DNA of 64,000 nucleotides from Thiomicrorhabdus aquaedulcis (GTDB lineage Bacteria > Pseudomonadota > Gammaproteobacteria > Thiomicrospirales > Thiomicrospiraceae). The notes under the pieces were generated by a model. It was not told the DNA's origin. It did not search any database and was given only the letters and a program-made list of their open reading frames with translations. The stretch covers positions 2,170,001 through 2,234,000 of the forward strand of contig NZ_AP018722.1 in NCBI RefSeq assembly GCF_004001325.1, in the 5' to 3' direction. Made by a program: the position numbers and the translations under genes. This document shows positions 1-64,000 of the stretch, piece after piece (positions within the stretch are counted from its first letter, which is position 1; every line of letters starts with the position of its first letter).

Positions 1-1824
1 TGGGCTAAAACCAACCCCTAAGCGCAGATTATTGGCCGGCATTAACGCCAATTCTTGATCAGTTTGGGTGTTTAAACCGCCAATTAATTCCAGTGCCGCA
101 TTGGTTGACCAGGCCTGGTTAAGACGATGGTTAACGCTGAACTCAAACCCGTGAATTTGTGCATTGGTTTGCAGCGATTGCATTTCGGGAATTGCCGCTG
201 GATTGGTGGAGGCAACGATTGCGCCATTAATGGTGCGATAGGCGCCCGTGTTGGCCAAATAAATGTAGTTGTCTATCCAGTTTTGGTACACCGTGGCGAC
301 CATTTGGGTTTTGGGGGTTTGCCACCGCAGCGACAAATCGGTGTTTAACGCGGTTTCGGCTTTAAGTTCAGGATTGCCCAATTGATAGGCTTGCACGCCA
401 CCGTGCACGCCTTCGGCGTACAGCTCAAAAATACTGGGCGCTCTAAAACCGCGCGCAATATTACCGGCCACGCTCCAGTTGGGCGTTACGCGGTAAGTCG
501 CCCCCAGCGAACCGCTGGCCACTTCAAATTGACGCGCATTGTTGCTGGCGTTTACCACTTCGCTTGTGGCGTTGAGTGGGGTATTCACTTCGTGCCAGTC
601 GTAGCGCGCGCCCATTTGCAGTAACCAACGATCGTAATCGGCTTCTTCAAACAAGGTGATGGCGCGGGTGCTCACATCGGCGGTGGGCGCGAGCGATCCC
701 GAACGCAACGTTTGAGCTTTTTCACCCATTTCAACCGCCAATTCGCCTGCAAAATCGCCTAGTTTTGGATGCGCTATGGCCAATTTAACATCGTCACGCT
801 TCACCAATAAATCTAAATATTTAGGGGCATTTTCTTTGGTCGATAACTCTTCAAACTCCACCCCGGTAAAGGCTTCACGTTGATTACGTACGTGCGTCCA
901 ACTGGGTTTTAGCACCCAGTCATCGCCCAACTCAAATTCGGCTTTTAATTGGGTTTCGTTGTTTTGCAATTTTTGCCCGGTGGGTACGGCCACGAATGGA
1001 CTGTTGCGGTTAGCGGCGGTGATGCCTAAATAGTTTTGCTGGGCGTTCCATTGGGTGTGGCGCAGCTCAATTAAGCCCCAGTCGTCTTGATAGCCCACAC
1101 CAATATTGCCCGCTTGGGTGGCAAAGTTAGTAAACGGCACTTCACCGACAAACAAAGGTTTATCGCTGGCTGCGCTGTTGGGAGTCGCGCCTTGTGACGA
1201 GGCTACATTGGGCACGGTAAAATTATCGCCCTGACGATTGACCAGGCCTGCTTGAATACCAAAACGCTCTGAACCCGTACCCATTTTAACGCCCAGCATG
1301 CGCTCTTGATTGTTGCTGTTGTATTCGGTTGCCACTTGGCCACCCACAGGTTGGCCGTAAGGAATGGGCGCTTGAATCACGTTGACTACACCGCCCAAAG
1401 CCTCAGAACCGTACAACACACTTTGCGGGCCTCGCACCACTTCAATGCGCTCGGCCAAATAGGGTTCGGTGTTGGGTAAATGACGCGTGCCGTTGGCTTG
1501 GTCGTCGGTGCTTTGGCCGTTAGAAAGCACCTTGACGCGATCGCCGCTTAGCCCTCTAATAATGGGTTTACCGGCTTGTGTGCCGGTAGACAAATTGTTG
1601 ACCCCGGGAATATGATCCAACATTTCGCCCAATGAGCCGCTGTCGAGCGCCATTTTTTGCGCCCCACTGACGCTGTCAATTTGCGAGGGCACTTCAAACG
1701 CCGTATGCTCGTGAATGGGCGAGCCACTCACGGTAATGGGCGATAACTGAGTAGGCTCGGCGGCGTAAACGCTTAACAAGCCGCTGGCCGCCCAAAGGGC
1801 GAGCGTTAATTTGGTGTAATGCAT
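1..1824 (-). CDS. TonB-dependent outer-membrane receptor, copy A (C-terminus beyond window)
   Basis: Outer-membrane beta-barrel receptor that imports a metal or metal complex using TonB energy. Reading the minus strand from ATG 1824 (preceded by a TAGGAAA ribosome site) gives a signal peptide ending near YAA/EP, then a plug domain with the typical RIEVVRGPQSVLYGSEALGG stretch, then barrel strands such as GFRAPSIFELYAEG. The frame stays open to base 1, so the last strands lie outside the window. It is closely paralogous to the gene just upstream (1920-4103): the first ~35 residues and many barrel strands are almost identical. Shared HEH residues after the signal peptide and the upstream Zur-like box suggest zinc (ZnuD-like), which is inference. 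It is probably cotranscribed with copy B. Confidence 0.9.
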   Translation of the reverse strand, partial: MHYTKLTLALWAASGLLSVYAAEPTQLSPITVSGSPIHEHTAFEVPSQIDSVSGAQKMALDSGSLGEMLDHIPGVNNLSTGTQAGKPIIRGLSGDRVKVLSNGQSTDDQANGTRHLPNTEPYLAERIEVVRGPQSVLYGSEALGGVVNVIQAPIPYGQPVGGQVATEYNSNNQERMLGVKMGTGSERFGIQAGLVNRQGDNFTVPNVASSQGATPNSAASDKPLFVGEVPFTNFATQAGNIGVGYQDDWGLIELRHTQWNAQQNYLGITAANRNSPFVAVPTGQKLQNNETQLKAEFELGDDWVLKPSWTHVRNQREAFTGVEFEELSTKENAPKYLDLLVKRDDVKLAIAHPKLGDFAGELAVEMGEKAQTLRSGSLAPTADVSTRAITLFEEADYDRWLLQMGARYDWHEVNTPLNATSEVVNASNNARQFEVASGSLGATYRVTPNWSVAGNIARGFRAPSIFELYAEGVHGGVQAYQLGNPELKAETALNTDLSLRWQTPKTQMVATVYQNWIDNYIYLANTGAYRTINGAIVASTNPAAIPEMQSLQTNAQIHGFEFSVNHRLNQAWSTNAALELIGGLNTQTDQELALMPANNLRLGVGFSP

Positions 1825-1881
1825 GGTGTTTCCTAAAATTTTTTAATATTTGTTTAATGTTTGCTTATTATTTGCTTATTA

Positions 1882-1912
1882 ACCAGGCCTGTTCAGTTTG
1901 ACCAGGCCTGGT
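1882..1912. repeat. Two copies of the ACCAGGCCTGGT palindrome between the receptor genes
   Basis: The 95-bp spacer between the two receptor genes holds an incomplete copy (1882-1893, right arm degraded) and a perfect copy (1901-1912) of the window-wide palindrome. No promoter or Zur-like dyad is visible here, so copy A is probably read from the promoter upstream of 4533. The hairpins could tune expression or protect the upstream mRNA; this is untested. Confidence 0.8.
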
Positions 1913-1919
1913 TAAACCC

Positions 1920-4103
1920 TTAAAAACTCATGCGCGCGCTTAACTGCACATTGCGGCCTTGGTTTAGGGTGTAACCTTTGTAGGTGCTTAAAAAGTCAAC
2001 GTAGTCGGTGTCAAACAGGTTTTCAACCCGCGCGCCCAAACTCACCACTTGGCGATCCAGCTTAACCTGCGCTTGATACCCGACGTTCCACAACGCGTAA
2101 GCGTCGGTTGAGGCGCGGCCAAAGGACGTGGTGTCAAATTGTGAAAACGGCTCGTAATCGCCCGCGGTTTTTTGACTGTCGACCATTTTCACCCCCAAAC
2201 TTACTTTTTGTGCCCGCACGCCAGCCCAATCTTGCGGCTGATAATGCACGCCCAAACGCAAATTGTTGGCGGGCATTAACGGTAGGTTTTGACTGTTTTT
2301 GGTGTCGCGTCCGGCAATCAGTTCTAACGCCGCGTCGGTTGACCAGGCCTGGTTAAGTTGACGATTAACGCTCAATTCAAAGCCGTGAATTTGCGCGTTG
2401 GTTTGGCGCGATTGCATCTCGGGCACTAAACCGTCTCCGGATGAGGTTTCGGTTTGACCTTCCGCCCCCAAACCTTCTTCAATCGCCGCTTCGGTGTAGC
2501 GATACAGTCCGGTGTTGGCCAAATAAATATAATTGTCTATCCAATTTTGATACACCGTGGCGACCATTTGGGTTTTGGGGGTTTGCCAACGCAGCGATAA
2601 ATCGGTGTTTAACGCGGTTTCGGCTTTTAAATCAGGGTTGCCCAATTGATACGCTTGCACGCCACCGTGTTCGCCCCCGGCGTAAAGTTCAAAAATGCTA
2701 GGCGCTCTAAAGCCGCGGGCAATATTACCCGCCACGCTCCAGTTGGGCGTTACCCGGTAGGTCGCGCCCAGTGAGCCGCTGGCCACTTCAAATTGACGGG
2801 TGTGGTTGCTGGCGTTAAAAATTCCGCTTTCAATAAAATGCTCGTTGCTGTCCAACGGCGCGTTTACATCGTGCCAGTCGTAACGTGCACCCATTTGCAC
2901 CAACCAACGGTCGTAATCGGCCTCTTCAAACACGTACAGCGCGCGTTTGCTTACGTTGGCGTTGGGCGATAAGTGACCCGAGCGCAAAGATTGTGATTTT
3001 TCGGTGGCTTCAATGCCCACTTCGCCTTCAAAGTCGCCTATTTTGGGGTGTTGCACCGCCAATTTTACGTCGTCGCGTTTGACCAAAATATCCAAATAAT
3101 GCTCGGTGCCTTTGTCCTCGCTCATGGTTTCATAGCCTAAATCGTGCGACTCTTCGCGCTGATTGCGGGTGTGCGTCCAGCTGGGTTTTAGCACCCAGTC
3201 ACCGCCCAACTCAAGTTCGGCTTTTAATTGAGTTTCGTCGTTGTGCAATTTTTGCCCGGTGGCCACGACTTCGTAAGGCTCATCGGCCGCACCCTCTTCC
3301 GCGCCAACAAAGTTTTGTTTGGCGTTCCACTGAGTGTGACGCACCTCCATTAAGCCCCAATCGCCTTGCCAACCCAACCCAATGTTCGCGCCTTGGTTTT
3401 CAAAATTGGTGTTAGGCACCTCACCGGTTAACAGCGGAGTATCGCTGGGCGCATCGTTTGGCGTTACGCCCAATGCTTGGCGCACGCTGGGCACGCTAAA
3501 ATTGTCGGCTTGACGTTTAACCACGCCGGCTTGAATCCCAAACTGCTCTGAGCCGGCACCCATTTTGACCCCAAACAGGGTTTCTTGATTGTTGGTGTTG
3601 TATTCGCTGGCGATCTCACCGTGCACACCTTGGCCGTACGGAATCGGCGCTTGAATCACGTTGACCACACCGCCCACCGCCTCAGAGCCGTACAGCACGC
3701 TTTGCGGGCCGCGAATCACTTCTATGCGCTCGGCCAAAAACGGTTCTGTATTGGGGTTATGGCGGGTGTCGTACCCCTGAAAATCGGTGCTTTGACCGTT
3801 GGATAAAATTTTAATCCGATTGCCGGTTAACCCACGAATCACCGGCTTGCCCGACTGCGCGCCAGTAGACAAGTGGTTGACCCCGGGAATGTGATCCAAC
3901 ATCTGGCCCAGTGAGCCGCTGTCGAGTGCCATTTTTTGCGCCCCGCTGACGCTGTCAATTTGCGAGGGCACTTCAAACGCCGTATGCTCGTGAATGGGCG
4001 AACCACTGACGGTAATGGGCGATAAGTGAGTAGGCTCGGCGGCGTAAACGCTTAGAAAGCCGCTGGTCGCCCAAAGGGCGAGCGTTAATTTGGTGTAATG
4101 CAT
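1920..4103 (-). CDS. TonB-dependent outer-membrane receptor, copy B (ZnuD-like)
   Basis: Complete receptor of 727 residues. I chose ATG 4103 (MHYTKLTLALW...) over an upstream in-frame start, because it follows a good ribosome site (TAGGAAACATC) and begins a normal signal peptide cleaved after VYAA. The plug domain (about residues 45-150) contains GQMLDHIPGV and the conserved RGPQSVLYGSEAVGG; the barrel follows and ends in a C-terminal Phe (SARMSF), as usual for Omp85-assembled barrels. An acidic stretch between barrel strands (EEGAADEP region) replaces a different sequence in copy A, so extracellular loops have diverged while strands are conserved. A copy of the ACCAGGCCTGGT palindrome sits inside the gene at 2342-2353, encoding part of LNQAWST. 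Likely operon with the small gene 4186-4533. Confidence 0.92.
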   Translation of the reverse strand: MHYTKLTLALWATSGFLSVYAAEPTHLSPITVSGSPIHEHTAFEVPSQIDSVSGAQKMALDSGSLGQMLDHIPGVNHLSTGAQSGKPVIRGLTGNRIKILSNGQSTDFQGYDTRHNPNTEPFLAERIEVIRGPQSVLYGSEAVGGVVNVIQAPIPYGQGVHGEIASEYNTNNQETLFGVKMGAGSEQFGIQAGVVKRQADNFSVPSVRQALGVTPNDAPSDTPLLTGEVPNTNFENQGANIGLGWQGDWGLMEVRHTQWNAKQNFVGAEEGAADEPYEVVATGQKLHNDETQLKAELELGGDWVLKPSWTHTRNQREESHDLGYETMSEDKGTEHYLDILVKRDDVKLAVQHPKIGDFEGEVGIEATEKSQSLRSGHLSPNANVSKRALYVFEEADYDRWLVQMGARYDWHDVNAPLDSNEHFIESGIFNASNHTRQFEVASGSLGATYRVTPNWSVAGNIARGFRAPSIFELYAGGEHGGVQAYQLGNPDLKAETALNTDLSLRWQTPKTQMVATVYQNWIDNYIYLANTGLYRYTEAAIEEGLGAEGQTETSSGDGLVPEMQSRQTNAQIHGFELSVNRQLNQAWSTDAALELIAGRDTKNSQNLPLMPANNLRLGVHYQPQDWAGVRAQKVSLGVKMVDSQKTAGDYEPFSQFDTTSFGRASTDAYALWNVGYQAQVKLDRQVVSLGARVENLFDTDYVDFLSTYKGYTLNQGRNVQLSARMSF

Positions 4104-4185
4104 GATGTTTCCTAATTTTTTAAATTTAATAGTTTTAATAACGGTTAACAGGCCATTGACCAGGCCTGGTAAAACGCTTAAAAAA

Positions 4186-4533
4186 TTAGAATGGCGGCGG
4201 AGCGCGCGGAGTAAAAAGACAGAACGCGCGCGGTTGATGCACGCAATAAAACGGCTGCGCCAAAGGCACAAACGGAGCGGGTTTTACTAAAGAAAAGTGT
4301 AACGAATCAAGCTTGGCCGCTGGATGCGCCAAGCCTTCAAACAAGTCACAGGTTTCGGAGTGTTCGTGAAACAGATGCACCTGCGCGTGCACCACGCCAA
4401 TGGTTTGCGCCACCGCAAACACACCCAGCAACGCCAGCATAGGCCAAGGTGCAAGCGCGCGCTTAAAAAAGCGCTCAAATAAAGGGCTAGGCAGGCCATT
4501 TAAGGCAAAAAGGCGGTGTAAATTCATACCCAT
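4186..4533 (-). CDS. Small His-rich membrane/periplasmic protein upstream of the receptors
   Basis: About 115 residues; the start is uncertain (ATG 4533 or ATG 4527; a further TTG lies upstream). After a basic N-terminus (LHRLFALNG...FKRAL) there is one hydrophobic segment (WPMLALLGVFAVAQTIGVVHA) followed by VHLFHEHSETCDLFEGLAH, with several His and a Cys that could bind metal. Similar short proteins (DUF2946-like) are often found just upstream of TonB receptors in zinc or copper regulons, so a periplasmic metal-handling accessory is likely by context. It follows the Zur-like dyad directly and precedes receptor copy B by ~80 bp containing one palindrome copy (4159-4170). I do not recognise a precise family. 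Confidence 0.65.
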   Translation of the reverse strand: MGMNLHRLFALNGLPSPLFERFFKRALAPWPMLALLGVFAVAQTIGVVHAQVHLFHEHSETCDLFEGLAHPAAKLDSLHFSLVKPAPFVPLAQPFYCVHQPRAFCLFTPRAPPPF

Positions 4534-4567
4534 AGTATACAAGAGTGTTAAGTCAAATAGACGTAAA

Positions 4568-4582
4568 TGTTACTTTGTAACA
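4568..4582 (-). promoter_or_regulatory. Zur-like operator upstream of the receptor operon
   Basis: TGTTACTTTGTAACA is a perfect 6+3+6 dyad about 35 bp upstream of the small gene. It matches the core of the gammaproteobacterial Zur consensus (ATGTTATANTATAACAT). A possible promoter (minus strand TTGTTA, 16 bp, TCTATT) overlaps it, so a bound repressor would block transcription. A second, closer match precedes the COG0523 gene (39709-39725). The assignment rests on consensus knowledge; no zur gene is in the window. Confidence 0.65.
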
Positions 4583-4600
4583 AGCAATATCAACACAACA

Positions 4601-6472
4601 TCAACGCACCACCACCGCTTGGATGGTTTCGAGCTGCACCGGTTCGCCCAGCGAGGCCTCCACCTGCGATTTAACAACCTCCAACTGAGCACGACTGAGC
4701 GGATTGGCCACCAATAATTTTGCTGAGATAAACAATGGCTCGTCCATCCGAATCTTAACGTCTCGTAACACCACCTCTTGGTATTGCCAGCCTTCAAGCT
4801 GGTGGACAATTTTTTTCTCTTTGACCATGCTGTTAAAACCGATCACTAAAGGAATACTAACCAAGACAACCAACGGAAAAATCAACAATAGACCCTTTTT
4901 AGCCACTTTAAACGGACTAAATCCCATGACCAAAAAAGCGGCCGCGGCCGCCAACACCATACCGATTAGATTGGTTAAAAAAAGCAAAAATGCGCCCCAA
5001 AAAATCGACCAATCCAACCAGCCAATCCCAATGGCCGATACCGCTAAGGGTGGCACTAGAGCCACAGCAATCGCCACACCCGCTAAACTTTTAGCCACTT
5101 GCGAGCGCGCACTGGCGTAAGCGCCAGCAATACCCGCAATAATGGCCACGCCTAAATCCAAAATGGTTGGCCTAATTCGTGCAAGCATCTCGCTGTTTAA
5201 ATCATGCAACGGCATCATCACGGTAAGCAATACCCCAAAAAACAAGGCTAAGGCGATTCCAATCCACAGCGTTTTTATACTCCCTATAACCAGCTCGTTA
5301 CTCTGCCGTAACACTCCCATAGACAACGAAATAATAGGCGTCATAAGCGGTGCTAAAATCATGGCACCAATAATAACCGGTGCCGAATTGGCAAATAAAC
5401 CAATAGTGGCCAATACCGAGGATAAAATCATCAATACCACAAACGATTCCGACAACGCCGCACTCTCTTTTAAAGAGACAAACATCTCTTTAAGCTCTTC
5501 TTTATCAGCGTGGTAAATCCATGGCAAAGGCCGCCCACACAGTTGCATCATGGCTTGACCTTTAGGCAACTTAGAGACATCAATCAACTCGGCAATAACC
5601 GGTTCGGTGCTTTTTTGTGGCAGTTGCGTTGTCCGAATGTTTAACGCGTTTTCTTGCACCGTAACGCACAAACTGTTAGCCGTATGCGCCTGACCATCCA
5701 AGGTATATTGAATGGATTGCGCCGCGCTTACCGTAATGGTTTGCGTTTTAATATGTCCTGCATAACTGGGTATGTTGGTAAAACGCCCTGGCTTTGGCAG
5801 CACTTTGGTAAAAAAGAAATGCAACACTTCGGTCATGCTTCTAGGGGCTAAAATAACCGTGTGCAAACTGGCGTGATCGTTTTGCGTGTCGCCCACTACG
5901 CGTCGGGTAAAGTCGCTGGCACTGGGACGATAGACCACCGCGATGCCCAATGCAGCAGCTTTGACCTCGACGTCTTTTGCCGTTTTCAAGGTGTACGGTG
6001 ACAAATGCGCCTGGCGGACATTTTTAGCCAGCACCAGCACATTAAACAGTTTGCTCCACCAACCTACATCCACTTTTGCGGCCGATTGCATCAACGCGTG
6101 TTGACCCAACATCACCGAGCTCAACACAGGTTGTCCATTGCAAAGCATTAAATCGGCCGCCATCGCCTCTTTCGCTTGATTAAAATCGTCTAACGCTTCG
6201 GCTAAGGTGGCGGCTAACGGAAAACTACGATAAAACCACTGCATCTCAGGGTGGGGTAAAAATCCCAACACCCAATTATGTTGGGCGGCCATAGGCAATA
6301 GCGTGTAAAACGCCTGATCGCCTAACCACGTTAAAACCGTTTGATTGGCAAAGTCCGCAGCGCGCACTTGAGCATCAAACGCAACAAACTCACAGGGTAA
6401 ATCCAGTAAAGCTGGTTTAATCTTCCCTTCAAATTCAACACGACGCTCTGCGTCAAATAAGACCTTAATCAT
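4601..6472 (-). CDS. DUF389 (TIGR00341) membrane protein with a lipid-kinase-like N-terminal domain
   Basis: 623 residues. The C-terminal half is the DUF389 membrane domain: six or so hydrophobic helices with SESFVVLMILSSVLATIGL, NSAPVIIGAMILAPLM and GVAIAVALVPPLAVSAIG, the family signature. The N-terminal ~300 residues resemble the catalytic fold of diacylglycerol/sphingosine kinases: a GDQAFYTLLPMAA region where these kinases have GGDGT, DLMLCNGQPVLSSVMLG where they have DxxxxNG...G, and a closing YTLDGQAH...NALNI segment like the IDGE strand. The canonical GGDGT is not intact, so catalysis is doubtful. Function is unknown; a role in membrane lipid or stress response is only a guess. The stop lies ~68 bp upstream of the receptor operon, same strand. 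Confidence 0.85.
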   Translation of the reverse strand: MIKVLFDAERRVEFEGKIKPALLDLPCEFVAFDAQVRAADFANQTVLTWLGDQAFYTLLPMAAQHNWVLGFLPHPEMQWFYRSFPLAATLAEALDDFNQAKEAMAADLMLCNGQPVLSSVMLGQHALMQSAAKVDVGWWSKLFNVLVLAKNVRQAHLSPYTLKTAKDVEVKAAALGIAVVYRPSASDFTRRVVGDTQNDHASLHTVILAPRSMTEVLHFFFTKVLPKPGRFTNIPSYAGHIKTQTITVSAAQSIQYTLDGQAHTANSLCVTVQENALNIRTTQLPQKSTEPVIAELIDVSKLPKGQAMMQLCGRPLPWIYHADKEELKEMFVSLKESAALSESFVVLMILSSVLATIGLFANSAPVIIGAMILAPLMTPIISLSMGVLRQSNELVIGSIKTLWIGIALALFFGVLLTVMMPLHDLNSEMLARIRPTILDLGVAIIAGIAGAYASARSQVAKSLAGVAIAVALVPPLAVSAIGIGWLDWSIFWGAFLLFLTNLIGMVLAAAAAFLVMGFSPFKVAKKGLLLIFPLVVLVSIPLVIGFNSMVKEKKIVHQLEGWQYQEVVLRDVKIRMDEPLFISAKLLVANPLSRAQLEVVKSQVEASLGEPVQLETIQAVVVR

Positions 6473-6655
6473 GCTTCTATCCTACTTTTTTACCAAACCC
6501 GTTAAAAAATTAGTGTACACCAAACACCCCACTGCAACCGACTCGTCCTCATTCAACAAGCCATGTTTAAATAAGTTAAATGCAATAACAGCGCCCAAGT
6601 ACGCCAAAATTTGTATAATTCAAAAACACAATTTTATTACCAAGAGAATTTAATC

Positions 6656-8296
6656 ATGGCAATCTCCCCTTTGGCTGGCAAACCCGCACCTTATTCGCTA
6701 CTTGAAAACATCCCCAAACTTATGGCCGATTATTACACCTTAAAGCCCGACGTTAACCAAGTCAGTCAAGCGGTGAGTTTTGGCACCTCTGGGCATCGTG
6801 GTTGCTCAAGCAAAACTACCTTTAACGAAGATCACATTGCGGCCATTTGCCAAGCCATTGTTGAGTACCGTTATTTGCAAGGCACAGTAGGCCCGCTGTA
6901 CATTGGCATGGACACCCACGCGCTGTCGGAAGCGGCGCACGCCACCGCCATTCAGGTGTTTGCCGCCAATAAAATTACGGTGTTTATTCAAGCCAACGGC
7001 CGCTACACCCCCACGCCAGTCATTTCAAACGCCATTTTAAGTTACAACCAAGGCCGCAAAGGCGGGTTGTGTGACGGCGTGATTATTACCCCCTCGCACA
7101 ATCCACCGCAAGACGGCGGGTTTAAATACAATCCGCCTACGGGCGGGCCGGCCGACACCGACGCCACCAACTGGATTCAAGACCGCGCCAACGCCATGAT
7201 TAAAAATGGCTTAACCGAGGTAAAACGTCTGCCCATTAATGAGGCGATGGCGTCCGAGTTTGTCGTCCCCACCGACCTGATTACCCCCTATGTTGAAAAC
7301 CTTGGTCAAGTCATTAATATGCAAGCCATTAAAGACGCTGGCTTAAAATTGGCCATTGACCCTATGGGCGGCGCGGCCGTTGATTACTGGGCGCCCATTG
7401 CTCAACATTACGGTCTAAACATTGACATTGTTAACCCCAAAGTAGACCCCACGTTTGGCTTTATGTCGGTCGACAAAGACGGCAAAATCCGTATGGATTG
7501 CTCGTCACCTTACGCCATGGCCAGTTTAATTGGCCTTAAAGACAATTACGATTTGGCCTTTGGCAACGACCCCGACGTGGATCGTCATGGCATTGTGACC
7601 AAATCGGTGGGCTTAATGAACCCCAACCACTACTTAGCGGTGGTAATTCAGTATCTGTTTACCCATCGTCCCAATTGGCCGCAAAACGCCGCCGTGGGCA
7701 AAACGTTGGTGTCCAGCTCAATGATTGACCGTGTAGCGCACGCGCTTAATTTAAACCTGTGTGAAGTCCCTGTGGGCTTTAAATGGTTTGTAGACGGTTT
7801 GCAAACCGGCACCTTTGGCTTTGGCGGCGAAGAGTCGGCTGGTGCGTCGTTTTTACGCCTAGACGGCGGGCCGTGGAGCACCGATAAAGACGGCATTATT
7901 TTAAACTTATTGGCTGCCGAAATGACCGCCGTTACCGGCAAAGACCCGGGTGAGCTGTACCAAGAATTAACCCAACAATTTGGCAACCCTATTTACACTC
8001 GCATTGACGCACCCGCCAACCGCGAACAAAAAGCCATTTTAAGCAACCTGTCGCCTGACATGGTGAAAGCCAGCACGCTGGCCGGAGAGGCCATTACCGC
8101 CAAACTCACCCACGCGCCCGGCAACGGTGCGGCCATTGGCGGGTTAAAAATCACCACCCAAAACGGTTGGTTTGCAGCACGTCCATCGGGCACCGAGGAC
8201 ATTTACAAAATATACGCCGAAAGCTTTTTAGGCCAAGAGCACCTTGACGCCATCTTAAAAGAAGCCCAAGCCATCGTTACGGACGCGCTCGCATAA
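6656..8296 (+). CDS. pgm: Phosphoglucomutase (alpha-D-glucose phosphate-specific)
   Basis: Interconverts glucose 1-phosphate and glucose 6-phosphate in the cytoplasm, linking glycolysis to glycogen and nucleotide-sugar synthesis. 546 residues, the length of E. coli Pgm. GTSGHRG (residues 43-49) is the N-terminal signature; [11 protein letters not shown] carries the phosphorylated Ser147; [12 protein letters not shown] binds Mg2+; [11 protein letters not shown] is the sugar loop; [12 protein letters not shown] binds phosphate at the C-terminus. I take ATG 6656 (MAISPLAG) rather than an in-frame ATG at 6611, because the former matches the family N-terminus and has AGAG upstream. Confidence 0.96.
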
Positions 8297-8349
8297 ACAC
8301 GCCAGATTCGCCCACCACAACCATTTCACCACCGCCAAACTCGTTAGGT

Positions 8350-9288
8350 GTGGCCTTGGTTTTAGGCAGTGGTGGCGCGCGCGGCTTAGCGCACATTGGG
8401 GTGATTCGTTGGTTAGAGTCGCACAATTACCACATTCAATCCATCTCGGGCAGCTCGATTGGCGCGCTCATTGGTGGCGCGCACGCCGCGGGCAAATTAG
8501 ACGAACTGGAAGCCTGGTTTAAAAGTCTTACCCAAAGTGATATTTTTAGCCTAGCCGACATTGCCTGGATGCGCACCGGACTCATTAAGGGCAACCGACT
8601 CTTTGACACTCTTAAAGAGATTATTGGCGACCCTAACATTGAAGACCTGCCCATTCCGTTTACCGCAGTGGCCAGCGACATTGAAAACGAAAAAGAAGTG
8701 TGGCTCGAACGCGGCTCGTTACTGACCGCTATACGAGCCTCTACCGCCTTGCCAATGATTTTTACTCCCAGCCAAATTGACGGCTTAACGTTGGTAGACG
8801 GTGGCGTGCTTAACCCCATTCCCATTGCGCCCACTTTTAGGCAAACCCCCGACCTAACCGTAGCGGTTAACCTAGGTGGCAAACCCAAAACGGCGCGTGC
8901 CGTACCCTCTTTACCGGCCAGCGCCCTATTACCAGGCCTGGTCAAATCATCCAACAATGCCCACAGCGCAACTAACGTCTTTAAGCGCCGTTTAAAAAGC
9001 GTACTCAAATACCTTCACCTAAGCATTTTAGGCAAACTCTTTTTGACCGATAGCACCTTAAAAAGTAGCTTAAAAAACCCCTCTTACTGGGATGTATACG
9101 AAATAAGTTCGCGGGCGTTTGACAGCATGCAAAACAGTCTAGCGCGCCAAAAATTAGCCGACTACCCGCCCGACCGCCTAATTGAAATTTCGCGTGATGC
9201 CTGCGGCATGCTCGAATTTACCAAAGTGCATGAGATGATTGCACTGGGCTATCAAGCCGCCGAAACAGCGCTTAACCCAACACAGTGA
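8350..9288 (+). CDS. Patatin-like phospholipase (RssA/YchK type)
   Basis: Predicted serine acyl hydrolase. LGSGGARGLAHIGV forms the oxyanion hole, GSSIGALIGG holds the nucleophile (GxSxG), and DGGVLNPIP supplies the catalytic Asp. About 312 residues, normal for this family. The only canonical start is GTG 8350, with no good ribosome site; the frame stays open upstream to ATA 8293, overlapping the pgm stop (GCATAA), so a non-ATG start or a misread base (ATG would give a TGA/ATG overlap) is possible and would add [10 protein letters not shown]... to the N-terminus. A palindrome copy at 8931-8942 encodes LPGLV within the region between the two catalytic motifs and the C-terminal helices. Confidence 0.88.
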   Translation: MALVLGSGGARGLAHIGVIRWLESHNYHIQSISGSSIGALIGGAHAAGKLDELEAWFKSLTQSDIFSLADIAWMRTGLIKGNRLFDTLKEIIGDPNIEDLPIPFTAVASDIENEKEVWLERGSLLTAIRASTALPMIFTPSQIDGLTLVDGGVLNPIPIAPTFRQTPDLTVAVNLGGKPKTARAVPSLPASALLPGLVKSSNNAHSATNVFKRRLKSVLKYLHLSILGKLFLTDSTLKSSLKNPSYWDVYEISSRAFDSMQNSLARQKLADYPPDRLIEISRDACGMLEFTKVHEMIALGYQAAETALNPTQ

Positions 9289-9384
9289 CCAAAAAACCAA
9301 CAAACTAACCCACTAACTTACCAACACGCTCATTTTTTTTGGTAAAGTGAGTGCTTATTTATCTACTTAGGCTATGCGCTAAAC

Positions 9385-10740
9385 ATGCTTAACACTCGAC
9401 TTGTGTTTATTAAAGGACTGGTTGTTATTTTGGTGTTCACCGTTACTTTTCTAAGTTACCTAGGCTACCAGGCTTACTCATCCATAAATTCGCCTATTTT
9501 GGTTGGAATTTTGCATGCGCAAACCGGCACGATGCATTTAAGCGAACAACCCGTTGCCCAAATGACTCAGCTGGCCATTGACGAAATTAACGCCCAAGGA
9601 GGCATTTTAGGTCATCCTATTAAAGCCGTATCTCTAGACACACAATCCAGTCCACAAACTGCCGCCTTGTTGGCGCAAAAACTTATTAAAGAACACAACG
9701 TTTCGGCCCTGTTTGGCTGTTGGACATCATCGTGTCGCAAAGCGGTAAAACCCGTTGTTGAAGCCAGCGACCATGTATTATTTTACCCCGTGCAATACGA
9801 AGGCATTGAAACCTCAGACGCCATTGTCTATTTAGGACAAACTCTAAACCAGCAAATAAAACCCACCTTAAACTGGGTGGGTCAACACCTAGGGCAACGG
9901 CTTTTTTTGGTGGGCAACGACTACATCTATCCACGAATGGCGCATTTGTACATTAACGACTTGGCACCCTTGTTAAACCTTAGCGTAGTAGATGAACACT
10001 ATGTGCCGTTGGGTCAAACAGACTTTAGCGCCATTATTCAAGCCATTACACACGCCCTTCAAACCCCGGACATCCCGACCGCACCCAACCAAACTGCGTC
10101 AAAACTGGTGATTTTAAACACCTTAAATGGCGACAGCAACATCGCTTTTTTTAAGGCCTTGCATGCGGCCGGACTGCATCCCAGCACGCAACCCATTGTG
10201 TCGTTTAGCGTATCTGACAATGAAATAAACACCATCACCCAACAAGTAGGGGTTACGGCCGTAACCGGACATTATTTGGCTTCAAGTTATTTTGACGGCG
10301 TGATTAACTCTAATAACCATCAGTTTAAAAAACGCTTACAAAAACAAGACATCACCATTCCACAAAATGCCGCCACGGTAAATGCCTATTCGGCACTTTG
10401 GCTTTATAAACAAGCTGTTGAATCGTGTGGCAGCTTTGAACCGCGCCTTTACAAACCCTGTTTAGCCTACCAAAGCTACGCCAGTCCAGCCGGCATTTTA
10501 AGTCTGGACAAAATCAACTTTAACGCCTGGCAAGCCAGCCGCATTGGGCAGTTAAACAGCCAAATGCACTACGATATTATTTGGGATTCTAACACCCCCA
10601 TTAAACCTGAAAACACCCCACACACCCGTTCTGACCAGGCCTGGTCAGAATCGTTATTACACTTTTACACTCAATGGCAACAACAATGGCAGCCCAAAGA
10701 TCAACCCAAAGATCAACCTAACTCGGCGGTGCAACCATGA
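9385..10740 (+). CDS. UrtA/AmiC-type periplasmic substrate-binding protein (Peripla_BP family), probable sensor partner
   Basis: 451 residues with one N-terminal hydrophobic segment (about residues 7-30) acting as a signal peptide or anchor. The mature part is a type I binding protein of the urea/amide branch: VGILHAQTGTMHLSE, DEINAQGGILG, ALFGCWTSSCRKAV, LFYPVQYEG and YLGQTLNQQ are typical of UrtA-like proteins. No ABC permease or ATPase gene is adjacent. Instead its stop overlaps the start of a membrane diguanylate cyclase (ATGA at 10737-10740), so it probably presents a ligand to that sensor. The ligand (urea, short amide or amino acid) cannot be read from sequence. The C-terminus has an in-frame 12-bp duplication (10693-10716, KDQPKDQP), and the palindrome at 10634-10645 has arms extended to 22 bp. 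Confidence 0.88.
   Translation: MLNTRLVFIKGLVVILVFTVTFLSYLGYQAYSSINSPILVGILHAQTGTMHLSEQPVAQMTQLAIDEINAQGGILGHPIKAVSLDTQSSPQTAALLAQKLIKEHNVSALFGCWTSSCRKAVKPVVEASDHVLFYPVQYEGIETSDAIVYLGQTLNQQIKPTLNWVGQHLGQRLFLVGNDYIYPRMAHLYINDLAPLLNLSVVDEHYVPLGQTDFSAIIQAITHALQTPDIPTAPNQTASKLVILNTLNGDSNIAFFKALHAAGLHPSTQPIVSFSVSDNEINTITQQVGVTAVTGHYLASSYFDGVINSNNHQFKKRLQKQDITIPQNAATVNAYSALWLYKQAVESCGSFEPRLYKPCLAYQSYASPAGILSLDKINFNAWQASRIGQLNSQMHYDIIWDSNTPIKPENTPHTRSDQAWSESLLHFYTQWQQQWQPKDQPKDQPNSAVQP
10629..10650. repeat. Extended 22-bp copy of the ACCAGGCCTGGT palindrome inside a gene
   Basis: The palindrome core at 10634-10645 is symmetric for five further bases on each side (left half TTCTGACCAGG). It encodes RSDQAWSES near the C-terminus of the substrate-binding protein. 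Extended symmetry inside coding DNA is not expected from protein-level selection. Confidence 0.85.
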
Positions 10741-12865
10741 ACTTAATTGGCGTTTTAACCCAAAAGTTTACCCAAAAGTTTACCCACCGCATTTTGCATC
10801 AAATTATTGTGGCCATGCTTCTAGTCGCCCTGTTGCCATTAGGGTTAGTGTGGTACCAAGATCACGCCAATAAACACCAACTCTATCAAAACCATTTAAT
10901 AAATTTAAACAGCACTCTACGCTACAACGTAGATTTAATTGTTTCGCATGTTGAGCAACAACAAGCCTTAATTGAAAACATAGCCGCCACGCCGTTAGTA
11001 GGCAACTATTTTGACCCTCTATTTCAATACAACCCTAACTATCAACAACGCTTGGCGAACTATGGACAATCGCTGATTCGAAGTGGACAAATTTTTGATT
11101 GGTTTATTATTTCGTTACAAGGCGATATTTTATATTCGGCGCAAGCCGAGAACGATTTACACTCCAATTTAATTCACGGCCCTTATGCACAAACCGCTTT
11201 AGCGCAGGTCTTTAAACTTAGCCGAGATTTACTCAGTACCGAGCTCTCTGGATTACGCTACTACGCACCGTCTAATAAATACGCCTCTTTTTAACCACGC
11301 CTATTTACGCCCAAGGCACGCTTAAAGGCGTGTTAGCGTTTCAATTCAACAGTGAAACCCTTTTTTCGTTGGTCAGCAGTTACAACGGGCTAGGCAAAAC
11401 TGGCGAACTGGTGGCCGGTGAGCTGGCGGATAACGGCGACATCATCGCAGCTATTCCGCTTAAATACGACCCTCAAGCCGTTGACAACCAACGTAAACTC
11501 AATAAAGGCAACGAAGCCATGGGCATGCTCAAAGCCATTAAAGGCCAGTCGGGTAAGGGGATTATTGTTGATTATCGAGGGGTAAACGCACTGGCCGCCT
11601 GGACATATGTGCCGCAATTAAAATGGGGATTAGTGGTTAAAACCGACTTAAGTGAACTGCAAGAACCCGCACAACAAAAAACTCAGCAACTTATTGGCTT
11701 AGTGTTAGCAATAGGCGTGCTCATCGCCCTGTTAAGTGCCTTGGCCGCGCGATTTATAAGCACGCCGATTCAACAACTTCTAGCCGCTATGCAAGACTAC
11801 ACCCAAGGCCAGCGTAACCGCCGCGCACGCATTCACAGCAATAACGAAATGCACATTTTAGGCACTGCTTTTAACACCATGGCCAACCAAATTGACCAAC
11901 AGATGACCGAACTGTCAACGCAAGCACAGTATATTCAAACCCAATCGGGTCAAATTGAGTCTATGAACAACGAATTACTTCGCACCGTTAGCCAACGCAC
12001 ATTAGAGCTTAAAAAAGCCAACGCCGAGTTAAACGAAAACCTTCAAATTGTCGACGACCATGTTGTATTGGCTCGCACAGACCAACATGGCACTCTTCAA
12101 TATATTAGCCACGCATTTTGTCGTATTATTGGTGTGCAAAAAGACCAACTTCTGGGAAAAAACATTGCACAACTTGATATACCGCTGGTACATCAAGTTC
12201 AAAGTCAGGCTATTCAGACTACGCTGTTGCAAACAGGTCAATGGCAAGGACAAATTGAGTACACCAATGTAAAAAATCAAACCTTTTGGCTGACTATTAT
12301 CATAAACACCATTACCGACGCGCAAGGCGAACTAACCGGCTTTACCGCTTTGGGCGACGATACCACCTACCAAAAACGCCTAGAACAATGGGCCATTACC
12401 GACCAACTCACCAGACTGTATAACCGCCATCATTTAACCCAAGTGCTTAATACTGAAGAACAACGTATGCAACGTTATGCACAACCTTTTTGCCTGATCA
12501 TGTTTGACATTGACCACTTTAAACAAGTTAATGACCAGCACGGTCACGCCGTTGGCGACAAAGTGCTTATCGAAATAGCGCAACTTATGCAACAACACTC
12601 TAGAGAAACCGACGTATGCGGTCGCTGGGGCGGCGAGGAGTTTTTGTGTATTTTGTCGTCCACCCAGCTTGATGATGCTGCTTTAGCGGCCGAAAACCTG
12701 CGTAAAGCACTTGCCAATCATACCGCGCCCAACCTCCCCGCTATTACATGCAGCTTTGGGGTAGCGCAATATCAAACCAACCTAGCCCAATGCCTTAAAG
12801 CCGCCGACGATGCACTGTACAAAGCCAAGCACAATGGCCGCAATAAAGTGTGTGCCGCTTTGTAA
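10737..12865 (+). CDS. Membrane diguanylate cyclase (cache-like sensor, HAMP, PAS, GGDEF), interrupted by a frameshift at 11288-11292
   Basis: Read through the frameshift this is one 709-residue protein. It has TM1 (IIVAMLLVALLPLGLVWY), a periplasmic cache-like domain, TM2 (LIGLVLAIGVLIALLSAL), HAMP, a short coiled coil, PAS (VDDHVVLARTDQHGTL...) and a GGDEF domain with GRWGGEEFLCIL, the active-site form, and MFDIDHFKQVNDQHGH. It should make c-di-GMP in response to the overlapping substrate-binding protein. The upstream frame ends ...NKYASF-stop at 11294 and the downstream frame resumes FLTTPIYAQGTLKG; adding one T to the T5 run at 11288-11292 joins them exactly. The event occurs in the sensor domain. 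Sequencing error is most likely; slippage on TTT at a TAA stop is an alternative. Confidence 0.85.
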
Positions 12866-13022
12866 CGGTTTGGGTTTGGGTGTTAGCTTTAGCTTTAGCT
12901 CAATATGCGTGTTAAAGACATTAAATGCCTTGCAATGTTTGCTTGCTTTAACGCACCAAACTATCGAAAATAGCGCACATTATTTAGACCCATTTAAAAA
13001 GACCCCATTTAAGGATAGTTTT

Positions 13023-13586
13023 ATGCTAAGAGCCAACGAACTCAAGAAAGGCGACATTGTTGAAATCAATGGCGTGCCGCACATTGTTAAAACCTTTGAC
13101 GCCAAATCACCGTCGTCACGCAACGCCACCACACTTTACAAAGTGCGTTTAAACAACTTAAAAACCGGTCAAAAGCTCGACGAATCGTTTAAAGGCGAAG
13201 ACCTACTTAAAGAAGTGGATTGCGCCAAAGCCACGGTACAATTTTCGTACATGGACGGCGACAGTTACGTGTTTATGAACACCGACGATTACAGCCAATA
13301 CCTGCTGAACAGCGACGATTTAGAAGACGAAAAAAATTACCTTACCGAAGGGTTAGGCGGCATTACGGCGGTGATATTGGACGACCAGATTTTAACCATT
13401 GAACTGCCCACTAACGTAGACTTAGAAGTGGTTGACACCGTACCTGGCAGCAACGCCACGTCGGGTGGGCGCACCAAGCCTGCGGTGTTATCCACAGGTT
13501 ATCAAATTCAGGTGCCTGAGTTTGTTGAACCACACGAAAAAGTAAAGGTGAGCACCATTACCGGCAAGTTTTTATCGCGTGCTTAA
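13023..13586 (+). CDS. efpL: Elongation factor P-like protein EfpL (YeiP type)
   Basis: EF-P paralogue that binds stalled ribosomes and helps peptide-bond formation. 187 residues: an N-terminal KOW-like domain (LRANELKKGDIVEINGVPHIV), then two OB domains, ending QVPEF...GKFLSRA. The PGSNATSGGRTKPAVLSTG stretch and the loop tip SPSSRNATT, with Arg33 in place of the modifiable Lys of EF-P, place it in the EfpL branch. Start ATG 13023 follows AAGGAT; an upstream in-frame ATG within the previous gene is not credible. Confidence 0.93.
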   Translation: MLRANELKKGDIVEINGVPHIVKTFDAKSPSSRNATTLYKVRLNNLKTGQKLDESFKGEDLLKEVDCAKATVQFSYMDGDSYVFMNTDDYSQYLLNSDDLEDEKNYLTEGLGGITAVILDDQILTIELPTNVDLEVVDTVPGSNATSGGRTKPAVLSTGYQIQVPEFVEPHEKVKVSTITGKFLSRA

Positions 13587-13621
13587 CACTTAATGCTTAA
13601 CACTCAATGCTTAGTACTTAA
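13580..13621. repeat. Three 14-bp imperfect tandem repeats at the end of efpL
   Basis: Units TGCTTAACACTTAA (13580), TGCTTAACACTCAA (13594) and TGCTTAGTACTTAA (13608) begin inside the last codons of efpL and run into the spacer. They look like replication-slippage duplications; no function is evident. Confidence 0.75.
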
Positions 13622-13665
13622 CGCGCAGAGCAATGTCTGCTGGGCATGTCTATTAAGCGTTTTTA

Positions 13666-14112
13666 TTAGGCATGCACTTTAAAGGCTTCTACCAATACTT
13701 TTGCCACGCTGGGTTTTATCCAGTTTTCAACGCTCTCTTGCGATTCCAGTAACGGCACATAACCATCGCCCACGGGCAGTGACTCAGATTGTCCGTCTGT
13801 GTTCAATATCGACTCATCGTGAAACGCCATCGCCCAGTCACTAAAATTGCGTTGTTCTAAGGGGTTTTGATACAACTTAAGCACGTCGTAATGTCTAAAA
13901 TCGAGTTTAATTTTAGCAAATAACGCTTCTACAACATCTGACTCACCCTCGAGCACTTGTAAAAAAGAGCCATTTTTATACAGCAACATACCTGTAATAT
14001 CATGGCGTTGATTATAGCGTCTGGCTTTTTTAAGCAAATCAAGCAACTCTGTTGCGTTAAATAATTTAGGCGCACGGCTGGTATAAGCAATTTCTATAAG
14101 ATTATTTTTCAT
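13666..14112 (-). CDS. Short BLUF-domain blue-light photoreceptor
   Basis: Flavin-binding light sensor of 148 residues with only a BLUF domain and a short C-terminal tail, so the output must go through a partner protein. Key residues are visible: Tyr10 (IAYTSRA), Asn34 (RRYNQRHDITG), Gln52 (GSFLQVLEG) and the W93/M95 region (FSDWAMAF), the set that rearranges hydrogen bonds to FAD. It is divergent from the HTH gene at 14168 with 55 bp between starts, which suggests that gene is its partner or regulator. Confidence 0.92.
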   Translation of the reverse strand: MKNNLIEIAYTSRAPKLFNATELLDLLKKARRYNQRHDITGMLLYKNGSFLQVLEGESDVVEALFAKIKLDFRHYDVLKLYQNPLEQRNFSDWAMAFHDESILNTDGQSESLPVGDGYVPLLESQESVENWIKPSVAKVLVEAFKVHA

Positions 14113-14167
14113 AATTGTACCTTTTGGTTATATACATTATACGTCTGCATGATTAATATTAATTACT
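14113..14167. promoter_or_regulatory. Divergent promoter region between the BLUF and HTH genes
   Basis: The whole 55-bp gap must hold promoters for both genes. A palindrome ATTAATATTAAT lies at its right end, next to the HTH start, and a TATACATTATAC stretch lies in the middle; either could be an operator for the HTH protein. Assignment is by position only. Confidence 0.45.
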
Positions 14168-14614
14168 ATGAAAAATATTTACGATATCCGTTGCAGCAAT
14201 TGTCGCTTACTAGTTGAACATGCAGGCAGCATGTCTGCTTTTGCGCAACAAATAGAACGCAGTCAAACCCAAGTGAGCCGCTCTATTGGCATTCACCCCG
14301 TGCGCAATATTGGCGAGAAACTCGCTCGTCACATCGAGCACAGCTTTTGTTTACCGCAATTTTGGCTCGATATCGACCACACACATCAAGAAATGCCGGT
14401 AAAAGCCTATTTTAACCACTTAAATCAAGAAAAATATCTTGAACTGCATCAAATTTTGTCCGATATATTATTGGCCGTAAAAGAGCATCGCATTGACGAA
14501 GTGACCTACACGCAGTTACTTGAAATGGCCAGACAAGCCAATAAAACCACCGAGAAAAACGCCGAGTCATTCGACTCTTCTAACACACTTAGTTTTACAC
14601 CTGCTAAAGATTAA
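14168..14614 (+). CDS. HTH (XRE/Cro-like) regulator divergent from the BLUF gene
   Basis: 148 residues. Residues ~15-50 (RLLVEHAGSMSAFAQQIERSQTQVSRSIG) form a helix-turn-helix of the Cro/C1 type as seen in phage-like repressors, followed by IGEKLARHIEHSFCLPQFWLDIDH, a usual extension of that family. The C-terminal half (NHLNQEKYLELHQILSDILLAVKEHRIDEV) is probably a dimerisation helix pair; the last 25 residues are polar. No protease domain is present. The divergent pairing with the BLUF protein suggests light-dependent control of DNA binding, but direct evidence is lacking. Confidence 0.75.
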   Translation: MKNIYDIRCSNCRLLVEHAGSMSAFAQQIERSQTQVSRSIGIHPVRNIGEKLARHIEHSFCLPQFWLDIDHTHQEMPVKAYFNHLNQEKYLELHQILSDILLAVKEHRIDEVTYTQLLEMARQANKTTEKNAESFDSSNTLSFTPAKD

Positions 14615-14850
14615 CTCAATCGTTAAAAAATTGCTTTAAAAGCGCGCAACCTCCCTTCACCGACTGGCCACACAAACAGCCACAAACTATTACAAACAGT
14701 GCAATCAGCCATTAACTGACCAGGCCTGGTCACATTGTAACCATACATAGGATACAAACTCGCTGTTCACGATTAATTCACCGTTAATTCATCTAACGTT
14801 AACATGGTTCGTAAATACTGTGTCTATTCTTTCAATTAAGATGGATCACC
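14615..14850. other. Intergenic region with one palindrome copy
   Basis: 236 bp without a convincing gene. It contains the ACCAGGCCTGGT palindrome (14719-14730, symmetric over 16 bp) and AT-rich sequence before the OlsF-like gene. No clear terminator is seen after the HTH gene. Confidence 0.6.
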
Positions 14851-16599
14851 ATGCTCAACCTTGAAAAAGCCTTAAACGAAAAATTTCCCGACCTATCGCA
14901 AAAACTGGGGGGCAAGTGGCTTATTAAATTTATAAAAACCCTTACCCACGAAACCGAAATTAACGACTTTATACAAACCCACCAACATTTGCGCGGCTTT
15001 GCGTTTTTAGACCACGTGCTGAATCACTTTAACTTTGGCTATCGGGTCAGCGCACGTTCGCTAAATCGCATCCCTGCCGAAGGCCGGGTTATTTTAGTCG
15101 CCAACCACCCTATTGGCTCGTTAGACGGCTTGGCGTTGCTTAAGATGGTGCGCAGTGTGCGCCCAGATGTGCGCATAGTCGCCAGCGATTTGCTCAACCA
15201 CATTGACCCGCTACAATCGCTGTTTTTAGGGGTAGACAACCTCAGCGGCAAACCCAGCCATAAAACGCAATTTAAAGCCATTTTGGCCGCGCTTGAACAC
15301 GACGAAGCGGTGATTATTTTTCCGGCCGGTGAGGTGTCACGCATTCGCCCCAACGGCGTGCGCGATGGCAAATGGAAAGCCGGCTTTTTAAAATTAGCCC
15401 AAAAAGCCCAAGCCCCCATTGTGCCCATTTTGGTAGACGCACGTAACTCGGCGCTGTTTTACGGTCTGTCGGCACTGTACAAACCCTTAGGCACGCTCAT
15501 GCTGGTGCAAGAGATGTTTAACAAAGAATATCAAGAAATCGAATTTCACATTGGGCGCGCCATTCCTTGGAAAAACGTCGCCAAACTTGAACTGCCCGCC
15601 AAAACCCTAGCGCACCGTTTTAGAAAACATCTGTACACCCTCGATAAAGCCGGCAAACCAGGCAAATCATTTAAGCCCAACGATTTGTTTGAAACCGTCG
15701 AAACCATCGCTCATCCAGTAGACCGAAAAGCCCTTAAAAAAGCCTTAAAAACCGCGCAATTGCTGGGCAAAACTCAAGACGGAAAAATCATTTACCTGTA
15801 CGATTTTGTCGCCGACTCGCCCGTTATGCACGAAATAGGCCGCTTGCGCGAACTCACCTTTAGAACCGTAGAAGAAGGCACCGGTCACGCCATAGATTTA
15901 GACGTGTACGACAGTCGCTACCGCCATTTGGTGTTGTGGGACGAAGAAGATTTGGAGATTGTAGGCGCCTATCGCATTGGCGAATGCCAAGCCATTGTAG
16001 ACGCGCACGGCGTGGCGGGTTTATACACCAGCACCTTATTTGAGTTGCAACCCGAGCTGATCCAAAAACTGCCCCACGCCATCGAGCTGGGACGCAGCTT
16101 TGTGCAACCGCGTTACTGGGGCATGCGCAGTTTAGATTATTTGTGGTACGGCATTGGCGCATACGTGCGCCAACATCCACACATTGCCTATTTGTTTGGC
16201 CCAGTGTCGCTCAGCAACGCTTATCCGGCCAACGCCAAACAGCTCATTATGGCGTTTTATCACCAACAATTTGGCCCAAGCCAACCGTACGCCCTAGCCA
16301 AACGTCCGGTCACCGTATCGCCCGAAAACCAAACCGTCGCGCACACCCTGTTTAACGACGACTACGCGACCAGCTACAAAAAACTAAACGCACTCTTAGA
16401 GCTAGAAGGCGTTAAAGTCCCCACCCTGTTTAAACAATACGCCGAACTGTGCGACGACCGTGGTTGCGAATTTATAGACTTTAGCGTCGACCCACAATTT
16501 GGCGACTGCATAGACAGTTTAATTTGGGTCGAATTGGCCAAAATTAAACCCAAGAAAAAACAGCGTTACTTAACGCCGTTAGAAGAGTCAGGAAAATAA
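14851..16599 (+). CDS. OlsF-like bifunctional acyltransferase (PlsC-type plus OlsB-type domains)
   Basis: 582 residues with two acyltransferase halves. The N-terminal PlsC-like domain shows VANHPIGSLDG (His86, Asp92) and IIFPAGEVSRI, as in enzymes acylating lyso-lipids. The C-terminal half matches GNAT-type OlsB N-acyltransferases: MHEIGRLRELTFR, HLVLWDEEDLEIVGAYRIG and ELGRSFVQPRYWG. This arrangement is known from OlsF, which makes ornithine lipids in two steps: N-acylation of ornithine by the C-terminal part, then O-acylation by the N-terminal part. The substrate here is inferred; other amino lipids are possible. It stands alone with a near-perfect palindrome copy just after its stop (16611). 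Confidence 0.85.
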   Translation: MLNLEKALNEKFPDLSQKLGGKWLIKFIKTLTHETEINDFIQTHQHLRGFAFLDHVLNHFNFGYRVSARSLNRIPAEGRVILVANHPIGSLDGLALLKMVRSVRPDVRIVASDLLNHIDPLQSLFLGVDNLSGKPSHKTQFKAILAALEHDEAVIIFPAGEVSRIRPNGVRDGKWKAGFLKLAQKAQAPIVPILVDARNSALFYGLSALYKPLGTLMLVQEMFNKEYQEIEFHIGRAIPWKNVAKLELPAKTLAHRFRKHLYTLDKAGKPGKSFKPNDLFETVETIAHPVDRKALKKALKTAQLLGKTQDGKIIYLYDFVADSPVMHEIGRLRELTFRTVEEGTGHAIDLDVYDSRYRHLVLWDEEDLEIVGAYRIGECQAIVDAHGVAGLYTSTLFELQPELIQKLPHAIELGRSFVQPRYWGMRSLDYLWYGIGAYVRQHPHIAYLFGPVSLSNAYPANAKQLIMAFYHQQFGPSQPYALAKRPVTVSPENQTVAHTLFNDDYATSYKKLNALLELEGVKVPTLFKQYAELCDDRGCEFIDFSVDPQFGDCIDSLIWVELAKIKPKKKQRYLTPLEESGK

Positions 16600-16610
16600 A
16601 AATTGATTTA

Positions 16611-16622
16611 GCCAGGCCTGGT
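16611..16622. repeat. Near match to the palindrome after the OlsF-like gene
   Basis: GCCAGGCCTGGT differs from the repeat by one base and is followed by a partial second right arm (TGGCCTGGTT). It lies 11 bp after the stop codon and upstream of the antitoxin promoter. Confidence 0.75.
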
Positions 16623-16695
16623 TGGCCTGGTTGAAGTCATCAGATCACAGCTTTTGTTGTATACTTCTTCAACAGGATTAATGAGGTATCTCACG

Positions 16696-16935
16696 ATGTA
16701 TGCAATTGAATTTGAAACGGTTGTTAAAAATGGCTTTATCCAGCTTCCGGCTGAGCACACCGAATTCGCACTCAAACCAGTCAAGGTCGTCGTCATACTT
16801 GACGAATCAGAAAAGGCACAAAAAATCGAGCAGATGCAGGCTTTGGTCAATGAAAGCTTAGCAAGTCAGCCCAGTACCAAAACAATGGCTGAGATTAAAG
16901 CACTCGCCAAAACAAAAATTGGCATTTTGGCTTGA
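16696..16935 (+). CDS. Probable antitoxin of a ParE/RelE-type module
   Basis: 79 residues from ATG 16696, chosen because GAGGT lies 9 bases upstream; earlier in-frame ATGs (16654, 16681) lack this. The N-terminal half (MYAIEFETVVKNGFIQLP...PVKVVVIL) resembles a small beta-rich dimerising/DNA-binding fold found before ParE-like toxins; the C-terminal half is helical (KAQKIEQMQALVNES) and would wrap the toxin. Its stop TGA overlaps the TTG start of the next gene, implying translational coupling. A TATACT hexamer at about 16659 may be its -10 box. Confidence 0.7.
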   Translation: MYAIEFETVVKNGFIQLPAEHTEFALKPVKVVVILDESEKAQKIEQMQALVNESLASQPSTKTMAEIKALAKTKIGILA

Positions 16936-17219
16936 GTTATATTCTCAATAAACAGGCCGAAAATGACTTGGTTGCCTTGTACATTCAAGGTTATCAGCAA
17001 TTTGGCGAGCAACAAGCCGAGCACTATTTTCAGTCACTTGAATCCACATTTGAACTACTCGCACAGTTTCCAACCATCGCCCGCATCAGAACCGAACTAA
17101 CCAATGATGTTCGTGTTCACTCGCACGGCACGCACCTTATCTTGTACCGCATCGCAAACAACTCAATTGAAATCCTACGCATTCGCCATGCCAAAGAAGA
17201 CTGGCTAAACAACGAATAA
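16932..17219 (+). CDS. ParE/RelE superfamily toxin
   Basis: 95 residues. It begins with TTG 16932 in the overlap TTGA with the antitoxin stop. NKQAENDLVALYIQGYQQFG, then FPTIARIRTEL, RVHSHGTHLILYRI and IEILRIRHAKEDW give the RelE/ParE fold with the typical C-terminal IRHxxxDW. ParE members poison gyrase while RelE members cut mRNA; the HGTHLILYRI...ILRIRHAKEDW ending is closer to ParE. A palindrome copy starts 4 bp after its stop (17223). Confidence 0.85.
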   Translation: MSYILNKQAENDLVALYIQGYQQFGEQQAEHYFQSLESTFELLAQFPTIARIRTELTNDVRVHSHGTHLILYRIANNSIEILRIRHAKEDWLNNE

Positions 17220-17222
17220 TCA

Positions 17223-17234
17223 ACCAGGCCTGGT
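17223..17234. repeat. ACCAGGCCTGGT palindrome between the two toxin-antitoxin modules
   Basis: Perfect 12-bp copy between the convergent parE-like and vapC-like genes, 4 bp after the parE-like stop. It could serve as a weak terminator hairpin but lacks a T run. Confidence 0.8.
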
Positions 17235-17266
17235 GAAGATACCTTTAAATGTTTTAAAAAACATCA

Positions 17267-17680
17267 TTACGAACGAGTTCCATCGAATGGATTTAACCAT
17301 TCCACTTCCAGCATTTTAAAATCGGCGACATTACGCGTTACTACCGTTAAATGATGTACTTTTGCAGTGGCGGCAATCATGGCGTCTTCATACAGCGTAT
17401 TGGACGTGCCATGCATCAATTTAGCCCACGTTCTAAACACCTTGCCATCCAGCGGAAGAATATTGTAACTTTCTGCAACTCGATTCAGCCAAGCCTCAAT
17501 TTCGTTTGCCTTTTGAGGGTCTTGCATTCGTGTTAACTCTATACCTGCCTGAATCTCGCCTAAACTAACCGCCGAAACAAACAGTTGATTGTCGTCAATC
17601 CGTTGAACCCACTCAACCACAGCACCATGCGGTTTGACACGGCGTAACTCAGAAATAATATTAGTGTCGAGAAGATACAT
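17267..17680 (-). CDS. PIN-domain toxin (VapC/FitB-like)
   Basis: 137-residue ribonuclease toxin. The PIN acidic residues are present: Asp5 in LLDTNIISEL, Glu in SLGEIQAGIEL, Asp in LYEDAMIAATA, and the closing TRNVADF. FitB/VapC subfamily by these motifs. It pairs with the antitoxin gene 11 bp upstream (17692-17952). Confidence 0.9.
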   Translation of the reverse strand: MYLLDTNIISELRRVKPHGAVVEWVQRIDDNQLFVSAVSLGEIQAGIELTRMQDPQKANEIEAWLNRVAESYNILPLDGKVFRTWAKLMHGTSNTLYEDAMIAATAKVHHLTVVTRNVADFKMLEVEWLNPFDGTRS

Positions 17681-17691
17681 AATTTTTCTAT

Positions 17692-17952
17692 TTAACCTTC
17701 TAACAGCGTAACTTCACGACGACGCGCTTGCCCACGTTGCGGCAAAACCAAGTCGCCACGCGCATCATCACTCAAAAGTAAGCTTTTTAAACTGGGTTTA
17801 GCGGAAGACTGTAATTGACGCCACAACTCAATCGGCACCAAAACCGCCGTTTCACGGCCACGCTTTGAAACCATCTGTGGACCATCGTGTAAACAAGTCT
17901 CTAAAAACTCACTAAAACGCGCCTTCGCGTCTTGAACTGGCCAAGTATGCAT
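17692..17952 (-). CDS. Phd/YefM-like antitoxin for the PIN toxin
   Basis: 86 residues from ATG 17952 (MHTWPVQDAKARFSEFLE), preceded by AGAAGGAGT; an in-frame earlier start at 17994 is less likely. The N-terminus WPVQDAKARFSEFLETC and GPQMVSKRGRETAVLVP are the Phd/YefM DNA-binding signature; the C-terminus is basic and would hold the toxin. Two copies of TGACTAG (17968, 17981) just upstream are candidate operators for autoregulation. Confidence 0.85.
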   Translation of the reverse strand: MHTWPVQDAKARFSEFLETCLHDGPQMVSKRGRETAVLVPIELWRQLQSSAKPSLKSLLLSDDARGDLVLPQRGQARRREVTLLEG

Positions 17953-18056
17953 AACCAAACTCCTTCTGACTAGAATAATGACTAGTTTACTCATTGCAGA
18001 CTAATTCACAAGCCTAAGTTAAACCAAAGATCAGAAAACCCTGATCGACGCATAAG

Positions 18057-18078
18057 AAAAGGGCAGCCCACCCTTTTT
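18057..18078 (-). terminator. Hairpin with flanking A/T runs between fetB and the antitoxin gene
   Basis: AAAAGGG / CCCTTTTT stem with a seven-base loop. It can act on either strand; it most likely ends the fetAB transcript, which comes from the right on the minus strand. Confidence 0.6.
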
Positions 18079-18172
18079 CATCGACTTCACTTACCGGGTT
18101 AAAAAGACGCTTTTTTTGCCTAATCTGCATCAGATTTGCATCAAACCTACGTCAAAAATAAGCTTAAAACAC

Positions 18173-18190
18173 GTTACCAGGCCTGGTAAC
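18173..18190. repeat. Extended 18-bp copy of the palindrome downstream of fetB
   Basis: The core (18176-18187) has arms extended to GTTACCAGG / CCTGGTAAC, perfectly symmetric. It lies 12 bp after the fetB stop and ~95 bp before the hairpin terminator. Confidence 0.8.
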
Positions 18191-18202
18191 TTTAGTTTTA
18201 AG

Positions 18203-18994
18203 TTACGCTTTCACCAAGCGTTCTAAATTTAAGCGTTGTCGGTCATCAAACAGCCGTTTACTGGCCATACTTACGGCAATTAAGGTGCCTAAACCGGTTG
18301 ATGTGGCAATCAGCAACATAATCATAATTTGATATTTTACGGCTTCCATGGGCTCGACTCCGGCTAGGATTTGCCCGGTCATCATGCCGGGTAGCGAGAT
18401 GATTCCGGCGGCGACCAACATGTTAATGACTGGAATCATCGCAGCGTGCAAACTTTGCTCTCTTATAAAACCCATGGCCTGTTTGGCGGTTTTGCCCAAT
18501 GCCAGTTGCGCTTCTATTTTGGCTTTAAGCTGCACTGCATTGCGGGTTAAGGTGTCGAGCCCCACGCCAATGGCGGTCATGCTGTTGCCCAATAACATGC
18601 CTAACAGCGGTATGGCGTATTGCGGTTGATACCAAGGCTCGGGCTGAATCACCAACACCAGTACCCCAACCAGCAGCACCAACGAGGTAAGCGACAGCGA
18701 CAATAAGCCAATCCACAAGCTGTGGTAACGTGCAAAACGGTATTTTTGCCGCTTGGCAATTTCGTAGCCAGCCGCGCTAAGCATCACCACGCCCACTAAC
18801 ACCACCCACAACACGTTTTCTGCGTAAAACACCCAGCTGAGCCACACCCCCATCAACAACAATTGAACAATCATGCGGGCACTGGCCCACCATAATTGCT
18901 TAACTTGGCTAAAGCCGTTTAGCCATAACACTACGCCCAGCAAAACCACCAGGCCTGATAAGGTCAGCAAATCCCAATAACTGATGGCAATCAT
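18203..18994 (-). CDS. fetB: FetB/YbbM-family ABC permease (UPF0014)
   Basis: 263 residues with about seven membrane helices, including ARMIVQLLLMGVWLSWVFY, GYEIAKRQKYRF and SLPGMMTGQILAGVEPMEAVKYQIMI, which are signature segments of the TIGR00245 family. With FetA it forms an exporter that in E. coli lowers cytoplasmic iron and protects from oxidative stress. Its ATG overlaps the fetA stop (18991-18994), confirming the operon. Confidence 0.9.
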   Translation of the reverse strand: MIAISYWDLLTLSGLVVLLGVVLWLNGFSQVKQLWWASARMIVQLLLMGVWLSWVFYAENVLWVVLVGVVMLSAAGYEIAKRQKYRFARYHSLWIGLLSLSLTSLVLLVGVLVLVIQPEPWYQPQYAIPLLGMLLGNSMTAIGVGLDTLTRNAVQLKAKIEAQLALGKTAKQAMGFIREQSLHAAMIPVINMLVAAGIISLPGMMTGQILAGVEPMEAVKYQIMIMLLIATSTGLGTLIAVSMASKRLFDDRQRLNLERLVKA

Positions 18995-19614
18995 ACGGAT
19001 CTCTCTTTTGGTTCAAGACGGCACAGGCAGTGCGGTGTCATCATGCGTTGTATTTGACGCGAATCGTGTGATATCCACAACAGTGCTCGCTGACCCTGGT
19101 CTTGCGCCACGTACTGGCTTAACCAGGCCTCGACTTTTAAGCAGGTGTTTTCATCTAAATTGGCGGTGATTTCATCCAATAACAACACGCTGGGGTGATA
19201 CGATGCGCCGCGCAATAACGCCAATCGCTGTTTTTCTCCGCTGGATAAACTGTCGGGGTTTTTGGCTAAAAAACTGGCTTCTAATCCTAACGCCGCTAAG
19301 TCAGCGTCACTGGGCAAAGTATCAAAGTGCGCGGCGACCGTGTCGTTCCACCAGGCGGTTTCGGCTGAAAAATACATCACCTGTCTGCGCCAAACATCCG
19401 GCGCAGTGAGCGACTGCGCTTGACCGTTTAACCAGGCCTGGCCAGTATGGTCAATTAAATCGGCTAGGGCTTTAAGCAGTTGCGATTTGCCACTGCCCGA
19501 CTCGCCCTGCACCATCCATACTTGACCGGCTTGCACTTTAAAATCAACGGTTTGCGTCATGCCTTGCGCCGCCAAACCTTGCACTTTAAACAGCTCCACG
19601 TTGCTTAAACTCAT
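18991..19614 (-). CDS. fetA: FetA/YbbL-family ABC transporter ATP-binding protein
   Basis: 207 residues from ATG 19614, two bases after the uvrD stop. It carries Walker A GESGSGKSQLL, signature LSSGEKQRLALLRG and Walker B VLLLDEITANLD, plus a closing WISHDSRQ switch His. Small size and pairing with FetB identify it as the exporter ATPase. An in-frame start inside uvrD (19656) would add residues absent from the family. Confidence 0.9.
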   Translation of the reverse strand: MSLSNVELFKVQGLAAQGMTQTVDFKVQAGQVWMVQGESGSGKSQLLKALADLIDHTGQAWLNGQAQSLTAPDVWRRQVMYFSAETAWWNDTVAAHFDTLPSDADLAALGLEASFLAKNPDSLSSGEKQRLALLRGASYHPSVLLLDEITANLDENTCLKVEAWLSQYVAQDQGQRALLWISHDSRQIQRMMTPHCLCRLEPKERSV

Positions 19615-19616
19615 GA

Positions 19617-21917
19617 TTAACGGCGCTCTAGATTGGCGTACGCGGTCACCAACCATTTGGCACCGGCTTGACTAAAATTAACCTGAATGCGCGCGTGCTC
19701 ACCTTGACCTTCTACGCCCAACACCACGCCTTCGCCAAACTTTAAGTGAAACACCCGCTGGCCAATCGCAAAGCCAGTGTCATTTTGAGCCGCCAGGGCC
19801 GCATTTAAACTTGAGTTAGAACCGTTAGAATACCCTGAGTATCCGGGATATCCGGTGGGTTTGACCGAGCCACTGAGCCTTACAAACTCTAAGCATTCGG
19901 CTGGAATCTCTTTAATAAACCGCGACGGTAAAGGATTGTATTCACTGCCGTGCAAACGACGGCGATTGGCAAAGGTAATAACAAGCTGACGTTCGGCGCG
20001 CGTTACGCCAACGTAGGCCAAGCGCCGCTCTTCTTCTAAGCGCGCGGGGTCATCAATCGTGCGCTGCGATGGAAACAACCCCTCTTCAACCCCAATCATA
20101 AACACCAAGCCAAACTCTAGGCCTTTGGCGGCGTGCAGGGTCATTAATTGCACGGCCACTTCCCATTGATCGGCTTGCTGTTCGCCCGCTTCTAACGCGG
20201 CCTGCGCCAAAAACTCGGCCAGTGGGTTGCTGGTTGCGGCGTTTAACAACAAGGTGCCATCGCTTTGCGCTTGTGCATCAAAACCGGCTTGAATCACCTG
20301 AGCTTCGCTGGCGATTGCCTCGCTGGTTTGTTGTGCCGACTCTTGTCCAACCGGCGTCTGCTTAAATTGCGCGGCGGCGTTAATCAACTCGTCAATGTTT
20401 TCTAACCGGCCTTTGCCTTGCTCAGAGCTGTCTTTTTCAAAATACGTTTGCAAGCCCGAACGCGAAATGACTTTAAGCATTTGGTCTTCCAACGGCAGGG
20501 CTTGCAAGGCCTGGTCAAAGTCGTCAATTAACATTAAAAAGCTCTCCAACGCCGTTTTAGCGCGCGCGGTTAAACCTTTTGCCACCAGTTGCTGAGCCGC
20601 ATCCCACAACGAAATTTGTTGCTCACGCGCCACATCACGCAAAGTGTCGGAGGTTTTTTGACCAATGCCGCGTGGCGGATGATTGTGCACGCGCTCAAAC
20701 GCCGCGTCGTCGTGGCGATTGATTAACAGCCGCAAATAGGCCAAAACGTCTTTGATTTCGGCACGATCGTAAAAACGCAACCCACCATAAACACGATATG
20801 GAATGCGCGCCTGCAATAACGCCTGCTCCATAATGCGCGATTGAGCGTTAGAGCGATACAACACCGCAATGTCATTGCGCTGGCCACCTTGGTCGCACCA
20901 TTGTTCTATTTGATGACAGACGTAACGCGCTTCGTCCACCTCGTTAAACGCTTCATACACTTTTATGGGTGCGCCATCTTCACCCGCGCTCCACAACTCT
21001 TTGCCCATACGCGAGGTGTTGTGGGCAATTAAGCCGTTGGCGGCTTTTAAAATGGTATTAGTTGAACGATAATTTTGCTCTAAACGCACCTGAATAACCT
21101 GGGCAAAATCGGCGTCAAATTGGCGAATATTTTCAACCTTAGCACCACGCCAACCATAAATGGATTGGTCGTCGTCACCCACCACAAATAACTTACCGCT
21201 GCCACCGGCCAACACCCGCAGCCAGGCGTATTGCAAACTGTTGGTGTCTTGAAACTCGTCCACTAAAATGTGTTTATAACGCGCCTGATAATGCGCCAAC
21301 ACATGCGGATTTTTTAACCACAGCTCATGCGCACGCAACAATAACTCGGCAAAATCGACCAGGCCTGATCGCTGGCATTGTTCTTCGTAGGCTTTGTAAA
21401 TTTGCACCATCTGCGCCACAAACGGATTGTGTCCCACGTCAATATGATGCGGACGCCGACCCTCTTCTTTTTCGCCATTGATAAAGGCTTGTACCTGCTT
21501 ATGTGGCCATTGTGTTTCGTCCAGTTCAAGTGCTTTTAACAGGCGTTTAATCACCCGTTTTTGATCATCCGAATCCAATATTTGAAAACTCGCGGCCAAG
21601 CCCACTTCTTGATGATGCTGACGTAACAACCGATACGCAATGCCGTGAAACGTACCCATCGTTAAACCGGCGGCATTTTGTCCTACCAAAGCCTCAATTC
21701 GACCGCGCATTTCGCTGGCGGCTTTATTGGTAAACGTCACCGCCAAAATATTGTAGGGCGAAAAGCCCATCACCTGCGACAACCAAGCAATACGATGCAC
21801 CAACACCCGCGTTTTGCCACTGCCCGCGCCGGCTAAAATTAACGCATGCGAATTATCTGCCGTTACCGCAGCGCGTTGCGCATCGTTTAAATCATTTAAT
21901 ATATACGAAATATCCAT
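19617..21917 (-). CDS. uvrD: DNA helicase II UvrD
   Basis: 3'-5' superfamily 1A helicase for nucleotide-excision and mismatch repair. From ATG 21917 (MDISYILNDLNDAQ, matching E. coli UvrD MDVSYLLDSLND) it has 766 residues. Motifs seen: LAGAGSGKTRVL (Walker A), TFTNKAASEMRGRI, LVDEFQDTN, VVGDDDQSIYGWRGA, LEQNYRST, TLHAAKGLEFGLVF and AYVGVTRAERQL. It ends in a Tudor-like tail (FHLKFGEGVVLGVEG...VNFSQAGAKWLV). It heads the uvrD-fetAB run. Four degenerate palindrome copies lie in or near this block. Confidence 0.95.
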   Translation of the reverse strand: MDISYILNDLNDAQRAAVTADNSHALILAGAGSGKTRVLVHRIAWLSQVMGFSPYNILAVTFTNKAASEMRGRIEALVGQNAAGLTMGTFHGIAYRLLRQHHQEVGLAASFQILDSDDQKRVIKRLLKALELDETQWPHKQVQAFINGEKEEGRRPHHIDVGHNPFVAQMVQIYKAYEEQCQRSGLVDFAELLLRAHELWLKNPHVLAHYQARYKHILVDEFQDTNSLQYAWLRVLAGGSGKLFVVGDDDQSIYGWRGAKVENIRQFDADFAQVIQVRLEQNYRSTNTILKAANGLIAHNTSRMGKELWSAGEDGAPIKVYEAFNEVDEARYVCHQIEQWCDQGGQRNDIAVLYRSNAQSRIMEQALLQARIPYRVYGGLRFYDRAEIKDVLAYLRLLINRHDDAAFERVHNHPPRGIGQKTSDTLRDVAREQQISLWDAAQQLVAKGLTARAKTALESFLMLIDDFDQALQALPLEDQMLKVISRSGLQTYFEKDSSEQGKGRLENIDELINAAAQFKQTPVGQESAQQTSEAIASEAQVIQAGFDAQAQSDGTLLLNAATSNPLAEFLAQAALEAGEQQADQWEVAVQLMTLHAAKGLEFGLVFMIGVEEGLFPSQRTIDDPARLEEERRLAYVGVTRAERQLVITFANRRRLHGSEYNPLPSRFIKEIPAECLEFVRLSGSVKPTGYPGYSGYSNGSNSSLNAALAAQNDTGFAIGQRVFHLKFGEGVVLGVEGQGEHARIQVNFSQAGAKWLVTAYANLERR

Positions 21918-22316
21918 GGGCTTGGTTTCCAAACAGTTGCTTTTAAATAGGCGCTATCGTACGATAAAACCCAGTGTGTTGGCAGGTTGTTTGTCATTTT
22001 TGGCTCAAAAAGCACCCGCAATTGACCACAAAACACATTACAAACACACTTAAAATAAGTCTTGCTATTTAATTTAAGTTAATGTAATAATTACCAACAA
22101 TTTCAAAACGACGCACTGTTTTACGTAGATTGAGGTTTCAAACCTCATCAACCTGTGTCGATTCAGCTGACTTGTTATCCTTCAGCTAATTAAACGCTAT
22201 TAAAATTCCAAACGAATCCCAGCCAAACCTAACTCTTCCTTGCAATATTGGTTAACCCAAATTGCGCCTTAGGCACAGCTGTGAACGTATCAGATTAAAA
22301 AGAACCAGGAGAAACC
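21918..22316. promoter_or_regulatory. Divergent promoter region between uvrD and trxA, with a 17-bp dyad
   Basis: About 400 bp without a gene. TGAGGTTT-C-AAACCTCA (22131-22147) is a perfect 8+1+8 dyad that could be an operator. The rest is AT-rich and must carry the uvrD and trxA promoters. No regulator can be named; the dyad does not match a LexA box (CTG-N10-CAG). Confidence 0.5.
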
Positions 22317-22631
22317 ATGATTTCAACAAGCGATGCAAATTTTGACACCGAAGTATTACAATCTGAGATTCCCGTTCTAGTCGATTTTTGGGCGGAATGG
22401 TGTGGTCCTTGCAAAATGATTGCTCCTATTTTGGACGACATTGCAATTGAATACCAAGGCAAAGTAAAAATTGCCAAGTTAAATATTGATGAAAATCCAG
22501 CCACCCCGCCTAAGTTTGGTGTGCGCGGTATTCCTACATTAATGCTGTTTAAAAACGGTGAAGTAGAAGCCACTCAAGTGGGTGCCTTGTCTAAATCACA
22601 ATTAAGCGCATTTTTAGACGGTAACTTGTAA
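22317..22631 (+). CDS. trxA: Thioredoxin 1
   Basis: Cytoplasmic disulfide reductase, 104 residues. [16 protein letters not shown] holds the redox pair Cys29/Cys32; cis-Pro is in [11 protein letters not shown]. Start ATG 22317 after CAGGAG. It lies just upstream of rho, as in E. coli. Confidence 0.96.
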
Positions 22632-22650
22632 TTTAATTTACAAATTACGC

Positions 22651-22679
22651 CTCCTAAACGCCGTTCGGCCGTTTAGGAG
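22651..22679 (+). terminator. Strong hairpin between trxA and rho
   Basis: Stem CTCCTAAACG / CGTTTAGGAG around a GC-rich loop, ~20 bp after trxA. No T run follows, so it may be a Rho-linked or attenuation element rather than an intrinsic terminator; its place before rho would suit rho autoregulation. Confidence 0.6.
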
Positions 22680-22780
22680 CACAATACACTGATTCGCATC
22701 CTTTCTAGACCATTCAAAAAATCCTCTAAAAAGTCCTTTTTTAGTCATTCCTTTAACGCCTTAAGAACCTCAAATCTATT

Positions 22781-24037
22781 ATGAACTTACTCGATTTAAA
22801 AAAACAATCCGCCGCCTCTTTGCTAGAACTGTCTGCCACCATGGGACTGGAAAACTTAGCCCGACTACGTAAACAAGATATTATTTTTGCCATTCTCAAG
22901 GCGCACGCTAAAAAAGGTGAAGACATTTATGGCGAAGGCGCGTTAGAAATTCTGCCCGATGGTTTTGGATTTTTGCGCTCGGCCGACGGCTCTTATTTGG
23001 CTGGCCCCGACGATTTATACGTCTCTCCCAGTCAAATTCGCCGTTTCGGCTTACGCACAGGCGATACCATTCAAGGAAAAATTCGCCCACCTAAAGAAGG
23101 TGAGCGTTATTTTGCACTGCTTAAAGTGGGCAAAATCAACTTTGAAGACCCTGATGTGGCGCGTAAAAAAATTGCCTTTGAAAACCTAACCCCGTTACAC
23201 GCTAACGAACGTTTAACCATGGAAATAGGCAACGGCAGTACCGAAGACATTACCCCGCGCATTATCGACATTGCCGCCCCTTTTGGTAAAGGTCAACGTG
23301 GCTTGATTGTTGCCCCGCCAAAATCGGGTAAAACCGTTATTTTGCAACAAATAGCGCAATCTATTGCCGAAAACTACCCCGACTGCTACTTAATTGTATT
23401 GCTCATTGACGAGCGTCCTGAAGAAGTTACAGAAATGCAACGCACGGTAAAAGGCGAGGTTATCTCCTCGACCTTTGACGAACCTGCAACGCGTCATGTG
23501 CAAGTGGCCGAGATGGTGATCGAAAAAGCCAAACGTTTGGTAGAACACAAAACCGACGTAGTGATTTTATTAGACTCTATTACACGATTGGCGCGTGCTT
23601 ACAATACCGTCGTCCCATCATCGGGCAAAATTTTAACGGGCGGGGTGGATGCCAACGCGTTGCACCGTCCAAAACGCTTTTTTGGGGCGGCGCGTAACAT
23701 CGAAGAAGGCGGCTCTTTAACCATTATTGCCACCGCCTTAGTCGACACTGGCTCTAAAATGGACGAGGTTATCTTTGAGGAATTTAAAGGTACCGGTAAC
23801 ATGGAACTGCACTTATCGCGCACCATTGCCGAAAAACGTATTTTCCCAGCCATTAACCTGACCAAATCGGGTACACGTAAAGAAGAGTTGCTAACCTCCA
23901 AAGAAGAGTTGCAAAATATTTGGATTTTACGTCGCTTCTTACAGTCTATGAGCGAAGTGGATGCCATTGAAACCTTAATTGAACAGCTCAAAGTCACTAA
24001 AACAAACACCAATTTGTTTGAAGCGATGAAACGTTAA
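22781..24037 (+). CDS. rho: Transcription termination factor Rho
   Basis: Hexameric RNA-dependent ATPase that ends transcription. 418 residues, as in most gammaproteobacteria. N-terminal SAP-like region ([22 protein letters not shown]), an OB fold RNA site ([22 protein letters not shown]), Walker [11 protein letters not shown], Walker [17 protein letters not shown], the Q/R loops [14 protein letters not shown] and the conserved [12 protein letters not shown]. Start ATG 22781. Confidence 0.97.
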
Positions 24038-24185
24038 TTAAACCCGTTCTTGAAACTTAACAACGAACTATTAACAAACTATTAATTATTTTATTAACCC
24101 TATTCTAAAAAAGAAACTTGCAATTTAGTGATTAATCATTAAAATGCATTTCTTTTTGAAAATAAACAAATATTGGACCGTTATC

Positions 24186-24434
24186 ATGCAAGCAGACATT
24201 CATCCAGCGTATAAAGATGTAGTTTTCCAGGATATCTCAACTGGTGAAACCTTCGTAACGCGTTCAACCCTTACTAAGACTTCTGGTGAGAACATTACCG
24301 TTGACGGTAAAGACTACCCTCTAGTACGTGTTGAAGTTTCAAGCGCTTCTCACCCTTTCTACACTGGTAAACAAACACTGGTGGATACTGAAGGTCGTGT
24401 TGAAAAGTTCAAGCAAAAGTACGCTCGTCGTTAA
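24186..24434 (+). CDS. rpmE2: 50S ribosomal protein L31, zinc-free (type B) form
   Basis: 82 residues from ATG 24186 ([16 protein letters not shown]); an upstream in-frame ATG (24144) adds an unrelated leader. It retains IHP, STLT and [21 protein letters not shown], but the four Cys that bind zinc in the standard form are absent, as in YkgM. Zinc-free L31 is usually Zur-regulated and secondary; here it occupies the usual rpmE place downstream of rho and has no visible Zur box. Confidence 0.93.
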
Positions 24435-24477
24435 TAGCGGTTGTTTTAAACACTTTAAAACATCGGTTACAACGCTT

Positions 24478-24515
24478 AAAAAAGCGCCTTGGTATTTGCT
24501 AATGGCGCTTTTTTT
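24478..24515 (+). terminator. Intrinsic terminator after the L31 gene
   Basis: Stem AAAAAGCGCC / GGCGCTTTTTT with a 15-base loop and a run of seven T at the right arm, 44 bp after the stop. Confidence 0.85.
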
Positions 24516-24629
24516 ATGCCTAAAATTTAAGCGCATAACACCGTCCTTTAACCGCTTAAAGAGCCTGCAACGGTCTTCTAATGTGTAATTGACATTGTAA
24601 TTGGCTCAAAAGCCATTACAATCAATTCT

Positions 24630-25462
24630 ATGAAAAAACAACTCTTCTCTTTTTATGGCTTTTTTGGCCTATTTATCAGCGCGCTTATGCAGACTATGCC
24701 TGGCACAGTGTTAGCGGCAGACGCCTGCAACACCAACCAAGTTGAACTCTGGGTTAAAGTCAGTTATGCCATCAGCGGCGACACCGTGGTGATTCAGGGG
24801 CAGCGCGTGCGCTTGGCGGGCATACAAGCACCCGAACTGGAACGCAAAGAAAAATTTAATACCCGCGGTGAACCCCTTGCCAAAGAGGCGCAAACCTTTC
24901 TGAACAAGCTGCTGGCCAATAACGACTTAGAAGTGGGCATTGAATACGACACCACCAAATTAGACGCCTTTAACCGCACCATGGCGCATCTTTTTTTCAA
25001 GGACGGCACCAGCGTACAACAAGCCATGCTTAAAGCCGGGTTTGCAGTAGCACGCACCACCGACGACAACATTAAATACGCTCAATGTTATTATCAAGCC
25101 GAACAAACCGCACGCACTGGCCAGTTTCAATTATGGGACTTTTTAGCTAAAAACCCTGCCGTGCATTACCCTTTGGTAAAAAGCAGTGAAATCAATCGCG
25201 AAGACGGCGGTTTTAAAATTATTCAAGGAAAAATTGAAAAAGTCTCTAAAAGTGGCACCAATTACATTTTAAACATGGACACCACTGGTGTGCGCGTTTC
25301 TAAGAAAATTGGGATAAATTTGACTACAGCGCTCTGCAAAAACTCGAGGGTCAAACCATCGAAGCGCGTGGCCAAACTTACTTTTACAAAGGCGCGATGT
25401 ATATGATTATTGACCACCCTTATGCGCTGGACGTTTTTAACCCACTTAACGCCAAAAAATAA
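24630..25462 (+). CDS. Secreted thermonuclease-like (SNase) protein with a C-terminal frameshift
   Basis: Predicted secreted Ca2+-dependent nuclease. N-terminal signal peptide (residues 1-29, ending VLAADA), then the SNase fold: SGDTVVIQGQRVRLAGIQAPELE, DAFNRTMAHLF and LLKAGFAVAR-like helices. Read directly the frame ends at 25406 with a non-homologous tail. Adding one A to the A4 run at 25305-25308 gives ...RVSKKNWDKFDYSALQKLEGQTIEARG...NPLNAKK, stop 25460-25462, for a 277-residue protein with a second OB-like domain. The neat repair suggests a missed base. Stand-alone gene between two terminators. Confidence 0.8.
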
Positions 25463-25490
25463 CCTATTCTTGCGCCATGCAACTTTTAAA

Positions 25491-25526
25491 CCACTAAAAA
25501 CGTCCTTTAAAAATCGTTTTTAGTGG
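25491..25526 (+). terminator. Intrinsic terminator after the nuclease gene
   Basis: Perfect 12-bp stem CCACTAAAAACG / CGTTTTTAGTGG with a 12-base loop, 28 bp after the repaired stop and before hemE. Right arm is T-rich; probably bidirectional. Confidence 0.75.
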
Positions 25527-25590
25527 TTATATAGGGTTCTTTTCCGCTAAAATACTCTTCTTTTTTGCATCCCTCAATAAGGCTTTTCTC

Positions 25591-26655
25591 ATGGCAGAAC
25601 TACAAAACGATCGTTTTTTACGCGCACTTTTAAAACAACCGGTTGACCGCACGCCTGTTTGGATGATGCGTCAAGCAGGCCGTTATCTGCCTGAATACCG
25701 CGCCACGCGTCAAAAAGCTGGATCGTTTATGGATTTATGCCGCAACGCCGAACTGGCCTGCGAAGTGACTTTACAGCCTTTAGAGCGCTACCCGTTGGAC
25801 GCGGCCATCTTGTTTTCGGACATTTTAACCATTCCCGATGCGATGGGATTAGGTTTGCGTTTTGAAACCGGTGAAGGCCCAGTGATTAGCAACCCAGTGC
25901 GCACCATGAGTGACGCTAAAAAATTATTTGTACCCGACATGGCCAGCGATTTAGGCTATGTAATGGACGCGGTTAGCACCATTCGTAAAACCTTAAATGG
26001 CCGCGTACCGCTTATTGGTTTTTCGGGCAGTCCTTGGACATTGGCCACTTACATGGTCGAAGGCGGCTCAAGCAAAACATACGCTAAAATTAAAGCCATG
26101 ATGTTTGATCAACCTAAAACCTTGCACCATATTTTAGACGTGTTGGCCGACTCGGTGATTGCGTATTTAAACGCGCAAATCGAATCTGGCGCGCAAGCCG
26201 TGCAGATATTTGATACTTGGGGTGGCGTACTTACTCCGCGTGATTACCACGAGTTTTCACTGCGTTACATGCATAAAATTGTTGATGGCTTAAAACGCGA
26301 AAACGACGGGCGCAAAGTGCCGGTTATTTTATTTACCAAAGGCGGCGGGCAATGGCTAGAATCTATGGCCGACACGGGCGCTGATGCATTAGGCCTAGAT
26401 TGGACCACCGACATAGATGTGGCGCGCGCACGCGTAGGCGATCGCGTGGCGTTACAAGGCAATATGGATCCGTGCATTTTATACGCCTCACCTGAGCGCA
26501 TTCGTGCCGAAGTAGCAACCATTTTAGAAAAGTATGGCAAAGGCTCAGGCCACGTCTTTAACCTAGGCCACGGCATTCACCCCGAAATTAACCCAGAACA
26601 CGCCGGAGCCTTTATTAACGCAGTAACCGAATTAAGCGGTCAATACCACGTTTAA
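25591..26655 (+). CDS. hemE: Uroporphyrinogen decarboxylase
   Basis: Converts uroporphyrinogen III to coproporphyrinogen III in heme synthesis. 354 residues; [16 protein letters not shown] is the N-terminal signature, [17 protein letters not shown] the second motif, and FDTWGGVL and [12 protein letters not shown] are conserved. ATG 25591 follows AAGG. Confidence 0.97.
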
Positions 26656-26674
26656 CCAATATTGGTTTTAAACC

Positions 26675-26698
26675 AAAAAGCCCGCATGCGGGCTTTTT
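26675..26698 (+). terminator. Intrinsic terminator after hemE
   Basis: Perfect palindrome: AAAAAGCCCGCA followed by its complement ending in CTTTTT, ~19 bp after the stop. Works on either strand. Confidence 0.9.
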
Positions 26699-26760
26699 GA
26701 TTATTTCTTAGTTATTTAAAATGTGATTTGCTTATTTACAAACCAAATCAAACCAATCCA

Positions 26761-26772
26761 ACCAGGCCTGGT
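26761..26772. repeat. ACCAGGCCTGGT palindrome downstream of hemE
   Basis: Perfect 12-bp copy in the gap between convergent hemE and the EAL-HDOD gene. Confidence 0.8.
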
Positions 26773-26813
26773 CAAACCAATTTACAGGTTTAAACTTAAA
26801 CCTTGTTTAACGC

Positions 26814-28030
26814 TTAAAACTTTAAACTCTCGGCAAACTGCATGGCTTGCAAATACAATTTACTTAACTCCGTTCCGCTTAAACCGCCGGGCAAAGTAAA
26901 ATCGGTAGAGCCTCGTTCAATGCCCTTTACCGCTTGCAACACTTCACCCATAATGCCAGACCCACACAACAGCGCATCTTGTATAGCCGGCTCTAAACTG
27001 AGTTTAGCCAGCAACTCACTCAACTCGGCGTCCATTAAAGCGTCAAGACTGGAAAACAACCCCACGGTAAAATAGGTTTCTTTAGAAAATCCGCCCAAGA
27101 CATTTGCGGCCAGATGCATGGCCACCAATTCACAAAACGCGCCCGAATCAGTGACGTTCTAAAAAGCTCAAGCGGCTTATCATCGACGCCCGACAGCACC
27201 AACATACTTGCCCAGCTTTTAAGCCTATTTAAACCAAAGCGTAAAACCGCATCGTGAATAGACTTTATGCTCGAACCATTAGGACTGCTTTGAGCCACTA
27301 ATTTAAGCAGTTTTTGACTGAGCACCACATCTTTGCTCACAATGGCGCTTAAGCGGTGCATGTCAATATCGGGGTCGTACACACTGGCAAGTAACTCTAA
27401 TACCGACAATTTGTTGGTGGGCAAACGCTGACCCTGAATAATTTTTGGTTTAGCAAAAAAGTAACCTTGAAACAAATCAAAGCCCAACTTTAAACAAAAC
27501 TCATACTGCTCACGACTTTCGACTTTTTCGGCCAGCAACAAAATACCTTGGGCTTTTAAACGCGCAGCATGCTCGGCTAGTTTTTTAGGGCCAACCTGCA
27601 AAATGTCCACTTTAATAATATCAGCAAACTCTTCAAGCGCCTCAAGCTCTGGATTAAACACATAATCGTCTAACGCAATGGTAAAGCCCTGCTCTTTTAA
27701 TGCCTTGAGCGAGCTCATTAACAAAGGCGTGACTTTAACGTCTTCTAGCACCTCTATGACCACTTTATTGCGCGGAAAAAATGGCTGATATTCGCGAACC
27801 AACAAACCTTCAGTAAAATTAATATACGCTTTGTGCTCGCCCACCACATCGACTAGTCCAATGTCACCAAACGCATTCATCATTACCTGTGCGGTGGCAG
27901 CATCGCCCCCTAAAATAACCGCACGGTTGTCTTCCGAATTACCTCTAAACAATAACTCATAAGCCACGACTTGCATTTGCGTATTAAAAATGGGTTGACG
28001 GCCGACAAAAATATCAATTAACGTTTTCAT
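26814..28030 (-). CDS. EAL-HDOD (YuxH-type) signalling protein, frameshifted at 27134-27137
   Basis: Read with one base added this is 405 residues. The N-terminal EAL-like domain starts VGRQPIFNTQMQVVAYELLFRG and has VIEVLEDV in place of EAL, ALDDYVF, IIKVDIL and LLAEKVES; the catalytic set is incomplete, as usual for YuxH/CdgJ proteins, so it is probably a signalling scaffold. The HDOD domain follows (LELLASVYDPDIDMHRLSAIVSKD...). The first frame ends in an unrelated tail (RARFVNWW...) while the second resumes LVAMHLAANVLGGFS; one extra A in the A4 run at 27134-27137 gives RARFCELVAMHLA. Confidence 0.82.
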
Positions 28031-28091
28031 TGGTTTTTAAATCCTAATCCTGAATGCTAAACGACTAATTTAAGATAAAGTATGGCATCAA

Positions 28092-28360
28092 CTAAAGCGC
28101 TTTAAACTCTTCAGGCATGTCAATATCTTCACCGCTAAATAAGAATTTTTGCATCTCTTCTAACAAAAAGAGCGCGCTTTGGCATCTAAACTCGATAAAC
28201 GGTACTCATTAATTAAAATCGTTTGTTGTGTTAACCATTGTTTCCAGGCTTCTTTAGAAACCGTGTCGTACACTTTTTGACCCAACTCACCTGGAAAAGG
28301 TAAAAAGTCCAAACCATCTAACTCTTCACCCATTTTGGCGCACTGTACTTTTCTAGACAT
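28092..28360 (-). CDS. yggX: Probable Fe(2+)-trafficking protein YggX, frameshifted near its C-terminus
   Basis: Small cytoplasmic protein linked to iron and oxidative damage resistance. ATG 28360 ([24 protein letters not shown]) follows AAGGAGTG; family motifs include [25 protein letters not shown]. The frame as given stops early (ARSFC). Adding one base to the A5 run at 28165-28169 restores [21 protein letters not shown], giving 89 residues (E. coli 91). It sits 4 bp after mutY, a conserved pair. Confidence 0.9.
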
Positions 28361-28364
28361 TGGA

Positions 28365-29471
28365 TCACTCCTTACTTGTATTGGTTTTAATGGTCGAACT
28401 GGCGTCCACATTTATTAAACTTATTAATTTAGTCACCGGTGCAGGAATCCCCAAAGGATTATCGCAACCAGTAAAGCCGTTTTGCAGGTCGTGTTGATTA
28501 ACCCAAACCCCATTATAGGGCGCGGCTTGCTGCTCAACCAAACGCACATACACTGGCTGAATATCCAGGTGATAATGCGAAAATGTGTGTCGAATAGCAT
28601 GCCATTCTATCAAACTCTGTTGCTCTGCTGGGGGAGTTTGCAACGCCATGTTTAATGACGCCTTACAGGCCGCAACGCTCTCATGTTCGGGAAAACTCCA
28701 CAACCCACCCCAAATGCCTTGTTGCGGGCGTTGTTCAAGTAAAACTTGTCCGTGGACATTTTCTAAAATAAGCATGACCGTCTGCTTAATGGGCTTGAGT
28801 TTTTTAGGTTTAGCCTGCGGAAACTGCGCCACACTTTGAGTTGACCAGGCCTGGCAAGTGCTTGCCACAGGGCATTGCGCGCATTTAGGTCGCGTGCGTG
28901 TGCACAGGGTTGCGCCCAAATCCATAATGGCTTGCGTGTAATCGGCAAAACGCGCTTGGGGGGTTAAGGCATCGGCTTTGAGCCACAAATCGGTTTCAAT
29001 GACTTTTTCACCAGGCCAACCTGGCAGAGCGTAATAACGACTTAACACCCGCTTAACATTGCCGTCTAAAATGGCATAACGCTGTTTAAGAGCAATGGCC
29101 AAAATAGCGCCTGCGGTTGAGCGGCCAATACCCGGTAAAGCGACAATATCGGCAAAGGTCTGCGGAAACTCGCCGTTGTGCTGCTGCATGATGAGTTGGG
29201 CGGCTTTGTGCAAATTGCGTCCCCGCGCGTAATACCCCAGGCCTGACCAATGCGCCAACACCGCTTCTTGCGACGCGTGCGCCAAATCTGCTAAGGTGGG
29301 AAACCGCGCCATAAAGGCCAAATAATACGGAATAACCGTTTTGACTTGAGTTTGTTGCAGCATAATTTCCGACACCCAAACGCGATACGGCGTAATGTGG
29401 CTTTGCCAGGGTAAATCGTGCCGACCTGACTGGTCAAACCAGGCTAAAAGTGATTGTGAAAAAAGGTTCAT
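28365..29471 (-). CDS. mutY: Adenine DNA glycosylase MutY
   Basis: Removes A mispaired with 8-oxoguanine. 368 residues. [11 protein letters not shown] includes the catalytic Glu, [16 protein letters not shown] is the helix-hairpin-helix, [12 protein letters not shown] precedes the catalytic Asp region, and [17 protein letters not shown] supplies the four Cys for the [4Fe-4S] cluster. The C-terminal NUDIX-like part ([20 protein letters not shown]) reads 8-oxoG. Confidence 0.96.
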
Positions 29472-29570
29472 ATCAGATTACTAGACCTCTAGGGCGCCTC
29501 TATTAAATGGGTTAAAAATGCACTTTTACAGTATACTACGCGGCTTAATCACCTCATATTACAGACTATT

Positions 29571-30308
29571 ATGACCGACCAAACATCTAATCCTTCCAGC
29601 TTAATCAACGATTCAACTCTAGAAAAAACTCCTAATTTGGCGCACCGCATTAAAAGTTTTGTGTTGCGCCAAGGCCGTTTGTCGGGCGCGCAACAACGCG
29701 CGATTGACGAACTTTGGCCCCAATTTGGGTTAGAAGTGACCGATGAGCTGCTTGACTTAAACGCGGTGTTTGGCCGTGAAGCGCCCACCATTGTCGAAAT
29801 TGGCTTTGGTATGGGCACCAGTTTAGTCAATATGGCTATGGCGCATCCCGAACAAAACTACATGGGTATTGAAGTGCATCGTCCTGGGGTGGGCGCGTTG
29901 CTTAAATTAATAGCCGAGCACAATGTCACCAACATTCGGGTGTTTAACCACGACGCAATTGAAGTCTTAGAAAAACGCATTCCCAAAGCCAGTTTGGCGG
30001 GTGTGTACCTGTTTTTTCCAGACCCTTGGCATAAAAAGCGTCACAACAAACGCCGCATTGTGCAACCCGCGTTTGCGCAAACCATCGCACAACATTTAAC
30101 CATAGGCGGAGTATTTCACATGGCGACCGACTGGGAAGATTACGCGTTGCAGATGATGGAAGTGATGAGCGCCGCACCCTTATATAAAAACACCGCCGGT
30201 GTTAATCAGTACACCCCGCGCCCCGATTATCGGCCTTTAACCAAGTTTGAACAACGCGGCCATCGCTTGGGACACGGCGTATGGGATTTGGTGTTTGAAC
30301 GGGTTTGA
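29571..30308 (+). CDS. trmB: tRNA (guanine-N7-)-methyltransferase
   Basis: Methylates G46 of tRNAs using SAM. 245 residues: [18 protein letters not shown] binds [23 protein letters not shown] is the family signature; [11 protein letters not shown] and [11 protein letters not shown] close it. Divergent from mutY with ~100 bp between. Confidence 0.96.
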
Positions 30309-30335
30309 TAGATTGCACAATAACCATTTAACAAA

Positions 30336-32516
30336 TTACTGTAACGCTTTGCCATTAACCACGCCAGCCAAATTGGCCGACCAGTTGGCTTGATTTAATG
30401 TGCCGTTTAGACCAATAGGCACCACCCAGCCAGCAAATTGCGCTAAGGCTGTGGGCAAGTGGCTTAATTGCAATTTAATCTGGCTGTTGAGCGTGGCGTG
30501 GTTTAAATCGGCTTTAGCCGCTCCTGTGCCCAAAAAACCGTTGCCAACCAAGCTGAGTTTGCTTACTTCAAACACGCCCTGCGTTACCTCACCCATTAGC
30601 ACCAACTCATTAAACGCTGTACGGTCTTGCTGACTTTGTGGCGTGCCTGCCAATAACTTTGGCACATCCAATCCTACCAACGCTCCTTGACTGACTGTGA
30701 ACAGCAAATGACCGTTTAAATTTTGCTTTAACGCCACTTGATTGCTGCCACGGGTACTGAGATTAAAGTGACTTTGCAAGCGTCCTTCTAACTGCTTATA
30801 GTCCCAGCCTTCGGTCAACAAGGGTGCCAATGCCAAATCGCTTACTTTGCCTTGCCACTTAAATGCTGGCGTACTGCCGCGCACATCAATGTCAAAACGT
30901 GACAACAGCGCCCCTTCATACACCTGACCATCCAGTGGCGCTAACTGCATCACACCCTCTTTGGCGCTCAGCTCAAGCGACAGCGATTGCGCCTGAATGT
31001 CGAGCACTTTAAAACCGCTTACCTGCAAGCTCCCTTGTGCTTCAACAGCGCGTAACGTACTTACGGGAACCGCGATGGGCAAATACAACTCTGGCTCTAG
31101 GTCTGCTTTTAGATCTGCTTTTAGGTCTGCTTTAGTCTCTGTCTTAAGCTCTGTTTTAGGTGCTGACTCTATAACCAAGTTTAATTCAGGTGTTTGACCA
31201 GGCCTGGTTAAATCAACGGGCGTGATTTTGGGCGTTGCGTACGCCATGTAAGCGTCTAAATTAACTTCTGCGGCGTTCAACACAAAATCAATGCGCGCTT
31301 GTTCACCAAATTGCTGTTCGTATTGACCCGTTACTCGGACTTTATCCAACGCAAGGTCTAGGTTCGTAAAACTTAATTTTTGATTCATCCACTGCCAGTT
31401 AAATTTTCCTGTGCTGTGGGTTAACGCTTTAGGGTCAACAAATCTTGGTAAATCAATGCCTAAATGGTACGCCCAGTTTTTAAAATTAATGCCTTTGGCA
31501 TCCACCCAGCCATTAAGTTGGGCTGGTGTGCCATAACGCCCACTAAAATGCGTTTTAATGCTGGCGTCTAACCCCTTAAACTCACCGTTTACCATCTCAA
31601 TGTCTTTAGAATCTAACTGCCAGCTTAAACGTTCACCCGACGTACTTACTCGTACTTGCGGCACATTACGCTCGGCCGGTAAGCTTATTTTTAGCAATCC
31701 GTCCCAATCGGTAAGCGCCCATGAGTTAAAGTGTTGGTTAATGCTTACAAACGAATTGACATTAAACGCGTACATTTGCGGGTGTTCGCTGTGACGATAG
31801 TTAAACTCCAAACTGGCTTTAAATGGCTCATGACTGGCCACGTCAAAGGCCAAAACATTCAAATTATCCAGCACCATTTTTTGACCCTTAATTTCATCGG
31901 TAAAATGCACTTCGCCCTTTTGCACCACCAAGCTTTCAATCGCCCATACCAGTAATTGGCTGGTTGGTGTCGAACTTGGCAACGCAACCGAAGGCGCAAC
32001 CGCAGCGGTGCTTACCCTCACGAACCCCTCAAAGTCGGGTACAGCGTGCGCAATCTGCGTAGTCAAAGCGGCTGATTGAGCCTGTGGTAAATGTGCCAAC
32101 AGTGCCTGTAAATCAGACCAGTTAGTGCTCGTGGGTGTTTTAACCAAATACAATTTAGGCTCAATCAGCTCTAAACTCACCACCGAAAGATGTTTATGAA
32201 CGAGCAAATCCCACACCGAAAATTGAATGTGAGTTTTACCTAAACTCAGCAAATCACGCTGGGTAAATTCGGCCGAGTTTTTAAAATAAGTTTGCCCCAC
32301 TTCTAATGCAAACGGAAACACCGCCACTTCAATTGCGCCTTCAATCTGCATTTCACGCCCGGTGAGTTTAGCCACCTCTTGCTCAATTTGCGGTTTGTAG
32401 CGGTTAAAGTCAATAAAGCTCACAGCGGCCGAAAATCCCAAAAACAACAAAATAGGAATAATGGCCAACACCAGCACGCTGACTTTAATGAACTTACGAA
32501 TGGATTGGGTATTCAT
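30336..32516 (-). CDS. asmA: AsmA-family protein
   Basis: Inner-membrane anchored periplasmic protein of 726 residues in the family now linked to phospholipid transfer to the outer membrane. One N-terminal helix (VSVLVLAIIPILLFLGFSAAV), then FIDFNRYKPQIEQEVAKLTGREMQIEG and a C-terminal repeat-like beta region (NLNGHLLFTVSQGALVGLDVPKLL). A low-complexity linker has three in-frame 12-bp repeats (31099-31134, KADL units) beside a palindrome copy that encodes LTRPGQ (31197-31208). It is downstream of hemW on the same strand. Confidence 0.9.
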   Translation of the reverse strand: MNTQSIRKFIKVSVLVLAIIPILLFLGFSAAVSFIDFNRYKPQIEQEVAKLTGREMQIEGAIEVAVFPFALEVGQTYFKNSAEFTQRDLLSLGKTHIQFSVWDLLVHKHLSVVSLELIEPKLYLVKTPTSTNWSDLQALLAHLPQAQSAALTTQIAHAVPDFEGFVRVSTAAVAPSVALPSSTPTSQLLVWAIESLVVQKGEVHFTDEIKGQKMVLDNLNVLAFDVASHEPFKASLEFNYRHSEHPQMYAFNVNSFVSINQHFNSWALTDWDGLLKISLPAERNVPQVRVSTSGERLSWQLDSKDIEMVNGEFKGLDASIKTHFSGRYGTPAQLNGWVDAKGINFKNWAYHLGIDLPRFVDPKALTHSTGKFNWQWMNQKLSFTNLDLALDKVRVTGQYEQQFGEQARIDFVLNAAEVNLDAYMAYATPKITPVDLTRPGQTPELNLVIESAPKTELKTETKADLKADLKADLEPELYLPIAVPVSTLRAVEAQGSLQVSGFKVLDIQAQSLSLELSAKEGVMQLAPLDGQVYEGALLSRFDIDVRGSTPAFKWQGKVSDLALAPLLTEGWDYKQLEGRLQSHFNLSTRGSNQVALKQNLNGHLLFTVSQGALVGLDVPKLLAGTPQSQQDRTAFNELVLMGEVTQGVFEVSKLSLVGNGFLGTGAAKADLNHATLNSQIKLQLSHLPTALAQFAGWVVPIGLNGTLNQANWSANLAGVVNGKALQ

Positions 32517-32524
32517 GTCATTTC

Positions 32525-32551
32525 CTTAATTTTCTTAATTTTCTTAATTTT
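32525..32551. repeat. Three 9-bp tandem repeats at the asmA ribosome-binding region
   Basis: CTTAATTTT x3 followed by a diverged fourth unit. On the minus strand the last unit provides part of AAGGAAATGAC just before the asmA ATG (32516), so a copy-number change would alter the leader next to the Shine-Dalgarno. Confidence 0.75.
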
Positions 32552-32604
32552 CTTAACGTTCATATCTAAAATTACGACTAAAACGCCAACGACAATAGCA
32601 TTTA

Positions 32605-33804
32605 TTACTCTAAAAAAAGCCCGACCACATCGTTTAAGAAGGTCTGCCCCAAGGTGCTCAACTGCAACGTTGACTGCCCGGTTAAACCTGCAGAAACCTC
32701 CCCCCAACCGTTGGTTTGCAGTTGCGCCAACTGGCTTGCAATGCGCTCTATCGGCAAGCCGGTGCGTTGAGTAAACAGCGCCAAATCAAAGCCATTTTGC
32801 AAGCGTAAGGCGTTTAACATAAACTCAAACACCGCATCCATTTCATCCACCTGATGCACTCGACCGATCGCGTGCGCCCAGCTTAAACCGGCTTTGGCGT
32901 CTTGCATCATGGCCACATAACCGCCCGGCGACGCGGGCATTTGCGTGCGCCAAATTTGGCCGCTGGGCGCGTCGGTAATTTTACCGTGTGCGCCCGCACC
33001 CAAACCGACGTAATCGCCAAACTGCCAATAATTAAGATTATGCCGGCACGAGCTGTGCGGCTTGGCGTAGCCCGACACCTCGTAATGCTCGTAACCGCTT
33101 TCTGCCAACACGGCTTGGGCGGCCAATTGCATGTCCCAGGCCAAATCGTCTTCGGGCAAAATGGGCGGATTTTTATAAAACGGCGTGTTGGGTTCTAACG
33201 TTAATTGATAATGCGACAAATGCGGTGGCGCATACTGTATGGCCTGTTGCACGTCGGCCACGGCTTGCTCAAGCGTCTGGCCGGGTAAGGCAAACATTAA
33301 ATCTAAATTAAAGTTGGTAAACCCGGCTGCTTTAGCACTTTCAATGGCGCGATGCGCTTCATTGGCCGAATGAATTCGCCCTAACGCCTGCAATTTTTGA
33401 TCGTCAAAACTTTGCACGCCCATCGACAATCGATTGATGCCCGCTTGGTAAAAACCAGCAAATTTCGCAAAATCGACGGTTCCTGGATTGGCCTCTAAGG
33501 TAATTTCAATGTCCGGGCCAAACCCCAATAAGGCGCGCGCGTGCGACATAAAGCGATTTAAACCGTCCTCGGACAGTAAACTGGGCGTGCCGCCACCAAA
33601 AAAAATCGAGTGGATCGGCCGCCCCCAAATCAAGGGTAAGGTTTGCTCAAGCTGTTTAATCAGGGCGTTAATGTACGCCGACTCGTCCACCGCCGCCGTG
33701 CCGGCTTTTAAGGTGTGCGAATTAAAATCGCAATACGGGCATTTTTGCACGCACCACGGGTAATGCACATACAAGCTTAAGGGAATGGGTTGGGTAAAAT
33801 TCAC
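32605..33804 (-). CDS. hemW: Radical SAM heme chaperone HemW (coproporphyrinogen oxidase-like)
   Basis: 399 residues. YVHYPWCVQKCPYCDFNSH carries the CxxxCxxC cluster motif with Phe after the last Asp as in HemW rather than HemN; FFGGGTPSLL, RLSMGVQSFDD and LDLMFALPGQT are conserved. HemW hands heme to respiratory enzymes. Confidence 0.93.
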   Translation of the reverse strand: MNFTQPIPLSLYVHYPWCVQKCPYCDFNSHTLKAGTAAVDESAYINALIKQLEQTLPLIWGRPIHSIFFGGGTPSLLSEDGLNRFMSHARALLGFGPDIEITLEANPGTVDFAKFAGFYQAGINRLSMGVQSFDDQKLQALGRIHSANEAHRAIESAKAAGFTNFNLDLMFALPGQTLEQAVADVQQAIQYAPPHLSHYQLTLEPNTPFYKNPPILPEDDLAWDMQLAAQAVLAESGYEHYEVSGYAKPHSSCRHNLNYWQFGDYVGLGAGAHGKITDAPSGQIWRTQMPASPGGYVAMMQDAKAGLSWAHAIGRVHQVDEMDAVFEFMLNALRLQNGFDLALFTQRTGLPIERIASQLAQLQTNGWGEVSAGLTGQSTLQLSTLGQTFLNDVVGLFLE

Positions 33805-33868
33805 ATAACATCCAAAATTAATAGAAACGCAGTATTGCAGTATTAACTTAACGCATCATTTTAAAGTG

Positions 33869-33880
33869 ACCAGGCCTGGT
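33869..33880. repeat. ACCAGGCCTGGT palindrome in the hemW / beta-CASP divergent gap
   Basis: Perfect 12-bp copy in the 228-bp gap upstream of both genes; no other element recognised there. Confidence 0.8.
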
Positions 33881-34032
33881 TAAACCGCTTATTTTACCTG
33901 TAAACGCTCTACAACAACGCCACAAATTGCGCCCGCGCAAATAAACGCGTTAAGGCAAAGCCAGCATCTTGACCCAATGGCTTAAAGCCGTACACTCGTA
34001 AGAACTGTTTAACGCACAAAAGGAAAACAACC

Positions 34033-35436
34033 ATGGTTAAAATTCAATCGTTTGGTGGCGCGCAAACTGTTACCGGCTCGTGCCATTTTATGCAGTTTAA
34101 AAAAGGCCCCAACATTCTTATAGACTGTGGCATGTTTCAGGGCGCAGTCGAACGCCGCTCAAGCGACCCCTTTGGCTTTGACCCAAAAACGGTCGATATT
34201 TTACTTATTACCCACGCGCATTTAGATCACGTTGGACGGATTCCTAAACTGCTAAAAGAAGGTTTTAACGGCCGTATTATCACCCTGCGCCCCACCTTAG
34301 AACTGGCCGAAGTGGTGCTGTTAGACAGCGCTAAAATTGCCGAAGAAGACTACAAAACCGCCCTTAAAAAAGCCCAACGCTGTGGCGAAGAAGACCAAGT
34401 TGAAGCCCCGCTCTACAGCTTAGACGACGTGCGCGCGATTTGGGATTTAAACATTCAATACGCCGTTTACAACACCCCCATTCACTTAACCCCCAACATT
34501 CAAGTCACCTTTCGCAATGCCGGACACATTTTGGGTTCGGCCACCATTGACATCGCCTTTACCGACCCAGACACCCAGCAGGCCAAATCGGTGGTGTTTA
34601 GCGGCGACCTGGGCAACACGCACGACGTGGTCATGCCGGCACCGCAAGCGGTCAAAAAAGCCGATGCGCTGTACTTAGAATCCACCTATGGCGACCGTAA
34701 TCACCGCAGTTTGCCAGACAGCATTGCCGAGTTTACCGAGGCCATTACCAGCACCTTACTCAACCAAGGCAACGTGCTCATTCCATCGTTTGCCATTGAA
34801 CGCACCCAAGAAATCTTAGTGATGCTCAAGCAGATGTACTACGACAAAACCTTGCCACCGTGCAAAATATTTGTCGATTCGCCCATGGCCATTCGCGCCA
34901 CCGAAATCTACAACCGCTACCACAAAGAGCTTAACGCCCACGCCCAAACGCTGTTTGACCGCGACGGTTCGGTGTTTGATTTTCCGTATTTAAACTACAC
35001 GTTAAAAGGCGAAGATTCCATTCGCATCAACGACGAAGAGCGCGGCTGTATTATTATTGCCGGCAGCGGCATGTGCAGTGGCGGACGAATTTTGCACCAC
35101 TTTAAACACCGCCTGTGGAACGCCCGCAACCGCGTAATATTTGTGGGCTATCAAGCCCAAGGTACGTTAGGGCGCTTATTGGTCGATGGCGCGGGCGAAA
35201 TTCGCATCTACCGCGAACGCATTAAGGTCAACGCCCAAATATCGATGATTAACGGTTTCTCGGCGCACGCCGACCAAGCCGAAATGCTGTTGTGGATGCA
35301 GCAGTTTGAGCATCTGCAAAACGTCTTTTTAATTCACGGTGAACCCAACAAACAAGCTATTTTTAAAGACGCCATTACTCAAAAACTCGGCAAACCTGTC
35401 CATATAGTTGAGTTTGCTGAAGAGGTTTGGGTGTGA
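34033..35436 (+). CDS. Beta-CASP metallo-beta-lactamase RNA hydrolase (COG1236)
   Basis: 467 residues. The zinc site begins THAHLDHVGRIPKL; further ligands lie in NAGHILGSATI and SGDLG. The beta-CASP part has FAIERTQEIL, FVDSPMAIRATEIY and IIIAGSGMCSGGRILHHF, and the RNA-specificity tail NGFSAHADQAEML...LIHGEPNKQ. Such bacterial proteins are predicted exo/endoribonucleases; the biological substrate is unknown. Start ATG 34033 after AAGGAAAAC. Confidence 0.93.
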   Translation: MVKIQSFGGAQTVTGSCHFMQFKKGPNILIDCGMFQGAVERRSSDPFGFDPKTVDILLITHAHLDHVGRIPKLLKEGFNGRIITLRPTLELAEVVLLDSAKIAEEDYKTALKKAQRCGEEDQVEAPLYSLDDVRAIWDLNIQYAVYNTPIHLTPNIQVTFRNAGHILGSATIDIAFTDPDTQQAKSVVFSGDLGNTHDVVMPAPQAVKKADALYLESTYGDRNHRSLPDSIAEFTEAITSTLLNQGNVLIPSFAIERTQEILVMLKQMYYDKTLPPCKIFVDSPMAIRATEIYNRYHKELNAHAQTLFDRDGSVFDFPYLNYTLKGEDSIRINDEERGCIIIAGSGMCSGGRILHHFKHRLWNARNRVIFVGYQAQGTLGRLLVDGAGEIRIYRERIKVNAQISMINGFSAHADQAEMLLWMQQFEHLQNVFLIHGEPNKQAIFKDAITQKLGKPVHIVEFAEEVWV

Positions 35437-35482
35437 GTTAAACGATCAATACAGTTGAACATCTCGAGTAACGAAGTGCATT

Positions 35483-35506
35483 ATCTTGACCAGGCCTGGT
35501 CAAGAT
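35483..35506. repeat. Extended 24-bp copy of the palindrome, the longest in the window
   Basis: Core 35489-35500 with arms perfectly symmetric over 24 bp (left half ATCTTGACCAGG). It lies between two convergent genes and could form a 10-bp-stem hairpin acting as a bidirectional terminator, though no T run follows. Confidence 0.85.
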
Positions 35507-35527
35507 GCAAGATGAATTTTCAATGTC

Positions 35528-38299
35528 TTACAACCACTTAATGCGCCCAAACTGCTTAATGGCCGACAAGATTAGCGTGGGCAGTGCGGAGAGTGCAATC
35601 ACTATGATTAAATGTTGCCACGAAACAGCCGTGGTGCCCAGTACCATTTGTCCGTATGGTAAATACACCATGCTGACCGATAACACAGCCGAACCTGCAA
35701 CCCCCCATAACAGCGCCACGTTACTAAAGGGGTTACGCTGATATAACGTCGTAAAGGTTCGAGCGTCAAAAATATGAAACAACTGGCCAAAAATAAGGGT
35801 CATAAACGCCAAGGTTTGGGCATACGCCAAACCCATTCCTTGGTCAATCGCAAACTTAAAAACCAAATACGTTAAGCCACCCAGCACCAGTCCACGCACC
35901 ACAATGCGAATGCTTAAGTGATTGGCAAAAAAGCTTTCATTAGAGGGGCGTGGTTTGCGCTTCATCACATCGTTTTCTGCGCCGTCCATTCCCAGCGCTA
36001 ACGCCGGAATACCGTCACTCACCAAATTTACCCACAAAATCATTAATGGCGCAAGCGTCAGCATAACCACCAGATTACCCGCGTCGTCTACGCTGGATGA
36101 AATCAACACAAACGCAAACAACAGTGCCGACACTTCGCTCACGTTAGCCGTTAACGCTTGGCGAATAAACTTGCGAATGTTGTCGTAAATTCGGCGACCT
36201 TCGCGCACGGCCGTCACAATGGTGGCAAAGTTATCGTCCAATAAAATTAAGTCGGCCGACTCTTTTGCCACACCCGTGCCACTCAAACCCATCGCCACAC
36301 CAATGTCGGCGGTGCGCAATGCCGGTGCGTCGTTTACACCGTCGCCGGTCATGGCCACCACTTCGCCTTGGGCTTGCAGTGCGCGCACAATGCGTAATTT
36401 GTGTTCGGGCGTTACCCGGGCATAAATGCACATGTCACCCACGCAGCGAAGCAACTCCGCCTCGGTCATTGCGTTTAATTGGGCACCGGTAATGGCTGGC
36501 GCGTCGGCTTGTTGAACCAAGTGCATTTGGTAGGCGATGGCGCGAGCGGTTTCAACGTGATCGCCGGTAATCATGACCACGCGAATCCCGGCATCATGGC
36601 ACTCTTTTATGGCTTTAGTTGCCTCATCGCGCGGTGGATCCATAATGCCGTAAACGCCCATTAACGTCAGTTCGGTTTCAAGTGCGGTGTCGGGCTGCTC
36701 GACTTGAGCCGCGCTCAAAGGACGATACGCCACCGCCAGGGTGCGCAAGGCTTGTCCGGCAAAGGTCTCAACCACTTGGTGTGCGGCCGCTTTCTGGTGC
36801 GAGAAACCAACCTCTTGGCCTTGATGCAGGGCGTGTTCGCATCGACTCATAATCACGTCTGGCGCGCCTTTTACATACAACCAGGCCTGGTTGTTTTGAT
36901 CGGACACAATTACGCTCATCATTTTGCGCGTCGAATCAAACGGAAAACTAAACGCAATGTCGTACTCGGTCAACAAGGTCTGTTTGGTGATATTGGCTTT
37001 GGCGGCCGCTACCACCACCGCGCCCTCGGTGGGCAAACCGTGAATTGAATACTCGCCTTTATGCTCAATTAAGCGTGTGTCACTGCACAAGGTTGACATG
37101 CGCAGCATCGCGATTAAATCACGCTGTTTGTGTGGGTCAATCGTCTTTTTATTAGCATCGTAAAATTGCCCCTGGGGTTCATAACCGGTGCCGTCAACGT
37201 AAAAGGATTCGCCACCCACCCATATTTGTTTAACCTGCATTTTATTTTGAGTTAGCGTGCCGGTTTTGTCCGAACAAATCACCGATGTGGAGCCTAAGGT
37301 TTCTACTGCGGTAAGGTGTTTTGCCAAGGCGTTAGAACGCATCATCTGGTGCGCGCCCAGGGTTAAAACAATGGTCACCACCGTTGGCAAGCCTTCAGGA
37401 ATGGCCGCCACCGCTAACGAAATTCCGGTGGCTCCCATGTCAATAAAACTCATGCCCTGAAAAAACCCCAACACCAAAATAAGCGCCACAATTAATAATG
37501 CGGCCCAAATCAAGATGTGCGACAGGCCTTTAATGCGCCGTTGCAAAGGGGTTAAACGATGTTCGGTGCTGGCAATCAACTGGGCAATATTACCCACTTC
37601 GGTCTGCATGCCTGTTGCGGTCACCATGGCTGTGCCATAGCCGTGGGTAACCGCTGTACTCATAAACACCATGTTCACCTGGTCGGCCAAAATAAGATTT
37701 TCGTCATCCAATGCAGCAATTTTTTTACGTACCGGATCCGATTCACCGGTTAAAGCCGATTCATCCACTTGCAACTGCACACTTTCAAACACACGCGCGT
37801 CTGCCGGAATAATGGTGCCGGTTTCCAATTTAATCACATCCCCTGGCACCAACTCCAAAGCAGGGCGATTCTGCCATTCGCCTTCGCGTTTAACCCAGCA
37901 TTGCGGGGCGGCCATTTGCCGCAATGCATCCATAGACTGTTGTGCTTTAAATTCTTGAATAAAACTGACGGTGGCGTTAATAAAAATAATCACCACAATG
38001 GCTACCGCGTCAACGTAGTGTTGAATATACAACGACAACATCGCGCCCAAAAATAGCACCAACAACAACGGATTCTTGAGCTGTCGCATAAACAAAACCA
38101 CGGCCGAAATTCGATGAATTTGACTGAGTTGATTAGAGCCAAAACGCTGCAATCGCGCACGACTTTCTTCGGGCGACAAGCCTGTGTCAACATCTGAATT
38201 TAACCCCGCGCTCACCTCTTCAACCGCCTGAATAAAAGGCGGGGTTTTCGATTTATTTAGCGAATCATCCGATGCATTACCTAACGTTTTTGAATCCAT
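35528..38299 (-). CDS. Cation-transporting P-type ATPase (P2, Ca2+/Na+ pump-like)
   Basis: 923 residues, inner membrane. N-terminal cation ATPase domain, then SALTGES (actuator, TGES), PEGLP (301-305) in the transport helix, SDKTGTLTQNK with phosphorylated Asp344, KGAPDVIM (nucleotide binding), MTGDHVETA and TGDGVNDAPALR (hinge). The C-terminal helices belong to Cation_ATPase_C. PEGLP and overall layout match SERCA/PMR1-like pumps; the exact ion is not determinable. The palindrome at 36880-36891 falls in the nucleotide-binding domain (NNQAWLYVKGAPD) with an 18-bp extended symmetry. Confidence 0.94.
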   Translation of the reverse strand: MDSKTLGNASDDSLNKSKTPPFIQAVEEVSAGLNSDVDTGLSPEESRARLQRFGSNQLSQIHRISAVVLFMRQLKNPLLLVLFLGAMLSLYIQHYVDAVAIVVIIFINATVSFIQEFKAQQSMDALRQMAAPQCWVKREGEWQNRPALELVPGDVIKLETGTIIPADARVFESVQLQVDESALTGESDPVRKKIAALDDENLILADQVNMVFMSTAVTHGYGTAMVTATGMQTEVGNIAQLIASTEHRLTPLQRRIKGLSHILIWAALLIVALILVLGFFQGMSFIDMGATGISLAVAAIPEGLPTVVTIVLTLGAHQMMRSNALAKHLTAVETLGSTSVICSDKTGTLTQNKMQVKQIWVGGESFYVDGTGYEPQGQFYDANKKTIDPHKQRDLIAMLRMSTLCSDTRLIEHKGEYSIHGLPTEGAVVVAAAKANITKQTLLTEYDIAFSFPFDSTRKMMSVIVSDQNNQAWLYVKGAPDVIMSRCEHALHQGQEVGFSHQKAAAHQVVETFAGQALRTLAVAYRPLSAAQVEQPDTALETELTLMGVYGIMDPPRDEATKAIKECHDAGIRVVMITGDHVETARAIAYQMHLVQQADAPAITGAQLNAMTEAELLRCVGDMCIYARVTPEHKLRIVRALQAQGEVVAMTGDGVNDAPALRTADIGVAMGLSGTGVAKESADLILLDDNFATIVTAVREGRRIYDNIRKFIRQALTANVSEVSALLFAFVLISSSVDDAGNLVVMLTLAPLMILWVNLVSDGIPALALGMDGAENDVMKRKPRPSNESFFANHLSIRIVVRGLVLGGLTYLVFKFAIDQGMGLAYAQTLAFMTLIFGQLFHIFDARTFTTLYQRNPFSNVALLWGVAGSAVLSVSMVYLPYGQMVLGTTAVSWQHLIIVIALSALPTLILSAIKQFGRIKWL

Positions 38300-38403
38300 T
38301 ATGTTTACCTCTCACCTCAACAAGAATCGCTTTTTCCACTTTACACTACTTTCGCTACTTACCGAGCATGCCTGTTGTTGATTAAATTTGCTACACTAGA
38401 TGC

Positions 38404-38940
38404 ATGATTCGATATCTTCGCTTAAAAATTCATCAAATTGGTCGAAAAACCAAAAACTCGGTTTTTTTAAATCAATACTTTCCGCGCTTTAAAGAGCGAG
38501 TTTATTGGGCGGGTGATCGCTTTTCGTTTGCCCGAGCTGGGTTTATTGGCGGGTTTTGCATGATGTTGCCCGTGCCGTTTCAAATGGTATTGGGTTCGGT
38601 ATTCGCGTATTTTTTACGCGCCAACATTCCCTTGGCTACGGCGCTGGCTTGGGTCACTAACCCCTTAACCATGTGGCCGATTTGGTATGGTGGTTATCGA
38701 TTTGGTGTTTGGATTTTAAACACCCGCGACCTATATAACGCAAATGCGCAAATCACCGTTGGCTCAGAACTTTGGTTTACCGAAGTGTTTCCACACATTT
38801 GGCAGCCGTTCTTTTTGGGCAATATGTTATTAGGGCTTATTATCGGCAGTCTGCTTTACCTGATTATTGGCTATTTCCACCTCTTTAAAACGCTTAATGC
38901 GCTGTGGAAAATACGTCAAAAACCTACTTTACCGCCGTAA
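38404..38940 (+). CDS. DUF2062 membrane protein
   Basis: 178 residues. ARAGFIGGFCMMLPVPFQMVLGSVFAYFLRANIPLATALAWVTNPLTMWPIWY is the DUF2062 signature, with three or so membrane helices. Function unknown. Divergent from the P-type ATPase. Confidence 0.9.
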   Translation: MIRYLRLKIHQIGRKTKNSVFLNQYFPRFKERVYWAGDRFSFARAGFIGGFCMMLPVPFQMVLGSVFAYFLRANIPLATALAWVTNPLTMWPIWYGGYRFGVWILNTRDLYNANAQITVGSELWFTEVFPHIWQPFFLGNMLLGLIIGSLLYLIIGYFHLFKTLNALWKIRQKPTLPP

Positions 38941-38993
38941 ACGATCCGTAAACAATCTGTAAACAACTTATCCAAAAAACTTAGACTTAACCA

Positions 38994-39611
38994 TTAAGCC
39001 CCACGGCGTAATTGCATCACCAACGCGTTTAAGGCTTGAGCACGGTGGCTGAGTTGGTTTTTTTGCGCTTTAGGCAATTCGGCCGCGGTTTGTTGCAGTT
39101 CGTCCACCCAAAACACTGGGTCGTAACCAAACCCGCCGGTGCCTTGCGGTTGGGTTAAAATTTCGCCATACCAGCGCCCTAGGCCAATAATAGGCGTGGG
39201 ATCCTTGGCGTGTTCAACGTACACCATGGCGCAATAATAGCTGGCGTGGCGTTGTCCAGCCGGCACATCGTGCATTTCGCGCAACAACTTATCCAAGTTG
39301 GTTTGATCGTTTACCAAGCCGCCTTCTTTATCGGCCTCATCCGCACTGTAACGCGCTGAATAAATGCCCGGCGCACCGTTTAAGCCACTCACTTCTAAGC
39401 CAGAATCGTCGGCAATCGCCGGTAAACCACTGTGTTGTGCGGCGTAACGGGCTTTTAAAATCGCGTTTTCTATAAAGGTTAAACCGGTTTCATCCGCCTC
39501 ACCTGCAAAAAACTCGGCTTGGGCTTTTACCTCCCACCCATGAGGTTGCAAAATATCGCGCATTTCTATTAACTTGCCCGCATTGCCGGTGGCCAATACT
39601 AATGGTTTCAT
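38994..39611 (-). CDS. rdgB: XTP/dITP pyrophosphatase
   Basis: Cleans deaminated purine nucleotides from the pool. 205 residues: LATGNAGKLIEMRDIL, TGLTFIENAILKARYAA, IADDSGLEVSGLNGAPGIYSARY and GFGYDPVFWV are the Ham1 family motifs. Start ATG 39611. Confidence 0.96.
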   Translation of the reverse strand: MKPLVLATGNAGKLIEMRDILQPHGWEVKAQAEFFAGEADETGLTFIENAILKARYAAQHSGLPAIADDSGLEVSGLNGAPGIYSARYSADEADKEGGLVNDQTNLDKLLREMHDVPAGQRHASYYCAMVYVEHAKDPTPIIGLGRWYGEILTQPQGTGGFGYDPVFWVDELQQTAAELPKAQKNQLSHRAQALNALVMQLRRGA

Positions 39612-39708
39612 AAGTCTGTAAACTCCCTAAGTTTCTTAAATAAGTTTTATAGTAACGCATTAACGCACGCTTAAGCCATTAAACGATTTACACCCTTTGC
39701 GCGCAAAA

Positions 39709-39725
39709 ATGTTACATTATAACAT
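39709..39725 (+). promoter_or_regulatory. Zur-like operator upstream of the COG0523 gene
   Basis: ATGTTACATTATAACAT is a near-perfect 17-bp match to the gammaproteobacterial Zur core ATGTTATANTATAACAT. It lies 65 bp upstream of the chosen start. It overlaps the in-frame ATG at 39697 region, which supports the later start at 39790. Confidence 0.78.
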
Positions 39726-39789
39726 CACTAATTCCATCACAATGCGTGAACAAAACACTGCAAAGTACTCACTTAACCAAGGTGCTTTT

Positions 39790-40890
39790 ATGTCCGTTCA
39801 ACCTACCCCTCTTATTCCTATTACGCTTATTACTGGATTTTTGGGCAGCGGTAAAACCACGTTGCTCAATCATTTATTAGTACAACCAGAACTTAACAAT
39901 GCCTTGGTCATTATTAACGAATTTGGTGACATCTCACTTGATCATCATCTGGTGGCACACAGCAGCGACAACGAGGTCATTCAAATTGGCAATGGTTGCT
40001 TGTGCTGTAAGGTAAAGGGAGGTTTAAGCAAAACGCTGAGTGATGTGTATTGGCGTTTTTCTAGAAATGGCCAAAACCTGTTTGACCGCGTAATCATCGA
40101 AACCACAGGCCTGGCCGACCCGGCACCCATTTTGCAGATGCTCATGCAAGAACCCAAAATGGCACGCTATTACAAGCTCGATGGCGTGGTCACCACCGTG
40201 GATTTGGCCACCGTTCACCACAGCCTGGACACGCACCGCGAGGTTATAAAACAAATTGCCATGGCCGACTGCCTGTTATTAACCAAAGGCGATTTAATAG
40301 ACAATCCCCAGCATCTCGATGCCATTACAGAGCGCCTATTAAGCATTAACCCTTCAGCGCCGCGCTGGACGCTGCTGAATGGCCAACTGCCCGCTCAACA
40401 CATTCTTAATCTTGGGCTGTTTTCGGCTCAACGCAACCTGGATGTCTCTAAATGGTTAAGGGAGGCCTATTTTGTCCCCAAAAGCACGGTGCAAACGACG
40501 CGACAAACCGACTTAAACTTATTGAGCCAGCATCGATGCGAGCACCTAAGCCACGCTACCTCTTCCTCGCCACACAAAGAGAGCATCCACTCATTTTGCT
40601 TGTTTATTGAAAACCCTATTGAGGCCGACGTGTTTACAAACTGGATGGGCTTGTTAGCAGGCCTGGTCAGTCCAAAAGTCTTACGCATTAAAGCCATCGT
40701 GCACCTAAAAGACTCTCAACACCCCTGGGTAATGCACGGCGTTCAGCACATTATTAGTCCGCTGGTGGCACTGCCAAAATGGCCCAGCACCGATACCCGC
40801 AGCCGAATTGTCTTTATTACCGACAATCTCTCGCAAGAATGGGTAAATCAAACACTCGAATGGCTGGTAAATCCACCGCAAGAAAATTAA
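39790..40890 (+). CDS. COG0523 (CobW/YciC/ZagA-like) GTPase, probable zinc metallochaperone
   Basis: 366 residues from ATG 39790 (after AAGGTG); an upstream in-frame start would run through the operator. Walker A GFLGSGKTT (residues 16-24), zinc-binding GCLCC motif, TTGLADPAPIL and TKGDLID (G4) define the G3E family. The C-terminal CobW_C domain follows. With its Zur-like box this is likely a low-zinc chaperone. Two degenerate palindrome copies lie inside (40102, 40656). Confidence 0.92.
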   Translation: MSVQPTPLIPITLITGFLGSGKTTLLNHLLVQPELNNALVIINEFGDISLDHHLVAHSSDNEVIQIGNGCLCCKVKGGLSKTLSDVYWRFSRNGQNLFDRVIIETTGLADPAPILQMLMQEPKMARYYKLDGVVTTVDLATVHHSLDTHREVIKQIAMADCLLLTKGDLIDNPQHLDAITERLLSINPSAPRWTLLNGQLPAQHILNLGLFSAQRNLDVSKWLREAYFVPKSTVQTTRQTDLNLLSQHRCEHLSHATSSSPHKESIHSFCLFIENPIEADVFTNWMGLLAGLVSPKVLRIKAIVHLKDSQHPWVMHGVQHIISPLVALPKWPSTDTRSRIVFITDNLSQEWVNQTLEWLVNPPQEN

Positions 40891-41019
40891 TTCTTACTGA
40901 TCTTAACTCGCCTTTTCTTAATTTAAATCAAGCTATAAAGGTTTTTTATTTGAAAAAGCCCTTTAACAAACGTATCATTCAAAAAAATTACTTAAATTAA
41001 GTCTATAGAGGCCGTAAAA

Positions 41020-41235
41020 ATGAAAAATTTAGTGAGTATGTTGTTGGTGTTAGTCATTACTGTTGTTGTTCCTTTAGTTGTTTTATTAGGTATTTGGGCT
41101 AATATTCTGCCACAATCATTGCAAGTTTCTATTGGCATGGCAGGTGTATTTTTGGCGGCCGCATTCATTGTAGTGGGCAACGTTTACCTTATGTACAGCG
41201 ACATTAAAACAGGTCGTTACAAAAAGAACTCATAA
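41020..41235 (+). CDS. Small two-helix membrane protein of unknown function
   Basis: 71 residues, two hydrophobic helices (VSMLLVLVITVVVPLVVLLG and VSIGMAGVFLAAAFIVVGNVYLMY) and a basic C-terminus. ATG 41020 follows AGAGG. Not recognised; an intrinsic terminator follows, so it is a stand-alone transcript. Confidence 0.7.
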   Translation: MKNLVSMLLVLVITVVVPLVVLLGIWANILPQSLQVSIGMAGVFLAAAFIVVGNVYLMYSDIKTGRYKKNS

Positions 41236-41290
41236 TGACTGCGCCTTTATTGGGCGCATTAACCATTTAAAGTTAGCGTCTACCGCTGTG

Positions 41291-41325
41291 AAAACCCAGC
41301 CAAATTAATTTTGGCTGGGTTTTTT
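41291..41325 (+). terminator. Intrinsic terminator after the small membrane protein gene
   Basis: Stem AACCCAGCCAAA / TTTGGCTGGGTT with a 5-base loop and a following T run. Confidence 0.9.
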
Positions 41326-41477
41326 GTTTTTTAGGGCTGAGCATTGTAAGAAACCTTTTTAAATCCTTCCTATTTAAAACCCGCTATAATATTGCTCCAT
41401 TAAATTATTTTTTTCTTTAAAGACCTTTGCATATCGATGTCTTTTATATTGATCATTTATATTGAGTCTATAACAGC

Positions 41478-43934
41478 GTGCTAAAAAACGAACCGTCCAT
41501 TAAAATTTTTCCTAAAGACCTGCCCGAAACCTCGGTAAATCCATTTTTAGTGCCCCCAAAAAAACGCAGTGGACTCAAAACCACTTTGTGGCTTGGCGCT
41601 TTATTGGGCTTTGTGGGCGCACCCTTAGCGGCCATTGTGTTTTACGCCATCACTATCTACCCAACCTTGCCAAACCCCGCCGAGCTTAAAGACGTTAGCT
41701 ATCAAGTTCCGCTTAAAATATTAACCAAAGATGGCAAGCTCATTAGCGAAATTGGTACCGACAAACGCCTGCCACTTGATTACACGCAAATACCAGAACG
41801 CATGACGCAGGCCATTATCTCGGCCGAAGACGAACACTTTTTTGAACACAGCGGCGTAGACTACAAAGGTTTAGCGCGTGCCGCGTATGAGTTAATTAGT
41901 ACCGGAAGTAAACAGTCCGGCGGGTCAACCATTACCATGCAGGTGGCGCGTAACTTCTTTTTAAGCAACGAAAAAACTTATTTACGCAAACTGAATGAAA
42001 TTGTACTGGCCTACAAAATCGAAAACGAATTGTCTAAAAAAGAAATCTTAGCACTCTATCTTAATAAAATTTTCTTGGGTTATCGCTCATATGGAGTGGC
42101 GGCAGCGGCTCAAACCTATTATGGCAAAACCATAGACCAGCTGAATTTAGACGAGTTTGCCATGATTGCCGGCTTGCCTAAAGCACCATCGGCCTTTAAC
42201 CCCATTGCCAATGCAACCCGTGCTAAATTGCGTCGTGACTATGTATTGCGCCGCATGCAAGAAGAAAACTACATAAGCGTTGACGAAATGTTGGCGGCTC
42301 AAGCCGTAGAGGTCAATGTTAAACTTACGGGCACTCGCATTGATGTTGAAGCCAGTTATGTGGCCGAAATGGCGCGCGCGTTTGCCCTAGATAAATTTGG
42401 CGAAGACGCGCTTAAAAATGGTTTAACCATTATTACTACGGTAGACAGTCACTTACAACAAGAGGCTAACCAGGCCGTACGCGAAGGCTTGCAAGAATAC
42501 GAACGTCGCCACGGCTATCGCGGCTCAATCACGCAATTGGCTCTTAAAGTGTTTGACGACAACGACTCATTGCTAGAAGCCCTGCAAGAATATTCGCATT
42601 TTGGCGGTTTAAACATTGGTGTGGTCACCGGATTTGGCAGCACTAAAGAAGGTGGAACCCACACCACTGTTATGCTTAAAACCGGAGAAATCATTGAGAT
42701 TCCTTTTAAAACCATGGACTGGGCGGCTAAATACATTGATGTAAACCGCGTGGGCAAAAAGCCCAGCAAGCCGCAAGACGTTTTGGCTCAGGGAGATGTG
42801 ATTTATTTGCAGTGGCTTAACCAGGCCTGGCAACTGGCACAAGACCCCTTAACCGAAGCCGCTTTGGTGTCACTTAACCCCAATAACGGCCAAATTTTAG
42901 CGTTGGTGGGCGGGTTCGATTATTTTCGCAGTAAATTTAATCGCGCCACCCAAAGTAAACGCCAAGTGGGCTCTAACATCAAACCGTTTTTGTACTCGGC
43001 CGCACTCGAAAACGGCATGACCGCCGCCACCGTTATTAACGATGCACCTGTGGTGTTTCATGATGCGTATTTAGAAGATATTTGGCGTCCCGAGAACTAT
43101 TCGGGCAAATTTTATGGACCAACACGCCTACGTGAAGCTCTGGTTTATTCACGCAATTTGGTGTCTATTCGCACCTTACAAGCCATTGGCATCGAAACCG
43201 GCAGTGAGTATTTAAAACGCTTTGGTTTTCCGTTGGCCGAAATTAATAAACAACGTAACTTATCCTTATCACTGGGCGCGGTAGAGTTTAGTCCGTTAAA
43301 TGTGGCACAAGCCTACAGCGTGTTTGCCAACAGCGGATATCAAATTAACCCACACATTATTTTAGAAGTGCGCGACTTTAAGGGCGAAGCCATTTACACC
43401 GCCCAAAACCCTACGGCTTGCGCCTCGCCTTGCGCCAACGAATCCGCCGATACGGCTCCTCGAGTTATTGAAGAACGCAACGCTTATATTATGACCAGCA
43501 TTATGCAAGACGTTATTCGCAGAGGCTCTGGTAAAGCGGCTAATGTACTCAAGCGCGAAGACATTGCCGGTAAAACTGGCACCACCAACGATCAAAAAGA
43601 CGCCTGGTTTTCGGGCTACAGTCCCAACGTGTCCACCACTGTATGGGCAGGGTTTGACCAACCGTCGACTCTTGGACGCGCCGAAGTGGGTGGCCGTGCC
43701 GCGTTACCCATTTGGATTGACTACATGAAAGTGGCTTTGGCCAACACCCCAAATCAAGCGTTTAACCGTCCACCAGGCCTGGTAAACATATTGATTGACC
43801 CCGAAACAGGGCAAGCTTTACCCGCGGGCACTCCGGGCGGATTATCAGAAATATTTAGAGAAGAAAACGCCCCTGCAGTGCCCAGCGTAACTCAAAAACA
43901 GATGCAGACCATGACCGATGAACTGTTTGAATAA
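41478..43934 (+). CDS. mrcA: Penicillin-binding protein 1A (bifunctional peptidoglycan synthase)
   Basis: 818 residues, single N-terminal helix (TTLWLGALLGFVGAPLAAIVF). GT51 motifs ISAEDEHFFEHSGVD, GGSTITMQVARN and KKEILALYLNKIFLG polymerise glycan; transpeptidase motifs are the serine in GSNIKPF (SxxK), SRN and KTGTTND. Starts with GTG 41478; no strong ribosome site. Palindrome copies encode LNQAWQ (42820, near-match) and RPPGLVNI (43772-43783). Confidence 0.95.
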   Translation: MLKNEPSIKIFPKDLPETSVNPFLVPPKKRSGLKTTLWLGALLGFVGAPLAAIVFYAITIYPTLPNPAELKDVSYQVPLKILTKDGKLISEIGTDKRLPLDYTQIPERMTQAIISAEDEHFFEHSGVDYKGLARAAYELISTGSKQSGGSTITMQVARNFFLSNEKTYLRKLNEIVLAYKIENELSKKEILALYLNKIFLGYRSYGVAAAAQTYYGKTIDQLNLDEFAMIAGLPKAPSAFNPIANATRAKLRRDYVLRRMQEENYISVDEMLAAQAVEVNVKLTGTRIDVEASYVAEMARAFALDKFGEDALKNGLTIITTVDSHLQQEANQAVREGLQEYERRHGYRGSITQLALKVFDDNDSLLEALQEYSHFGGLNIGVVTGFGSTKEGGTHTTVMLKTGEIIEIPFKTMDWAAKYIDVNRVGKKPSKPQDVLAQGDVIYLQWLNQAWQLAQDPLTEAALVSLNPNNGQILALVGGFDYFRSKFNRATQSKRQVGSNIKPFLYSAALENGMTAATVINDAPVVFHDAYLEDIWRPENYSGKFYGPTRLREALVYSRNLVSIRTLQAIGIETGSEYLKRFGFPLAEINKQRNLSLSLGAVEFSPLNVAQAYSVFANSGYQINPHIILEVRDFKGEAIYTAQNPTACASPCANESADTAPRVIEERNAYIMTSIMQDVIRRGSGKAANVLKREDIAGKTGTTNDQKDAWFSGYSPNVSTTVWAGFDQPSTLGRAEVGGRAALPIWIDYMKVALANTPNQAFNRPPGLVNILIDPETGQALPAGTPGGLSEIFREENAPAVPSVTQKQMQTMTDELFE

Positions 43935-44001
43935 TTGTTTTACCCCGTAATCGTTTTGCACACATGCAAACGTTGCTTAAATTACATGACCACAAGGATG
44001 A

Positions 44002-44655
<654 letters not shown>

Positions 44656-44700
44656 CACTTATACACCCGACCAACCCGTTACACAAATACTTTTTACTTG

Positions 44701-44736
44701 TGTAACGGCTTATGTAACGGTTTATGTAACAGCTTG
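44701..44736. repeat. Three 12-bp tandem repeats after adk
   Basis: TGTAACGGCTTA, TGTAACGGTTTA, TGTAACAGCTTG, followed by a degenerate array of CTTATTTTTAT-like units to the end of the Lon-like gene. Confidence 0.75.
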
Positions 44737-44774
44737 TACAACTTATTTTTATCCCTTATTTTTATCTCTTATCT

Positions 44775-47357
44775 TTACTGCTTATTTTTTCCACTTACCT
44801 TTTTTGAATTCTTGCTCACCGCACTTTGCACAACGACACCGCCTCGGGCATAACGTCGATTTAACGCGCTTAACTTCAGCACCCTGCTCTGTATTTTGCC
44901 CTTAAAACTCTCTTTGGGATAACGCCCTTTGGCATTGAGATTTCCGACTGGCAAATCGCTTAACAGTTGCATCACCTCATCAATGTGACTCACCGCATAC
45001 ACCACAAATTGTTTGGCCGCCACCGCCTCTACCACGGCAGATTTAAGCATTAAATGCTTAAGATTCGCGCGCGGAATAATCACCCCTTGCACGCTATTTT
45101 TATCCTTTAAACCGTGTAAACTTTGTAGACCCTGGGCGTAACAAACATCAAAAAAGCCTTCTATTTTCTCGTTTACCCCACCAATGGGCTGAATTTCACC
45201 GTGTTGATTGACCGAACCGGTCACCGCCAAATATTGGTTAAGCTCAATATCACCCAGCGCCGACAATAACGCGCACAACTCGGCGGCCGACGCACTGTCA
45301 CCCTCAACCAAACCATACGACTGCTCAAAAACCAAACTGGCCGACAGCGCCAACGGCACGTCTTTAGCATAGTAATAAGCCAAATACGCCGCTAAAATCA
45401 TCACCCCTTTTGAGTGAATGGCACCCCCCAATTCTACTTCACGTTCAATATCAATCACCTTGCCGATGCCTAAACGCGCGGTGGCGGTAATGCGCGATGG
45501 CCGCCCAAACGCGTAATCACCTAGCTCAATCACGCTTAATCCATTTACTTGCGCGACTTTTTTTCCGTGTGTATTGAGCAAATAAATCCCTCTAACAATC
45601 TCTTCTTGCAGGCGTTCGTGAATTTGATCTAGGCGATAATGGCGTGCATCAATCACCTTTTGCACATCGCTATGAGTTATCACACTGCGTCCGGCCTGGT
45701 GCGCCCAATAGTCAGACTCTTGTAATAAATCGATGAGTCCTCCCATGTGCAAAGAGACTTTTTCGTTATCTTGCGCCAAACGTGAGCAGTGTTCAATCAC
45801 GCGCTCAACCGCCTTTTTATTGAGCGCCAAAAGTTTTTTTTGTTGTTGCAAATTGGCAATCATCTGCGCATATAATTCACAACTTTGGTTGTCACGCCCC
45901 ATGTCTTCGGCAAAATCAACTGCCACTTTAAACAGCTGACTAAACTCGGGGTCGTATTGTTTTAGCAGGTAGTACAGCAAACGACTGCCGGTTAACACTA
46001 CTTTTACCTGCAGCGGAATGGGTTCTGGTTGTAACGAAATGGTACTGGCTAAACTCAGGAGCTGCTCAAGCGACTCCATTTTAATCTCGTGCCCCGCCAA
46101 CGCACGTTTGAGTCCCTCCCACGAATACAGCGAACTCAGTACTTTACTGGCCTCTAAAACCAAGTAGCCGCCATTGGCCAAATGCAACGCGCCGGGTTTA
46201 ATAAGTGAAAAGTCGGTGAGCAACGTACCAAATTGCGCCATATGCTCTATGCGCCCCATTAAGTTTTGATAGGTGGGATTGTCTTCAAAGACCACCGGAA
46301 CGCCTTGAGTAAAGCTGTTGTCAACCAATACATTGACTTGATAATCGCTAAACAGCTCCGACAAATTATCGTGCTTGGCGCGGGTGTTTTTTTGCTCTAA
46401 TCCTACTTTTCTAAAGGCATCGGCACGTTCTAAAATATCGTGTTTAACACTTTCAATAAAGGCAATAACATTGGCAAAGGCTTGGTAAGCGGTTTCTAAT
46501 TCAACCGCATATTGGGTGATGGTGGTGTGCGATATTTCTCGATTAAGGGCATGAATTTTGTCACGCGTGTGCTTTTGCCAAAAGGGAATTTTTAATAACA
46601 CCTGCTTGAGTTCATCCTGAATCTCTTCCACCACTCGGCTAATGGCGTGGCGCACTTCTTCGGGCATCACATCAAACTCTTCTGGGGTAATGACCTTGCC
46701 GTCTTTTTTAGGCCCCAACGTCCAACCGTTGGGAGTGCGTAACATCATAATATTGTTTTTAGCGGCTTTATTGGCCACCTCGGCCAACGCTTGATCTTCG
46801 GTGCGACTGTATTCATCGTGAATGGCTTGCACCGCCAATTGATATTCGTCGGTTTCAAATGCGGCCGGAATCGCCAGTAAAATGTCCTCAATAAAATGTG
46901 CCATATCCAACCGCAATTTATGGCCATATCCTTTGGCTAAACGTAATACCAGCGGCTTATGCGAATCTGCAAAATTATTAATGTAACACCAGTCGTAAGC
47001 TTCTTTTGCGAGCCGCACCTCTTTGGCCTCTTTTGCAAGCAAGGCTTGCACCGTGGTCTGTTTACCCAATCCAGGCGACCCCAGCACATAAAGATTGTAG
47101 CCATCTTGGTGGATACCTACGCCAAATTTGAGCGCTTCTATCGCACGAGTTTGCCCTAAATGACGCACCAAACCACCCAATTCAGCGGTACTGCTAAACG
47201 CCATGTGCGACAAATCGCACGCCAAATACAATTGATTGGGCGCAACCATTAAATGACTTAGGTCGGCTGTGACATTAACAGTGGATACACAAGTGTGATT
47301 TAAAACAGGATTAGACGAGTGCGGAGCATCGTTATTTGGAGTGTTGCTTAAAGCCAT
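44775..47357 (-). CDS. ATP-dependent Lon-like protease (COG1067, LonB/YcbZ type)
   Basis: 860 residues from ATG 47357 (MALSNTPNND), after AAGGGTTTAAC; an earlier in-frame start lies within the palindrome. The AAA region has GSPGLGKQTTVQAL and a long coiled-coil insertion (residues ~190-330); VLVDNSFTQGVPVVFEDNPTYQNLMGRIEHMAQFG and ALHLANGGYLVLEA are typical of COG1067. The protease domain has the catalytic Ser in EGDSASAAELCALL and Lys in GGVNEKIEGF. Substrate unknown. Confidence 0.92.
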   Translation of the reverse strand: MALSNTPNNDAPHSSNPVLNHTCVSTVNVTADLSHLMVAPNQLYLACDLSHMAFSSTAELGGLVRHLGQTRAIEALKFGVGIHQDGYNLYVLGSPGLGKQTTVQALLAKEAKEVRLAKEAYDWCYINNFADSHKPLVLRLAKGYGHKLRLDMAHFIEDILLAIPAAFETDEYQLAVQAIHDEYSRTEDQALAEVANKAAKNNIMMLRTPNGWTLGPKKDGKVITPEEFDVMPEEVRHAISRVVEEIQDELKQVLLKIPFWQKHTRDKIHALNREISHTTITQYAVELETAYQAFANVIAFIESVKHDILERADAFRKVGLEQKNTRAKHDNLSELFSDYQVNVLVDNSFTQGVPVVFEDNPTYQNLMGRIEHMAQFGTLLTDFSLIKPGALHLANGGYLVLEASKVLSSLYSWEGLKRALAGHEIKMESLEQLLSLASTISLQPEPIPLQVKVVLTGSRLLYYLLKQYDPEFSQLFKVAVDFAEDMGRDNQSCELYAQMIANLQQQKKLLALNKKAVERVIEHCSRLAQDNEKVSLHMGGLIDLLQESDYWAHQAGRSVITHSDVQKVIDARHYRLDQIHERLQEEIVRGIYLLNTHGKKVAQVNGLSVIELGDYAFGRPSRITATARLGIGKVIDIEREVELGGAIHSKGVMILAAYLAYYYAKDVPLALSASLVFEQSYGLVEGDSASAAELCALLSALGDIELNQYLAVTGSVNQHGEIQPIGGVNEKIEGFFDVCYAQGLQSLHGLKDKNSVQGVIIPRANLKHLMLKSAVVEAVAAKQFVVYAVSHIDEVMQLLSDLPVGNLNAKGRYPKESFKGKIQSRVLKLSALNRRYARGGVVVQSAVSKNSKKVSGKNKQ

Positions 47358-47402
47358 GTTAAACCCTTGCTTAAAGTACGTTAAACCCACTGTTGGCAAG
47401 CA

Positions 47403-47420
47403 TTGACCAGGCCTGGTCAA
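47403..47420. repeat. Extended 18-bp palindrome upstream of the Lon-like gene
   Basis: TTGACCAGG / CCTGGTCAA, 46 bp upstream of the ATG, possibly within the leader. Confidence 0.8.
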
Positions 47421-47555
47421 CTCAAATTATGCCCTTTGTGAGTAGAACGTTATTTAAACAATAAACGGGGAGTTCCATCCTAATCGAACGTAAGTTTTTA
47501 TTCGACTCAAACCATTTCGAAACGTTACAAAGACGCACTGCTTTATTCATCGGCG

Positions 47556-48632
47556 TTAACAGATATTAGGAATATCGTCCATTGGGTAGGGCAAAAACAG
47601 GTCGTTTAGCATCTCTTCGTTAAAATCGTCTACCGATTCGGCGGCTTTATCGCTGCGGGCAAAGCGCGCCACATGAAACAGCGCTTCACCTTCGTTTACC
47701 AAAGGCATTTTCATTTGCCCAATCACAATGCCATTGTTGGTTGAGTAAATTTCCATTTCGGTTTCGCCAAACGGGTCGGACACCACCCCCATCAAAGTGA
47801 CGTTGGCAATCACGCGCGCGCCGTCGGGCACAATCGACCTAAAAATACCGCTTTGCGGGGCGCGCAACCAAAAGCTGGAGCGTGCTACCACCGATTTTTT
47901 GGGCTTTTCGCCCTTTTCGATTTTTTTGCGTGAGCGCGGCAACATTTCTAACTCGCGCATAACGTTTAAAATTCCGCGCACACCGGCGCGAATAGACACT
48001 TCGTCAAAGCGCAACGCCTCACCGGCTTCGTACAATAAAATAGGAATGTTCTTTTTTACCGCCGCCGCACGCAAAGAACCATCGCGTAAATCGGAGTTAA
48101 GCATCAGCGGCGCGCCAAAGGTGTGCGCTAGACGTAAGGTTTCGGGGTCGTCTAAATTGGCACGAATTTGCGGTAAATTAGAGCGATTAATCGCACCGGT
48201 GTGCAAGTCAATGCCGTGCGTGGATTGTTTGACCACTTCGTTTAAAAACAGATGCGCCATGCGACTGGCAATAGAGCCTTTTTCGGAACCCGGAAAACTG
48301 CGATTTAAATCGCGGCGGTCGGGCAAATAACGGCTGTGATGAATAAACCCATGCAAATTCACAATCGGCACCGCGATTAAACTGCCCTTTAAACGATTTA
48401 ACGCTTTGACCTTTAATAGACGGCGAATAATCTCCACCCCATTCAACTCATCGCCATGAATGGCCGCACTCACAAACAATTTGGGGCCAGCTTGTTTGCC
48501 GCACAACACTTGCACCGGCATGGTTAAGGCGCTGTGGGTATAGAGTTTGCCTACTTCCAAATCGACCGTTTTACGCTCGCCTGGCAAAATAGCCTGACCG
48601 CCAATGGTGATAATTTGATTGCGTTTTGACAC
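47556..48632 (-). CDS. Succinylglutamate desuccinylase/aspartoacylase-family protein (COG3608)
   Basis: 358 residues from GTG 48632 (VSKRNQIITIGGQ), 8 bp after rimK with AGGGG upstream; an ATG farther up would overlap rimK extensively. Zinc carboxypeptidase-like motifs: SAAIHGDELNGVEIIRRL (His, Glu ligands), DLNRSFPG and HGIDLHTG. The C-terminal biotin-lipoyl-like part is FRSIVPDGARVIANVTLMGVVSDPFGETE. Its placement with RimK suggests removal or trimming of an amino-acid modification, an inference. Confidence 0.88.
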   Translation of the reverse strand: MSKRNQIITIGGQAILPGERKTVDLEVGKLYTHSALTMPVQVLCGKQAGPKLFVSAAIHGDELNGVEIIRRLLKVKALNRLKGSLIAVPIVNLHGFIHHSRYLPDRRDLNRSFPGSEKGSIASRMAHLFLNEVVKQSTHGIDLHTGAINRSNLPQIRANLDDPETLRLAHTFGAPLMLNSDLRDGSLRAAAVKKNIPILLYEAGEALRFDEVSIRAGVRGILNVMRELEMLPRSRKKIEKGEKPKKSVVARSSFWLRAPQSGIFRSIVPDGARVIANVTLMGVVSDPFGETEMEIYSTNNGIVIGQMKMPLVNEGEALFHVARFARSDKAAESVDDFNEEMLNDLFLPYPMDDIPNIC

Positions 48633-48639
48633 GCTTAAC

Positions 48640-49545
48640 TTACCCCTGACCTTTGGTGCTGGTGTTATTGCGCTTGGCATTTTTCTCAATAAACTGAATA
48701 ATAATGCCGGCCACGTCTTTGCTGGTCGCGCCCTCAATGCCTTCTAGGCCAGGCGATGAATTGACCTCCATCACCACTGGGCCGTGATTTGAGCGCAGTA
48801 AATCGACGCCGCACACATTTAAGCCCATAATTTTGGCCGCACGAATCGCCGTAGCGCGCTCTTCTGGCGTAATGCGAATCAGTGAGGCCGAGCCGCCTTG
48901 GTGTAAGTTAGAGCGAAATTCACCCTCTTTGCCTTGACGTTTCATGGCCGCAATAACTTTGCCGCCCACCACAAAACAGCGAATGTCCGCGCCTTTGGCC
49001 TCTTTAATAAACTCTTGCACCAAAATATTGGCTTTTAAACCGTTAAACGCCTGAATCACGCTGGAAGCCGCTGAATGGGTTTCGGCCAACACAACGCCCA
49101 CACCTTGGGTGCCTTCGAGCAGTTTAATCACCACCGGTGCGCCACCCACTGTTTTAAGCAAGTCGTCCACGTCGTCGGGCGAATGAGCAAAACCCGACAC
49201 CGGTAAGCCCACGCCTTTGCGCGACAGCAACTGCAAACTGCGTAATTTATCGCGAGAGCGCGAAATGGCGACCGATTCGTTGAGTGGGTAAACGCCCATC
49301 ATCTCAAACTGCCGCAATACCGCTGTACCGTAAAAGGTAATGGACGCGCCAATGCGCGGAATAATCGCATCAAAATCGCCCAAGATGCGGCCTTTGTAAT
49401 GAATTTGCGGATGGTTTGAGGTGATGTTCATGTAGCACCGCAGAGCATCAATCACTTCCACTTCGTGACCACGCGCTTGTGCCGCTTCTACCAGTCGACG
49501 GGTCGAATACAGTCTTGGACCACGCGACAAAATAGCAATTTTCAT
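48640..49545 (-). CDS. rimK: RimK-type ATP-grasp ligase (ribosomal protein S6 glutamylation)
   Basis: 301 residues, like E. coli Rim[88 protein letters not shown] and [14 protein letters not shown] are the signature. Adds Glu to the S6 C-terminus. Its ATG overlaps the stop of the protease gene upstream. Confidence 0.94.
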
Positions 49546-49973
49546 ACTTTTTTTCCTTGTAAAAACGACTTGCTGGGATTAACCAAAAAACCACCGGTTC
49601 GTAAAGCGGTGCGGCCTAACAACATATTAAAGCGCATGGTATCACGCGCCGTTAAACTTAGTTGAATGGGAAAGCGGTGTTGACCTATTTCTAACTGGGT
49701 TTGAATAAATAAGCGTTCAGTCACGTTACCGCCCGAATCGGTCACGGCACGTTTATCAACCACTTGCGCCTCACACGCTTGCACTTGGCTTAAATCGCGT
49801 TCGTCAATGTGCACCCAAAAGCGCACCCATTCTTGCCCGTCTTGCAAAAAGGGCTCTACCTTAAACGCATGCAACGCCGAGGTTTTAGCCCCGGTGTCTA
49901 CCTTGCATTTTAGCGCCTTAATGCCAATTTGCGGCAGTGCAACCCACTCACGCCAACCCACCATATTGTTCAT
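49542..49973 (-). CDS. Retropepsin-like aspartyl protease of the RimB / 'ATP-dependent zinc protease' family
   Basis: 143 residues. [30 protein letters not shown] carries the DTGA active-site motif; MLLGRTALR is the second conserved element. Paired with rimK by ATGA overlap as in pseudomonads (rimABK). Often called ATP-dependent zinc protease, but the sequence indicates an aspartyl fold. Heads the three-gene operon. Confidence 0.9.
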
Positions 49974-50178
49974 ATTAACCCTGTATTGACGTTTGCCAAC
50001 GATTGATAATGGATTCGTTAATTTTGCGGCTAATCATAAAGCAATTTGGCATCAGTGGTAAGATAGTCAACATTAAATTTATGTGCTCTTTTGTATACAG
50101 CCATTTACTCACCTCTTTTACCAGGCCTGGTCAAATACAAACAAACACCCTACCGTTTTTTAAATCTGAGAACTTATA

Positions 50179-51294
50179 ATGTCCGACAATTTTGAACTCA
50201 ACACCCTTCAAAAGCTATTTCATTCAGACAGCCTGCTTATTGAAAGCCTTAGCCTGTTTAGCTTTGCACTGGTCAGCGCCGTATTATTCAATTTTTTTAT
50301 TAAATGGACTTTATTGGCGTGGGCGCAAAAACACCAAAAACCCACCTTAAGTTTTGCACTAGACGCGATTAGACTGCCCATAACCCTGTCAATTTTATTA
50401 TTTACTGGCAACGCATTTTTACAATTGTTTAGCCTGCCCAACACCTTAGAAACCCACTTGCCTGGTGTATTCACCACTTTGGACATTATTGTGTGGGGAC
50501 AATTTTTTTACCGCACCAATCAATTTAGCTTGCAACAATTAAGCGCGCGTCCCAAGCAAGGCGCTATTATTCGCCCGCAAACATTACCGTTAATCGAAAA
50601 CGCCTCGGCGGTGTTGATTGTGTTGTTTATTGTGTACCTGCTGTTTATCACCTGGAACATTGATATGACCGCTTGGCTGGCCTCGGCCGGAATTATAGGG
50701 ATTGCCGTGGGCTTTGCCGCCAAAGACACCTTGGCCAACCTGCTGTCGGGCGTCTTTATTTTGGCCGACTCGCCTTATAAAATAGGCGACTACATTGTGC
50801 TTGACGCCGGTGAACGCGGCATGGTCACCCACATTGGATTGCGCTCAACCCGGATTCTGACCCGCGACGATTTAGAAATTAACATTCCCAATGCCATAAT
50901 TGCCAATGGTAAAGTGGTGAACGAATCGTCTGGTCGTCATCTTAAATCACGAGCTCGCGTCGCGGTGAGCGTGGCCTATGGTTCTGATATCGAAATGGTT
51001 AAAAACGTGTTATTGGACATTGCCTATCAAGAAACCCAAATTTGCAGTGAACCCGAAGCCCGCGTACGCTTTAGACGTTTTGGTGCGTCGGGATTAGACC
51101 TTGAGTTGTTAGTATGGATTGACCACCCCGAAGTGCGTGGCCGGGTTATTGACAGTTTAAACACGCGTATTTACCAACGTTTTGCGCTCGAAAAAATTGA
51201 GATTCCGTACAATAAACTCGATTTATATCTAAAATCGCTTCCCGAAAACACGCCACTAAACGCTTCCTTAAACGTTCCATTAGATCCACACTAA
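50179..51294 (+). CDS. MscS-family mechanosensitive channel, short form
   Basis: 371 residues with four or so N-terminal helices and a MscS core: NIDMTAWLASAGIIGIAVGFAAKDTLANLLSGVFILADSPYKIGDYIVL, followed by NIPNAIIAN and the C-terminal beta/alpha domain. Releases solutes on hypo-osmotic shock. A palindrome lies 48 bp upstream (50120-50131). First gene of MscS-hypothetical-MscS. Confidence 0.93.
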   Translation: MSDNFELNTLQKLFHSDSLLIESLSLFSFALVSAVLFNFFIKWTLLAWAQKHQKPTLSFALDAIRLPITLSILLFTGNAFLQLFSLPNTLETHLPGVFTTLDIIVWGQFFYRTNQFSLQQLSARPKQGAIIRPQTLPLIENASAVLIVLFIVYLLFITWNIDMTAWLASAGIIGIAVGFAAKDTLANLLSGVFILADSPYKIGDYIVLDAGERGMVTHIGLRSTRILTRDDLEINIPNAIIANGKVVNESSGRHLKSRARVAVSVAYGSDIEMVKNVLLDIAYQETQICSEPEARVRFRRFGASGLDLELLVWIDHPEVRGRVIDSLNTRIYQRFALEKIEIPYNKLDLYLKSLPENTPLNASLNVPLDPH

Positions 51295-51349
51295 TTATTA
51301 CCGCCATAAACCTGATAAAACTTACCAACCGAAAGATGCTATACCGACA

Positions 51350-52132
51350 ATGCTAAACCAATCCAACCCACAACGCCCTTTTTTAAGGCGCATTATGCCA
51401 CCTCTTTTAGCTACGCTGGCAGGGCTTGGATTAATCGCATTTATTGTCTGGGGCAGTTTACGTGGCTTACAATATGCGTATGCGCCGGCGCTCAAATCGG
51501 TGATAGACGTGCCTTATGTCGCACCCGTTAAACTGCTTATCACTCCACCCAAAGTAGAGCGTGCGCTTAAAGAATTACTTGCGCCATTGCCTACGCTGTT
51601 TGCGCCTGACTATTTTGAACCGTACCCCGATGCGCGCTTGTCTGACGATGCATTGGCGCCTTTACACGCTCCTTTACGCGCCGTGCCATTGCAGCAGGCG
51701 CTGCACATAAAACCGCACCTAGAACGCCACACCATCAGCCCTAACCAGGTCACAAAGGTTTTACCCCCCGAACCCCCACAACCATCCATAAATCGCACAT
51801 TAAACGCCGAATTAAACCCCAATGAGCGCATCAAAAATGCATCCAAACCCTTAGATTTAAGCCTGCACCCAACCGACGCATACAATCCTTTTGGTGACGT
51901 GACCACTGGGCCGATTGAACCCACATCTCCCTCGTATCCGTTATTGGATTTTGGCAGACTCACCCAAGACAACTTGCCCACATTAAACTTTGGTTACGAC
52001 GGCAAAGTACTTGAAGAACACGCTTTTAAAGTGGGCATTGAGCGTGATGGCGTGAGCCTTCAAACCAAACTAAAAACCACCCCAGAAGGCGCTGAACTTC
52101 AAGGCGTTGAAATCAAAATTGACCTGCCCTAA
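51350..52132 (+). CDS. Membrane-anchored proline-rich periplasmic protein, unknown
   Basis: 260 residues: an N-terminal helix (IMPPLLATLAGLGLIAFIVWGSL), then Pro- and Leu-rich sequence (VDVPYVAPVKLLITPP, KVLPPEPPQPSI) without a recognised domain and a short beta-like C-terminus. Looks like a single-pass protein facing the periplasm. Its tight placement between two MscS channels (55 and 24 bp) suggests an accessory or linker for them. Confidence 0.65.
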   Translation: MLNQSNPQRPFLRRIMPPLLATLAGLGLIAFIVWGSLRGLQYAYAPALKSVIDVPYVAPVKLLITPPKVERALKELLAPLPTLFAPDYFEPYPDARLSDDALAPLHAPLRAVPLQQALHIKPHLERHTISPNQVTKVLPPEPPQPSINRTLNAELNPNERIKNASKPLDLSLHPTDAYNPFGDVTTGPIEPTSPSYPLLDFGRLTQDNLPTLNFGYDGKVLEEHAFKVGIERDGVSLQTKLKTTPEGAELQGVEIKIDLP

Positions 52133-52156
52133 CCCACCATACACGAGCCCAACACC

Positions 52157-53533
52157 ATGACGCCTTCCACACCCAGTACCTTAGCTTCGCACATCATTAC
52201 GTCTTTTACTCAGTGGGGTCAACAGGGTTTGGCGGCGCTGTCGAGTCCTATGTTTTACCTGCAATTATTAGCCGTTGCTGCCGCCATTGGTTTAGCCTGG
52301 TGGCTCTCGCAGCGCCTTAAACAAAGGCTGCAATTAATATTGCATACGCACCCAAACCAAACAGACGCGCACGCCACTCACAACGTTAATCGTTGGCAGC
52401 ATTTATGGCAAACCCCACTGGCGGTACTGCAAGGATTGGCGTTTCCGTTAAGCAATATTTTGCTTCTGGCGCTTGTCTTAAGCGTATTTAACGCACTTGA
52501 GCAACCGTTATGGCTTATTAAAATTGCTCAAAGCTGGGCCATTATTGTGTTTATTTTCTTTTTGGTAAAGCACGCGATTCACAACGTATTTATAAGTGCT
52601 TTGCTTAAATGGATAGGCATTCCTTTAGCTGCGCTCTATCAATTTGACCTACTGAGCCCCACCGTGCAGTTTTTAGACAATATCTCGTTTAGCGTGGGCG
52701 ACATTCGGATTTCGGTGTTTGCAGTCTTGCGTCTACTGGTCTTTGGCGCGGTGCTTTTTTGGCTGGGTCGTATCACCAACCACTACGGACAAAGCCTAAT
52801 TCGCAGCAAACAAACTCTAGACATTCGCACGCGCGAAGTATTTGCTAAACTGTTTGAAATTGGACTGTTTTTAATCATCTTCTTAGTGTTACTGCAAGGC
52901 GTAGGCATTGACCTAACGGCTCTGGCGGTGTTTGGCGGCGCACTGGGCGTGGGAATTGGTTTTGGCTTGCAGCAAATTGCCTCAAATTTTATTTCGGGGC
53001 TGATTATTTTATTAGACAAGTCGATCGCACTGGGCAATTACATCGAAATGGAAGACGGCAAAGCCGGCACACTCACCAAACTGAGCATGCGCTCAACCTC
53101 GTTACAAACCTTTGATGGCAAAGTCATTGTCGTACCCAACGAACGATTTATTACCACCGCTTTTACCAACTGGACGCACGACGACCCGCGCCAACGTTAC
53201 AGCCTAACCTTTGCCGTGGCCTACGACTCGGACATTCCGGCCATTCCAAAACTCATTTTAGACGCGGTAAAACAACACCCGCAAGTGCTGCTCGAACCCG
53301 AGCTGCCCGACTGCGAAATTATCGAATTTGCCGACTCGGGCGTGGTGTTTCAACTTGAATACTGGATTGCCGACATCGACGACGGCAAAAACCGCGTAGG
53401 CTCTGACCTGTTTATGATTATTTGGCAAACCCTGCACGACAACAAGATTAGCATTCCGTTTCCGCAACGTGAAGTACGTATTTTAAACCCGCAACCGCCA
53501 GTGCCAACCGATATAACCAGGCCTGGTCATTAA
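52157..53533 (+). CDS. MscS-family mechanosensitive channel, larger form
   Basis: 458 residues, five or six helices before the MscS core (GIDLTALAVFGGALGVGIGFGLQQIASNFISGLIILLDKSIALGNYIEM, VPNERFITTAFTNWTHDD). Its last codons contain a palindrome copy (TDITRPGH-stop, 53516-53527), so the repeat forms the C-terminus. Confidence 0.93.
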   Translation: MTPSTPSTLASHIITSFTQWGQQGLAALSSPMFYLQLLAVAAAIGLAWWLSQRLKQRLQLILHTHPNQTDAHATHNVNRWQHLWQTPLAVLQGLAFPLSNILLLALVLSVFNALEQPLWLIKIAQSWAIIVFIFFLVKHAIHNVFISALLKWIGIPLAALYQFDLLSPTVQFLDNISFSVGDIRISVFAVLRLLVFGAVLFWLGRITNHYGQSLIRSKQTLDIRTREVFAKLFEIGLFLIIFLVLLQGVGIDLTALAVFGGALGVGIGFGLQQIASNFISGLIILLDKSIALGNYIEMEDGKAGTLTKLSMRSTSLQTFDGKVIVVPNERFITTAFTNWTHDDPRQRYSLTFAVAYDSDIPAIPKLILDAVKQHPQVLLEPELPDCEIIEFADSGVVFQLEYWIADIDDGKNRVGSDLFMIIWQTLHDNKISIPFPQREVRILNPQPPVPTDITRPGH

Positions 53534-53635
53534 ATAAGCACACGCTTTTGTGCACTCTAAATGCACACAACAACTTGTGCATAAGCGTTGGAGACGTTTG
53601 CGCTGTGCGCTAAAAACTAAAAACTAAAAAGACAA

Positions 53636-54949
53636 TTAACGTTGAGTTTTAGGCGGATACGACAAAATGACCGCTTGAATTTCATCAATTTTAAACGGTT
53701 TGCTTAAAAAATCATTCATACCGCAATCAAAGGCACATTGTCGGTCTTCATTAGAGGTGTTGGCGGTTAACGCAATAATAGGAATATCAACTTGTAAAGC
53801 GCGAATGGCGCGTGTTGCCTCAAAGCCATCCATTTCAGGCATTTGGCAATCCATCAAAATTAAATCATACGGCTCGGCTAAGGGCATGCTTTTAACGAGT
53901 TCAAGGGCTTTAAAACCATCTTCGGCCAACTCAACTTTGTGCCCCAGTTTTTGTAGAATTTTTAAACCAATCTGTCGGTTTACTAGGTTGTCGTCTACCA
54001 ATAAAATAAAACGACTTTGAGCCTTTAAATCAAAAATAGTGGCTTTTTTAACCTCGGCACGCACAGCAGACGCGGGACGATTGGGCAATACCACCCAAAA
54101 GATTGAACCCTGGTCTTGCACACTTTCAACGCCCACCTGCCCGCCCATAAGATGAGCCAATTTCATTGAAATGGCCAACCCCAAACCCGTGCCGCCAAAC
54201 TGACGCGTGGTGGATGCGTCTACTTGAGAAAAATCGGTAAACAGCTTGGCCAATCCAGCTTGCGAAATCCCCATTCCAGTATCTTTAATGCTCAGTTTAA
54301 GCTTGTCTGCATCCAGTTCTGCTCTTAATAAAACCGTACCCGCTGCCGTAAATTTAACTGCGTTGCTTAAAAAATTATTAAGCACTTGGGTTACGCGAAA
54401 CGCATCGCCAACCTGCCAATGCGAAACTTCGTCATGCCATTCAAATTGCAATTCAACCTGCTTTTGTCTGCATTTTTCTTTAAAAGACAATAAGGCGTTT
54501 TGACACACATAGTGCAAATCAAATGCAATTGTTTCTACATCCATTTGCCCGGCTTCAATTTTAGAAAAATCTAAAATGTCGTTAATAATATGCAATAAAA
54601 CGTTGGCCGAATGGTCAGCAATGCCCAATAAACTTTTGCACTCGTCAGAAAGCACTTCGGCCTCTAGCAAATTTAAAGCGCCAATAATTCCGTTAATAGG
54701 CGTTCTAATCTCATGGCTCATGGTCGCCACAAATTCAGATTTGGCTTTACTCAGCGCCAAAGCACGGTTTTTTTCTTTTTCGACTTCGGCGGTTCGCAGC
54801 TCGACCTTACGTTCTAAATCGGCCGCCAAGCGTATAAGTGCTTGGTTGCTTTCGTACAATTCTAAAGACTTTTTCTCTAAAATTTGCTCGGCTTCTTTAC
54901 GCGCTTGGCGTTCACGTAAAAAACGTTTTTCATGAGGGTTAATGGTCAT
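53636..54949 (-). CDS. Hybrid histidine kinase without sensor domain (HisKA-HATPase-REC), H-NOX partner
   Basis: 437 residues. N-terminal coiled coil (1-70), H box ATMSHEIRTPINGIIGALNLLE with His79, then FRVTQVLNNFLSNAVKFTAAG (N box), DTGMGISQAG and FGGTGLGLAISMKLAH (G boxes), and a receiver domain with LILMDCQMPEMDGFEATRA (phosphoacceptor Asp). No membrane helix and no input domain, so it should take its signal from the H-NOX gene 17 bp upstream, as in known H-NOX/HahK pairs. No output regulator gene is nearby. Confidence 0.93.
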   Translation of the reverse strand: MTINPHEKRFLRERQARKEAEQILEKKSLELYESNQALIRLAADLERKVELRTAEVEKEKNRALALSKAKSEFVATMSHEIRTPINGIIGALNLLEAEVLSDECKSLLGIADHSANVLLHIINDILDFSKIEAGQMDVETIAFDLHYVCQNALLSFKEKCRQKQVELQFEWHDEVSHWQVGDAFRVTQVLNNFLSNAVKFTAAGTVLLRAELDADKLKLSIKDTGMGISQAGLAKLFTDFSQVDASTTRQFGGTGLGLAISMKLAHLMGGQVGVESVQDQGSIFWVVLPNRPASAVRAEVKKATIFDLKAQSRFILLVDDNLVNRQIGLKILQKLGHKVELAEDGFKALELVKSMPLAEPYDLILMDCQMPEMDGFEATRAIRALQVDIPIIALTANTSNEDRQCAFDCGMNDFLSKPFKIDEIQAVILSYPPKTQR

Positions 54950-54966
54950 TTGAGTGGCTCAAACAT

Positions 54967-55509
54967 CTACATCTTGGTCAGGGTAAAAACAACTTTGGTT
55001 AAACCCGTCAAAGATTCATCCTGCATTTCAATGTGTATGTTTTCACCATAATAGGTGGCTGAGCCTTTAATAAGACCGTACGCCAAAGCCGAAAAAGGTC
55101 GTTTTGAGGTATAAACAAGGTGCATTCGGTTATCGGATTCAATACGCGAATCAAAGGTGGGCAGTTCCGCTTCGGGGTAGAGTTTTTTTACCTCAACGTG
55201 AACTTTATTTTCGATGGTGTCTAAAAATTGAAAACAGTTGTTAACCGATTCAAAAAACATGGGGTAACCTTCCGAAAAACGCACGAGAAGATGCTCGCCA
55301 AATGTTTTAACCAAATCCTCAACCGAAATTCCGGTTTGCGCGCTTAGATGCGTTACCAACTCCAATAACTCGTGGTGGTCGTAAGTGCCTACCGACGTAT
55401 AAGCGCCGCCAGAAGCTAGATTTGATTTTTCAATAATGTCATCGGCCATTTCAAAACCAAATTTTTCTTCAACCAACTCTATAAACTCTGAAAATACGAT
55501 ACCTTTCAT
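54967..55509 (-). CDS. H-NOX heme nitric-oxide/oxygen sensor
   Basis: 180 residues from ATG 55509 (MKGIVFSEFIELVEEKFG), with GGAG upstream. Heme ligand His104 in ENKVHVEVKKLYPEAELP; YTSKR (Tyr133, Ser135, Arg137) is the YxSxR motif gripping heme propionates. Binds NO (facultative-type H-NOX usually NO) and inhibits or activates the adjacent kinase. A 32-bp perfect palindrome begins 34 bp upstream of the start. Confidence 0.95.
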   Translation of the reverse strand: MKGIVFSEFIELVEEKFGFEMADDIIEKSNLASGGAYTSVGTYDHHELLELVTHLSAQTGISVEDLVKTFGEHLLVRFSEGYPMFFESVNNCFQFLDTIENKVHVEVKKLYPEAELPTFDSRIESDNRMHLVYTSKRPFSALAYGLIKGSATYYGENIHIEMQDESLTGLTKVVFTLTKM

Positions 55510-55542
55510 AGATGCTCCACTGCTCAATAGCCATTGCATAAA

Positions 55543-55574
55543 AAGACCTTTGCACATGCATGTGCAAAGGTCTT
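55543..55574. repeat. 32-bp perfect palindrome and related direct repeats upstream of H-NOX
   Basis: Left half AAGACCTTTGCACATG with its exact complement (55543-55574). CTTTGCACGAGT recurs at 55612-55623 and 55655-55666, and the word ACCTTTGCAC occurs three times in 120 bp, once reversed. It could be a transcription operator, a leader hairpin, or the footprints of a small mobile element with terminal repeats of this sequence. No transposase is present. Confidence 0.75.
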
Positions 55575-55700
55575 AAAAAATAAATGAACTTAAGTTTAAT
55601 CTAATTGAGGGCTTTGCACGAGTAAGCTGCAAAAGAAAAATGAGGTAAAGAGACCTTTGCACGAGTGGATGTACGGCCAAAAATGGTTAAAATTTATTTA

Positions 55701-55720
55701 AATGACCAGGCCTGGTCATT
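55701..55720. repeat. Extended 20-bp copy of the palindrome upstream of the H-NOX region
   Basis: Core 55705-55716 with arms AATGACCAGG / CCTGGTCATT. Lies between the repeats before H-NOX and the 3' end of the metallo-hydrolase gene. Confidence 0.8.
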
Positions 55721-55760
55721 ATTGTTGAGGCTAAAATCAAGCTGTATAAAGCATTCTTAT

Positions 55761-55793
55761 GGCTTGTTCATAGCTTGTTTATAGCTTATTCAT
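55761..55793. repeat. Three 11-bp tandem repeats at the 3' end of the metallo-hydrolase gene
   Basis: GGCTTGTTCAT, AGCTTGTTTAT, AGCTTATTCAT. The third unit contains the stop codon of the metallo-hydrolase gene. Confidence 0.7.
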
Positions 55794-56900
55794 AGCTTTG
55801 TCCAAGGTCGGCACCGGTCAGTTCTTTGTAAATGTGCACCGCGTTTTGTTGATGGGTTTCGTTGTACACCGAACGGTCTTGATAGGCCGACTGATCAATT
55901 TTGGCTAAATCCATCTCGGTGCCGCCTGCATTTATATGCGCTTGCACGGCTTGGTTCATAAACGCCAAATAGTCGTACGTATCGGCGGTTATTTTTTGCA
56001 CGTTAGTGGGTGCACCGTGGCCGGGTATCACAATCACATCGGCGGGCATGGCATTAACAAACTTTTTAAAACTGTCCATCCACTTTTGGGTATTGGTGTA
56101 CGCAAACAGAGCCAACATTCGCTGGTTATACGCCAAGTCACCCGGCAGTGCCACATTGCGTTTTGGCAAATAGACAATGGTTGAACCCGGCGTATGACCT
56201 GGGCCAAAATTTAAAATCTCAACCTGTTCGCCGCCACCCACCTCAACGGTTATTTTGTCGTCAAACGTGGTAAATTTGTCCGCTACATTACGCGCGCTGT
56301 CGGTTAAAGGATGACCCACGCGGTCGCCCCAACTTTTTTTAATGTGATCAAAACCGCGATTAAAGTCGTCGTTGGCCACCTTATGCGAATACAAGTTTTT
56401 AACACCCTGATCGACCCAATAACTGGCGCCTAAATAGGCGTGACCTTGACTGTTTTCGACCGCCAACCATTTCACCGGCTTGTCGGTAATTTGCTTAATT
56501 TGTTGATGCAACGCATACGCCACCGCCGGATTAGGACCGGCGTTAAACACAAACACACCGTCTTCAAAAATCATAAACGTTAAGTTATTGTTTAGGCCAA
56601 AATTGCCAGGGTTGTGCCAAATCATACTGCCCACCACGGTGTATATCCCAGGCGCTACCTCAATGGCTTTGGGAATGGGCAAGGTTTTACCAATGTAACC
56701 TACCGACTTTTGCACTTTAGCGACTTCTTGCTGATACGCCAACACCGAACTGGCCAAGTGCGAATCGCTAGAGTGCGCCTGAATTTCTTTGGCGTAGCGT
56801 GCAAAACCGGTTTGATAAGGATCGGCGGCGTGCGCCAAATGCGCGGTCTGCGCGCAGGCCAATGCCACGGCCATACGGCCAATAACCAACGATTTTTCAT
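55786..56900 (-). CDS. Periplasmic metallo-beta-lactamase-fold hydrolase with frameshifted signal peptide
   Basis: Exported MBL-fold protein. Direct reading gives a TTG start and an odd N-terminus (EQAHYEKSLVIG). Adding one base to the T5 run at 56893-56897 produces ATG 56900 with MKKSLVIGRMAVALACAQTAHLAHA, a normal signal peptide, after TTGGAG. Mature domain: VAPGIYTVVGSM, WLAVENSQGHAYLGASYW (the usual HxHxDH is replaced by NSQGHAYLG, so the metal site is atypical), FGPGHTPGSTIVYLP, LPGDLAYN and IPGHG. Resembles the quinoprotein-relay/SoxH-type branch; substrate unknown. Downstream of a TetR gene in the same operon (gap ~24 bp). Confidence 0.85.
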
Positions 56901-56924
56901 AATGTGCTTGCTCCAAGTTAAAGA

Positions 56925-57518
56925 TTAAACAATTGGGGTCACACTGCGCCAGCTGGCTTGGGTTATCTCATCCAAATACTCCATCAGTGGACGTTCCAGC
57001 ATGCCGTCTAAATGCAACTGAATTAAACGCAACACCCCACCATACGCGCACGATGCGGCGACCATCATATCCATTGGCCTAATAACACCTTGCTCCATAC
57101 CTTGTTGCAAAGTATTTCGTAAGGTCATAAACGGCTTAGACGAACAGATGGGCACCAAATCGGGCATAAACTCTTTATGACGCGCCTGCAACACAAAACG
57201 ACTTACATTAGGGTGCGCCTGCGCGGTATGCATAAGCCATTCGCACAAAGCGTAATAACGCGCCCAAGTAGTGTCGTGCGCACTTAAAATGTGCGCCTGC
57301 TCGCTTTCAATTTGCTCAAGCAACGCCGCCATCAGCGATTGGGCTATGGCTTGTTTGTCTTTAAAGCAATGGTAAATCGAGCCGGTACTCACGCCAGAGT
57401 GTTTGACCAAATCGGGTAAAGAGGTTTTAAAAAACCCCTGTTCCACAAATAAAATCAATGCGCTGTTGAGCACTTTGCGTTTTACCTCAGAATGAGGCGG
57501 TGTAGTAAAGTACGACAT
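56925..57518 (-). CDS. TetR-family transcriptional regulator
   Basis: 197 residues from ATG 57518 (MSYFTTPPHSEVKRK), with AGGAC 7 bases upstream; a GTG at 57539 would add seven residues. HTH in LVKHSGVSTGSIYHCFKDKQAIAQSL, and a variable ligand-binding domain. It is followed by the MBL-fold gene, probably its target. A tandem 14-bp dyad lies ~110 bp upstream. Confidence 0.9.
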   Translation of the reverse strand: MSYFTTPPHSEVKRKVLNSALILFVEQGFFKTSLPDLVKHSGVSTGSIYHCFKDKQAIAQSLMAALLEQIESEQAHILSAHDTTWARYYALCEWLMHTAQAHPNVSRFVLQARHKEFMPDLVPICSSKPFMTLRNTLQQGMEQGVIRPMDMMVAASCAYGGVLRLIQLHLDGMLERPLMEYLDEITQASWRSVTPIV

Positions 57519-57887
57519 AAAAAGTCCTAGCTTGGCCACAAGGCCTGGCGGTTAAAGTAAAGGGCATCTCTATTAACCCCAGGTTGCGCTTAACCTGTCT
57601 GCCCCAAAAAACGAGAACTAAATCTTAGAATATAAATTCTAGAATCAACATTCTAATAATAACAATCCATGATTGCACGCTTTATTTAGGCGAAGGGCTG
57701 GATTTTAGTACCCTGCTGCTACGCCAAATTTTGGTGTGGTTTTTGTGAGCTGGCTAAAAGTTCGTTAACGCTTATTTCAATATCGTATTTTAATTGCGCG
57801 CGCTTACCAACACTAATCAATCAATACTAAAACAGCCGGCACCCTTTAAACAATCTAAAACAGGTTGAAATAACACCAAAACCAAAC
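57519..57887. other. Region upstream of tetR with a tandem operator and downstream of the MFS gene
   Basis: ~370 bp without a gene. Contains the tandem dyads at 57627-57654 and AT-rich promoter sequence. A short open stretch (57690-57748, GEGLDFSTLLL) could be a gene remnant but is not supported. A weak palindrome relative lies at 57539. Confidence 0.5.
57627..57654 (-). promoter_or_regulatory. Two abutting AGAAT-N4-ATTCT dyads: candidate TetR operator
   Basis: AGAATATAAATTCT directly followed by AGAATCAACATTCT, two identical half-site arrangements, typical of paired TetR dimers. Located ~110 bp upstream of the tetR start; autoregulation is inferred. Confidence 0.6.
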
Positions 57888-59225
57888 CTACCAGGCCTGG
57901 TCAAACCGTTTTAACACGCTTTGCAGTCGCCAGGTGGCGATGATTTTTAGGGCTATGGGAATGAGCGCGTACAGTATTAACAACATGGTATTGGGCTGGG
58001 TTAGGTGCTGATTGGCCCAGTCGAGTAGTGGCAGTGACAGGCCGACGGCCACACCCAGCGACAGCTTGGTGAGCAGTCCCCATAAGCCAAACAGCAAGCC
58101 GCTGGCCGTTTGGGTTTGTTGGGCGACGCGCTGCGATATGTCGGCCTGAATTGAGGCGGGCATGGCTAGATCAATGGCCAAGCTTAAACCAGTCAGCACG
58201 CAAATGATTAAATAGCCATTGACGTCGCCAGTTTGCAACCAAAACACGCCTAAAAAACTGACGCTGGCCAAGCCCATAGAGAGTTGCCAGGTTTTAAACT
58301 TTCCGAAGCGTTTGGCGATGGCCAACCACACGGGCAGGGCTAAGATTCCCGCGCCAAAATAGACCATTAAAAATAGGCCTTGTTGCGCTTGCAGTTGCAA
58401 ATAATGCGTGACAAAAATAATAAACAGACTGGCGGGCAAGGCGTTGGCGAGGTTGTTTAAAAAGTACGCCGGCATAATGGCAAAGGCCTGTGGCGAGTGT
58501 TGATGCAACTGTTTTAACAATGACCAGGCCTGGTGAGTTGTGTTTTGGGTGTCTGTCGGGTGTGCAACGCTTTTTTTACCACGTCCGCTTAACCATAACC
58601 CCAGCAATGCCAGCAGCACCAACCCCCACACCGCGTGCCACAACGTGCTGTAAAACGCGGTTTGTGTGACATTTTGCTCTAACAACACCGGTAAACTTAA
58701 GGCCAGCAACACGCCGACAATGGCAAAGCTTTCGCGGTAGGCGGTAATGCGGGTTTTTTGATGCGCGTCACCCGACAGCTCGGCCGCCAAGGCTTGATAC
58801 GGCACTTGCATGAGCGTCCAGCCCAAATAGGTGACAAAACTCCACAGCCACAAACTGCCCCAATTAACCGCCAGCCACGGGGCAAACAGCAGTTGATACA
58901 ATCCTGCCAACAGCCCCAGCGCCCCCAGCGCCATCTGCCCTTTGCGCCCAAAATAGCCGCGCCATTGACCTAGCCTTATTGGGGCGTTACACCACCTATC
59001 GCTCCAGTGGCCAATCAGCGGATCGGTTAAACCGTCTAACAGTCGAGCGGCCAAAATGGCGCTGCCAATGGCGCTTAAACTCATGCCAAACGCGTCGTGA
59101 TAATACAGCGGCAAATACAAGTACAGCGGAATTCCCAACATCGCCAGGGGCATGGCGGTTAAGCCAAACAACAGCAGTTGGGCGCGGGTTAAAGGAATCA
59201 TCGACAGACCGGGTATGGCTGTCAT
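57888..59225 (-). CDS. MFS transporter (GPH/MelB-like)
   Basis: 445 residues with 12 predicted helices. GIPLYLYLPLYYHDAFGMSLSAIGSAILAARLLDGLTDPLIGHWSD is the signature of the GPH (sugar:cation) superfamily; LTDPLIGHWSD carries the conserved Asp. A palindrome copy makes the last codons (RFDQAW-stop) and another (58523-58534) encodes THQAWSLLK in the loop. Its ATG overlaps the NTF2-like stop. In related clusters this carrier accompanies flavoprotein and cyclopropane synthase genes; a lipid or related cargo is a guess. Confidence 0.9.
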   Translation of the reverse strand: MTAIPGLSMIPLTRAQLLLFGLTAMPLAMLGIPLYLYLPLYYHDAFGMSLSAIGSAILAARLLDGLTDPLIGHWSDRWCNAPIRLGQWRGYFGRKGQMALGALGLLAGLYQLLFAPWLAVNWGSLWLWSFVTYLGWTLMQVPYQALAAELSGDAHQKTRITAYRESFAIVGVLLALSLPVLLEQNVTQTAFYSTLWHAVWGLVLLALLGLWLSGRGKKSVAHPTDTQNTTHQAWSLLKQLHQHSPQAFAIMPAYFLNNLANALPASLFIIFVTHYLQLQAQQGLFLMVYFGAGILALPVWLAIAKRFGKFKTWQLSMGLASVSFLGVFWLQTGDVNGYLIICVLTGLSLAIDLAMPASIQADISQRVAQQTQTASGLLFGLWGLLTKLSLGVAVGLSLPLLDWANQHLTQPNTMLLILYALIPIALKIIATWRLQSVLKRFDQAW

Positions 59226-59680
59226 GGTAAAGGCGCGGCCAATTTGCGAGCGATTTTTTTAAGCGCCCAGCCCAACACCGGAACGTGGGTGTAAACGTGT
59301 TCGGCGGGATCCCAAAAGTCGAGGTGTTGACTAATAAAACCCTGGGCGTTAAAGGTCACTTGGCTTAGGCCTTGAATGCGGTACTCTGTGCCTTGCGTGG
59401 CAAAATGAAACTGCCAATGAATGTAACCAATGTGCCCCGCCAACGCGGTGTGTTCAATGGTAAACGCCGGGTGTTGTAGAGTGGTAAACATATGCTCAAA
59501 AATGGCGCTGACGTTGGGTTTTCCGGTTACGTCGTTAAACGGGTCTTTAAAACGCACATCGTCGCTTAACAGCGGCATGAGCGCGCTGTGCAACGTGCTT
59601 AATTGCAAGTGCGCAAACGCGTCACAATAGGCGTTTAAAGCGGGTGCAAAGTTAAGGCTAGGATTATTGTTACTGTCCAT
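59222..59680 (-). CDS. NTF2-like (SnoaL-type) protein
   Basis: 152 residues from ATG 59680 (MDSNNNPSLNFAPALNAYCDAFAHL); an in-frame ATG eight residues upstream is less likely. The fold shows VRFKDPFNDVTGKPNVSAIFEHMF and IGYIHWQFHFATQGTEYRIQGLSQVTFN. Small ligand-binding or isomerase scaffold of unknown role, overlapping both neighbours by a few bases in the SDR-NTF2-MFS operon. Confidence 0.88.
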   Translation of the reverse strand: MDSNNNPSLNFAPALNAYCDAFAHLQLSTLHSALMPLLSDDVRFKDPFNDVTGKPNVSAIFEHMFTTLQHPAFTIEHTALAGHIGYIHWQFHFATQGTEYRIQGLSQVTFNAQGFISQHLDFWDPAEHVYTHVPVLGWALKKIARKLAAPLP

Positions 59681-60485
59681 GCAACATCCTTTTGGTGAGT
59701 GCAAGTGCCCACGATTTGGGCAGGCGCTTTAGCAACGCCAATACAAACGCCAAGTTAAACGGAAACCGCGTTTCAAAACGCTCGGTACACAGTGCCGCGA
59801 CAATGCGCTGGGCGGCGGCGTCTGGCTCCATTAACCCCAGCATGGCAAAGTCGTTTTTGGCGGTTAAGCGGGTGTTGACAAAGCCGTGATTCACCACCTG
59901 CAACACAATGCCTTGGGCGCGCAATTCGGGTTGCAGTGATTCGGCCAAGTTTTGCAACGCGGCCTTGGGTGCCGAATAACCGCCGCCGTAAGGCAAACCA
60001 AAATCGCTGGATAAACTGATGTTCCACATCCAGCGCACTTTGGGGCGCTCGAGAGGTAAAGGCGATTCGTGCAAACTCAGCTGGGCGTTAAATTTTGGCA
60101 TTAACCCCACCATTAAGCGCACCGCACCCAAATAATTTACCTGATTCATCTGTTCAAACTGTTGCACATCCCAATCGGCCACGGGCATGGCGTGATATGC
60201 ACCGGCGTTGTAAATCCAGCTGTCTAAGCCGTTATAAACCGACCAGGCCTGGTCAATTGTCTGTTGCAACACCGCCGAATTGGTTTGCGTGACATCGCAA
60301 TTTAATAACCGCAACTGCGTGCCAAAAAGGCCTTGAAGCGCCAATAAATCGGCATTTTGCTCGGCACTGCGCGCCGACACCACCAGTTGCGCTCCGGCCG
60401 TCAGTAAGCGTTGGGTTAACGCCAAGCCAATGCCTTGTGAGCCGCCCACCAGCCAAATACGAGAATTAAGTAGGGTATTTTTCAT
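59670..60485 (-). CDS. Short-chain dehydrogenase/reductase
   Basis: 271 residues. Nucleotide-binding GGSQGIGLALTQRLL, NAGAYH, and catalytic Ser in NISLSSDFG with YSAPK (Tyr, Lys). First gene of the minus-strand SDR-NTF2-MFS operon. A palindrome copy (60242-60253) encodes TIDQAWSV. The substrate is likely hydrophobic given its neighbours, but that is inference. Confidence 0.92.
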   Translation of the reverse strand: MKNTLLNSRIWLVGGSQGIGLALTQRLLTAGAQLVVSARSAEQNADLLALQGLFGTQLRLLNCDVTQTNSAVLQQTIDQAWSVYNGLDSWIYNAGAYHAMPVADWDVQQFEQMNQVNYLGAVRLMVGLMPKFNAQLSLHESPLPLERPKVRWMWNISLSSDFGLPYGGGYSAPKAALQNLAESLQPELRAQGIVLQVVNHGFVNTRLTAKNDFAMLGLMEPDAAAQRIVAALCTERFETRFPFNLAFVLALLKRLPKSWALALTKRMLHGQ

Positions 60486-60737
60486 GGTGAATCACCTTCA
60501 TTTTTAACCACACTTTTAAAAAATCGAACCAATGTGGGGTTAATGTGTTGTGAATTGTAGTCGTTTAAAACTTGTTTGTATAATTTATGTACACTTTTAT
60601 AAAAAAACTATACAATATAGACAATTTCAGAATTAACGTTAAGCACTCTCTTAAGCACTCTCTATACTAGAGTAAGCATAAAAATAGTCCAATGTACTTT
60701 TGCGGTATAAGGGTTTTACATTAAAAGGCTTCTAGGC
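60486..60737. promoter_or_regulatory. Divergent promoter region of the lipid cluster with dyads and 12-bp repeats
   Basis: 252 bp between divergent operons. TGTATA-N5-TGTACA (60577-60593) and TATACA (60609-60614) resemble operators of MerR-type light regulators of the LitR/CarH group, which control similar clusters in other bacteria. Two tandem 12-bp units TTAAGCACTCTC (60639-60662) and CTCTATACTAGAG (an inverted repeat) follow nearer the flavoprotein gene. Regulator not in the window. Confidence 0.5.
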
Positions 60738-62050
60738 ATGTCCAGTAAATCGTCTAAAAAATTGCTGTGATTGGCAGTGGTATAAGTGGCATAAGCGCCG
60801 CCTGGTTTTTAAGCCAGCACCACGATGTCACTGTATTTGAAAAAAACGCCAAACTCGGCGGACACACCAACACTTCTACTGTGGCCGTCGATGCACAAAA
60901 TGTGGCCGTAGATACCGGATTTATTGTTTTTAATCGCCCAAACTACCCTCATTTATCGGCCATGTTAGCGCATTTGCATGTTGCAACTCAAAACACAGAA
61001 ATGACGTTTTCGGTGTCGGTTAACCAAGGTCAATTAGAGTATTCTGGCAATAATTTAAACACAATGTTTGCCCAACGTAAAAACCTGCTTTCGCCCAAGC
61101 ACTGGAAAATGATCAGTGAAATTTTACGCTTTAACAAGCAAGCCAAGCACGATTTAAATCACCAACCCGCACACCTATTGCAACAATCATTGGGCGATTA
61201 TTTAGATCAGCACCACTTTAATGACCACATGCGCAATCACTATTTACTGCCTATGGCGGCCGCTATTTGGTCATGCCCGCTAGACACTATGATGGCGTTT
61301 CCTATTGGTAGTTTTTTGCGTTTTTTTGAAAACCACGGCCTACTCAATATCGAAGACCGCCCACAATGGGAAAGCGTGGTAGGTGGCTCATACCAATACA
61401 TTAAAGCCATTTTAAAAAGCGCCCGTTTTAATGTTAAAACAGATGCAACGGTGGTGGGTGTTACCAAAAGTAACGGCGGTTTAATGGTGGTACTGCAAGA
61501 CGGCACCACCGAATATTTTGACGATGTGGTGTTTGGCGCTCACGCCGATGAAACCTTTGTGATGCTTGACGATGCTTTAAAAAATGACTTTAGAGTGTTA
61601 ATGCCATTTCAGTATCAAGACAATGTGGCGTATTTGCACAGCGATACTCGCTTAATGCCGCAACGTAAATTGGCGTGGGCAAGTTGGAACTACTTGCGCG
61701 ACACACGCAATGATGCAAGCCATCCCAATACCAGTCAGGTTGCTGTAACGTATTGGATGAACCTGCTGCAAAATATTGCAGTGGATACCCCAATGCTGGT
61801 GACATTAAACCCACCTTTTATTCCCAAACTTAATTTAACCTATCAAAAAATACATTATAAACACCCGGTATTTGATCAAGCGGCCATGCAGGCTCAAACC
61901 CAATTGCATACCCTTCAAGGCAAACATAACTTATGGTTTTGCGGCAGTTATTTTGGCTATGGCTTTCACGAAGACGGTTTGGCCAGTGCTGTAAATTTAG
62001 CCAAATTGTGGGGCATTAATCTACCCTGGGAAAGCAAGGAAGCTCAATGA
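60738..62050 (+). CDS. FAD-dependent oxidoreductase (amine oxidase-like), frameshifted at its N-terminus
   Basis: Direct reading starts at GTG 60767 without a ribosome site. Adding one A to the A6 run at 60756-60761 joins ATG 60738: MSSKSSKKIAVIGSGISGISAAWFL, a complete FAD-binding GxGxxG start. 437 residues, with GGHTNT, DTGFIVFN and CGSYFGYGFHEDGLASA typical of the family that pairs with DUF1365 and cyclopropane synthase-like genes. It may modify unsaturated acyl chains, for example in furan fatty acid formation; the exact reaction is not determinable here. Confidence 0.88.
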
Positions 62051-62889
62051 GTCAAGCCGAGCAAACCAAGCAAACCGATGTGTATTCACACCACACAAAT
62101 CAAAGTGCAGTGTACTTGGGGCAGGTTATGCACCAACGTTTTACCATTGCTCCCTATCAATTTAGATACGGGGTGATGAGCTTAAAAATAAACATTGATA
62201 CCTTTGCGGATGAAGCTCGCCGGTTAAAACGCTTATCGTTTAACCGGTTTAATTTATACAGCGTGTATTTAAAAGACTATGGCGCACGCGATGGAAAACC
62301 CTGGCGCGAATGGGCCGATGCCTTATTGGCGCAATATGGTTTAACCAGGCCTGCTCATCGCATAGAACTGGTGTGCTTCCCGCGTTTTTTAGGTGTAACA
62401 TTTAATCCATTAGCCATGTGGTTTGCTTACAATCAAGACAATCAATTAATTGGCGTAATGGCCGAAGTGAGCAATACCTTTGGTCAATGGCATCATTATG
62501 TGCTCACACAAAATGGCCAACCCATTGCACCAGGCCTGGTTAAGTTTAAAGCCCAGGCACAAAAAGTCTTTCATGTGTCGCCCTTTATTGGCATGGAATG
62601 CTTATATCGCTTTGTGTTTGCTGCTCCGGGAAAACAATATCAACTGGGCATTTACCAACTTGAAAACCAACAACCGGTGTTGACGGCAGTACAAACCGGA
62701 AAAGCCTTTACTCTAAACGACTCAACCTTGCTTAAGGCGGCGCTGACTCACCCGTTTAACACCTTAAAAGTCATTGGTCTGATTCATTGGTGGGCGCTCA
62801 AAATTTGGGTAAAAGGTGGCAAGTTTCACAAAACCCCTGCCAGTCTTGCCACGCTTAACCACTCGCACACGGAGATGACACTATGTTAA
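62047..62889 (+). CDS. DUF1365 family protein
   Basis: 280 residues. VMHQRFTIAPYQFRYGVMSLKINID, FPRFLGVTFNPLAMWFAYN, VMAEVSNTFGQWHHYVL and KVFHVSPFIGMECLYRF mark the family, a constant neighbour of the flavoprotein and cyclopropane synthase-like genes. Function unknown, presumably in the same lipid pathway. ATG overlaps the preceding stop. A palindrome copy encodes APGLVKF (62529-62540). Confidence 0.9.
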   Translation: MSQAEQTKQTDVYSHHTNQSAVYLGQVMHQRFTIAPYQFRYGVMSLKINIDTFADEARRLKRLSFNRFNLYSVYLKDYGARDGKPWREWADALLAQYGLTRPAHRIELVCFPRFLGVTFNPLAMWFAYNQDNQLIGVMAEVSNTFGQWHHYVLTQNGQPIAPGLVKFKAQAQKVFHVSPFIGMECLYRFVFAAPGKQYQLGIYQLENQQPVLTAVQTGKAFTLNDSTLLKAALTHPFNTLKVIGLIHWWALKIWVKGGKFHKTPASLATLNHSHTEMTLC

Positions 62890-64000
62890 AACGCTTAGCT
62901 TTCCCAAAAAAATGCTGTTTAGTTTGTTGTTTGATCTTAAATGGGTCAACCGCTTGGCCAGTCCATTAATTGCAAAACTGCCGTTTAAGCACATTCAATT
63001 TGGTTCGTTAACGTTAAATGTGTCGGGCAATCGCTACCGTTTTGAAGGTGAACACCCCGGTCATCACGCCGAACTCACCATTTTTAAACCCTTGCGCACT
63101 TTATGGCTGTTAAAAACCCAAGGCGAACTGGGGTTTGCCCAGGCCTACTTTGAGCACGCTATTGACACCCATTCGCTGTACCATCTTATGCACTTAATGT
63201 ATGCCAACAGTACGACGCTGTCGCCGGTTTTAAGTCACAAAACCCTAAACCTTTGGCATTTATGGCAACATCGAAAACGTCATAATTCACTTAAAAACAG
63301 TCAAAAAAATATTTCGTTTCACTACGATTTAGGCAACGATTTTTATGCCCTTTGGTTGGATAAAACCATGTCGTACTCCAGCGGTTTTTTTGCCGATGAC
63401 CAACATACTTTGTCTTTAGAACAAGCTCAGCACCTTAAATATCAGCGCATGCTCAACGCACTTAACGTGCAAGCCGATCAACGCATACTCGAAATTGGTT
63501 GTGGCTGGGGTGGCATGATGGAAGCCACGTTGCAACGTGGAGCGCACATTAAAGGCCTAACCCTATCACACGCGCAACAAGCTTATACGCAAACACGGTT
63601 AACCAAACTGGACACCGTTGAGGCGACCAATACCAAACCCTCTTTTGAAGTGGCATTGCAAGACTATCGCTTAGAAACCGACACCTACGACTGCATCATT
63701 AGCATTGAAATGTTTGAAGCGGTTGGCAAAGAATATTGGGATACTTATTTTGCACAGTTGCAAGCCAATTTAAAACCGGGCGGTAAAGCAGCCTTGCAAA
63801 TTATTACCATTGACGAACAGCATGCCCAGCAATACCAAAGCAGCGTGGACTTTATTCAAACCTATATTTTTCCCGGTGGATTATTACCCAGCTTAAGCCA
63901 ACTGTCGCAATTAGCGCATCAGCACCAATTTGAGCTAATACAAGTAGACGATTTTGGTACCGACTACGCTAAAACGTGCCAACTGTGGAAAACCGAATTT
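62883..64000 (+). CDS. Cyclopropane-fatty-acyl-phospholipid synthase-like methyltransferase (3' end beyond window; frameshift near start)
   Basis: SAM-dependent methyltransferase of the CFA family. Core motifs: ISFHYDLGNDFYALWLDKTMSYSSGFF, ILEIGCGWGGMMEA, LEALQDYR-like, ISIEMFEAVGKEYWDTYF and DFIQTYIFPGGLLP. The reading frame starts either at ATG 62912, or at ATG 62883 (overlapping the DUF1365 stop) if one A is added to the A7 run at 62906-62912, giving MLKRLAFPKKMLFSLLFDLKW. Runs past 64000. Part of the flavoprotein-DUF1365-CFA operon. Confidence 0.9.

Follow-up and report, generated by a model that had tools for sequence, protein, structure and literature searches.

The binding protein gene and the split cyclase gene

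The window analysed here (the whole stretch of 64,000 nucleotides from the Thiomicrorhabdus aquaedulcis contig NZ_AP018722.1) carries on its forward strand a gene for a UrtA-like substrate-binding protein (SBP; 9385-10740, 451 aa, without a lipobox), followed by a diguanylate cyclase gene. A Pfam search assigns the SBP to Peripla_BP_5 (E = 3.3e-106), in line with the UrtA/AmiC-type protein read from the letters in an earlier note, and TIGR03407, the model for UrtA of the urea ABC transporter, scores it at 338.4 bits, below the curated cut-off of 492.75. The best Foldseek matches of its AlphaFold model (mean pLDDT 81) are urea-bound UrtA proteins, which are the nearest solved structures. The protein begins with a hydrophobic helix (aa 2-35, 9385-9489, from the secondary structure of the model and the sequence) that is a probable uncleaved membrane anchor, and towards its C terminus alignments and model place a tail helix with a W...W motif (aa 417-435, 10633-10689). 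The cyclase gene opens at 10737 and the SBP gene closes at 10740, so that the two have in common the four bases of an ATGA stop/start overlap (10737-10740), just as first described.

Alignment to solved UrtA, with counts over 84 relatives, places a urea-type pocket at W113, S115, Y134, Q137, E139, Y180, N248 and S275 of the SBP (9721-10209). In Prochlorococcus UrtA, urea is contacted by W120, S122, Y141, Q144, E146, Y190, N246 and S274, and homologues with these residues bound urea (PMC10392092). All eight contacts are kept in the window SBP, and the complete set is found in 44 of 49 sensor-linked relatives, whereas AmiC differs at three pocket positions, having Y, P and V where the window SBP has W, Q and N; AmiC-type amide sensing was ruled out on this ground. 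Together with the urea-binding nearest structures, the retained contacts and the AmiC differences make urea or a near relative such as formamide the best guess. The "branched or amide" ligand first suggested by family can thus be sharpened towards urea, which, judged from the pocket residues, is likely to be the ligand.

The cyclase gene is split over two frames. Its 5' part (10737-11294) encodes the first transmembrane helix and the first part of a double Cache (dCache) domain and stops at a premature TAA (11292-11294) after 185 codons, inside the periplasmic Cache domain. The 3' part (11291-12865), in another frame, encodes the rest of the dCache domain, a second transmembrane helix (TM2), a HAMP domain (11744-11896; PF00672, 3.1e-9), a PAS domain (12056-12367; PF13426, 4.9e-11) and a GGDEF domain (12392-12847; PF00990, 5.7e-45), whose translation contains a GGEEF active-site motif (12629-12643) and, five residues ahead of it, an RETD (RxxD) inhibitory site. 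The break lies at a short T run (11284-11294) within a conserved AF-x-x-x-P-I Cache strand; an alignment with eleven relatives puts the junction of the two parts precisely within this strand, and the intact Sulfurimonas gene (locus L031) reads through the site. A double Cache fold between the two transmembrane helices is supported by the model of this Sulfurimonas partner protein (pLDDT 79), whose periplasmic part matches dCache domains in Foldseek; the two window parts align with a dCache domain of this type, their Pfam dCache_1 score on its own lying below gathering. The cache-like, HAMP, PAS and GGEEF modules named in the earlier note are therefore all encoded downstream of the SBP, and a GG[DE]EF motif is present with its GGDEF domain, but a single continuous frame from sensor to GGDEF is absent, a break that the earlier note overlooked. 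Given the broken frame in this assembly, the gene does not encode a functional cyclase as a single protein.

Recurrence of the pair and separation from transport proteins

The pair was sought in other genomes, as had been advised, and it is conserved well beyond this one, so that the objection of a pair without conservation falls away. The search covered 84,980 species genomes and gave 17 loci, at 12 of which the SBP adjoins a signalling gene. The hosts of these twelve are cyanobacteria, an anammox planctomycete, a parachlamydia, Bacteroidota, Balneolota, Sulfurimonas, Shewanella and a zetaproteobacterium, and the outputs are histidine kinase, hybrid kinase, SpoIIE phosphatase and, in Sulfurimonas, GGDEF, the last in a pair with the same ATGA overlap as the window pair. 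We built two profiles, one for the SBPs (A3) and one for the Cache-HAMP region (A1). In 369 gammaproteobacterial genomes, the SBP places that extend into the C-terminal tail of the model, uninterrupted by a stop, number nine. A Cache sensor follows directly downstream of eight of them, and the remaining one (G345) overlaps a PAS-GGDEF-EAL gene that lies upstream. Comparison by eye of roughly 98 untailed SBP places with the Cache places of the same 369 genomes gave no coincidence. A 398-genome sample of Pseudomonadota contained more than 30 additional tailed SBPs with the same pairing, and plasmid searches returned only transport UrtA and distant chemoreceptors. Further outputs include PAS-GGDEF-EAL (L215), a dCache chemoreceptor (L087) and a class III adenylate/guanylate cyclase (L099). 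The exact ATGA overlap is found in 22 of the 49 sensor-linked relatives. All told, the SBP-sensor pair recurs in at least seven bacterial phyla, which is more than chance would give.

The association is looser at some loci. The same Cache family also occurs without an adjacent SBP (for example at L081 and L082). An SBP is thus not needed in every case, which counts against strict dependence. At L196 and L197 the tailed SBP stands next to a chemoreceptor with a four-helix-bundle (4HB) sensor, not a Cache domain, which suggests that the receptor half may use a second type of docking domain. In three tailed SBPs (L026:4420-6198, L212:5632-7410 and L204:2571-4355) the tail is followed by an additional soluble Cache-like domain, and those at L026 and L212 adjoin a histidine kinase gene and a response-regulator HD-GYP gene.

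In the SBP tree, 49 sensor-linked and 28 permease-linked proteins are split on one branch with support of 100/99. Most of them were labelled from the neighbouring gene; the sensor labels lacking a Cache neighbour (L138, L167, L168, L026 and L048) were assigned by hand, and L189 was counted as sensor-linked even though its contig does not include the downstream gene. The split recurs in every one of the 200 bootstrap trees, whether the tail columns are kept or removed, and it rules out a grouping of the window SBP with transport UrtA; the window protein is divergent and sits on a long branch, so that its precise position among the sensor-linked proteins is uncertain. Close to the C terminus, 46 of the 49 sensor-linked SBPs have a W-x-x-x-W/Y motif, against none of the 28 permease-linked ones.

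Genome context and state of the cyclase gene

The window genome (2.54 Mb, 2 contigs, 99.96% complete) carries only one SBP of the UrtA-like type. A BPD_transp_2 (PF02653) permease gave no match anywhere in it, whereas control genomes do match, and no urease alpha subunit was found in the genome. An unlinked UrtBCDE, which the earlier note had named as the finding that would count against its reading, is thus ruled out as the transporter of this SBP. The same note's remark that no ABC genes are near holds for transporters of this type genome-wide, but not literally, as a UPF0014 and ABC_tran gene pair, not of the urea or branched-chain type, lies about 5 kb away at 18206-19656; these genes possibly encode a FetAB-like exporter and have no relation to the uptake of urea or amino acids. 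This genome encodes one more member of the same Cache family (L095:5871-8369), a chemoreceptor that has two HAMP domains; it was set aside as a second SBP partner because no SBP gene adjoins it. Elsewhere in the window, a short protein after EF-P resembles a BLUF blue-light domain by eye (13666-14112), a VapC-type PIN toxin-like gene and an antitoxin gene are suggested from translation (17267-17994), and Zn-protease (PF05618), RimK ATP-grasp and AstE/AspA-like genes stand in a row at 47556-49973. A RimA/RimB/RimK system has been tied to c-di-GMP in Pseudomonas (PMC4741518).

The pair sits between patatin and EF-P genes. In eight sister species phosphoglucomutase (or its end), patatin and EF-P adjoin, with a patatin-EF-P gap of about 100-200 bases and no trace of the pair at the junction; a ninth has a 0.6-kb gap, likewise without the pair. 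This absence points to a lineage-specific insertion or to repeated loss. With a GC content of 0.44-0.46 the pair differs little from its surroundings, so composition gives no pointer to a recent foreign source. Among 32 genomes of the genus the tailed SBP occurs in the window genome only, and selection for the pair in this lineage can therefore not be claimed. Untailed UrtA-like SBPs occur in seven further genomes of the genus, and a permease gene lies directly downstream at five of these loci, as it does at L012.

The window copy of the cyclase gene may be recently inactivated, affected by a base-call error, or held in a switchable, reversible off state. We rank the first two about equally likely, each well short of even odds yet a serious contender. 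Decay of the cyclase in this lineage, leaving the pair as an insertion relic and the SBP without its partner, would fit a break that strikes a conserved Cache strand and a pair that is missing at the same junction in eight sister species; the SBP of the Shewanella hanedai pair (L032:5914-7125) also has an in-frame stop, and so is itself damaged or misread. Set against decay are the full-length SBP and the intact second Cache half, HAMP, PAS, RxxD and GGEEF, all within one 524-codon open frame, and since the gene bears a single lesion, inactivation would be very recent at most. The lone lesion at a homopolymer, with conserved parts on both sides, speaks for an error in a gene that is intact in the organism. 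The other adjacent or overlapping same-strand ORF pairs checked in the window proved to be separate genes, so the break is isolated; this leaves no sign of real decay nearby, but it also means that the assembly does not look error-prone, and a run of five T is short for such an error. Slippage during transcription or translation, which would yield some full-length cyclase and act as a regulated or low-level off switch, appears improbable: a -1 slip at TTTTTAA would re-pair and join both frames, but the site is not conserved, the T run has little length for slippage, and -1 slips do not usually occur with a stop codon in the A site. A conserved programmed frameshift was rejected, as intact relatives have no stop at the site.

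A proposed two-part receptor and its relation to known systems

We propose, with a probability of about 0.72, that the pair encodes a two-part receptor in which an SBP for a urea-like ligand acts through a dCache domain on a GGDEF partner that makes c-di-GMP. The UrtA-like SBP would reside in the periplasm, probably held there by its N-terminal helix, and would close on a small urea-like ligand, most likely urea itself. Its ligand state would then reach the partner's dCache domain, probably through direct contact aided by the C-terminal tail helix, and be relayed through TM2, HAMP and PAS to the GGDEF domain and its c-di-GMP synthesis. Ligand binding could raise or lower c-di-GMP output. In evolution the same receptor half appears to have been joined to kinases, phosphatases, chemoreceptors, c-di-GMP phosphodiesterases and a class III cyclase. 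The core of the earlier note, with the binding protein as receptor, the cyclase as output and no transporter, is well supported by the conservation of the pair and the lack of a UrtBCDE-type permease, and we regard the receptor role of the SBP as likely.

Two other accounts of the SBP have to be weighed against this reading. It might be an ordinary transport SBP, working for a transporter (ABC or other) that is unlinked or of a different kind, and lying next to the cyclase gene incidentally; it is, after all, homologous to UrtA and keeps the urea-type pocket intact, and SBPs are able to work with transporters encoded far away. The near-complete genome without a BPD_transp_2 permease, the grouping with sensor-linked rather than permease-linked SBPs, the tail and the ATGA overlap with a sensor gene make this account very improbable. 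The dCache domain might instead sense a ligand of its own, with the SBP merely delivering or buffering a different compound. Cache domains of this family do stand alone in other genomes, and dCache domains usually bind ligands directly, as the Foldseek neighbours PctA, Mlp24 and McpH illustrate. The repeated gene overlap across phyla and outputs argues for a shared pathway, and we consider separate sensing unlikely.

Since this gene arrangement is found in at least seven phyla and is coupled to differing signal outputs, the pair appears to be a sensor module, for urea or a molecule like it, that can be reused. We advance more tentatively, at somewhat less than even odds, the broader view that the tailed clade is a detachable urea receptor for nearly every output class, and that urea serves as a cue for many bacteria that have neither urease nor urea uptake. 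Were the two-part receptor correct, many orphan sensors in at least seven phyla, c-di-GMP enzymes among them, would gain a testable ligand in urea or a close relative, and the W...W tail would provide a simple sequence mark that tells sensing UrtA-like proteins from transport UrtA; the former are easily mis-annotated as subunits of urea transporters.

That SBPs trigger kinases, chemoreceptors and c-di-GMP enzymes is established (PMC9602780, PMC8967002, PMC9993111, PMC11113362), and in c-di-GMP networks SBP_bac_3 is, according to a review, the sole member of the PBP clan to have been studied (PMC8846402). The closest parallel is NspS-MbaA of Vibrio cholerae and Sinorhizobium meliloti, in which a polyamine-binding protein controls a GGDEF-EAL enzyme. 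As in that system, an SBP is encoded with a membrane c-di-GMP enzyme, on which it would act, and needs no transport role (PMC8967002, PMC9993111), and the arrangement typical of it, an SBP gene adjoining a sensor with a periplasmic domain, is found here and recurs. Unlike NspS, which is of another SBP family and binds polyamines, the window SBP is of the UrtA/Peripla_BP_5 type with a urea-type pocket, and unlike MbaA its partner is a dCache-HAMP-PAS-GGDEF protein, the receptor half being common to many output classes. With UrtA of UrtABCDE the window SBP shares its fold and all eight urea-contact residues (PMC10392092), but it differs in scoring below the TIGR03407 cut-off, in lacking a permease in its genome, in belonging to a separate clade, and in having an additional tail and a sensor partner. 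AmiC, the amide sensor of Pseudomonas aeruginosa, is of the same fold family and likewise a binding protein repurposed for sensing; it controls AmiR, an antiterminator, and not a membrane receptor. For the SBP-dependent sensor kinases AgtS and AruS of P. aeruginosa and BctE of Bordetella, too, the SBP gene lies next to a sensor whose periplasmic domain the SBP stimulates (PMC11113362, PMC9602780), but these SBPs are of other families, have other ligands and can also serve transporters. Within the open-licence literature we found no paper describing a sensor clade of UrtA-like, urea-type SBPs whose outputs are interchangeable. SBPs acting as receptors are thus a known principle, and what would be new here is a urea-type clade that serves nearly every output class.
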